Source of the DNA: Candidatus Buchananbacteria bacterium
Lineage (GTDB): Bacteria > Patescibacteriota > Patescibacteriia > 2-01-FULL-39-33
Length of the DNA stretch: 33,175 nucleotides
Assembly (NCBI GenBank): GCA_903863425.1
Contig: CAIPBY010000002.1
Coordinates: 1 to 33,175 of the forward strand
Direction of reading: 5' to 3'
Shown here: piece after piece, positions 1 through 33,175 of the stretch
Numbering within the stretch: the first letter of the stretch is position 1
Layout of the letters: every line of letters begins with the position of its first letter
Notes under the pieces: generated by a model
The model's database searches: none
What the model saw: the letters and a program-made list of their open reading frames with translations, nothing else
Told to the model about the DNA's origin: nothing
Made by a program: the position numbers and the translations under genes

Positions 1-11
1 AAAAAATAAAA

Positions 12-473
12 ATGCCAAACAAAAATTTTTATAAAATAATTTTCATTTTTTTAATTATAATTGTTCTTTGTCTGGCAGTGATCATGGCTTTCTCGCCAAA
101 GCAAAGCAGTAAGAATTTACGAGCAGTCATTGGTAATAAAGAAATAAATATTGAGGTAGTAACCAAATCTGCCGACATGGAAAGGGGATTGGGGTATAGA
201 AAGTCGTTGGATCAAAACAGCGGAATGCTGTTCTCCTACGTCGGTTATGTCCGGCCCAGCTATTGGATGAAAGGCATGGAGTTTCCATTGGATATGATTT
301 GGATTGGGGATGACAAGGTTATCGGATATGAGCAGAATGTGCCCGTGGTCGCTACGGGGATGCTTCCTACTTATGCCCCCAAGGAGCTGATAAATATGGT
401 ACTGGAGGTAAATGCCGGTTTTGTGCAGACAAATAGCATAAAGATTGGGGATAGTCTGATTATCCATAATTAA
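12..473 (+). CDS. DUF192 family exported/membrane-anchored protein
   Basis: The 153-residue product has an N-terminal hydrophobic segment (about residues 8-27) acting as signal anchor, followed by a DUF192 domain. Recognisable features are the MERGLGYR segment, the central YWMKGMEFPLDMIWI block and the late MVLEVNAGF segment. These are the usual landmarks of this family of small extracytoplasmic beta-rich domains, whose biochemical role is not established. The start follows an A-rich stretch with no Shine-Dalgarno site, as for most genes here. The left flank is only 11 bases, so promoter and operon context are not visible. The gene ends a few bases before the rplU promoter. The family call is confident; the function is unknown. 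Confidence 0.85.
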   Translation: MPNKNFYKIIFIFLIIIVLCLAVIMAFSPKQSSKNLRAVIGNKEINIEVVTKSADMERGLGYRKSLDQNSGMLFSYVGYVRPSYWMKGMEFPLDMIWIGDDKVIGYEQNVPVVATGMLPTYAPKELINMVLEVNAGFVQTNSIKIGDSLIIHN

Positions 474-476
474 TTG

Positions 477-505
477 TTGACAAAAGGAGGTTTTTTGTGT
501 AGAAT
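477..505 (+). promoter_or_regulatory. Promoter of rplU
   Basis: TTGACA (477-482), a 17-base spacer and TAGAAT (500-505) form a near-consensus sigma70-type promoter. It begins just after the DUF192 stop codon. The predicted start near 512 gives a leader of about 26 nt before rplU. Confidence 0.8.
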
Positions 506-537
506 AAGAACAATGTAAAAAATCAATATTAACCATT

Positions 538-840
538 ATGAAATTAGCGGTAATTAAGACAGGTGGAAAGCAATATTTAGTCAAAGAGGGCGATAAGCTC
601 AAAATTGAAAAATTAGAAGCCCAAGTCGGCGATAAGGTGGAACTTGAGGCTTTGATGGTTGCTGACGGTGATAACTTGGAAATCGGTACTCCAGTGCTTG
701 AGGCCAAAATTTTAGCCACTGCCATCAAACAAGGTAGAAGCAGAAAAGTGACTGGCATCAAGTATAAACCGAAGACGAGGCAAGCCAAGAGATTCGGCCA
801 CAAACAATATTTCACGGAAGTTGAAATTGCAAAGATATAA
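538..840 (+). CDS. rplU: 50S ribosomal protein L21
   Basis: The 100-residue protein starts with the L21 signature (AVIKTGGKQYLVKEGDKL) and ends with the basic, aromatic tail KPKTRQAKRFGHKQYFTEVEI. Length is normal for bL21, which binds 23S rRNA domain I in the large subunit. The gene has its own strong promoter and a terminator directly downstream. The usual partner rpmA (L27) does not follow: the next gene is convergent recR. No Shine-Dalgarno site precedes the ATG. Confidence 0.96.
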   Translation: MKLAVIKTGGKQYLVKEGDKLKIEKLEAQVGDKVELEALMVADGDNLEIGTPVLEAKILATAIKQGRSRKVTGIKYKPKTRQAKRFGHKQYFTEVEIAKI

Positions 841-851
841 TCTCTCTCAAT

Positions 852-883
852 AAAAAAGTCTTTCGAAATGAAGGATTTTTTTA
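852..883 (+). terminator. Rho-independent terminator of rplU
   Basis: The arms at 852-864 and 870-882 form a 13-bp stem including two G-U pairs, with a 5-nt loop. An A-tract enters the stem and a T-tract leaves it. It lies 11 bases after the rplU stop. Confidence 0.75.
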
Positions 884-912
884 TTTTATAATTTTAATAT
901 CTTTATCTCAAA

Positions 913-934
913 CCCACCTTTTTAAAAAGGTGGG
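913..934. repeat. 22-bp perfect palindrome
   Basis: CCCACCTTTTT (913-923) is followed directly by its exact complement (924-934). The centre is T5A5, so as DNA it can form a cruciform. It could be a relic of a dispersed repeat similar to the C-rich arms at 32580-32711. It lies in the 260-base gap between rplU and recR. Confidence 0.7.
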
Positions 935-940
935 GCCAAA

Positions 941-1070
941 ACGCAAGCGTACAAAATCATGGCCAATTTTCCCTGCACTCACTAAGGCACATGCGCTTCT
1001 GCTGGAGCTATATGTGCCTTTTAACGCTCGTGCTTAGGAAAAATTAGCACAATATTTTGTAATGCTTGCA
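941..1070. repeat. Long imperfect hairpin element between rplU and recR
   Basis: Four pairs of complementary segments nest in order: 943-957 with 1054-1069, 960-972 with 1037-1049, 975-978 with 1030-1033, and 984-992 (AAGGCACAT) with 1012-1020 (ATGTGCCTT). The whole 130 bases can fold into one long interrupted hairpin. No ORF or promoter is evident. It may be a miniature inverted-repeat element or a structured 3' region of the convergent rplU and recR transcripts. Confidence 0.6.
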
Positions 1071-1100
1071 TGGGTGCGGGTGCAAATACAAATACAAATA

Positions 1101-1697
1101 TTAAATCTCTTTCCTATCAATCAGCGCATTTTCCAGTGTGGCCTCATCGGCATATTCGAGGTCGGCGCCCATAGGCAGTCCTCGGGCTAGTCGAGAGATT
1201 TTTAAATTTGGAATTTGTTTGAATAATTTTATTAGATATAGGGAAGTGGTTTCACCCTCGATATCCGGATTAAGAGCAAGAATAATTTCTTTCACCTGAT
1301 CATTTCTAATTCTTTCCAATAGCTCCCTGATCTTTATTTTATCTGGGGTAATGTTTTCGATTGGATTAATATAACCGCCGAGCACGTGATAAGTGCCTCC
1401 AAAAGAATGAGTTTTTTCAATGGCCACGATGTCTTGATTTTTACTTACTAGACAAATCATTTCTCGGCTTCTGACTGGATTAGAACATATTGGACAAGGA
1501 TCATTTTCGCTGAAATCAAAGCAGGTGGAACAGAGCTTGACACTTTCCTTGATGTGCTTAATAGCTTCGCCGAATCGCACAAGCTCCTCTCTTGGTTTTC
1601 TGAGTAAATGAAAAACAAGACGTTCCGCCGTCTTGGGGCCAATGCTGGGAAGTTTGGCGAATTGATCAATTAAGTTTTGAATGCTTTTGGAATACAT
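1101..1697 (-). CDS. recR: Recombination mediator protein RecR
   Basis: RecR helps load RecA at gaps with RecF/RecO. The 198-residue protein shows the N-terminal helix-hairpin-helix (LPSIGPKTAERLVFHLL), the four-cysteine zinc finger (CSTC near residue 58, CPIC near 69) and a Toprim domain (ALNPDIEGETTSLYLIKLF). The length is normal. The ATG at 1697 is chosen; an upstream in-frame TTG at 1700 is possible. It is the last gene of dnaB-ybaB-recR and starts 5 bases after the ybaB stop, the classic ybaB-recR pairing. No clear terminator follows. Confidence 0.96.
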   Translation of the reverse strand: MYSKSIQNLIDQFAKLPSIGPKTAERLVFHLLRKPREELVRFGEAIKHIKESVKLCSTCFDFSENDPCPICSNPVRSREMICLVSKNQDIVAIEKTHSFGGTYHVLGGYINPIENITPDKIKIRELLERIRNDQVKEIILALNPDIEGETTSLYLIKLFKQIPNLKISRLARGLPMGADLEYADEATLENALIDRKEI

Positions 1698-1702
1698 CAA
1701 TT

Positions 1703-1993
1703 TTAATTCATTCCGGGAAATTTCATACCCAGTGAGGACATCTTCTGCGCCATGACCCTTTGCACCTTTTTGATGGCATCATTGGTGGCTTCGGCTATGC
1801 CAGATTCCAGTTTGCTCTTGTCTCCCAAAATGTCTTGCGCAATCTCTACTTTGGTCACTTCTTGATTTCCATCCATGGTAATTTTCACTTTGCCCCAACC
1901 ACCAGCTCCTTCGACTGATTCTTCAGCTAAGGCCTTCTTAATTTGATTGGCTTGACTTCGCAATTCTTGGACTTGTTTGATTTTTGAAAACAT
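1703..1993 (-). CDS. YbaB/EbfC family nucleoid-associated protein
   Basis: The 96-residue protein matches the YbaB/EbfC family: N-terminal helix rich in K/Q (VQELRSQANQIKKALAEESVEG), central strands (VKITMDGNQEVTKVEI) and a C-terminal helix ending in a Met-rich tail. YbaB proteins are small dimeric DNA-binding proteins almost always encoded next to recR, as here. It lies between dnaB (16 bases upstream) and recR (5 bases downstream) and is presumably co-transcribed from the dnaB promoter. Confidence 0.93.
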   Translation of the reverse strand: MFSKIKQVQELRSQANQIKKALAEESVEGAGGWGKVKITMDGNQEVTKVEIAQDILGDKSKLESGIAEATNDAIKKVQRVMAQKMSSLGMKFPGMN

Positions 1994-2008
1994 ATTTTTG
2001 TTTATTTA

Positions 2009-3403
2009 TTATTCATTATTACTATAATTATGACTGTAACTTTTATCTAAATTTTTGAAGCTGACAGTATTGAAGTCGAAGTAAAGGGGGATGACTCCGG
2101 TCGGGCCGTTTCTGTGTTTAGCTACATGAATTTCAGCAATATGTTTCTCCTCTTCAGTGAGTGAATTAGTATCATAGCCTTTGTCTTGCGCTTTGCGGTA
2201 AATGAACAGCACCACATCCGCATCTTGTTCGATAGATCCTGATTCGCGAAGGTGGGATAATTTTGGAATAGCCGGCTTGGTCTGCTCCACGGCACGGGAT
2301 AATTGAGATAAGGCAAGCACAGGGACATTGAGTTCTCTGGCAATGCCTTTGAGTGCTCTGGAAATTTCGGCAATTTCTTGCACTCTATTTTCGCTACCGG
2401 CCTTGCTACCGCTACCTTCCATGAGTTGTAAATAGTCAATTACAATAAGATCGAGGCCGTGTTCCATCTGCAGTCTTCTGGCTTTGGTGCGCAGTTCCAT
2501 GATGTTGGTATTGGCAAAGTCATCGATATAAATTTGGCTCTCAGCTAGAACGCTCATGGCTTGTCCGATTTTGGGGAAGTCATCACCGCTCTCAGACAAT
2601 TTACCGGTTCGCATCTTCCACATATCCACTCCGGCTTCACCGCAAATTAATCTATCAACTAGTTGCTCCTTGGACATTTCCAAGGAAAATAATCCAACTG
2701 ATTTGTGATATTTGGTGGCCACGTTTCTGGCAATGTCTAGGGCCAAAGAAGTTTTACCCACCGAAGGTCGAGCGGCTAGAATAATTAAGTCGGATTTTTG
2801 AAGTCCGGCCAAAAGATTGTCTAAGTCGGTAAATCCGGTTGGTAATCCGCGCAGTTTGCCTTTTTCTCTGTGAAGCTCATCGATGCGATCAAAGGCGCTG
2901 GTAAGTACATCGCGGATATGAGTGAATTTTTCTTTCAAATATTTCTGTGAAACTGAGAAAATGGATTGCTCGGACTTGTCTAGAATTTCATTGACTTCTC
3001 TTTCTTCGTGATAGCCGAGTTCTAGGATGTTGTTGGCCGCAGAGATAAGTCGACGCAGAGTGGCCTTGCGTTGGATGATTTGGGCGTGAGCCAAGACGTG
3101 GGCGGCCGACGGCGTCTGATTAGTCAAGGTTAATAAATATGACCTGCCTCCGATTTGCTCCAATAATTTTTTTTCATCCAAACGACTGGTAAGGCTCAAA
3201 ATATCAATTGGGTCCTTTTTGTCGAATAATTCAGTAATGGTTTCAAATATGTGGCTATGACTGGAGAGGTAAAAGTCGTCAGCCGTGATCAAATCCGCAA
3301 TTTTGATAATGGCGTCTTTGTCCAAAAGCAAAGCTCCGAGCAGGGATTGCTCGGCTTCGATATTCTGTGGGGGGAGTTTTGGGTTAATGTTGGTATCGCT
3401 CAT
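2009..3403 (-). CDS. dnaB: Replicative DNA helicase DnaB
   Basis: The 464-residue protein has the DnaB N-terminal helical domain (PPQNIEAEQSLLGALLLD), a linker and a RecA-like helicase domain. Walker A is ARPSVGKTS near residue 212, a Walker-B-like segment is LIVIDYLQLM, and the C-terminal hexamer/DNA-loop region includes SQLSRAVE and LRESGSIEQDADVV. No intein is present. It unwinds DNA at the fork. It is first in the operon with ybaB and recR. A -10 box 10 bases from the ATG predicts an almost leaderless mRNA. A DciA-like protein, the probable helicase loader type, is encoded far away at 32727. Confidence 0.97.
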   Translation of the reverse strand: MSDTNINPKLPPQNIEAEQSLLGALLLDKDAIIKIADLITADDFYLSSHSHIFETITELFDKKDPIDILSLTSRLDEKKLLEQIGGRSYLLTLTNQTPSAAHVLAHAQIIQRKATLRRLISAANNILELGYHEEREVNEILDKSEQSIFSVSQKYLKEKFTHIRDVLTSAFDRIDELHREKGKLRGLPTGFTDLDNLLAGLQKSDLIILAARPSVGKTSLALDIARNVATKYHKSVGLFSLEMSKEQLVDRLICGEAGVDMWKMRTGKLSESGDDFPKIGQAMSVLAESQIYIDDFANTNIMELRTKARRLQMEHGLDLIVIDYLQLMEGSGSKAGSENRVQEIAEISRALKGIARELNVPVLALSQLSRAVEQTKPAIPKLSHLRESGSIEQDADVVLFIYRKAQDKGYDTNSLTEEEKHIAEIHVAKHRNGPTGVIPLYFDFNTVSFKNLDKSYSHNYSNNE

Positions 3404-3413
3404 GTTCGACTCT

Positions 3414-3442
3414 ATTTTAACTTATCGAGCACAAATAAGCAA
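3414..3442 (-). promoter_or_regulatory. Promoter of dnaB-ybaB-recR
   Basis: On the minus strand TTGCTT (3442-3437), 17 bases, then TAAAAT (3419-3414). The expected start near 3407 leaves about 4 nt before the ATG at 3403, implying a leaderless or near-leaderless transcript. Confidence 0.6.
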
Positions 3443-3543
3443 CCGCGGATTTACCCAAGATATGCACGGGATTTACCCTCTCAGATTATGGTTAAAATTA
3501 AGATAGTTTGCTTCTATAATTATCAGTATTTTTTCGTTAAAAC

Positions 3544-3572
3544 TTGCTAAAATTATTTTTATTTGTTATAAT
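3544..3572 (+). promoter_or_regulatory. Promoter of tRNA-Lys
   Basis: TTGCTA (3544-3549), 17 bases, TATAAT (3567-3572), with an extended TG motif just upstream of the -10. It is divergent from the dnaB promoter. Start is expected near 3579, about 84 bases before the mature tRNA. Confidence 0.65.
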
Positions 3573-3608
3573 TTTAAGCGATTGATGCAATTTAAGCGCC
3601 TATAGCTT

Positions 3609-3629
3609 CCGCCCAAGGCGGACAGGCAG
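3609..3629. repeat. Dispersed GC-rich hairpin repeat (CCGCC/GGCGG type)
   Basis: CCGCCC-AA-GGCGGACAGGCAG lies in an otherwise AT-rich leader and can fold as a short stem. A related sequence in the same orientation occurs at 25386-25407, also beside tRNA genes. Both look like members of one small dispersed repeat family. Confidence 0.5.
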
Positions 3630-3662
3630 TCGCAATAGATATAGTCAAAAATAGATATATAC

Positions 3663-3735
3663 GCGCTCATAGCTCAGACGGTAGAGCAACAGCATTTTAA
3701 GCTGATGGTCCCAGGTTCGAGTCCTGGTGGGCGCA
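3663..3735 (+). tRNA. tRNA-Lys (anticodon TTT)
   Basis: A 73-nt cloverleaf: acceptor GCGCTCA pairs with TGGGCGC (one G-U), D-arm with AGCTCAGACGGTAGAGC, anticodon loop ATTTTAA giving TTT, and T-arm with GGTTCGAGTCC. CCA is not encoded. The last five bases (GCGCA) also form the left end of a 46-nt palindrome that runs into the terminator. Confidence 0.95.
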
Positions 3736-3776
3736 TAAATAAAAAAACGGGTTTACCCGTTTTTTTATTTATGCGC
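3731..3776 (+). terminator. Palindromic terminator overlapping the tRNA-Lys 3' end
   Basis: A 46-base sequence with 22-bp perfectly complementary arms around a TT centre. The core is ACGGGT/ACCCGT flanked by A7 and T7, a clear rho-independent terminator. The arms unusually extend outward to include GCGCA, the last five bases of tRNA-Lys, mirrored as TGCGC at 3772-3776. Pairing of these ends could compete with acceptor-stem folding in the precursor. Confidence 0.8.
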
Positions 3777-3926
3777 AGGTCAGAAGCGAGACAAGTTTTG
3801 AGCCGGAAGGCGAAAAGCGCAGTCGAGCGTCGATGGATGCGATCAACGGGAGCATTCATCGCTGACCCTGGACGAGCGAAACCGCCGGATTCGCCGGCGG
3901 TTGAGAGAGATTGCGCAGGTCAGAAG
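3772..3926. repeat. 15-bp direct repeats bracketing element A
   Basis: TGCGCAGGTCAGAAG occurs at 3772-3786 and again at 3912-3926, 140 bases apart. The first copy includes the 5' side of the closing stem of element A; the second lies after its final hairpin. This suggests a tandem partial duplication or an insertion footprint. Confidence 0.7.
3777..3902 (+). ncRNA. Structured RNA-like element, copy A (tRNA-Lys associated)
   Basis: GGTCAG (3778-3783) can pair with CTGACC (3862-3867) as a closing stem. Inside, a 10-bp stem (3831-3840 with 3852-3861) carries an 11-nt loop GATCAACGGGA. A third part is variable. A GC-rich hairpin follows (3880-3888 with 3894-3902). The segments AAGCGAG and GTCGATGGATGCGA are shared exactly with copy B on the opposite strand near tRNA-Gln, and the closing stems differ by compensatory changes. 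No promoter of its own is seen, so it would need read-through from the tRNA-Lys promoter. It is unlike RNase P RNA, tmRNA or SRP RNA in any conserved motif I know. The open frame across it encodes nothing recognisable. Confidence 0.55.
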
Positions 3927-3955
3927 AAACGGCCATTGTGCCTTTTTATTTATAT

Positions 3956-3984
3956 TTGACAAAATCATAAAAGTATTCTATAAT
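3956..3984 (+). promoter_or_regulatory. Consensus promoter of the 4.0-4.9 kb cassette
   Basis: TTGACA (3956-3961), exactly 17 bases, TATAAT (3979-3984): a perfect sigma70-type consensus. The start near 3991 gives a leader of about 60 nt ending in a GGAGG Shine-Dalgarno site before 4052. Confidence 0.88.
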
Positions 3985-4051
3985 TTAATTTGTTTTATAA
4001 TGGTTCTTTTCGGAATTGTAATGGCGTAGTTCAACAACGGAGGACAGTGAT

Positions 4052-4324
4052 ATGAAAAGAGTAAATGCGGTTACTATTTATAGACCCAAAAAACGCATCA
4101 TCTTGGTGCGTGTTCCTGATGGCGACAGATCAAGTTGCGAGATTAATGTGACGGGTCAGTTTCGCAAGGCTTTCGGCGGTAAATTGAACGCCAAGATACT
4201 TAGGGCGATTTTTGCCACGGCGCCTAGGACGCTGGAAGTTCTTTTTGAAAGCGGTCCTGTTCGTATTAGCGAAGACAGTATCGAAAGCTGGTATCAGCGG
4301 ACGCTTAGGAAGATGTTGCGATAA
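4052..4324 (+). CDS. Unknown 90-residue basic protein (first gene of cassette)
   Basis: I do not recognise this family. The 90-residue product is basic and soluble, with no signal peptide, membrane segment or cysteine cluster. Alternating strands (AVTIYRPKKRIILVRV, then CEINVTGQFRKAF) suggest a small mixed fold. The start is supported by CGGAGGACAG about 7 bases before the ATG, a strong Shine-Dalgarno site of a kind absent from most genes in the window. Base composition is visibly richer in G and C than in neighbouring housekeeping genes. It is followed 35 bases later by another orphan gene, and the pair has its own consensus promoter and terminator. This suggests an acquired two-gene cassette. 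Confidence 0.7.
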   Translation: MKRVNAVTIYRPKKRIILVRVPDGDRSSCEINVTGQFRKAFGGKLNAKILRAIFATAPRTLEVLFESGPVRISEDSIESWYQRTLRKMLR

Positions 4325-4359
4325 AGCCAGGATTCAATTTTAATGAAAGGATGCGCGGG

Positions 4360-4860
4360 ATGATTGAAATTAGAGATTTATCCGACATGCAACTATGCTG
4401 GCTTCTCCTGCGGTGGATAGCCGACAGTTATCAGGGAAGACAAAGGCTAGCAAAGAACGGTACGCTTCTTCTTTGTTTTTTGGAGATAGTGGTTGATCGG
4501 GAGATTATCTATGACGATTACAGGGAGAACGTATCGACGTTACTCATGGAGGCCGGAAGAAGGGTCCTGGAGGTTAGGGAGTATCCTCGGCAAACTCAAA
4601 TGATGTTGCCATTTAAATTGGTTGCATTTCTGCCGAACTGTGCGCTTGCATATGTTCTGTTGGATCAATTGAGTAGATGGTATCATTATGAGCTTGCCAG
4701 GAAGGGAAAACATTCACCCAAGGGTTATTTAAGTTTTGAGGCTGCCATTTTCGATGTAGCCTTTCAGCTTTTCCCGATAGAATGCCTTTCTGCCACCGAA
4801 TTTAATCCATCGTTTGAGGAGATTGTCTCCGAGGCTGAGAGAAAGTCGAGGAGAGGATGA
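4360..4860 (+). CDS. Unknown 166-residue protein (second gene of cassette)
   Basis: No family recognised. The product is mostly helical with a Leu/Trp-rich beginning (LCWLLLRWIADSY), a hydrophobic middle (LVAFLPNCALAYVLLDQL) too short and mixed to be a confident membrane span, and a basic C-terminus (ERKSRRG). The ATG at 4360 is chosen because GAAAGG at 4345-4350 sits about 9 bases upstream. The in-frame ATG at 4351 directly abuts that site. Composition matches the preceding gene. A rho-independent terminator follows 25 bases after the stop. Confidence 0.68.
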   Translation: MIEIRDLSDMQLCWLLLRWIADSYQGRQRLAKNGTLLLCFLEIVVDREIIYDDYRENVSTLLMEAGRRVLEVREYPRQTQMMLPFKLVAFLPNCALAYVLLDQLSRWYHYELARKGKHSPKGYLSFEAAIFDVAFQLFPIECLSATEFNPSFEEIVSEAERKSRRG

Positions 4861-4884
4861 TGGTGCTCAACGCAATGCAACCTT

Positions 4885-4911
4885 GCCCGTTAGGTCGAAA
4901 CGGGCGTTTTT
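4885..4911 (+). terminator. Terminator of the two-gene cassette
   Basis: GCCCGTT (4885-4891) pairs with AACGGGC (4899-4905) around a 7-nt loop, followed by a T-tract. Confidence 0.85.
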
Positions 4912-4932
4912 ATTTACCAAAATTTTATATAA

Positions 4933-4961
4933 TTGCAATTTTTGGTTGAAAATGTGATAAT
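4933..4961 (+). promoter_or_regulatory. Promoter of the HIT-IMPase-Nudix run
   Basis: TTGCAA (4933-4938), 17 bases, GATAAT (4956-4961), with a TG extension immediately before the -10. The start near 4968 leaves about 18 nt before the ATG at 4986, with no Shine-Dalgarno site. Confidence 0.6.
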
Positions 4962-4985
4962 TACGGATATAAATTAAAATAAAAT

Positions 4986-5294
4986 ATGCCAGAAGATTTT
5001 TATTGCGATTTTGCTTTGAATAATAAAATAGAAGTTGAAAAGATAAAAGAAACAGAAGATGTTTTGGCCTTTTATCACACCAAGCCGAGTTACAAGATTC
5101 ATATTGTGGTAATTCCTAAATTACATATTGATAATTTAAATTCGGTTGGTGATTTGGAAATTATCAAAGAGATTTTTATGGTTATTAAAGATGTGGCAGA
5201 AGAATTAAATTTAAAAGATTTTAAGGTTATAAATAATAATGGAAAGTATCAGGATAGTAAACATTTGCATTTTCATGTAATATCAGATAATTAA
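4986..5294 (+). CDS. HIT domain protein (histidine triad nucleotide hydrolase/transferase)
   Basis: The 102-residue protein ends with the histidine triad HLHFHV (His-x-His-x-His), the active site of HIT nucleotide hydrolases. Upstream it shows the usual strands (FYHTKPSYKIHIVVIPKLHI) and the helix before the triad. It is slightly shorter than typical HINT proteins because it ends four residues after the triad motif. HIT enzymes hydrolyse phosphoramidate or related nucleoside phosphate bonds; the substrate here is unknown. It starts a closely spaced set with the IMPase-like gene, 4 bases away. Confidence 0.88.
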   Translation: MPEDFYCDFALNNKIEVEKIKETEDVLAFYHTKPSYKIHIVVIPKLHIDNLNSVGDLEIIKEIFMVIKDVAEELNLKDFKVINNNGKYQDSKHLHFHVISDN

Positions 5295-5298
5295 AATT

Positions 5299-6102
5299 AT
5301 GAATACAAATACCAAAGAATTTGTTGATTTATTGGTTAGTTTGGAGCCAATATTTAGACAAGCCGGAGATTTGGCCAAAAAGCTTAGGCCTAGTGCGGTA
5401 GCTAGCAAAAAATCAGATACGGGTATAGCCGGAGTAGATATTATCACCGATGCTGATTTGGCAGTACAGGAGTTCGTGCTTTCTGAGATAGCAAAGACCA
5501 ATCTTATTAATTGCGCTTTGATTGCAGAAGAAGATACGCCATCGGTTTCCAAATTTAAAGGCACAAATGGTTTAGTGCTTACTATCGATCCAATAGACGG
5601 AACTAGGGTTTATGCTGAAGGTGGAAATTTTTATTCAATTATAATTTGTCTGCATGACAAAAAATCCTATCATTATGTATATTTGTATTATCCAGAAGTT
5701 GATTGGACTAGAAGGATCACTGATAGTGAAGTGATAGATTTTGGACAGTTGCCCAAGGCTGAAATAAAAGTTGGATTAGATTTGGAGCGTGTTATAGCCC
5801 ATGCCCATAGATCTCCCGAGAAGACAGCTCCCGAAATGTATGATGAGATGATTAATCGAGGATATACTTTCAAATCAATAGAGGAGCTAACTTTTGAAAA
5901 CGGACCATGGCCAATGTCGTTATTCTTTGTTAGTCAGCTAGGTGGTTTTTATGATGAAATGCCATGTTCTTATGACGGCGTTTGTGTTTTGTATTATGGC
6001 CAAGTGAAAGGTCTCGAGGTTCTATCAGTAATAGATATTGCCAATCCTTTTAAAAATGATCGTGGCATACGTTATCCAGGTTGGTATTTAGTTTTAAAAT
6101 AA
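5299..6102 (+). CDS. Inositol monophosphatase family phosphatase
   Basis: The 267-residue protein carries the metal-binding signatures of the IMPase/bisphosphate nucleotidase fold: an early VDIITDADLAVQEF segment, LIAEEDTP (first metal Glu) and LTIDPIDGTRVYAEG (the DPIDGT motif). The canonical C-terminal WD motif is not obvious, and the region around WPMSLFF looks divergent. So it may act on another phosphomonoester such as 3'-phosphoadenosine phosphate or a sugar phosphate. It is packed between the HIT and Nudix genes, suggesting a small nucleotide/phosphate clean-up operon. Confidence 0.82.
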   Translation: MNTNTKEFVDLLVSLEPIFRQAGDLAKKLRPSAVASKKSDTGIAGVDIITDADLAVQEFVLSEIAKTNLINCALIAEEDTPSVSKFKGTNGLVLTIDPIDGTRVYAEGGNFYSIIICLHDKKSYHYVYLYYPEVDWTRRITDSEVIDFGQLPKAEIKVGLDLERVIAHAHRSPEKTAPEMYDEMINRGYTFKSIEELTFENGPWPMSLFFVSQLGGFYDEMPCSYDGVCVLYYGQVKGLEVLSVIDIANPFKNDRGIRYPGWYLVLK

Positions 6103-6107
6103 ATACT

Positions 6108-6602
6108 ATGTCCAAAATTCCCGTCGTCAATGAAAATGACGAATTAATTGAATATAAGGAGCGCGAAGATCTGAATATCGCGGATATTTATCGCGTGTCT
6201 GCTCTGTGGATAACTAATTCCCAAGGGCAAATACTTTTGGCGCAAAGAGCTTTTACTAAGAGCCATAATCCTGGCAAATGGGGTCCGGCTGTGGCGGGTA
6301 CGGTTGAAGAAGGCGAAGATTATGAAACAAATATTATTAAGGAAGCGGAAGAAGAATTGGGGTTGACTGGCATTGAATTCAAAAAAATAAATAAGACTAG
6401 AATAAAAGATAAATTTAATTCATTTACGCAGTGGTTTTTTGCCATAGTAGATAAAGCCATTGATGAATTTAAAATTCAAAAGAGTGAAGTGGAAGCGATA
6501 AAATGGTATGATAGGGGAGAGCTGGAAAAAGATTTGGCAGAAAATCCGGATAATTATTTAGTAGATTTTGAAGAATATTTGAAAACATCTAATATTATCT
6601 AA
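6108..6602 (+). CDS. Nudix hydrolase, isopentenyl-diphosphate-isomerase-like subgroup
   Basis: The 164-residue protein contains a Nudix box (G-TVEEG-E, seven residues, KEAEEELGL) with Lys in place of the usual Arg of the REUXEE motif. The region before it (ILLAQRAFTKSHNPGKWGPAVAG) resembles YfcD/IPP-isomerase-type Nudix proteins. The ATG at 6108, six bases after the preceding stop, is preferred over an in-frame ATG at 6081 that would overlap the upstream gene. Substrate is unresolved: it may hydrolyse a nucleoside diphosphate derivative. It is probably in one operon with the HIT and IMPase genes. Confidence 0.85.
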   Translation: MSKIPVVNENDELIEYKEREDLNIADIYRVSALWITNSQGQILLAQRAFTKSHNPGKWGPAVAGTVEEGEDYETNIIKEAEEELGLTGIEFKKINKTRIKDKFNSFTQWFFAIVDKAIDEFKIQKSEVEAIKWYDRGELEKDLAENPDNYLVDFEEYLKTSNII

Positions 6603-6611
6603 TATTAACTC

Positions 6612-8336
6612 ATGACACAATCTCAAGCGCTGGAAATCATGAAGACCGGCGCTAACATATTTCTCACCGGCGAGCCGGGATCTGGTAAGACGCATATAGT
6701 CAATCAATATGTGTCTTATTTGCGTTCGTGCGGAATTGAGCCGGCCATAACCGCTTCGACCGGCATTGCCGCGACCCATATCGGTGGGATGACCATCCAT
6801 TCGTGGAGCGGAATTGGCATCAAGACGGATTTGAGTCGGCATGAGGTGGACAAAATCGCTAATGACAAAAGAATTAGCAAAAGAATCAGAGCATCTGACG
6901 TCTTGATTATTGATGAAATTTCTATGCTTCCGCCATACGCGCTTAATATGGTTGACTCTGTCTGCCGGCGCGCCAAGAATAATCCCAATCCTTTCGGCGG
7001 GATGCAAGTGATTTTCGTCGGGGATTTCTTTCAACTCCCCCCAATCATGAAGCGTCAAGACGAACATTCGCAAGTTGCTCTGCTCGAGGAAATGTCAGCT
7101 CGATTTGCTTATGGCTCCTCGGCTTGGGAAAGCGCCAATCCTATCACTTGCTATCTCCATGAGCAATACCGACAAGATGACAAGGAGTATTTGAATCTGC
7201 TCTCAGCCATTCGCGCCAATAATTTCTGCGACAGCCATCTCAATCATTTACAATCTCGCAAAATTGATTACCATCAAGCGCCGAGCGGTCTGCCCAAACT
7301 GTTTTCGCACAATCTGGACGTAGATAGTGTTAATAATCAAATGCTTTCTAAATTGCCAGGAAAATCCCAGGCTTATGAGATGTTTACTGACGGCCATAGG
7401 AATCTGATTGAAACGCTCAAGCGTGGTTGCCTCTCGCCGGAGAATTTGGAATTAAAAATAGGCGCTAGTGTAATGTTTACCAAGAATAGTCCCAAGGGCT
7501 TGTTTGTAAATGGCACCTTGGGCACAGTGGAAGGATTTGACGCGGGCAGTAATTATCCGATAATTGTGACTACAGCCGGCAGGCGAGTGACTGTGGAGCG
7601 CGCGGATTGGGTACTCGAGGATGGCGGCAGGGATTTGGCGCGTATCACCCAGTTTCCGCTTCGGCTGGCTTGGGCCATTACCGTGCACAAGAGCCAGGGT
7701 ATGTCGCTTGATGGCGCGATTATGGATTTGTCGTCTGTCTTCGAATTCGGCCAGGGTTACGTGGCTCTTTCACGTGTCCGCCGTTTGTCGGGTCTGCACT
7801 TGCTCGGGTGGAACAAGCGAGCCTTCGAGGTTCATCCGGAAATTGTGGCCAAGGATGTGGATTTCAAGACTTCTTCCGAGGATGACGGGTTGGTTTTTGC
7901 CAAGATGTCGCCAGAGGATTTGGCCAAGATTCAGACTGATTTTATTAATCTTTGCGGAGGCCAGCCCGGACTGATTGTGGAGCGCGAGGTCAAGGATTTC
8001 TATCCGATTAAAATTAAAAAAATTAAGATAGATACTTATAATGAGACATTCAAGCTTTGGCGGGAAGGGAAGAGTGTTGGGGAAATTGTGGAAGCGCGTA
8101 ATCTCAAGGAAAATACGATTTTATCACATTTGGAAAAACTTTGTGAAAAGGGTAAAATTAGAGCAGAAGAGTTTTTGAAATTAATTCCTGAATCTTTTTG
8201 TAAATTTTTGCCGGAAGTACATGATGTATTCCTTCGATTAGACACGAGCAAGCTAGGGCCGATTTTTGAATATTTTGACGGCAAGTTTTCTTATGAGAAT
8301 TTGCGGTTGGCACGGATGGTGATGAAGAAGAAATAA
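6612..8336 (+). CDS. PIF1-like superfamily 1 DNA helicase with C-terminal HTH domain
   Basis: The 574-residue protein opens with Walker A GEPGSGKTH (near residue 20) in the PIF1/RecD arrangement, then TASTGIAATHIGGMTIHSW, Walker B LIIDEISMLP, the late motif WAITVHKSQGMSLD and motif VI YVALSRVR. Residues of about 480-530 form a separate helical segment (FKLWREGKSVGEIVEARNL...ILSHLEKL) typical of the helix-turn-helix found at the C-terminus of RecQ-type helicases. PIF1 helicases move 5'-3' and resolve G-quadruplexes and stalled forks. It follows the Nudix gene by 9 bases. The middle of the gene is more GC-rich than its ends. Confidence 0.92.
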   Translation: MTQSQALEIMKTGANIFLTGEPGSGKTHIVNQYVSYLRSCGIEPAITASTGIAATHIGGMTIHSWSGIGIKTDLSRHEVDKIANDKRISKRIRASDVLIIDEISMLPPYALNMVDSVCRRAKNNPNPFGGMQVIFVGDFFQLPPIMKRQDEHSQVALLEEMSARFAYGSSAWESANPITCYLHEQYRQDDKEYLNLLSAIRANNFCDSHLNHLQSRKIDYHQAPSGLPKLFSHNLDVDSVNNQMLSKLPGKSQAYEMFTDGHRNLIETLKRGCLSPENLELKIGASVMFTKNSPKGLFVNGTLGTVEGFDAGSNYPIIVTTAGRRVTVERADWVLEDGGRDLARITQFPLRLAWAITVHKSQGMSLDGAIMDLSSVFEFGQGYVALSRVRRLSGLHLLGWNKRAFEVHPEIVAKDVDFKTSSEDDGLVFAKMSPEDLAKIQTDFINLCGGQPGLIVEREVKDFYPIKIKKIKIDTYNETFKLWREGKSVGEIVEARNLKENTILSHLEKLCEKGKIRAEEFLKLIPESFCKFLPEVHDVFLRLDTSKLGPIFEYFDGKFSYENLRLARMVMKKK

Positions 8337-8356
8337 AACAAATTTAAAAAATCAAA

Positions 8357-8845
8357 ATGGAGGTTGATAAAGATAAATTTGAGTTAGTAAAAAATAATGC
8401 TAAAGAATTTTATGATAAGGTTGGCGCGGTTAATTGTCCTTACTTAAATAGGGATGTTCATTTTAATGAAGAAGGCTTTAGTCATTTGCTTTCAAAATCA
8501 TGGAATAGGGGTCGGTCATTGTCTGAACAGTATATCCGTTTGAAAATATTACCTAAAGTAATCGAGGTAATTAGGAAATCCCATACTCTTCAAGAATACG
8601 ACGAAAGACAAATGCTGGTAAGGCAAAAAATTAATTCTCGTTGGGAGAAAAGACCAAAGTTAATTCGTTATTTTGTATTTATTGCTTTGGTAATAAAATA
8701 TAATTGCCGTTTTAAGGTAGTTATTAAAGAAATTGAAGGTGGAAAGCCATTTTTTTGGAGTGTTTATCCATCTTGGAGAGTTATGAAGGATTGCAATGGT
8801 GATAAAAAGAAAGTGTTTTATTCGGGGAATTTAGAAGAAGATTAA
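8357..8845 (+). CDS. Unknown 162-residue protein, possible RNase-toxin-like fold
   Basis: A soluble protein without signal peptide. A segment with HFNEEGFSHLLSK, a basic patch, RLKILPKVIEVIRKS and a C-terminal strand pair (FKVVIKEIEGGKPFFWSVYPSW) recalls conserved hypothetical proteins that I associate with CPR genomes. The His-rich opening followed by a C-terminal GG-x-FFWS strand vaguely resembles barnase/EndoU/ColE5/RelE-type phage nucleases, but I cannot assign the family. It starts 20 bases after the PIF1-like gene with no Shine-Dalgarno site and is probably co-transcribed. The minus-strand small RNA gene lies just beyond its stop. Confidence 0.7.
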   Translation: MEVDKDKFELVKNNAKEFYDKVGAVNCPYLNRDVHFNEEGFSHLLSKSWNRGRSLSEQYIRLKILPKVIEVIRKSHTLQEYDERQMLVRQKINSRWEKRPKLIRYFVFIALVIKYNCRFKVVIKEIEGGKPFFWSVYPSWRVMKDCNGDKKKVFYSGNLEED

Positions 8846-8851
8846 TCCAAC

Positions 8852-8918
8852 AAAAAAAGCACCAGTCTGCGGTTTATGAATATGGACCGCTGGGGGGCCA
8901 AAGCCCCCACAAGTGCTT
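8852..8918 (-). ncRNA. Compact small RNA gene, about 67 nt, family unknown
   Basis: On the minus strand the transcript predicted from the promoter at 8925-8953 begins at or next to A8918. Its first bases AAGCAC (8918-8913) pair with GTGCTT (8862-8857), followed by a T-tract to about 8852, so the closing stem doubles as the terminator. Inside are a GGGGGC/GCCCCC hairpin (8908-8903 with 8898-8893, loop TTTG) and a GCGGT/ACCGC hairpin (8890-8886 with 8873-8869) with a 12-nt AU-rich loop. Together they form a three-way junction. No ORF is present. No motif of tRNA, SRP RNA, 6S or a known riboswitch is visible. It lies between the unknown gene at 8357 and the Nudix gene at 8987, opposite in orientation to both. 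Confidence 0.72.
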
Positions 8919-8924
8919 GATTGC

Positions 8925-8953
8925 AATATACACTATTTTGGGCTAAATGTCAA
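8925..8953 (-). promoter_or_regulatory. Promoter of the 8.9 kb small RNA
   Basis: Minus strand TTGACA (8953-8948), 17 bases, TATATT (8930-8925). The predicted start, seven bases beyond the -10, is position 8918. A lone perfect DnaA-box-like sequence TTATCCACA (8957-8965, plus strand) lies just upstream of the -35. Confidence 0.8.
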
Positions 8954-8986
8954 TATTTATCCACAGGGTATATAAAAGCAAAAATT

Positions 8987-9478
8987 ATGCAAATAAATAG
9001 TAGAGCAACTTTTGATGGTCGAGATTGTGCCATAGAATACAACGACGCGGAGGATTTTTCTCAATTACCTCGTGAATTGTGCACTCAGATTTATGGAGTT
9101 TGTTTTCTTAATGATAAAATGGTTTTGGTTCATTGCATGGATACTAATAAATGGGGTTTAGTTGGCGGTACCATTGAATCGGGTGAGACGTATGAGCAGG
9201 CATTAAAAAGAGAAATTCAGGAAGAATCAAATATGGAAGTTCTGGCTTGGAAGCCGATTGGTTATCAGAAAATAGTTTATGACGATAACGGTGAAATTTT
9301 ATTCCAGCTTCGTGCTGTCTGTAAAGTCAGGCCCTTGGGAAAATTTATAAGTGATCCTGATGGAGATGTGGACGAGATAAAATTGATTAATCCGGATGAT
9401 TACCGTAAATATTTTGATTGGGGGGAGACGAGTGAGAGAATAATGGAAGTAGCAAAGATGGAATTGAATAATTTATAA
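8987..9478 (+). CDS. Nudix hydrolase
   Basis: The 163-residue protein has a Nudix box (G-TIESG-E, seven residues, REIQEESNM) in which the usual Gly near the end is Asn. Catalytic Glu residues are present. The N-terminal half (YGVCFLNDKMVLVHCMDTNKWGLVGG) fits a mutator-type Nudix fold. The ATG at 8987 is chosen because an earlier in-frame ATG at 8921 would place the first 22 codons over the promoter of the opposite-strand small RNA. No Shine-Dalgarno site is seen. The two methyltransferase genes follow with 25- and 10-base gaps, so an operon is likely. Substrate unknown. Confidence 0.83.
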   Translation: MQINSRATFDGRDCAIEYNDAEDFSQLPRELCTQIYGVCFLNDKMVLVHCMDTNKWGLVGGTIESGETYEQALKREIQEESNMEVLAWKPIGYQKIVYDDNGEILFQLRAVCKVRPLGKFISDPDGDVDEIKLINPDDYRKYFDWGETSERIMEVAKMELNNL

Positions 9479-9503
9479 ACAAGATGAAGAAGAAATAAAA
9501 ATT

Positions 9504-10196
9504 ATGTCACTTACCAAGAAACAACAAGATCAAATTGATTATCAGTTGGAAAACCATAAACATTCACGCTATGAAGTTGATATTGTTTTAGCCGAAGGCC
9601 AAATATTGGAAAAATTTATTGTTCTGCCTGATGTTCTTCGTCCTGATAAATTGATTGCCAGTTTTTTGAGTAGTTGGTTATTTTATAATAATGGCTTGTA
9701 TCAAGACAAAACGGTAATTGATATGGGTTGCGGATCAGGCATCCAGGGGATAGTTTGTGGAATTTATGGCGCCAAGAAAGTGATATTTTCCGATATTGCC
9801 ACTGAGCCGATTGATAATACCAAAGAGAATATAAAAAATTATAAATTAGAAACAAAAACTGAGGTTTATCAAGGAGACCTGTTTGAAAATATCAAGGAGA
9901 AGGCGGATCTCATAATTTTTAACCACCCCTTTTGGCCGATAAATCCTACAGAACAAAAAGTTTCTATTTCCATTCTTGGCGGAGTAGAAGTAATTCATAA
10001 TTTTTTTGATTCTGTGGGAAATTATCTAAATCAAGGTGGGATTATTATCATGCCATACTTTCATCTGGCAGGAGAAGAAAATGATCCAGGCATTCAGGCA
10101 CCAAAGCATGGATTAGGTGTGGAAGTTGCTTTTCGAGCCGAAGTCAGTAAGACTTTACATACCGGATTGATGAGTATTTATAAAATAAAAAAATAA
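9504..10196 (+). CDS. Class I SAM-dependent methyltransferase (small-domain/HemK-like)
   Basis: The 230-residue protein has motif I VIDMGCGSGIQGIV, an acidic ribose-binding residue in IFSDIATEP, and motif IV IIFNHPFW. That last motif is NHPFW rather than the NPPY/F of PrmC-type and N6-adenine methyltransferases. The layout is that of the MTS domain of PrmC/RsmC-type enzymes, which methylate protein Gln or nucleic-acid amino groups. The altered motif IV makes the target uncertain. It lies between a Nudix gene and another methyltransferase gene. Confidence 0.85.
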   Translation: MSLTKKQQDQIDYQLENHKHSRYEVDIVLAEGQILEKFIVLPDVLRPDKLIASFLSSWLFYNNGLYQDKTVIDMGCGSGIQGIVCGIYGAKKVIFSDIATEPIDNTKENIKNYKLETKTEVYQGDLFENIKEKADLIIFNHPFWPINPTEQKVSISILGGVEVIHNFFDSVGNYLNQGGIIIMPYFHLAGEENDPGIQAPKHGLGVEVAFRAEVSKTLHTGLMSIYKIKK

Positions 10197-10206
10197 AAAC
10201 AAAAAT

Positions 10207-10935
10207 ATGGCAGTTTCAAATTATACTGAAGAAATATTTCTCAAGCTTTATGAACTTAAGGTTGCTGAGCATTGGCTTACTCTTTATCCTTGCTTTCTGA
10301 AAATTATGGGAAGTTTGAAGGGTAATAAAATTCTCGATCTGGGTTGTGGTAATGGAGAGTTTACTGATTATCTAGCAAGTCATGGTGCTAAGGTGATCGG
10401 AGCGGATAAGTCTCAAAAATGGATTGACTATTGTAAAGATAGGTATAAAGGAAATAAGAATTTAAAATTTATTCAGGCGGATGGCGTAAACTTGAAATCA
10501 TTGAAGAGTGGGAAATTTGATTCCATTATTATGAATATGGTGCTTCTAAATGTTGAGACAGAATCTGAAATCCAGAAGATCTTTAAAGAATGCAAGAGAG
10601 TTTTGAGGCCTGATGGCAGTTTAATTTTTACTGATCTTAATCCTATTATGGTAATGACTCCCAAGGTGGCCGTGAGGGAGCAGAAATATAGCAAGAATTT
10701 CTCATATTTCAAGAACGGTTCGCAATTCACGGCGGTTTTGCATCTTCCCGGCGATAAAAAGATTGAATTCATAGATAAGCATTGGACTTTGGAATTTTAT
10801 ACTAAGTGCCTAGAGAAAGCGGGATTGTATTTAAGTCTGATTGTTGAGCCGAATTACGGCAAAAATGCGCCCAAGAGATTTAAGGGATACAATATTCCGG
10901 AGTATATCGCTTTTCAATGCAAAAAATTAAATTAA
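10207..10935 (+). CDS. Class I SAM-dependent methyltransferase (UbiE/SmtA-type)
   Basis: The 242-residue protein shows motif I ILDLGCGNGEFTDYL, the acidic post-I motif VIGADKSQ, and a segment ending in FKECKRVLRPDGSLIFTDL. This is the classic small-molecule-type methyltransferase core (Methyltransf_11/25). No substrate can be inferred. It starts 10 bases after the previous methyltransferase and closes the operon. The downstream gap (10936-11014) has a short inverted repeat (ACGAT/ATCGT) and a T7 run that may terminate transcription, but the stem is weak. Confidence 0.87.
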   Translation: MAVSNYTEEIFLKLYELKVAEHWLTLYPCFLKIMGSLKGNKILDLGCGNGEFTDYLASHGAKVIGADKSQKWIDYCKDRYKGNKNLKFIQADGVNLKSLKSGKFDSIIMNMVLLNVETESEIQKIFKECKRVLRPDGSLIFTDLNPIMVMTPKVAVREQKYSKNFSYFKNGSQFTAVLHLPGDKKIEFIDKHWTLEFYTKCLEKAGLYLSLIVEPNYGKNAPKRFKGYNIPEYIAFQCKKLN

Positions 10936-11014
10936 AAATGTATTAATTTACTCTAAAATTAAGTAACGATTAAATCGTCATAAGGCGGTTTTTTTGTTTA
11001 ATTTTGGCCAATAC

Positions 11015-11043
11015 TTGACAAAAAGTTAATATTTTGTTATTTT
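11015..11043 (+). promoter_or_regulatory. Promoter of the 11.1-13.4 kb cassette
   Basis: TTGACA (11015-11020), 17 bases, TATTTT (11038-11043). The leader of about 65 nt ends in AAAGGAGGTGA, a full-strength Shine-Dalgarno site, six bases before the ATG at 11114. Confidence 0.75.
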
Positions 11044-11113
11044 ATGATGATGCCATGTGGGCATTATTTTCTGTACATCACAATAAAAATAGGTTTGGAA
11101 AGGAGGTGAAACG

Positions 11114-12403
11114 ATGAAATTCGCAGATTACAGTAGTAACTATTCGCGTGACTATCTGGCTGGCTATCAGCCCACCAGAGAACCGCTATTCCCAACATGG
11201 TCTTTGTGGATGAAAGTGCGTGCTTGGATGATTATCACCATGTGCGTATTATTATTCGCAGACCTGGATTTTGTGGCGCAGTATCTTGCCGCAGGTCCGA
11301 GTGAGAGGATGCAAGTCGGTACACCCGAGTGGAACCAGAAAATGAAGGAGTTTGTCGCCGCCAAAAATATGGAATCGAAGCTTGCAGGAAATCAAGAGCT
11401 TACCATGTCTAAGGCGGTTGAACTCCAGCACCAAATGTATGATTTGGGTGAGGACCTGGGTTTGTATCCTTGTGGAGGCTCTCGAGCCACTAGGTATGTG
11501 TATGAAGATTGTCTGAAAATCTACACATGCAACTGGCATCCGCCCAACGACTGGTCCGAGCAGGACAGGAATAAGGCGGAGCAGTGGGAACCGGACTTGA
11601 AGGAAGAACGCGTTCGTAATATCTTCTGGGGTCTGTGGGGTAAAGAGTGTAAAGAATACAACGAAGCTCATCCCCGAATCAACAGACCGCCCGAGACCAT
11701 TACTGGCGCGCGGATTCTGGTCTTGCTCTACTGGTTGGTGAAGTGGTATAGCCTTATGACCATTCCGGCACTCCTGATTTTTCTGCTCAACAGAAGAAGC
11801 GCCGGAGAGATGGTGCTCGGGCAACCACGAAGAATCCTCTTGGCTTGTTGTTTTGGGCCGATTGGAATCTTGGCGATTTCGGATGATGCCGTACGCGCGC
11901 GAAGTTATAATGAGCTATCTTCTTGGTACCAGCGGGAATATTGCAAAACCCGTTTAGAAAAGAAAGAGAAGCTCGCTTTGTGGCAAATGGTCGACAATCC
12001 GCTTTTGAAGTTTGAAGAAGCGGTTGGGTTGATTAGCGGCAGAAAGTTTCGGCGACCTGCTCTCGCTTGCTTATTGGCTTGGCTGATAGGCATGTGGCTA
12101 AGCCCGGTTCCGAAGAACGTCATTAGGTATGTTGCAGTGGCGTTTGTGTCTAGTGAACAAAATCTTCCGGAGGCTAAAGTCAAAGGCGGAAGCGATCCGT
12201 CAATGCTGATGGCGATAATGCCGACGGAAGTAGAAGTGCAATACGAAGAAGTTACAGTTGTGGTCGAAGAAGAGCAGGCGGAAGTCAGCTGGCTGTACCA
12301 GTTGGCCGAAAACCCGCGTGCGCCTCCGGTCGCGGTCAAGGAACAACACGAGAATTCATTCTCGACCCTTGGCTGCACAAACAGTAAAGGGTTGATCAAA
12401 TGA
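11114..12403 (+). CDS. Unknown multi-span membrane protein (cassette partner of the barrel protein)
   Basis: The 429-residue protein is not recognised. Hydrophobic spans are at about residues 35-52, 203-228, 241-257 and 318-335. Between the first two is a soluble stretch with four to five cysteines (YPCGGS, YEDCLKIYTCNW, GKECKEY). The C-terminal 90 residues are acidic and Pro/Val-rich (EVEVQYEEVTVVVEEEQAEV). The start has the best Shine-Dalgarno site in the window (AAAGGAGGTGA). Its stop overlaps the next start as ATGA, implying translational coupling with the beta-barrel gene. Base composition is richer in G and C than the housekeeping genes. A transferred two-gene envelope module is plausible; function unknown. 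Confidence 0.75.
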   Translation: MKFADYSSNYSRDYLAGYQPTREPLFPTWSLWMKVRAWMIITMCVLLFADLDFVAQYLAAGPSERMQVGTPEWNQKMKEFVAAKNMESKLAGNQELTMSKAVELQHQMYDLGEDLGLYPCGGSRATRYVYEDCLKIYTCNWHPPNDWSEQDRNKAEQWEPDLKEERVRNIFWGLWGKECKEYNEAHPRINRPPETITGARILVLLYWLVKWYSLMTIPALLIFLLNRRSAGEMVLGQPRRILLACCFGPIGILAISDDAVRARSYNELSSWYQREYCKTRLEKKEKLALWQMVDNPLLKFEEAVGLISGRKFRRPALACLLAWLIGMWLSPVPKNVIRYVAVAFVSSEQNLPEAKVKGGSDPSMLMAIMPTEVEVQYEEVTVVVEEEQAEVSWLYQLAENPRAPPVAVKEQHENSFSTLGCTNSKGLIK

Positions 12404-13443
12404 AGAAAGTAACGTATGTTGCGATCGTGTTGTTGTCTCTGTGTTTAAGCGTTGTGGCCGTGGGCGAGGAGCGGAAAGGTTTCATCCCGCCGATGGAAGT
12501 CGGTGGAGGAACGCTCGCACTGCGCGGGTTCGCGTGGTGGACGGTCACATCCAGCGATGGAAAAATTGCGGAAGATGTTCCATACTTCCGCATCCACGCC
12601 AAGTACGACTTCGACCAGTTCGGCTTTGGCGCCGTCGTTAATTTTCCGGAAATTTGGAATGGAAAAGGCAACGAATTGTGTGAGCTCTGGGGTAAGGTCA
12701 AGCTGACCGACAACTTCGAAGCCTATGCTGGACGCCTGTTCCTTCCTTCCGGCTACTATTGGCCATCTCCTGATATGCGCGAAACACTGCCACCCAAGGC
12801 GGAGACTTTCGACTCATATGCCTGGGGCGGAATGCTGGTTAATACCTGGGAGGATGGCTCGACCGCAAAGTTGGCTCTTTCAGGAAGGCCGGGCGTGACG
12901 TTTGACAGCGACACGAACTGGACGACCTGGTGCCTCTCCGGGAGACTGGAGAAGAAATGGGATGCCAACTCGGTAGGCGGTATCTTCGAGATCACCGGCG
13001 AATGTCGAAGGTTCGATGTGGACACCACGTGCAAGCCGACTGAAACCTTGACGCTAAGGGCTGGCACTACGTACGAGCAGAACCTGGACAAGAAGACCAG
13101 TGATCGCGTAGGCCTGTATTTCTTCGCCGCGTATCGGCCGATCAGGGAGTTTGAGGTCGACTTCATGATCGACTACCTCCAGTCTTTGGCCAAGAGCTGG
13201 GAGGAGACGAAAGTCTCGGTCGACAAGAAGACAGGAAAGGTTTCTGTCAGTATAGCGCAGTACCAGAGCAGTGATGCTCATGTTACGACGCTTACTATTG
13301 GCGGGCGTTTTTTCCCGGCGACTCTATTCTCTAAGGATACTTTCGATTGGCTGTCAGTGACGGTCGATGTGAGAATCCCTCTGGAGAATGAGGGCTCGGG
13401 TAAGGATCCGAGCGTCTGGTTTAAGACTCAGATCGCGTTCTGA
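12400..13443 (+). CDS. Predicted outer-membrane beta-barrel (porin-like) protein
   Basis: The 347-residue product starts with a clear signal peptide (MKKVTYVAIVLLSLCLSVVAV). It then consists of amphipathic strands with alternating aromatic residues, for example LALRGFAWWTVTSS, FEAYAGRLFLPSGYYWPS, GLYFFAAYRPIREFEVDF and LTIGGRFFPATLF. It ends in WFKTQIAF, with a terminal Phe as in BAM-targeted barrels. Overall it resembles phosphate-selective-porin-type or outer-membrane receptor barrels. CPR bacteria are generally described as lacking an outer membrane, so the protein is unexpected. The gene is GC-rich (clearly above neighbours), translationally coupled to the membrane protein upstream (ATGA overlap) and has its own strong terminator. 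The fold is inferred from sequence pattern only. Confidence 0.72.
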   Translation: MKKVTYVAIVLLSLCLSVVAVGEERKGFIPPMEVGGGTLALRGFAWWTVTSSDGKIAEDVPYFRIHAKYDFDQFGFGAVVNFPEIWNGKGNELCELWGKVKLTDNFEAYAGRLFLPSGYYWPSPDMRETLPPKAETFDSYAWGGMLVNTWEDGSTAKLALSGRPGVTFDSDTNWTTWCLSGRLEKKWDANSVGGIFEITGECRRFDVDTTCKPTETLTLRAGTTYEQNLDKKTSDRVGLYFFAAYRPIREFEVDFMIDYLQSLAKSWEETKVSVDKKTGKVSVSIAQYQSSDAHVTTLTIGGRFFPATLFSKDTFDWLSVTVDVRIPLENEGSGKDPSVWFKTQIAF

Positions 13444-13457
13444 GGTATCGCAAGCTT

Positions 13458-13512
13458 CGGGGTGCCGGTTAGTCATGATACGTAGATGACTAACTGGCAC
13501 ACCCGATTTTTT
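13458..13512 (+). terminator. Strong terminator of the barrel cassette
   Basis: A long hairpin (about 18 bp with small interruptions; left arm 13458-13476, right arm ending at 13505) is followed by T7. It is the most stable-looking terminator in the window. Confidence 0.88.
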
Positions 13513-13580
13513 TATCTAAAAATTTTAACCCTTCCATTTTTAACTGGATTTTGTATACTTAAATAATAATATTTCTATAT

Positions 13581-13679
13581 CGTCATTCCGGAATTTTAAT
13601 GTAATCATTAAAATATCCGGAAACCAGGTCTATTCTAACCTGGATCCCGGATCTCCGCTGCGCTACGTCCGGGATGACG
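13581..13679. repeat. Three-hairpin palindromic element with CGTCAT...ATGACG ends
   Basis: The ends CGTCATTCCGG and CCGGGATGACG are near-perfect inverted repeats. Between them are three local hairpins: 13588-13620, 13624-13642 (CCAGGT/ACCTGG) and 13644-13675 (ATCCCGGA/TCCGGGAT). Elements with CGTCATxCC ends are a common non-coding repeat type in many bacterial genomes. It fills most of the gap between the barrel cassette and the flavodoxin gene. Confidence 0.75.
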
Positions 13680-13699
13680 GCTTAAATTAAAACAATAAT

Positions 13700-14182
13700 A
13701 TGAAAACTCTAATTATTTTTTACTCTCTCGAGGGCAATACCAAATTCCTGGCTGAGTCCATTTCTAGCACAATTGGAGCCGACACATTTGAAATCAAAAC
13801 AACCAAAGAAATGGGGACCGGGTTTATGAAGTATTTCTGGGGAGGCAAGCAGGTGATGATGAAGGAAAAGCCGGAAATCTTGTCTTTTGACAAGAATTTG
13901 GCTGATTATGAGATGATTCTGATTGGTTCACCGGTTTGGGCTAGCACTTTTGCGCCGGCACTCTATACTTTTTTAAATAATAACAAGATTGCTGGCAAGA
14001 AAGTTGCTTTATTCTGCTCTTATGGCGGAAGTGTGGGCAGAACCTTGGATAATTTGAAAGTTGTTCTCAAGGATAATGAAATTGTGGGAGAAATAGGCTT
14101 TAAAAACCCTTTAAAAGACAAGGAGGCTAGCGCTAAGAAAATCCAGGAATGGATTAAGGATATTATGGCTAAACAAATTTAG
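13700..14182 (+). CDS. Flavodoxin-like protein
   Basis: The 160-residue protein has the FMN phosphate-binding loop after the first strand (IIFYSLEGNTKFLAE), a second FMN loop (LIGSPVWASTFAPAL) and a third (LFCSYGGSVGRTLDNL). This is a flavodoxin domain of the WrbA/FldA-like group (Flavodoxin_5 type), carrying electrons through FMN. Length is normal. No redox partner gene is nearby. The gene stands alone, starting 20 bases after the repeat element and ending in a terminator. Confidence 0.9.
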   Translation: MKTLIIFYSLEGNTKFLAESISSTIGADTFEIKTTKEMGTGFMKYFWGGKQVMMKEKPEILSFDKNLADYEMILIGSPVWASTFAPALYTFLNNNKIAGKKVALFCSYGGSVGRTLDNLKVVLKDNEIVGEIGFKNPLKDKEASAKKIQEWIKDIMAKQI

Positions 14183-14201
14183 ATGGCTAATTAATAAAAT
14201 T

Positions 14202-14229
14202 CACGCCGGAGAAAAAGGGCGTGTTTTTT
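14202..14229 (+). terminator. Terminator of the flavodoxin gene
   Basis: CACGCC (14202-14207) pairs with GGCGTG (14218-14223) around a 10-nt A-rich loop and is followed by T6. Confidence 0.83.
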
Positions 14230-14276
14230 ATTCCAATTTATGCTAGAATTAAGATAATAATAATTATTTTAAACAA

Positions 14277-15932
14277 ATGAAAAAATTAGCCTTCTCGGCC
14301 TTATTGTTATTTGTCGGGGTATTCGCCGTTGCCTATTTGGCCAATGCCGCTACTTGCGAGGTTAAGCCAGTTTGTATGGATAGTATACGTCTAGGTATGC
14401 AGACTGAGGATTGCAAAATTATTTCTGCCGAGGAGATGATGAGGCAACTCGCAGGAGCTTTCGGTGGAGATACGGCTGCGACTTATTCATGTTATATCGG
14501 ATGCAAAGATGGAGCCTGTATTAAAGATAATACGCCAGATGTTTGCACAGATACGGATGGTGGAAAAGATTATTTTGTGAAGGGAAAGGTTAGTACCAAG
14601 GGAAACGGGGAACAGGGCAATAGCAGTGATATATGCTCGGATAAAAATACTTTGTCCGAGACTAGTTGCAGTAAGAAAGGAGATAAATATACTATTGATG
14701 TAAGTTCTTATAAATGCCCCAATGGCTGTGTCGATGGCGCTTGTGTCAAAGATGCTAGTGGTGGCACGGGGAGTAAATGCACTGATTCTGACGGAGGAAA
14801 AGATATTTTCAAGGTGGGTATTATCACTATAAACGGCAAGGCACAAGATTTATCGGATACTTGCGGGCTTGATCCTCAGACAATCAATGAAAAATTTTGT
14901 CTGCCCAATGGCACTTATTCCAGTGAAGATTTGAAATGCCCGGGTTTATGTGAAATTATGCCAGATACTTATGGCGCCGCTTATTGCACGAAAAGCTGTG
15001 AGAAAAGCGATGGCTATTATTGCCATAATTCTATTGATGGCAATATTGGCATTGCTTTTTTAACCAAGGATTGTAAATGGGAGAAAGCTACGCCTTGTCA
15101 GAGTAATGCTTGCGGAGGTCCTGTTTGTGCAACATTTGGTGCATTAGTTGACTCTGATGGCGATGGCTTGCTTGATGTTAATGAAGCCAAGTGGGGGACT
15201 GATCCGAAGAAATTTGATACTGATGGTGACGGTTTTGGTGATATGACGGAAATTTTCGGTGGTTACAATCCTTTGGGACCAGGCAAATTTACTGCCGCGC
15301 AAGTGTCTTTGGCTACGCAATTAGATTCAATCGGTGGTAATTCTAGCGCCGCAGCAAATGGCATAACCAGTGCTCCTGATTTTTCGACTTCTACGGTGGT
15401 GGCAACTAGCGTTCCTGATTTGGCGATCGTAACCGCTACAGAAGCAACAGCAACTATTCCAGGCATAACAGATGCTAAATCGACAACAGGTAAATATCCG
15501 CCGGCTGGTTTGGAAATAATGTCGGCAATAAATCAAAATCCGGCCATTGCTTATATTATTTTTGGAATAATCGCCCTTCTTATTATCGCCTTGTATGCGT
15601 ATACGGCGATTTGTCTGCAATTCATCGCACGGAAGCTCAACGTCTCGCGAGCTTGGCTGGCTTGGATTCCAATTGCCAGTACCTTTCTCATGATCAAGTG
15701 CGCGGGCAAACCGTATTGGTGGTTTTTGCTTTTCTTTGTGCCGATTTTAAATATTGTGATCGGAGTCCTGCTTTGGGTTTATATTTGTCAGAAATTAAAT
15801 CGCCCGGGTTGGCTGGCTATATTAATGTTAATTAGTCCGATAAATTTGATTGTTATGGGCTATCTGGCTTTTGCCGGAGGTGATTCTCAGATAAATTATC
15901 CGCCTCAAATTCAAAATAATAATTTAACCTAA
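14277..15932 (+). CDS. Cys-rich exported protein with TSP3-type calcium repeats and DUF5684 membrane domain
   Basis: The 551-residue protein is modular. A signal peptide (residues 1-24) is followed by Cys-rich modules, with the motif CTDTDGGKDYF/CTDSDGGKDIF repeated about 80 residues apart. Near residue 294 are thrombospondin-3/dockerin-like calcium loops (DSDGDGLLDVNEAKWGTDP, DTDGDGFGD). A low-complexity Ala/Thr/Ser linker leads to a C-terminal DUF5684-type membrane domain with about four spans (from residue 420). The modules probably sit outside the cell, anchored by the C-terminal spans. An extended -10 (TGC then TAGAAT, 14244-14249) lies 28 bases upstream. The TspO gene starts 4 bases after the stop. 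Confidence 0.85.
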   Translation: MKKLAFSALLLFVGVFAVAYLANAATCEVKPVCMDSIRLGMQTEDCKIISAEEMMRQLAGAFGGDTAATYSCYIGCKDGACIKDNTPDVCTDTDGGKDYFVKGKVSTKGNGEQGNSSDICSDKNTLSETSCSKKGDKYTIDVSSYKCPNGCVDGACVKDASGGTGSKCTDSDGGKDIFKVGIITINGKAQDLSDTCGLDPQTINEKFCLPNGTYSSEDLKCPGLCEIMPDTYGAAYCTKSCEKSDGYYCHNSIDGNIGIAFLTKDCKWEKATPCQSNACGGPVCATFGALVDSDGDGLLDVNEAKWGTDPKKFDTDGDGFGDMTEIFGGYNPLGPGKFTAAQVSLATQLDSIGGNSSAAANGITSAPDFSTSTVVATSVPDLAIVTATEATATIPGITDAKSTTGKYPPAGLEIMSAINQNPAIAYIIFGIIALLIIALYAYTAICLQFIARKLNVSRAWLAWIPIASTFLMIKCAGKPYWWFLLFFVPILNIVIGVLLWVYICQKLNRPGWLAILMLISPINLIVMGYLAFAGGDSQINYPPQIQNNNLT

Positions 15933-15936
15933 AAAT

Positions 15937-16419
15937 ATGCTCAAAGCTCTCAAATTCATAATTTCCATCGTGATCGTCCTCGTAGTCGGTAACATTGGCA
16001 CCTTGTTCACCACGCCCAATATTGCGACCTGGTATGCGACACTCAATAAGCCCTCATTTAATCCGCCGAATTGGATTTTTGCGCCAGTTTGGACCACGCT
16101 TTTTGTGCTCATGGGCATCAGTTTGTTTTTGATCTGGAATAATAAGAGGAAGAAAGAGGGGAATCGCAAAGCGTTTTTCATTGTTTTCGCCATTAATCTT
16201 GCCTTGAACGTCTTATGGTCATTAATATTTTTTAGCCAACATTTCACGGGAGTAGCTCTTGTAGAGTTAATATTTTTAGCTATTTCAATTCTAGTTTTGA
16301 TTATTTTGTCTTGGAAAATTTCCAAAGCAGCAGCCATATTGTTTATACCGTATTTGGCTTGGGTTTGCTTTGCTTCTTTTCTTAATTATAATATTTGGGC
16401 GTTGAATGTTATTAAATAA
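15937..16419 (+). CDS. TspO/MBR family tryptophan-rich sensory protein
   Basis: The 160-residue protein has five hydrophobic spans and the TspO signatures: WYATLNKPSFNPPNWIFAPVWT after the first span, NLALNVLWSLIFF in the middle and a late PYLAWVCFASFLNYNIWALN. TspO binds tetrapyrroles and sterol-like ligands in the membrane, with roles in porphyrin-linked stress signalling. The length is standard. It is 4 bases downstream of the surface protein gene and probably co-transcribed. Confidence 0.93.
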   Translation: MLKALKFIISIVIVLVVGNIGTLFTTPNIATWYATLNKPSFNPPNWIFAPVWTTLFVLMGISLFLIWNNKRKKEGNRKAFFIVFAINLALNVLWSLIFFSQHFTGVALVELIFLAISILVLIILSWKISKAAAILFIPYLAWVCFASFLNYNIWALNVIK

Positions 16420-16437
16420 ATAAATAAATAAATAAAT
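16414..16437. repeat. AAAT tetranucleotide microsatellite
   Basis: Six perfect tandem AAAT units run across the last codon and stop of the TspO gene into the leader of the Cys-tail microprotein gene. Length variation would alter the spacing of that leader. Confidence 0.9.
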
Positions 16438-16446
16438 ACTAAGTTT

Positions 16447-16545
16447 ATGCCAAAAGCTAAAGTCAAAGCAGTTGCCAAGAAAGCAACTTCTAAGAAAAAG
16501 AAATCAGCTAACAAATGCTCATGTAGTTGTAGTTGCTGTAAGTAA
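16447..16545 (+). CDS. 32-residue Lys-rich microprotein with Cys-repeat tail
   Basis: This short frame encodes a protein with a very basic Ala/Lys-rich first two thirds (MPKAKVKAVAKKATSKKKK) and a tail CSCSCSCCK containing five cysteines in nine residues. Such a tail could bind a metal ion or form disulfides; the basic part could bind nucleic acid. It lies between the TspO stop and a good terminator, which supports a real 3' gene in that transcript. No Shine-Dalgarno site is seen, as is usual in this genome. I do not recognise a named family. Confidence 0.65.
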   Translation: MPKAKVKAVAKKATSKKKKSANKCSCSCSCCK

Positions 16546-16560
16546 GATTCAAAATAAACA

Positions 16561-16592
16561 AAAAATCCTCGGCTGAATGCTGAGGTTTTTTT
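16561..16592 (+). terminator. Terminator after the microprotein gene
   Basis: CCTCGGC (16567-16573) pairs with GCTGAGG (16579-16585) with one G-U pair and a 5-nt loop, followed by T7 and preceded by an A-tract. Confidence 0.85.
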
Positions 16593-16597
16593 AACCA

Positions 16598-16627
16598 TTG
16601 CTGTGGATATCTTTTTTATGTTATAAT
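16598..16627 (+). promoter_or_regulatory. Promoter of the CAP-domain protein gene
   Basis: TTGCTG (16598-16603), 18 bases, TATAAT (16622-16627) with the TG extension at 16619-16620. The leader is about 17 nt, without a Shine-Dalgarno site. Confidence 0.65.
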
Positions 16628-16650
16628 TAATGAAAATATAACTTATCCCC

Positions 16651-18831
16651 ATGCCTATCAAGAAGAAGAAAACTTCTCCTATTAAAATTAATTCTAAACC
16701 AGTCAAAAAAGCGTTGAAAAAAGCATCGCATATTTTAACTATGAGCAGTTCGGCCAAGGCCAAAGCGAAAAAGCTGAAAATAGATTTGGAAAAACTGAAA
16801 TATCTTATTGATTCCGATGGCGATGGCTTGACCGATTATCAGGAGAAACTCTATGGCACTGATCCTTACAAGGCAGATACAGACGATGACGGACTTAGCG
16901 ATTATGAAGAAATAAAGATTTATGGTAGTAATCCGTTGAAAGCTGATACTAACCGGGATGGCATTAAAGATGGCGATTCCGTGAAAAGAGGCCTTGATCC
17001 GGCCGGCAAAGGAAAATTGAAAAGTTTATCCGCAGATAAGGGCGGTTCTAGTAAGAAAATAAAGGCGTTGGAAGAGAAGTTGAAGAAGATGAAGATGATT
17101 ATTGATTCTGATGGCGATGGCCTGACCGATTATCAAGAGAAGCTCTATGGTACTGATCCATTTAACCCGGATACAGATGGCGACGGGTTGAGTGATTATG
17201 AAGAAGTGAAGATTTATCAGACCGATCCTTTGAATCCTGATACCAACAATGATGGTATTAATGACGGCGATTCCGTGAAAAGAGGGATAAATCCCAGAGG
17301 CAACGGTAAATTGCGTGATTTATTCATTCCATATTATGGCAATAATTATCAGCCGGAATTTTTGAAAGCCAAGAGAGTGCTGTTTTATAGTGGCTCGGCG
17401 ATTTTGGTCAAGATTATTGTGGTTTTGGCTATTGCCATGTTGCCACTTAGCGCTTGGGTTACGCCAGATGTTTCTACTGAGCAATCCAGGAAAATTATTC
17501 AGCTAACCAATCAAGTCAGGCAGAATCTCAAGCTTCAACCGTTGACGGAAAATTATATTCTTGATCAAGTGGCTTTGGCCAAAGCTCAGGATATGCTTAC
17601 TAACCAATACTTCGCTCACATTAGTCCCAGTGACAAGGGGATTGATTCTTTTTTGAATATGTTCGGTTATCATTATGACTTGGCTGGTGAGAATTTAGCC
17701 ATGGGATTTAGCGGTTCCGCGGATGTGGTTAATGCTTGGATTAAGAGCAAGACGCATTATGCTAATTTGACTGATCCTAATTTTACAGAAATTGGCGTGG
17801 CCATGTCTACTGGCAAATTCAATAGTTTAGATACCACCTTGGTGGCGCAGGTTTTTGGCAGTCCCAGACAGCAAACATCACCGGCTAAGAATACACAGCC
17901 GACAATCAAGAATATAAACACGGCTAAGCCAAAGGTTATTGAAAAAGGCATTCCGGGCAAGAAAATAGTCCAATTAAATCAAGACCTTGCCACAGTTTCC
18001 GCCAATAGGGTTTTGGGAGAAAAGATAAAGCAGGAATTGGCGGTTCCAACACTAATTTATCCTTCTGATAATTTTGTCACCAAAGACGGCAAGATAGATT
18101 TGAAGATTTCTGCTCCATCAGCCGATAAGGTGGCTATTTTTGTTGATGGCAGTGGCATTCCTGCGCAAGGCACATTTACTAATGATAATTATACTCAAAC
18201 CATAGATTTTACTGAGGGTGCGCATAACGTGCAATTTAAGTCATCACTAGGCGATCAAACGGTTTCGTCTATTAATTACAATATTACTATTGATGCTACT
18301 GCGCCGTCCATAGATCAATCTCGTACCAAGATTGTGGTAGTTGAGTCAGCCAACAAAGATCAGAAAGTTGTCAGAGTCGAAGCTTATATGAGTCCGGATG
18401 CCACTTCGGCAGAGGTGAATTTTGGAAATTATACGGTTAAGCTGGCCAAGGACGGCGTTGACCCCCAGAAGTGGAATGGAAGTACTATTATTTTTACTCA
18501 AGAACAGGAGCAGATATTTAATCCGGTAGTCATGGCTACAATTACGGCAAGTGATGGCCAAGGTAATACGGCCACAACAGATATTAAATGGCAGAATATC
18601 ACACCCGTCAAGCCAAGTGTTTTGACGCAATATCTATATGCCAAGGATTACGGTTCGAAATATACTAATTGGCTGTTTAGCCTCAGCTCAATCTATTATA
18701 AAATATTGTTAGGTTTGGTGGTTTTGGTTTTGGCTTTGAATATATTCATGAAGGTTAGAAAGCAAAATTTTAAACTGATAATTCCAGTTATAGGATTAAT
18801 TCTTCTTTTAGTGGCTTTAATTTTGATATAA
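16651..18831 (+). CDS. Membrane-anchored protein with duplicated calcium-loop block and CAP/SCP domain
   Basis: The 726-residue protein starts Lys-rich, then carries two near-identical blocks of TSP3-type calcium loops (about residues 53-113 and 152-212), each with [19 protein letters not shown] and ending DGDSVKRG. A membrane span lies at about 243-270. Next comes a CAP/SCP domain ([41 protein letters not shown]), two Ig-like segments and two C-terminal spans (about 680-726). CAP domains of bacterial surface proteins are of uncertain function. The calcium blocks precede the first span, so topology is not obvious. The block duplication is also visible at DNA level. Confidence 0.87.
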
Positions 18832-18856
18832 ATTTTAATTTTATAAAAAGATAAAT

Positions 18857-20914
18857 ATGAAAAAGCACTCACTAGGCATATTTTTATTTGTTTTTGCTGT
18901 AATATTTGGCATTTGTGGATTGGGGAAATCAGTTAGTGCCATAGGGGATGTTAGTGTTAATGAATTTTCACTTTATCCCATAGGCGCTCAGTGGCTAGAA
19001 TTAGTTAATAATTCCGGTTCCGCCGTTGATTTGTCTAATTGGGAAATATGGGTTTATGGTTCATCGGGTTTAAGTAGTGTTTCCTCTATAAATAACAATA
19101 CTATAATTCCCGTCAATGGATTGATTACATATGACTTTAGTCCTTCCGCTTTGGATATAACAGGTGGAGCAATATTTTTAAAGGATGTTTCATTGGGGAC
19201 ATATAAACAACTAGCTTATGGCTCTTTTCCTTTGCCGGGTCAAGACCATGCAGACCTTCCTGGCGATGGCGAGTCGGCATCGGTGATTAATAGTGTTTGG
19301 TTAACTACTTCTACTCCCACCAAGGGCTGGTTCAATAATGCTAGTGGTTTGGGCGACAGCACAACTCCGCCAGAGTTATCAGCAATTCAATCGGCTCTAA
19401 GTTCTCTAGACATAAATACAAATATTGGTGATTTACCGAATCCCTCTAGCGCCGTTGGTTTATATTTTTCCAAGACTAATGTGGGGAAAATTCAATTTGA
19501 TGATGGGATTAATTTAACTGATGCTTCGGCTGTTGAAGCTATAAAGAGTTTGACTAGTTCGGTCTCTTTTACCACGGGAACGGTTGCCTTCACCGGTGAT
19601 GACACATCTCTCTTGAAAAATACCGGCGCCACTATTACTTTGTACGGATTATCCCATGATAATTATTTCCCAAGTGATTTGATTATTAAAGGTGATGATG
19701 ATTCCATAATTGCTTCATCAAGCGATGATTATCCACATATTACTAATTTTAATTTTGATATTCCAACGCAAGCTTTAATCTTTCACACCAATCATTTCAC
19801 TTCTTTTTCGGTAGCAACTGATTTTTTTGATCTTATCTCTCCTACGATTAATTTTGCCAGTCCGACACCTGTAGATAATTTTCTAACCAATAGAGCCACG
19901 ACAAGCATCAAAATAAGTTCGACTGAAAATATGGGCTCTGCTGTTGTTACGGTCAATAGTTCTTCATCATTTGATATGGCCAGGACAAATTATGGATCTT
20001 CGAGCGTGGCTGTTTATATTATAAATCTTGTGCCTGGTCAAAATACTTATCGGGTATCCGTGACTGATTTAGCCGGGAATCCCGCCTCAACCACAATTAG
20101 AACCATAACCTATGACAATACCGCCCCAACTGTAATACTTACCGGTTTACCCACGGCTTCGACTTATGACCGCAGTCTTTCTATCACTGTCGGTGGCACG
20201 GATGTCGCTTATTATAGATATAATTTAGATAATAGTGGTTATGGCAGTGAAATTGTCACCTCGACAGCCATTAGTAATTCTAGCTTATCTGTTGGCTCCC
20301 ATAATATCAAAGTAATCGGCAGAGATTTGGCGGGAAACTGGCAGGCTACTTCGACTAATTATGTTTGGACAATATTAAGTGCTCCTTCCGGTGGAGGAGG
20401 CGGTGGCGGCGGTGGCGGCGGTGGTGGCGGTGGTGGTGGTGGAAGTTATTACCCTCCAGCAACTATAGTTAATCCGCCGGTAACTCCCATTACTGTTATC
20501 ACATCTCCACAGCAGTCACAAACGACGCCAACCATTGATTCTGGAGCAACAGTTGCTTCTACGGGGCAAGTTTTGGGCATTAAGACATATCCCAATGGCA
20601 GCTTGCTTAGATCAACTACAACTAAGAAGATTTATATTTTGCAAAAATATCAGAAAAAATTAATTATTTCTCTTAAAGAATTAAAACAGTACAAGAATAA
20701 GCCGATTAATAATGTTGATGATACTATTATTGCCAATTATCCGGATTATCGCGTTGATGGCACTTTAATTAGAAATTCAGCTGGGAAGATATATGTGATC
20801 AAAAACGGACGCAAGCAACACATTGCTACCCTGAATGAATTAAAAACAAAGTATCGGGGCAAAAAAATCTTGAATTTGAGTGATGGCGAAGTTGCCCTGT
20901 ATAAAGAAATATAA
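18857..20914 (+). CDS. Exported lamin-tail-domain protein with poly-Gly linker and C-terminal tandem repeat
   Basis: The 685-residue protein has a signal peptide (FLFVFAVIFGICGLGKSVSA), a lamin-tail (LTD) domain (VSVNEFSLYPIGAQWLELVN...VDLSNWEIW) and Ig-like segments containing DLAGNPASTT and DNTAPTVILTG. Residues 512-529 are an 18-glycine run encoded only by GGN codons. A Pro/Thr linker leads to two copies of about 50 residues each with the pattern GxLxR-KIYxI-ELK-Y (KKIYILQKYQKKLII; GKIYVIKNGRKQHIA). No membrane anchor follows, so it may be secreted or wall-associated. It begins 25 bases after the CAP-domain gene and ends in a terminator. Confidence 0.83.
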   Translation: MKKHSLGIFLFVFAVIFGICGLGKSVSAIGDVSVNEFSLYPIGAQWLELVNNSGSAVDLSNWEIWVYGSSGLSSVSSINNNTIIPVNGLITYDFSPSALDITGGAIFLKDVSLGTYKQLAYGSFPLPGQDHADLPGDGESASVINSVWLTTSTPTKGWFNNASGLGDSTTPPELSAIQSALSSLDINTNIGDLPNPSSAVGLYFSKTNVGKIQFDDGINLTDASAVEAIKSLTSSVSFTTGTVAFTGDDTSLLKNTGATITLYGLSHDNYFPSDLIIKGDDDSIIASSSDDYPHITNFNFDIPTQALIFHTNHFTSFSVATDFFDLISPTINFASPTPVDNFLTNRATTSIKISSTENMGSAVVTVNSSSSFDMARTNYGSSSVAVYIINLVPGQNTYRVSVTDLAGNPASTTIRTITYDNTAPTVILTGLPTASTYDRSLSITVGGTDVAYYRYNLDNSGYGSEIVTSTAISNSSLSVGSHNIKVIGRDLAGNWQATSTNYVWTILSAPSGGGGGGGGGGGGGGGGGGSYYPPATIVNPPVTPITVITSPQQSQTTPTIDSGATVASTGQVLGIKTYPNGSLLRSTTTKKIYILQKYQKKLIISLKELKQYKNKPINNVDDTIIANYPDYRVDGTLIRNSAGKIYVIKNGRKQHIATLNELKTKYRGKKILNLSDGEVALYKEI

Positions 20915-20926
20915 TTTTTAGAGTAG

Positions 20927-20955
20927 AAATCCTCGATAATTTCGGGGATTTTTTT
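20927..20955 (+). terminator. Terminator of the surface-protein block
   Basis: AATCCTCG (20928-20935) pairs with CGGGGATT (20943-20950), including one T-G pair, around a 7-nt loop, then a T-tract. Confidence 0.78.
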
Positions 20956-20978
20956 GATTATTATTTTTTATTTTTAAA

Positions 20979-20987
20979 TGTTATAAT
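20979..20987 (+). promoter_or_regulatory. Extended -10 promoter of the P-type ATPase gene
   Basis: TG-T-TATAAT with no convincing -35 box. The predicted start near 20994 leaves about 14 nt before the ATG. Confidence 0.55.
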
Positions 20988-21007
20988 ATAAGTAATAAAT
21001 AGTCATT

Positions 21008-23683
21008 ATGCAAAAAATTTGGCACAATCTTCCGGCCAAAGAATTATTTCATTATTTAAAAAGTTCAGAGAGTGGCTTGTCTTCTGGGGAAGTGAGAAAA
21101 AGACAAGCCAAGTATGGGCCTAATGAAATTCCTCCTGGCAAGACAGCGACCATTTTAAGATTGATTTTTAATCAAATCAATACTCCTTTGGTTTATATTC
21201 TTATTTTTGCGGCTATAGTTTCATTAATTCTTGGACAATTTACTGATACAAGCGTAATTCTATTTATTGTAGCAGTAAATACCGCCATTGGTTTTTGGCA
21301 AGAAAGCAAGGCCAATAAGGCCATAATCAAGCTAAGGCGAATGATCGAGCAGAAGGCGTTGGTCAAAAGGGATAAGGGGAAGTTAATGGTTGATTCCAAA
21401 GAGCTTGTTCCTGGAGATTTGATTTATCTTCGGGCCGGTGACAAAGTGCCAGCTGATTGCCGGCTTCTTACGGTTAAGGGTTTGCAAGTAACTGAGTCGT
21501 CTTTGACCGGAGAATCCATTCCAATTAATAAGAAGATAAATATTTTAGACAAGGGAGTTATTTTGGCTGAAAGGGTAAATACGGTCTACATGGGAACATC
21601 CGTTGTCGCTGGTTATGGCGAAGCCATGGTTTGTCAGATTGGCAGGGATACAGAAATAGGAAAGATCGGCCAACTGATTAATGAAACAGAAGATTCTGAT
21701 ACCCCTTTGCAAAAGCAGTTAGCTGTATTCAGCAGAAATTTAGCTGTAGTTATTTCTATAATTTGTGTAATAATTTTTGCGTTTGGCGTTTTTTTGCATA
21801 AGGATATAATGGAAATGTTTACGGTTTCTGTGGCCATAGCGGTAGCTGCTATACCGGAGAGTATGCTTATTGCGGTTACGGTGATTCTGGCCTTCGGTGT
21901 GGGAATAATTTTGAAACAGAAGGCTTTGATTCGTAAATTGGTAGCGGCGGAAACTTTGGGCTCTACTTCAGTTATTTGCATGGATAAGACGGGTACGCTC
22001 ACTGAAGGCAATATGAGAGTATCTGCTATTATCGGAGTAGATGAGGAATATGCTTTGCAGAAAGAGTCTGATGAAATCAAGCTGGAGAAAGCCCATGATT
22101 TAATGTTGAAAATTTCTGCTTTGTGCAGTAGTGCCATCCTAGAAAGAAACAAAAATGAGCTTGAAGATTTCAAAATTATTGGAGATTCAACGGAAAAAGC
22201 GCTTCTTCTGGCGGCCGTTGAGGCTGGGTATTCAAAAGATAAATTAGATTTGGAATATCCTAAGATATCCGAAATCACTTTTGATTCGGAGAAGAAATAT
22301 ATGGCAACCTTGCATAGTCAGACAATAAGCAGTCATGATCATGTTTTTGTCAAAGGCGCTCCGGAAAAGGTTTTTAATTTTTGTTCCATGGCTTTAACCG
22401 GAGGCAAAGCGCAAAAGTTATCCCCAGCAAGATTTAAGGAATTAGATAAGAAATTTAAATCTTTAACCACAAAAGGTCTTCGGGTCATTGCTTTGGCGTA
22501 TAAAACTGGAAAATTCAAATCCATTGAAAATGAATTAAACGATCTTATTTTTCTAGGATTTATTGCGCTTAAAGATCCGCTTCGTCGTGATGCCAAAGAA
22601 GCTATCGGCATCTGTCTGCAAGCCGGAATCAGGCCTGTAATTATCACAGGAGATAATCGTCTTACGGCCATGGCTATATTTAAAGATTTAGGCGTAAAGG
22701 CGCTAGGAAGAGCTGTGGAGGGGAGTGAATTAGATAATTGGACGGATGAGCAATTAAGCCAGAAAATAGCCGGCATAGATATTTTTGCCCGCGTGGAACC
22801 GCATCATAAACTCCGAATTGTCCACGCTTGGCAAGCCAAAGGAGAGGTTGTGGCCATGACTGGCGATGGCATTAATGATGCTCCAGCAATTAAGGCAGCG
22901 GATATTGGCATTGCTCTGGGATCCGGATCAGATGTGACCAAGGAAGTGGCTGATATGGTGCTGTTAGACAGTGATTTTATGGTTATTGTTTCTGCAGTAA
23001 AACAGGGAAGGGTAATTTTTGATAATATCAGGAAAGTTATTCTTTATCTGCTTTCAAGCTGTTTTTCGGAAATGATTCTTGTGGTAAGTAGCCTCTTTCT
23101 GGGTTTGCCTTTGCCACTTTTAGCTATTCAAATTTTATGGATTAATCTTATAGCTGATGGCTTACCCAATATTGCCATGGCGGTTGAACCGGCTGAGAAG
23201 GGAATTATGTCATTACCGCCCAGGCCGAGAAGCGAACCGATCCTAAATAGCCGGATGAAATTCGTTATTTTTGTGGTGAGCATAGTCACGGATTTTATCT
23301 TGGTGGGATTTTTCTTGCTTTTACTTAGAAACAATACTGACATTTATTATGTCAGGACGGTTATGTTCGTTGCGGTCGCCTGTAATTCATTGTTGTTTGT
23401 TTTTAGCACTAGATCCATCAGGCATTCCATTTTTTCCCAGAATCCTTTCAGAAACAAATATTTAATATTAGCTTTGATTTCTTCCTTTGCGACTTTATTG
23501 GCTGTGGTTTATGTGCCGGAATTGCAGAAATTTTTCCATACAAAATCTTTGGGGTTTGGAGAGTGGAAAATTATTTTGGAGCTTTCTATTTTGAAAGTAT
23601 TTTTAATTGAAATATTCAAACGCCAACCGAAATTTTTTTCTAAGTCAGTTATAGAGCAGAAAGCAACCATAAAATATACTTAA
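21008..23683 (+). CDS. P-type cation-transporting ATPase (P2-type, calcium-pump-like)
   Basis: The 891-residue protein shows the full P-type order: N-terminal cation-ATPase region (LSSGEVRKRQAKYGPNEIP), actuator loop (VTESSLTGESIPI), TM4 motif AAIPESMLIAVTVILAFGV, phosphorylation motif DKTGTLTEGN (Asp near residue 326), KGAPE in the nucleotide domain, and TGDGINDAPAIKAADIGIA near residue 618. C-terminal spans include ILWINLIADGLPNIAMAVEP. PES replaces the PEG of SERCA in TM4, but the Glu is kept, so calcium is the likeliest substrate; other divalent ions or Na+/K+ are possible. Length is typical. The gene is monocistronic or leads into the following short genes. Calcium extrusion would fit the calcium-loop surface proteins upstream. 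Confidence 0.93.
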   Translation: MQKIWHNLPAKELFHYLKSSESGLSSGEVRKRQAKYGPNEIPPGKTATILRLIFNQINTPLVYILIFAAIVSLILGQFTDTSVILFIVAVNTAIGFWQESKANKAIIKLRRMIEQKALVKRDKGKLMVDSKELVPGDLIYLRAGDKVPADCRLLTVKGLQVTESSLTGESIPINKKINILDKGVILAERVNTVYMGTSVVAGYGEAMVCQIGRDTEIGKIGQLINETEDSDTPLQKQLAVFSRNLAVVISIICVIIFAFGVFLHKDIMEMFTVSVAIAVAAIPESMLIAVTVILAFGVGIILKQKALIRKLVAAETLGSTSVICMDKTGTLTEGNMRVSAIIGVDEEYALQKESDEIKLEKAHDLMLKISALCSSAILERNKNELEDFKIIGDSTEKALLLAAVEAGYSKDKLDLEYPKISEITFDSEKKYMATLHSQTISSHDHVFVKGAPEKVFNFCSMALTGGKAQKLSPARFKELDKKFKSLTTKGLRVIALAYKTGKFKSIENELNDLIFLGFIALKDPLRRDAKEAIGICLQAGIRPVIITGDNRLTAMAIFKDLGVKALGRAVEGSELDNWTDEQLSQKIAGIDIFARVEPHHKLRIVHAWQAKGEVVAMTGDGINDAPAIKAADIGIALGSGSDVTKEVADMVLLDSDFMVIVSAVKQGRVIFDNIRKVILYLLSSCFSEMILVVSSLFLGLPLPLLAIQILWINLIADGLPNIAMAVEPAEKGIMSLPPRPRSEPILNSRMKFVIFVVSIVTDFILVGFFLLLLRNNTDIYYVRTVMFVAVACNSLLFVFSTRSIRHSIFSQNPFRNKYLILALISSFATLLAVVYVPELQKFFHTKSLGFGEWKIILELSILKVFLIEIFKRQPKFFSKSVIEQKATIKYT

Positions 23684-23724
23684 CTACTAAATTTATCTGG
23701 CATATTTCCGATTAATAATAATTG

Positions 23725-23733
23725 TGTTATAAT
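23725..23733 (+). promoter_or_regulatory. Extended -10 of the FtsB/DivIC-like gene
   Basis: TG-T-TATAAT at 23725-23733. The predicted start near 23740 lies 2 nt before the ATG at 23742, so the mRNA should be essentially leaderless. Confidence 0.65.
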
Positions 23734-23741
23734 ATATACTA

Positions 23742-24167
23742 ATGTCGATTACAAGAGATAAGAATAATACATTTTTTAAATCCAAGATTGTTTTGTTGGT
23801 TTGTATTATTGTGCTGATATTTTTTATCATCGGATTGGTCAGAGAAATTATCAACAGGCGTGACATCAATAATCAGATAAATAGCCTAGAAAGCCAAGTT
23901 GCAGAACTGCAATCACAAAAAAACCAGGTCTCAGAGTTGGTTGGTTCTTGGCAGGATGGCAGTCATCTTGAGAAAGAGGCTAGATTGCGTTTAGGCCTGC
24001 AGAAGCCCGGAGAGAAAGCAATTATTATTTCCAGGGCGGAAGATCAGACCGCTAGTAGCGTCGCTTCGCCACTGGCCACTCTTAGCGGTAATCAGACGAA
24101 TTTAGCCATGGCAAGCAATAATCCGGAATCTAATCCGGTAAAATGGATTCATTATTTCTTTAAATAA
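23742..24167 (+). CDS. FtsB/DivIC-type septum formation protein
   Basis: The 141-residue bitopic protein has a short cytoplasmic N-terminus, one membrane span (IVLLVCIIVLIFFIIGLV, about residues 19-36), a coiled coil (INNQINSLESQVAELQSQKNQV) and the segment LEKEARLRLGLQKPGEKAIII. That last piece is characteristic of the DivIC/FtsB family (compare EAR...y.xPGE). The C-terminal 40 residues are low-complexity Ser/Asn-rich. Such proteins join FtsL and FtsQ/DivIB in the divisome. The parvulin gene starts 5 bases after the stop. Confidence 0.85.
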   Translation: MSITRDKNNTFFKSKIVLLVCIIVLIFFIIGLVREIINRRDINNQINSLESQVAELQSQKNQVSELVGSWQDGSHLEKEARLRLGLQKPGEKAIIISRAEDQTASSVASPLATLSGNQTNLAMASNNPESNPVKWIHYFFK

Positions 24168-24172
24168 ATTTT

Positions 24173-25360
24173 ATGCCTTCAAAAATTGTTCTAACTTCGG
24201 AAAAAAAAGCCAGACCCAGGAAAAAATTATCAGATAGTGCCGTGAAAGTTGTAAAGACGAAAAAAACAGCTTCTTCTAAACTGATAAAAACTAGAATTGC
24301 CAAAAAGGCTTCTGTCAGACCGAGAAGAAAAGCTATTTTGGATTTGCCATACGATTCTATCCAAAAAGATGATCTATTGCCTATATCCGAGGTTAAGCCA
24401 AGGAAGCCGGTAGATGATTTTTTTGCCAAGCCGTCTGTCAAGCCGAAGAAAGGATTGGGTTTTTATTTTAGCAGATTAGCGGCTTTTATAATTTTATTAG
24501 CCGTGTTAGCATTTTGCATAGACATTTACGGTATATATCAAATGAGTTGGCACGGTAGCATTAGCCATCAAGTGGCACATATTCTGCCTTTGCCAGCAGC
24601 CACGGTCAATAGTAAAATTATTAAATTATCTGATTATTTTGATGATGTTGATGTTTTGCAGATTGCCTTGTCCAATCAGAGAGAGGGATTGTCCGATCAA
24701 ATAATTTCTCCGGACAATAAGTCGTCGGTTATCGATCGACTTGTTCTTATAAATATTATAAATGAACAATTGAAGAAATATGGCCAGTCTGTTTCAGAAC
24801 AAGATTTAAATAGTAATTTGGATAGTATAATAACCCAATTCAATGGAAGATCTGAGGCTGAAAGCAACGTTAAAAAATTATATGGTATAAATCTTGATCA
24901 ATTCAAAGCCAAGGTTTTGAAACCGCTTTTGGCCAAGAATTTATTGCAATCGCAGATTGTCAAAGATGATAACTTAACCGTCAATAGGGATGCTAAGGCC
25001 AAGGCTGAGATGGTTCTGGAGTTGGCTTTGAGGCCGGGAGCGAATTTTTCTGATTTGGCCAAGCAATATACTGAGGATGAAGCTGGCATCAATACTGGAG
25101 GAGACTTGGGATTTGTATCTAGAGGTGAAGCCACGCCGGAAATAGAACAAATATTATTTTCTTTGCCCGCCAATACGGTTTATGATAAGATAATTACAAA
25201 CAATGTGGGCTATCACATTATTATGGTGGAAAATAAGCTAACTGATCCTTCGACAAACAAAGAAAGTGTCCAAGCCAAGCAAATATTAATTAAAGTAGAT
25301 GTGGATAAGTACCTTAGAGATTTAATGGCTGGGTTAAAGGTAGTTAAATATATAAAATAA
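24173..25360 (+). CDS. Membrane-anchored parvulin-type peptidyl-prolyl isomerase (SurA/PrsA-like)
   Basis: The 395-residue protein has a long Lys/Arg-rich cytoplasmic N-terminus (about 90 residues), a membrane span (about 99-122), a SurA-N-like helical domain (SSVIDRLVLINIINEQLKKYGQSVSEQDLN) and a parvulin domain. The latter includes FSDLAKQYTEDEAGINTGGDLGFVSRGE and VGYHIIMVENK. It should assist folding of exported proteins on the outer face of the membrane. The very basic N-terminal extension is longer than in PrsA and is unusual. It is likely co-transcribed with the divisome gene. Confidence 0.88.
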   Translation: MPSKIVLTSEKKARPRKKLSDSAVKVVKTKKTASSKLIKTRIAKKASVRPRRKAILDLPYDSIQKDDLLPISEVKPRKPVDDFFAKPSVKPKKGLGFYFSRLAAFIILLAVLAFCIDIYGIYQMSWHGSISHQVAHILPLPAATVNSKIIKLSDYFDDVDVLQIALSNQREGLSDQIISPDNKSSVIDRLVLINIINEQLKKYGQSVSEQDLNSNLDSIITQFNGRSEAESNVKKLYGINLDQFKAKVLKPLLAKNLLQSQIVKDDNLTVNRDAKAKAEMVLELALRPGANFSDLAKQYTEDEAGINTGGDLGFVSRGEATPEIEQILFSLPANTVYDKIITNNVGYHIIMVENKLTDPSTNKESVQAKQILIKVDVDKYLRDLMAGLKVVKYIK

Positions 25361-25385
25361 AAATTAAAATTGGAATTTAAGCCGA

Positions 25386-25407
25386 CCCCGCCAGAGGCGG
25401 GCAGGCG
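25386..25407. repeat. Dispersed GC-rich hairpin repeat, second copy
   Basis: CCCGCC-AGA-GGCGGGCAGGCG resembles the sequence at 3609-3629 in order and orientation, and again lies next to tRNA genes. On the minus strand it would act as a short stem after the tRNA-Thr/Gly transcript, but without a T-tract. Confidence 0.5.
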
Positions 25408-25442
25408 TGGGAATCGCTCCGCTACTATAATACGTTTAATTG

Positions 25443-25514
25443 AGCCGAAGAGAGGACTTGAACCTCCAACCTACGGTTTACGATACCGTTGCTCTACCAT
25501 TGAGCCACTTCGGC
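25443..25514 (-). tRNA. tRNA-Thr (anticodon CGT)
   Basis: Acceptor GCCGAAG pairs with CTTCGGC, D-arm GCTC/GAGC, anticodon stem ACGGT/ACCGT with loop ATCGTAA giving CGT, and T-loop with GGTTCAAGTCC. The discriminator is T and CCA is not encoded. It is 12 bases downstream of tRNA-Gly in the same transcript. Confidence 0.94.
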
Positions 25515-25526
25515 AAACAATTTAGA

Positions 25527-25597
25527 AGCGGGTAACGAGAATCGAACTCGTGCGTCAACCTTGGGAAGGTCGCATTCTACCACTAAATCATACCCGC
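25527..25597 (-). tRNA. tRNA-Gly (anticodon CCC)
   Basis: Acceptor GCGGGTA pairs with TACCCGC, anticodon stem CGACC/GGTTG with loop TTCCCAA giving CCC, and T-loop GAGTTCGATTCTC. CCA is not encoded. It is first in the tRNA-Gly/tRNA-Thr transcript. Confidence 0.93.
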
Positions 25598-25610
25598 GAA
25601 AGGTAATATA

Positions 25611-25639
25611 AATATAACGTTAATTATGATAAAAATCAA
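25611..25639 (-). promoter_or_regulatory. Promoter of the tRNA-Gly/tRNA-Thr operon
   Basis: Minus strand TTGATT (25639-25634), 17 bases, TATATT (25616-25611). It overlaps the first codons of the divergent RlpA-like gene. Confidence 0.65.
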
Positions 25640-26480
25640 TATCTGGCAGATGTTTAAGCGGAAAATGGGCACATTTAGTAAATTAAAATTATTCCTTTCA
25701 TTTGTGGCTCTGGCCAGTATTTTTCTTTTTTGTGGTCAGATAGCTAAGGCGAGTGATTTTTTCTTTCTGAAAGAGGTGAGTTATCCGCTAGAATCTGATT
25801 ATATTTTGAAGACAGAAGACGGTTTGCTTTCACTTAATGTGTTGGCCAGCTCTACTAATGATAGGTTTTATTTGAAAATGAGTAATTTAGCTAGGCAGGA
25901 TAGCATTAATCAGTTTTTTACTTATCCAGAAAGCTCTACTCCGGCAACAGATTTGTATTCAATTAGACTCGAGGGTAGTAAAGATATTACTTTTACTAAG
26001 CAACCAAGAATAACCTTGACTTACACGGAAAGTAATAAGTTTAATCAATTGTATTATTATGATTGGTATAATTTAAAGTTCGAGAAGCTTGATACTGTAA
26101 GAGATACAATTAAACATACTTTGCAATTCGATTTTCCTGCTGGCAAGCAGTCATTGCAGTTTGCGATTTTTAATGAGCCAGAGCTTATTGGCAGAGCATC
26201 GTGGTATGTGCACCCGAAGTATGAAAATGATTTGATTGCGGCCAGCGTTGATTTCGCCAAAGACACAAAATTAAGAGTAATTAATTTGGATAATAATAAA
26301 GAAGTAATTGTCACAGTCAAAGACTACGGTCCCAAGAAATGTTCTGACTGGACAGCTGAGGAGCAACGCAAGATGGGTCCATGTCAGGAAAGGATTTTGG
26401 ATTTATCTCAGGTGGCATTTAAAAAAATTGCTTCGACCAGTCAGGGAGTAATTCGCGTCAAAGCGATTCCTATTGAATAA
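25626..26480 (+). CDS. RlpA-like double-psi beta-barrel protein
   Basis: The 284-residue protein has an N-terminal hydrophobic export segment (LKLFLSFVALASIFLFCGQIAKA), a middle domain of no known family, and a C-terminal RlpA-like double-psi barrel (from about residue 190). That barrel has GRASWYVHPKYENDLIAAS, TKLRVINLDNNKEVIVTVKDYGP and RILDLSQVAFKKIAS. RlpA proteins act on peptidoglycan at division sites. The Asp of the VxDxGP motif is present, but the His that normally precedes the PFGT segment is not visible, so enzymatic activity is doubtful. It lies 12 bases before ftsE, which suggests a role with FtsEX. An ATG at 25650 is an alternative start. Confidence 0.8.
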   Translation: MIKINIWQMFKRKMGTFSKLKLFLSFVALASIFLFCGQIAKASDFFFLKEVSYPLESDYILKTEDGLLSLNVLASSTNDRFYLKMSNLARQDSINQFFTYPESSTPATDLYSIRLEGSKDITFTKQPRITLTYTESNKFNQLYYYDWYNLKFEKLDTVRDTIKHTLQFDFPAGKQSLQFAIFNEPELIGRASWYVHPKYENDLIAASVDFAKDTKLRVINLDNNKEVIVTVKDYGPKKCSDWTAEEQRKMGPCQERILDLSQVAFKKIASTSQGVIRVKAIPIE

Positions 26481-26492
26481 TTTCACATTATC

Positions 26493-27173
26493 ATGATACA
26501 TCTTATAGATATTTTTAAGGAGTTTCCGCCCAATACAGTTGCCTTAAGGGGTATTAATTTACACATTGAGGCAGGGGAGTTTGTTTCTATCGTGGGATTG
26601 TCCGGTTCTGGCAAAACTACGGTGGTAAGGTTGCTTATCGCTGAGGCTAAGCCCACCAAAGGTCAGATTGTGGTTGGCGGTTGGGACATTACCAAGATTA
26701 AAAATAGTCAAGTTCCGTGTTTGCGCCGGCAGATTGGTGTGGTTTTTCAGGATTTTAAATTATTAAATAAAAAGACTGTTTTTGAAAATGTAGCTTTTGC
26801 CTTGCAAGTAGCCGGAACTGTCCGATCCAGGATTAACTCTATTGTGCCTCAAGTGCTTGAGATTGTGGACTTAAAAGACAAGGCCAATCGTTATCCACAG
26901 CAGTTATCTGGTGGAGAGAAGCAGAGGGTGGCTATTGCTAGAGCGCTTATTCATCGACCTAAGGTGCTTCTCGCCGATGAGCCGACTGGAAACTTGGATA
27001 CCATAAATTCTAAAGGCATTATTGATTTACTGCTCAAGATAAACGAGTTTGGCACGACAGTGGTACTCGTCACTCATGATAAGGATATTGTTAATTCGCT
27101 TAAGAAGAGAGTAGTGACTTTGGATGCTGGAGCTGTTAGTCAGGATCAAAGAGTGGGTAAGTATGTTATTTAA
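26493..27173 (+). CDS. ftsE: Cell division ATP-binding protein FtsE
   Basis: The 226-residue ABC ATPase has Walker A GLSGSGKTT, signature LSGGEKQR, Walker B VLLADEPTGNLD and H-loop VLVTHD. The FtsE-specific start (HLIDIFKEFPPNTVALRGINL) and the paired ftsX gene 18 bases downstream fix the identity. FtsEX transmits ATP hydrolysis across the membrane to activate septal peptidoglycan hydrolases. The upstream neighbour is the RlpA-like gene. Confidence 0.95.
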   Translation: MIHLIDIFKEFPPNTVALRGINLHIEAGEFVSIVGLSGSGKTTVVRLLIAEAKPTKGQIVVGGWDITKIKNSQVPCLRRQIGVVFQDFKLLNKKTVFENVAFALQVAGTVRSRINSIVPQVLEIVDLKDKANRYPQQLSGGEKQRVAIARALIHRPKVLLADEPTGNLDTINSKGIIDLLLKINEFGTTVVLVTHDKDIVNSLKKRVVTLDAGAVSQDQRVGKYVI

Positions 27174-27191
27174 ATAAAACTAAATTCTGAA

Positions 27192-28109
27192 ATGTTTATT
27201 CTTTCTCTCGGCAGATCATTAATGTTTGCTCTCCAGTCTTTCTGGCGTAATTTCTGGTTGTCTTTGGCGACTATTGTTATTATTTTTCTGACTTTTTTGT
27301 CTATTAATTTTTTAATTGGTATTAATGCGGTTTCTGATTCAGCCTTAGCTGCGGTTAAAGATAGAGTGGATATATCAGTATATTTTAAGCCAGAAGTGCA
27401 GGAAGTCAAGATTTCTGAAATTAAATCGCATTTAGGGGCTATGCCTCAAGTCAAGGATATTGTTTATAAATCGCCTGAGCTGAATTTGAAAGAATTCCAG
27501 GAGAGGCACAAAAATGATGCCAATATTCAAGAAACGCTTAAGGAGCTAGAGGGAAATCCTTTGGGTGGGACGCTTGTGATAAGAGCTGGACAATTAGCAG
27601 ATTATCCGGAAGTGCTTAAGGCCGTGGATAATCCGGCTTATGCGGATTTGATTGAGGAGAAGAATTACGAGGATCATCAATTGGTAATAACCAGGATAAA
27701 TAATATTTCTGATAATGTCCGCAAAGGCGCTATAATAATCAGTATTCTTTTCATTCTTATTGCCATTCTTATTGTATTTAATACTGTAAGAATTGCCATT
27801 TTCACTCATCAGAATGAGATTTCCATTATGAAATTAGTCGGTGCTAGCAATTGGTTTATTCGGGCGCCATTTATATTTGAAAGTATTTTCTCGGGAATTA
27901 TTGGATGTCTTTTGGCCTTGGCCGTGTTTTATCCGCTTTTGTCATTAGTCCAGCCACAATTAGCGAGTTTTTTTAATGGCGCTAACTTTGATTTAGTGGG
28001 GTATTTTAATAATCATCTCGTCTGGATAGTGGGATCGCAGTTGGTGGGGATTATTATTTTGAATTTTATTAGTAGTAGTGCGGCTATCGGTAGGTATTTG
28101 AAGGTGTAA
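27192..28109 (+). CDS. ftsX: Cell division protein FtsX
   Basis: The 305-residue permease-like protein has the FtsX layout: short cytoplasmic start, span 1 (about 22-44), an extracellular domain of about 130 residues (VDISVYFKPEVQEVKISEIKSHL; MPQVKDIVYKSP), then three spans at about 177-200, 226-252 and 278-302. The segment FTHQNEISIMKLVGASNWFIRAPF is diagnostic. It lies downstream of ftsE and ends with a strong terminator. The extracellular loop would recruit the hydrolase partner; no PcsB/CwlO-like gene is in the window. Confidence 0.95.
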   Translation: MFILSLGRSLMFALQSFWRNFWLSLATIVIIFLTFLSINFLIGINAVSDSALAAVKDRVDISVYFKPEVQEVKISEIKSHLGAMPQVKDIVYKSPELNLKEFQERHKNDANIQETLKELEGNPLGGTLVIRAGQLADYPEVLKAVDNPAYADLIEEKNYEDHQLVITRINNISDNVRKGAIIISILFILIAILIVFNTVRIAIFTHQNEISIMKLVGASNWFIRAPFIFESIFSGIIGCLLALAVFYPLLSLVQPQLASFFNGANFDLVGYFNNHLVWIVGSQLVGIIILNFISSSAAIGRYLKV

Positions 28110-28120
28110 TTTTTGAAACT

Positions 28121-28157
28121 AAACAACCGTTCCGATATAACATCGAAACGGTTGTTT
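28121..28157 (+). terminator. Terminator of rlpA-like-ftsE-ftsX
   Basis: AAACAACCGTT...AACGGTTGTTT with an additional inner CGAT/ATCG pairing and flanking A/T tracts. It works on both strands and could also stop minus-strand read-through from the microprotein gene. Confidence 0.85.
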
Positions 28158-28191
28158 TATTTGAATTTAGTTTTATTATTTAAATGGGGGA

Positions 28192-28224
28192 CGGACTGCA
28201 GAAGTGTGTGACTACTGCAGTCCG
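28192..28224 (-). terminator. Hairpin after the zinc-knuckle microprotein gene
   Basis: A perfect 10-bp inverted repeat (28192-28201 with 28215-28224) with a 13-nt loop lies 9 bases beyond the minus-strand stop codon. No T-tract follows (a C5 run does), so it may stabilise the 3' end rather than terminate. Confidence 0.5.
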
Positions 28225-28232
28225 ATGCGCGA

Positions 28233-28385
28233 TCATGCCGCCACCCTTTGGGGTGGGGGGATGGTCAATGTGGCTTTTTTGGGAAGTGGTCCCAGTTTGC
28301 AAACAACACAAATAGGGCCACCTACTTCGCGGTACTTACCAATGCCGGGTGGCAAAGGCCTACCGCACAAAGAGCATTCTTCCAT
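28233..28385 (-). CDS. 50-residue zinc-knuckle microprotein
   Basis: This short frame encodes MEECSLCGRPLPPG..., with two CxxC pairs (CSLC near residue 4, CVVC near residue 26), the spacing of a small zinc ribbon, and a Pro-rich tail (LTIPPPQRVAA). Support is strong for such a short gene. It has an AAGGTGAC Shine-Dalgarno site five bases before the ATG, a perfect consensus promoter, a 10-bp hairpin in the leader, and a hairpin after the stop. The first half looks like a Cys4 treble-clef or DksA-type knuckle. I cannot name the family; a nucleic-acid or ribosome-associated role is a guess. Confidence 0.75.
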   Translation of the reverse strand: MEECSLCGRPLPPGIGKYREVGGPICVVCKLGPLPKKATLTIPPPQRVAA

Positions 28386-28397
28386 ATTGTCACCTTT

Positions 28398-28442
28398 GTT
28401 ATTGCCTTGTTTTTACTTTTCGACATATTCCTAGGCAATAAC
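28398..28442 (-). promoter_or_regulatory. Leader hairpin of the microprotein mRNA
   Basis: GTTATTGCCT (28442-28433, minus strand) and AGGCAATAAC (28407-28398) form a perfect 10-bp stem with a 25-nt loop. The stem starts at the predicted transcription start and ends a few bases before the Shine-Dalgarno site, so it may protect the 5' end or control ribosome access. Confidence 0.6.
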
Positions 28443-28447
28443 GAGTT

Positions 28448-28476
28448 ATTATAAGTAAAATTAGATTAATTGTCAA
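28448..28476 (-). promoter_or_regulatory. Perfect consensus promoter of the microprotein gene
   Basis: Minus strand TTGACA (28476-28471), 17 bases, TATAAT (28453-28448). All twelve positions match consensus. Confidence 0.88.
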
Positions 28477-28515
28477 TGGCAGTTATTAACTTATTTTTTA
28501 ACTAAAATTAGCAAA

Positions 28516-28543
28516 AATAAAACACCACAAAAGGTGTTTTATT
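28516..28543 (-). terminator. Terminator of tRNA-Gln (bidirectional)
   Basis: An 11-bp perfect stem (28516-28526 with 28533-28543, AATAAAACACC/GGTGTTTTATT) with a 6-nt loop. On the minus strand it is followed by further T residues. Confidence 0.78.
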
Positions 28544-28572
28544 ATTTTGAATAATAGTTTTCCCGCGCAAAG

Positions 28573-28643
28573 CTGGGAGACTAGGAATCGAACCTAGATT
28601 AATGGCTTCAAAGGCCACTGTCCTACCATTAGACGATCTCCCA
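28573..28643 (-). tRNA. tRNA-Gln (anticodon TTG)
   Basis: Acceptor TGGGAGA pairs with TCTCCCA, D-loop with TAATGGTA, anticodon stem GTGGC/GCCAT with loop CTTTGAA giving TTG, and T-arm with GGTTCGATTCC. The discriminator is G and CCA is not encoded. The first 18 bases are exactly duplicated 179 bases upstream, at the edge of structured element B. Confidence 0.94.
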
Positions 28644-28690
28644 ATAATATTCTTTAATTTTTCTAACTATTCAGTTGTAATACATTTCCC

Positions 28691-28790
28691 GCACGGGCCT
28701 AAGGCCCATCCCTGGGTTGGCGCTGGATGCTCCTTATGGTCGCATCCATCGACTCTCGTCCGGATTACCGAACTCGCTTCCAACCTGTCG
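28691..28790 (-). ncRNA. Structured RNA-like element, copy B (tRNA-Gln associated)
   Basis: On the minus strand GGTTGG (28785-28780) pairs with CCAACC (28720-28715) as a closing stem. Inside are a GTTCGG/CCGGAC hairpin with loop TAAT and a GGATGC/GCATCC hairpin (28747-28742 with 28730-28725) with an 11-nt loop GACCATAAGGA. A GGGCC/GGCCC hairpin follows (28707-28695). It shares AAGCGAG and GTCGATGGATGCGA with copy A at 3777-3902, in the same order. The closing stem is GGTTGG/CCAACC here and GGTCAG/CTGACC there, so paired changes preserve the fold. A further 7-bp hairpin (GTCGGTG/CACCGAC) lies just upstream. It is upstream of and on the same strand as tRNA-Gln. Confidence 0.55.
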
Positions 28791-28804
28791 GTGATTACAC
28801 CGAC

Positions 28805-28822
28805 CCATTAGACGATCTCCCA
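28805..28822 (-). repeat. Exact 18-nt duplication of the tRNA-Gln 5' end
   Basis: TGGGAGATCGTCTAATGG occurs both as the start of tRNA-Gln (28643-28626) and here (28822-28805). The 179-base offset covers element B. It may be a target-site or recombination footprint, or a tRNA remnant. Confidence 0.85.
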
Positions 28823-28843
28823 GTTTTGGGCGGGATTCCCAGT

Positions 28844-28930
28844 TTATTTCTGCTTTTGCTTGCCCTTTTTCTGTTGCCATTTCAATTTTGGCACTTTTGC
28901 TCCGGGGTCTCTTTTTGTTTTCTTAGGCAT
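28844..28930 (-). CDS. Possible 28-residue Lys-rich peptide
   Basis: A short minus-strand frame encodes a very basic peptide (MPKKTKRDPGAKVPKLKWQQ followed by a K/Q-rich tail). An extended -10 (TG-C-TATATT) lies about 45 bases upstream. No Shine-Dalgarno site is present. It resembles the basic part of the microprotein at 16447. It precedes element B and tRNA-Gln on the same strand, so the promoter may serve the whole unit. Coding potential is uncertain. Confidence 0.4.
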   Translation of the reverse strand: MPKKTKRDPGAKVPKLKWQQKKGKQKQK

Positions 28931-28974
28931 TTTGTTTTGTTTCAATTTAAAATCTCCAATTCGGAGATAGGAAC

Positions 28975-28983
28975 AATATAGCA
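28975..28983 (-). promoter_or_regulatory. Extended -10 promoter of the peptide-element B-tRNA-Gln unit
   Basis: Minus strand TG-C-TATATT (28983-28975) without a good -35 box. It is back to back with the promoter of the receiver-domain gene on the plus strand. Confidence 0.5.
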
Positions 28984-29009
28984 TAATTTAATGAATAAAT
29001 CAATAAAAA

Positions 29010-29038
29010 TTGACAAAGGCCATATAATATGTTAATAA
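29010..29038 (+). promoter_or_regulatory. Promoter of the receiver-domain gene
   Basis: TTGACA (29010-29015), 17 bases, TAATAA (29033-29038). The exact -10 is uncertain because the region is very AT-rich. A leader of about 60 nt ends in GGAGAGG before the ATG at 29103. Confidence 0.6.
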
Positions 29039-29102
29039 TATATCGGTAATTCAGCGAGATTCTTTACAACCAGCTGTGCTAGTAGAAGGAGAGGATTCGG
29101 TC

Positions 29103-29486
29103 ATGGCGAAGGTATTGATAATTGATGATGAGGAAGATGTGCGCGTGATGATAGCCAGAACATGCAATATTGCTGGCGTGGAGGTTGTTCAAGCCGAGAG
29201 TGGCCTGAATATTGAAAGAGTCGTGGATTCCGAAGTAATTGTGGCATTTCTGGATTGGGCTGGTGACAGCCAAGGACTGGAGTGTGCCCGGTTCCTCTAC
29301 GAGTGGTTTCCCAAGATTCGTGTCTATATTTTCTCGGGCAACGATCGCAGGGTCATCGTGAGGAATCTTTATTCGGAGAGTGTCTCCGTAGCCGGAGTTG
29401 TCGATAAGACAGCTTCCATGGAGGAAATTGAGTTGCTGGTACGTTCGGCTCTGTACGCCAAAAAGGCCGAAGGGGCTACGGCGTGA
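29103..29486 (+). CDS. Stand-alone response-regulator receiver (CheY-like) protein, atypical
   Basis: The 127-residue protein is a single receiver domain. The acidic pocket is in VLIIDDEEDV (residues 8-10), the phosphoacceptor Asp is in FLDWAGD (Asp51), the switch Ser is in IFSGND and the conserved Lys is in VDKTAS. The usual KP dipeptide is KT, and the loop after Asp51 is altered (WAGDS). The ATG at 29103 is chosen for the GGAGAGG site 8 bases upstream; an in-frame ATG at 29076 would add nine residues before the domain. It has no output domain and no kinase neighbour. It has its own promoter and terminator and the same Shine-Dalgarno-led, GC-richer style as the cassettes at 4.0 and 11.1 kb. 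Confidence 0.82.
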   Translation: MAKVLIIDDEEDVRVMIARTCNIAGVEVVQAESGLNIERVVDSEVIVAFLDWAGDSQGLECARFLYEWFPKIRVYIFSGNDRRVIVRNLYSESVSVAGVVDKTASMEEIELLVRSALYAKKAEGATA

Positions 29487-29513
29487 AATACACGGCAACA
29501 GTCAACCAGTCAC

Positions 29514-29557
29514 AAAGGACGAATGCATCAGCGAGTGCATATACGTCCTTTTTTTAT
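29514..29557 (+). terminator. Terminator of the receiver-domain gene
   Basis: AAAGGACG (29514-29521) pairs with CGTCCTTT (29544-29551), with an inner TGCA/TGCA stem, followed by T residues. The -10 of the helicase gene follows within 20 bases. Confidence 0.8.
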
Positions 29558-29570
29558 TTTTCAAATATTC

Positions 29571-29579
29571 TGCTACAAT
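29571..29579 (+). promoter_or_regulatory. Extended -10 of the helicase-nuclease gene
   Basis: TG-C-TACAAT at 29571-29579. Seven bases beyond the -10 is 29586, the A of the ATG, so a fully leaderless mRNA is predicted. This also argues against the longer frame starting at 29523. Confidence 0.65.
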
Positions 29580-29585
29580 ATAGTC

Positions 29586-32573
29586 ATGTCTGAATTAGAG
29601 AAGCTCAACTTACAGCAGAAAGAGGCCGTTACCCACGATAATGGCCCTCTTTTGATTGTGGCTGGTGCCGGAACTGGCAAAACCACGGTCATAACGCAAA
29701 GAATCGCCCAATTGATTAATACCGGCAAATGTAAGCCCGAGGAAATCTTGGCTCTCACTTTTACAGATAAGTCAGCCGGCGAGATGGAAGAGCGCGTAGA
29801 TATGTTTTTACCCTATGGCTATGTGGATTTGTGGATTTCCACTTTCCATGCTTTTGCCGAGCGTATCTTAAAAGAGCACGGGTTGGAAATCGGCTTGCCC
29901 AATGACTTCAAATTACTCAATACTACCGAGCAGTGGTTACTGATCAGGAAAAATATAGAAAAATTCAAGTTGGATTATTATCGACCACTAGGTAATCCCA
30001 CCAAGTTTATTCACGGATTGCTCAAGCATTTCTCCCGCGCCAAGGATGAAAATATTTCTTCCGAGGAATATCTCAAATATGTTGAGGATTTAAAGTTGAA
30101 TAATGATAGTGCTGAATTTATCAGTGATATTTTGAGTGAGGAAGAAAGGAAGAAATTAACCAAACAAGAGCTGAAAGAATTGGCTGGAGAGGAAATCAAG
30201 AAGCAGACCGAGGTGGCTGAAGCTTACCACGTCTATCAGAAATTACTGCTGGACAACAATGCCTTGGATTTCGGTGATTTGATAAATTATTGTCTCAAAT
30301 TATTTAATGCGCGTAAGGGGATTTTGCTCAAATACCGCCAGCAATTTAAATACATTTTGGTGGATGAATTTCAGGATACCAATCTGGCTCAGTATGAATT
30401 AATCAAATTGCTGGCCAATCCGACCAACAATATTACCGTGGTTGGCGACGATGATCAATCTATCTATAAATTCCGTGGCGCATCAGTTTCCAATATCTTG
30501 CAGTTCAAAGATGATTTCCCGGATTCCAAAGAAATTTTCCTCAACAATAATTATCGCAGTGCGCAAGGCATCCTGGACTTGTCTTATAATTTTATTTGTC
30601 AGAATAATCCCAATCGCTTGGAGGTGAAGCTCGCCGGAAATGGTAAAAATTTATCCAAGAAATTAATTGCTTCAACGGAAGACAAAGCTGAGATAAAGCA
30701 CTTCCATGGTAATACTTTGCAGGATGAAGTTAATTTGACGGTTAATAAAATTATTGAGTTGTATAATGCTGACACCAATCCCAAGTGGTCTGATTTTGCT
30801 ATTCTAGTTCGCGCTAATTCCGGCGCCGATGATTTTGTTTATGCGCTCGAGAAAGCCAAAGTGCCATATAACTTCTGCGCTTCCAAGGGTTTGTATGCTA
30901 AGCGAGTAGTCCTTGATTTGTTGGCCTATCTCAAGCTGTTGGATAATTATCACGAAAGCCCGTCCATGTATCGACTGCTGACAATTCCTATGTGGGAAAT
31001 AGGTCATCATGATATTGTTAATTTGAATTACTGGGCTAATCGTAAGGGCTGGTCGCTGTATGAGATTATGAAGCAAATTATATTATTTAAAAATATCTCT
31101 GAGCCAGCGATCAAAAAAATAGAGATAATTCTGGCACAGATTGCCAAGGGATCAACTATGGTGCGCGAGGGCAAGAAGACAACCGAGATTATTCAGGAAT
31201 TTCTTAACTCCAGCGGATATCTCAAGATGATTGTGGCTACAGATTCTCTGGATAATCGCGAGCAAACAAATTATTTAAATCAGTTCTACAAAAAGGCCAA
31301 GCAGTTTGAGCAAGAGAATCCCGACCACTCGCTTAAGGCGTTTATGGAAATGGTTGATTTTGAATTAGAAGCTGGAGAAGAGGGAAGCATTTCCCAGAAT
31401 TTGGAAGATTCCAGTCCAGACACTTTGAAAATCATGACGGTTCATGGCTCCAAAGGTTTGGAATTCAAATATGTTTTCATTGTTAATATGGTTGATAAGC
31501 GTTTCCCGGCCGTGGGCAGATCAGAAGCGATTGAGTTGCCAGCAAAATTAGTCAAAGAAATAATTCCCGAGGGCGACGTACATTTACAGGAGGAGAGAAG
31601 ACTTTTCTATGTGGCTATGACGCGCGCCAAGCTGGGGTTGTATTTTACTTCAGCTAGTGATTATGGCGGAGCCAGAGACAAGAAATTATCCAGATTCCTC
31701 GTGGAGATGGAAGAGTTGGGTTTTATTTTGGCCCAAGAAGCCAAGCGTGACAAGAAAGAATATGAGGAAATCAAGGAAGTGGAGAAGTCTGATCGGCCAA
31801 TGGGATTTATGCCCCAGAAATTTTCCTTTACTCAGATCAAAGCGTTTGAGAATTGCCCGTATCAGTACAGATTCGCTCATATTTTGAAAATTCCCACTTC
31901 GGGCAAGTCAGTGTTCTCTTTTGGCAAAACCATGCACTCGACTTTGCAGAAGTTTTTCATTTTGGTAAATTCGCTCAAGAGTTCCAATCAGGCTGATTTA
32001 TTTAATCAACAGCCCAAGGAATTCGTTCCTCCCAAATTAGAGGAATTATATAAGATCTACGAAGAGACATTTATTGACGATTGGTATCCTGACAAGAAAA
32101 CCAAAGAGGATTATTTCGCCAAAGGTAAGACTGCCCTGAAGATGTTTTATGATTCATATTTGCAGAGATTGCCGGAAGCCATAAATTTGGAATATGGTTT
32201 TAATTTAAAGATTGGCGATTATAGTTTACGCGGACAAATTGATCGCATTGATAAGTTAGGCGATGGCATCAAGATTGTGGATTACAAGACTGGCAAGGCC
32301 AAAGAGAAACTATCGAGTGAAGATAAGGAGCAGTTGTTGATTTATCAGATTGCTGCTGAGCAGGTTTTAAGAGTAAAGGTGAATGAGCTGAGTTTTTATT
32401 ATCTCGAAGAGGGGAGAGAAGAAACTTTCCTGGGCAATGAGAAAGAATTAGTCAAGGTCAAAGAGCGAGTCATCAATACTATCTCGGAAATTAGAAAAGG
32501 ATATTTCACGGCTACTCCAAGCGAGCTGTGTAAGTATTGTGATTTTAATTCAATTTGTGAATTTAGAAAATGA
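29586..32573 (+). CDS. UvrD/Rep-type helicase fused to an AddB/Cas4-like PD-(D/E)XK nuclease
   Basis: The 995-residue protein has a complete UvrD-like helicase: Q motif LNLQQKEAVTHDNGP, Walker A GAGTGKTTV (residues 27-35), LTFTDKSAGEM, VDEFQDTN near residue 258, DDDQSIYKFRGA, TVHGSKGLEFKYVF and VAMTRAK. From about residue 747 a PD-(D/E)XK nuclease domain follows (FSFTQIKAFENCPYQYRF, LRGQIDRIDKL, IKIVDYKTGK). Its four cysteines (FENC, LCKYC, SIC) match the iron-sulfur arrangement of AddB/AdnB and Cas4 nucleases. It is probably a single-polypeptide double-strand-break processing enzyme analogous to AddAB. The start at 29586 is leaderless; the in-frame ATG at 29523 lies inside the upstream terminator. 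Confidence 0.92.
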   Translation: MSELEKLNLQQKEAVTHDNGPLLIVAGAGTGKTTVITQRIAQLINTGKCKPEEILALTFTDKSAGEMEERVDMFLPYGYVDLWISTFHAFAERILKEHGLEIGLPNDFKLLNTTEQWLLIRKNIEKFKLDYYRPLGNPTKFIHGLLKHFSRAKDENISSEEYLKYVEDLKLNNDSAEFISDILSEEERKKLTKQELKELAGEEIKKQTEVAEAYHVYQKLLLDNNALDFGDLINYCLKLFNARKGILLKYRQQFKYILVDEFQDTNLAQYELIKLLANPTNNITVVGDDDQSIYKFRGASVSNILQFKDDFPDSKEIFLNNNYRSAQGILDLSYNFICQNNPNRLEVKLAGNGKNLSKKLIASTEDKAEIKHFHGNTLQDEVNLTVNKIIELYNADTNPKWSDFAILVRANSGADDFVYALEKAKVPYNFCASKGLYAKRVVLDLLAYLKLLDNYHESPSMYRLLTIPMWEIGHHDIVNLNYWANRKGWSLYEIMKQIILFKNISEPAIKKIEIILAQIAKGSTMVREGKKTTEIIQEFLNSSGYLKMIVATDSLDNREQTNYLNQFYKKAKQFEQENPDHSLKAFMEMVDFELEAGEEGSISQNLEDSSPDTLKIMTVHGSKGLEFKYVFIVNMVDKRFPAVGRSEAIELPAKLVKEIIPEGDVHLQEERRLFYVAMTRAKLGLYFTSASDYGGARDKKLSRFLVEMEELGFILAQEAKRDKKEYEEIKEVEKSDRPMGFMPQKFSFTQIKAFENCPYQYRFAHILKIPTSGKSVFSFGKTMHSTLQKFFILVNSLKSSNQADLFNQQPKEFVPPKLEELYKIYEETFIDDWYPDKKTKEDYFAKGKTALKMFYDSYLQRLPEAINLEYGFNLKIGDYSLRGQIDRIDKLGDGIKIVDYKTGKAKEKLSSEDKEQLLIYQIAAEQVLRVKVNELSFYYLEEGREETFLGNEKELVKVKERVINTISEIRKGYFTATPSELCKYCDFNSICEFRK

Positions 32574-32579
32574 GTTTCT

Positions 32580-32711
32580 TCCCCTCCTTTCAAAGGAGGG
32601 GCAAGGGGAGGTTATGAAAGTCACGAATTACACGTTTATATTTAGCAAATAAAAGTCACGATTATATACTTGTTCCAAAACCCCTCCCTGCCTCCCCTTG
32701 GAAAGGGGAGG
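32580..32711. repeat. Inverted-repeat element with C-rich hairpin ends
   Basis: The left end (32580-32613) contains CCCCTCCTTT-CAAAGGAGGGG followed by CAAGGGGAGGTT. The right end (32679-32711) is its approximate reverse complement, with CCTCCCCTT-GGAAAGGGGAGG. The 65-base interior holds a direct repeat AAGTCACGA (near 32619 and 32654). It looks like a miniature inverted-repeat element inserted between the helicase and DciA-like genes. Confidence 0.75.
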
Positions 32712-32726
32712 AAAAATACAAAAAAT

Positions 32727-33023
32727 ATGTCTTTCACCAACATCAAAACTATCCTTCCCGAATCTCTCAAGCGTCATGGCATCAAGAATCAGGTGGATGA
32801 GAAGCGCATCATTGCCAAGTTTGAGGAAGTCAAAGATGTGATGTTTGAGAAGCGCGACGCCGAGCAGATAAAGGCGGTTTATGTGAAGTGGGGGACTTTG
32901 TCTGTGGCCTGCCTCTCAGAAACGGTGGTGGAACTGCTTAGAGCCAAGGAGCATGAGCTTATTGACATAATTAATAAGGAATTGGGTACTGGATTAGTGA
33001 AGGGCTTGTATTATTTGACATAA
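32727..33023 (+). CDS. DciA-like (DUF721) protein
   Basis: The 98-residue protein ends in the DUF721/DciA pattern: VYVKWGTLSVACLSETVVELLRAKEHELIDIINKELGTGLVKGLYYL, where strand-loop-helix elements precede an N-(K/E)-x-G-x-(V/I) end. The N-terminal half is helical. DciA is the ancestral bacterial loader/operator of the replicative helicase DnaB, encoded here at 2009-3403. The ATG at 32727 is chosen; an in-frame start at 32670 would translate the inverted-repeat element. A terminator follows. Confidence 0.75.
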   Translation: MSFTNIKTILPESLKRHGIKNQVDEKRIIAKFEEVKDVMFEKRDAEQIKAVYVKWGTLSVACLSETVVELLRAKEHELIDIINKELGTGLVKGLYYLT

Positions 33024-33055
33024 ATAATAATAATAATCATCATTGTAATTATTAG

Positions 33056-33083
33056 AAATAGGGAATTAATCCCTATTTTTTTG
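33056..33083 (+). terminator. Terminator of the DciA-like gene
   Basis: AAATAGGGA pairs with TCCCTATTT around a 5-nt loop, followed by a T-tract. Confidence 0.85.
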
Positions 33084-33125
33084 TTGTAAAATTAGATAAT
33101 AATTTAATTAATTGGCCCAAACCTC

Positions 33126-33154
33126 TTGACAAATATTTCGATATATGCTATACT
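33126..33154 (+). promoter_or_regulatory. Near-consensus promoter facing out of the window
   Basis: TTGACA (33126-33131), 17 bases, TATACT (33149-33154). Its gene would start beyond the right edge. The promoter type matches the cassettes at 3956 and 11015. Confidence 0.8.
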
Positions 33155-33175
33155 GCTATGTTGAGTATAAATTGA

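Follow-up and report, generated by a model that had tools for sequence, protein, structure and literature searches.

A two-gene unit in an AT-rich genome

The window analysed here, a stretch of 33,175 nucleotides, belongs to a MAG of Candidatus Buchananbacteria (hereinafter, G000) that comprises 1.12 Mb in 101 contigs, is 98.8% complete and has an overall GC content of about 0.38. The organism is tiny and probably host-dependent. Flanked by ordinary CPR genes lies a unit of two genes, one for a membrane protein, to which we refer as the partner, and one for a predicted porin-like beta-barrel, with the start codon of the barrel gene overlapping the stop codon of the partner gene (ATGA; Table 1). 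A strong Shine-Dalgarno-led operon overlapping a membrane-protein gene had been proposed in the sequence-only reading, and indeed, the AAGGAGGTG motif and the ATGA overlap are both in place and the gene order is kept in G005 and G006, genomes from two other genera of the same family that also belong to Candidatus Buchananbacteria. The barrel and the partner are probably made together from one transcription unit. The promoter candidate should be treated as a lead only, because sigma-70-like matches in the region do not exceed the number expected from shuffled sequences.

Table 1. Features of the two-gene unit, in window coordinates
Feature	Position	Strand	Basis
Sigma-70-like promoter candidate, TTGACA-17-TATTTT	11015..11043	+	10/12 consensus matches
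Shine-Dalgarno AAGGAGGTG of the partner gene	11100..11108	+	sequence
Partner gene, 429-aa multi-spanning membrane protein	11114..12403	+	conserved beside the barrel in G005, G006
347-aa exported porin-like beta-barrel (predicted)	12400..13443	+	AF2 model, Foldseek, homologues
Signal peptide of the barrel (predicted), residues 1-22, MKKVTYVAIVLLSLCLSVVAVG	12400..12465	+	helix 2-22 in the model; sequence pattern
C-terminal beta-signal-like strand, KTQIAF-stop, ending in Phe	13423..13443	+	Phe enrichment in the barrel set
Intrinsic terminator hairpin and U run, end of the unit	13457..13506	+	-35.3 kcal/mol, z -6.67

The barrel gene had been noted as GC-richer than its neighbours, and its composition (GC of 0.54; GC3 of 0.66, the 99.3rd percentile of the genome) bears this out. 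The GC shift in the window extends over 11.1-13.5 kb, and the switch coincides with gene boundaries. The unit is one of a set of genes scattered through the AT-rich genome, in which 67 of 844 ORFs have GC3 above 0.5; a Shine-Dalgarno match of at least 5 bases precedes 51% of these high-GC3 genes compared with 18% of the low-GC3 genes. Given that barrel genes of the relatives likewise have a GC3 above the mean of their neighbours in most of the loci compared, high GC alone does not indicate recent transfer. The window contains three further small GC-rich units, at 4052-4860, 28160-28450 (reverse strand) and 29076-29486, each with its own Shine-Dalgarno sequence and terminator, which encode two ORFans, a small Cys-rich protein and a response-regulator receiver domain.

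A predicted porin-like fold

The ORF of the barrel was confirmed at its full length of 347 aa. Both the structural model and the sequence pattern point to a signal peptide, a hydrophobic helix of residues 2-22 that ends in V-A-V-G, and no internal helical transmembrane segment was found beyond this Sec signal. Hydrophobic alternation in the protein exceeds that of shuffled sequences (z of 2.97, next to a 99th percentile of 3.0 in the genome background), the aromatic content is 14.5%, and the C-terminal residue is Phe (F347), as in only 28 of the 844 ORFs of the genome (3.3%). A C-terminal Phe is typical of BAM substrates and is recognised by BAM. In the set of barrels that we collected, 23 of 28 share this residue, a figure to be read against the same genomic background as an enrichment and not as a precise probability, since the members of the set are relatives and the starting protein was picked partly for its Phe. 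The signal peptide, the alternating strand pattern and the terminal Phe had all been called from the letters alone, and all three calls proved correct.

Structure prediction with AF2 from the single sequence gave no usable model (pLDDT of 32). On an alignment of 3 sequences, composed of the window protein and related loci with the wider barrel set left out, it yielded a model of moderate confidence with 18 strands (pLDDT of 65, pTM of 0.59), in agreement with the 16- or 18-strand barrel anticipated beforehand. In Foldseek searches with this model, general porins came first and matched over the whole length, led by OmpU (E of 4.9e-9) and followed by OmpK36, OmpC and OmpF, with TM scores of about 0.55-0.63, a probability of 1.0 and an rmsd of 8-10 A; no competing fold appeared among the top PDB matches. 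At the sequence level, the window protein passed no curated family cut-off, with the FadL family (PF03349) as the best Pfam hit at 11.1 bits against a cut-off of 29.7, and a search of PDB by sequence returned nothing. In its relatives, all Pfam hits below the cut-off are to families of outer-membrane barrels, namely, Toluene_X, OMP_b-brl (6.6e-4), Porin_4, BBP2 and Porin_O_P. Taken with the model, these observations suggest that 12400-13443 probably encodes a Sec-exported, porin-type transmembrane beta-barrel. The moderate confidence of the model and the lack of a family hit over cut-off for the window protein would also suit a secreted, soluble beta-rich surface protein, such as an adhesin or a lectin; however, the porin match over the whole length, the C-terminal Phe, the relatives that pass outer-membrane barrel cut-offs and the lack of a competing PDB fold make such a protein quite improbable.

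Conservation of the partner-barrel pair

The partner is predicted to span the membrane 4 times, with TM1 and TM2 separated by a large loop, and belongs to no Pfam, NCBIfam or PADLOC family; by sequence, it produced only weak, scattered hits in PDB (best E of 0.065). A role in anti-phage defence was considered and rejected, there being no PADLOC hit. A profile search recovered the partner in 19 of 381 class genomes and in a genome of another class, G440, which is a single contig of 915 kb and carries the pair. At most loci, the partner homologue is directly followed by an exported protein of barrel character, and in G074 and G015, and probably also in G144 and G181, partner and barrel form one ORF, in which the last hydrophobic segment of the partner is succeeded by an A-x-A-like site and then by the barrel. 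According to the predicted topology, the partner lies in the membrane of the organism itself, and its tail or, in the fusions, the barrel is located outside the cytoplasm.

The pair occurs in the same order in G000, G005 and G006, and also in G132 and G304. Barrel homologues in G005 and G006 are 29-34% identical to the window protein, and more distant barrels were found in G132, G224, G074, G267 and G304. Some partner homologues stand beside shorter barrels of about 200 aa, one of which (L151) exceeds the OMP_b-brl cut-off (29.3 against 28.7 bits) and two of which (L150 and L151) exceed that of Phenol_MetA_deg, with the other barrels of this size just below. For two close pairs of barrels, dN/dS values of 0.10 and 0.16 indicate purifying selection. 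The data thus support the partner-barrel pair as a module that has been conserved in the evolution of Buchananbacteria and further Patescibacteria. No relatives of the barrel were found in phages (50,697 records), plasmids or viral contigs. One further class match, on contig C1 of G059, turned out to be a polynucleotide phosphorylase and was set aside as a chance hit.

G000 also contains a second, divergent copy of the barrel, split between contigs C24 and C97, which share an exact overlap of 79 bp (C24:12039-12117 and the end of C97) inside the paralogue. A second branch at this overlap leads to a Cys-rich ORF and represents either a fork in the assembly graph or a real rearrangement.

Assembly chimerism, one of the options raised in the sequence-only reading, or contamination of the bin could account for the GC shift at 11.1-13.5 kb and for the position of the paralogue at the assembly-graph branch. 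However, the same module is present in independent MAGs from other projects and in the single-contig genome G440, the composition switches at gene boundaries, and the genes on either side of the unit are ordinary CPR genes, so that an artefact of this kind is scarcely credible. Recent acquisition, another of those options, finds no support, given that the relatives are only about 30% identical and that high GC3 recurs in their barrel genes.

FadL-type and other outer-membrane-type proteins

The barrel of the two-gene unit is not the only protein of outer-membrane type in these genomes. In G000, the product of C36:183-1352 (L166) passes the cut-off of the FadL/TodX family (PF03349; 36.1 against 29.7 bits), and FadL proteins were found in 6 of the 10 genomes from the same taxonomic family as G000, in 7 of 192 class genomes and in 1 of 192 phylum genomes. 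The best family-wide match reaches an E of 1.7e-43, and for the protein from G003, sequence comparison also gives matches to solved structures of FadL/TodX. With both sets combined, a gene of the porin-like or FadL type is present in at least 8 of the family's 10 genomes; G005 and G006 did not appear in the FadL sample.

In three genomes, G002 (L177), G003 (L175) and G009 (L178), the fadL-type gene lies in a syntenic region, where it is adjoined by a gene for 3-hydroxyacyl-CoA dehydrogenase in G002 and G003 and by a thioesterase-like gene in G009; an acyl-CoA-synthetase-type AMP-binding gene is located about 6 kb away in G002, and a weakly FabA-like hot-dog gene (E of 0.076) is found nearby in G003. 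These loci possibly represent a fatty-acid uptake locus in Patescibacteria. The partner is not adjacent to the FadL genes, and its absence there argues that it is not a general insertase.

Three other genes of G000 deserve mention in this context. C20:6220-7257 encodes a protein of 345 aa with a signal peptide, a C-terminal Trp and a barrel-like appearance, for which no Pfam hit was obtained, and C44:1-513 and C8:5624-7435 are GC-rich, lipoprotein-like genes, one with Ig-like domains and one with a weak beta-helix hit.

The outer-membrane genes could, in principle, have been acquired horizontally from Gram-negative neighbours and be expressed without a working membrane location, that is, be passing through or decaying. 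Their high GC3 relative to the genome and the patchy spread of both the partner (19/381) and FadL (7/192) would fit such a history. However, the ORFs are intact, the operon and the fusions are conserved, dN/dS values are low (0.10-0.16), the barrels of other genera are 29-34% identical with similar GC3, FadL is syntenic in three genomes, and the unit has its own terminator. Thus, we regard this scenario as unlikely.

Assembly machinery and the cell envelope

The sequence-only reading, an outer-membrane-type barrel in a CPR genome that lacks recognisable BAM, finds support in the fold, the homologues, the conserved operon and the searches described next. No Omp85 protein (PF01103) scored above the cut-off in any of 144 class genomes or in any of 8 carriers, in a search that placed 7 of 14 control genomes over the cut-off and in which the Pfam models could miss a very divergent Omp85. 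POTRA domains (PF07244) were above the cut-off in 0 of 14 genomes, including all ten of the family, and LptD (PF04453) in 0 of 17. Positive controls were detected in these searches. An Omp85-like hit in G074, of 17 bits and with an internal stop, fell below the cut-off and was not counted.

Patescibacteria have been described as monoderm, and Saccharibacteria and other members as lacking fatty-acid synthesis (PMC12857230; see also PMC7143001). Our literature search, which left most subscription papers and all preprints outside its range, retrieved no description of such barrels in CPR. The Patescibacteria studied here thus seem to export barrels of the porin and FadL types while having no recognisable means of inserting them.

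Possible destinations of the barrels

How might such barrels function? The barrel could be exported either through the last segment of the partner or by its own signal peptide, and the partner would place or anchor it at the cytoplasmic membrane. From there, the barrel would be delivered to an outer membrane, where it might work as a diffusion channel and supply solutes or lipids that the organism, an auxotroph, would have to scavenge. The location of the barrel, whichever the membrane or host, is a point that we infer.

Of the possible locations, we rank first the outer membrane of a contacted Gram-negative host, where the barrel would be folded by the BAM of another cell, and we give this reading somewhat less than an even chance. 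It is favoured because neither Omp85/BamA nor POTRA nor LptD is recognisable in these genomes, yet the terminal Phe that BAM recognises is strongly kept; if the protein never encountered a BAM, it would be hard to see why this residue is retained so strictly. Extended to the full set of proteins, the proposal is that porins and lipid transporters of the FadL type are exported by episymbiotic Patescibacteria, with an inner-membrane partner dedicated to the porin-like ones, and that the host BAM folds them into the host outer membrane, so that the episymbiont would install nutrient or lipid conduits of its own in the envelope of its host. We advance this wider scenario tentatively.

Ranked below the host outer membrane is a cryptic outer membrane of the organism itself, equipped with porins and FadL, in which insertion would depend on an Omp85 that is too divergent to be recognised or on another insertase, possibly involving the partner. 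FadL is syntenic in three of the family's genomes, accompanied there by genes for 3-hydroxyacyl-CoA dehydrogenase, acyl-CoA synthetase or thioesterase, and this arrangement speaks for import for own use. Indeed, the placement of FadL next to apparent fatty-acid-metabolism genes suggests uptake into the cytoplasm of the organism itself, which fits an outer membrane of its own better than a pore in the host. Furthermore, topology assigns the partner to the membrane of the organism itself, some genomes have it fused to the barrel, and G000 encodes several barrels. By contrast, Omp85, POTRA and LptD all stay below the cut-offs in the carriers tested, CPR are described in the literature as monoderm, and the FadL genes have no partner beside them. 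On balance, an own outer membrane is the main alternative and only somewhat less likely, and folding by the BAM of a contacted host is the reading that we prefer.

The question touched on here is how CPR bacteria, described as monoderm and without fatty-acid synthesis, obtain their membrane lipids and solutes. Genomes without recognisable BAM that nevertheless encode a module of porin-like barrel and partner, and FadL beside apparent fatty-acid-metabolism genes, pose a choice between an unrecognised outer membrane in CPR and barrels in the outer membrane of the host, and either answer would alter the textbook picture of the CPR envelope.

Comparison with known systems

With the general porins OmpU, OmpC, OmpF and OmpK36, the window barrel shares its length, the signal peptide and a strand pattern with C-terminal Phe. 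It is, however, only 10-15% identical to them, has 18 predicted strands rather than 16, produces no Pfam porin hit over the cut-off, and is encoded next to a membrane partner by an organism in which no BAM is recognisable. Some of the partner-side barrels of about 200 aa pass, or nearly pass, the cut-offs of OMP_b-brl (PF13505) and Phenol_MetA_deg (PF13557), whereas the window barrel is larger, remains below these cut-offs and comes from a Patescibacterial context. The FadL/TodX family (PF03349) has true members in G000 (C36) and in 5 other genomes of the family and provides the best sub-threshold hit of the window barrel; by the cut-off, however, the latter is not a member, and the FadL genes that we have seen lack an adjacent partner. 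Finally, phage-encoded porins (OmpC-like and Porin O/P-like proteins in BFVD) match the window barrel in fold (E of 5.6e-8), and their carriers rely on the BAM of another cell. Unlike these, the window barrel is chromosomal and has a dedicated partner, and the 50,697 phage records contain no match to it in sequence.
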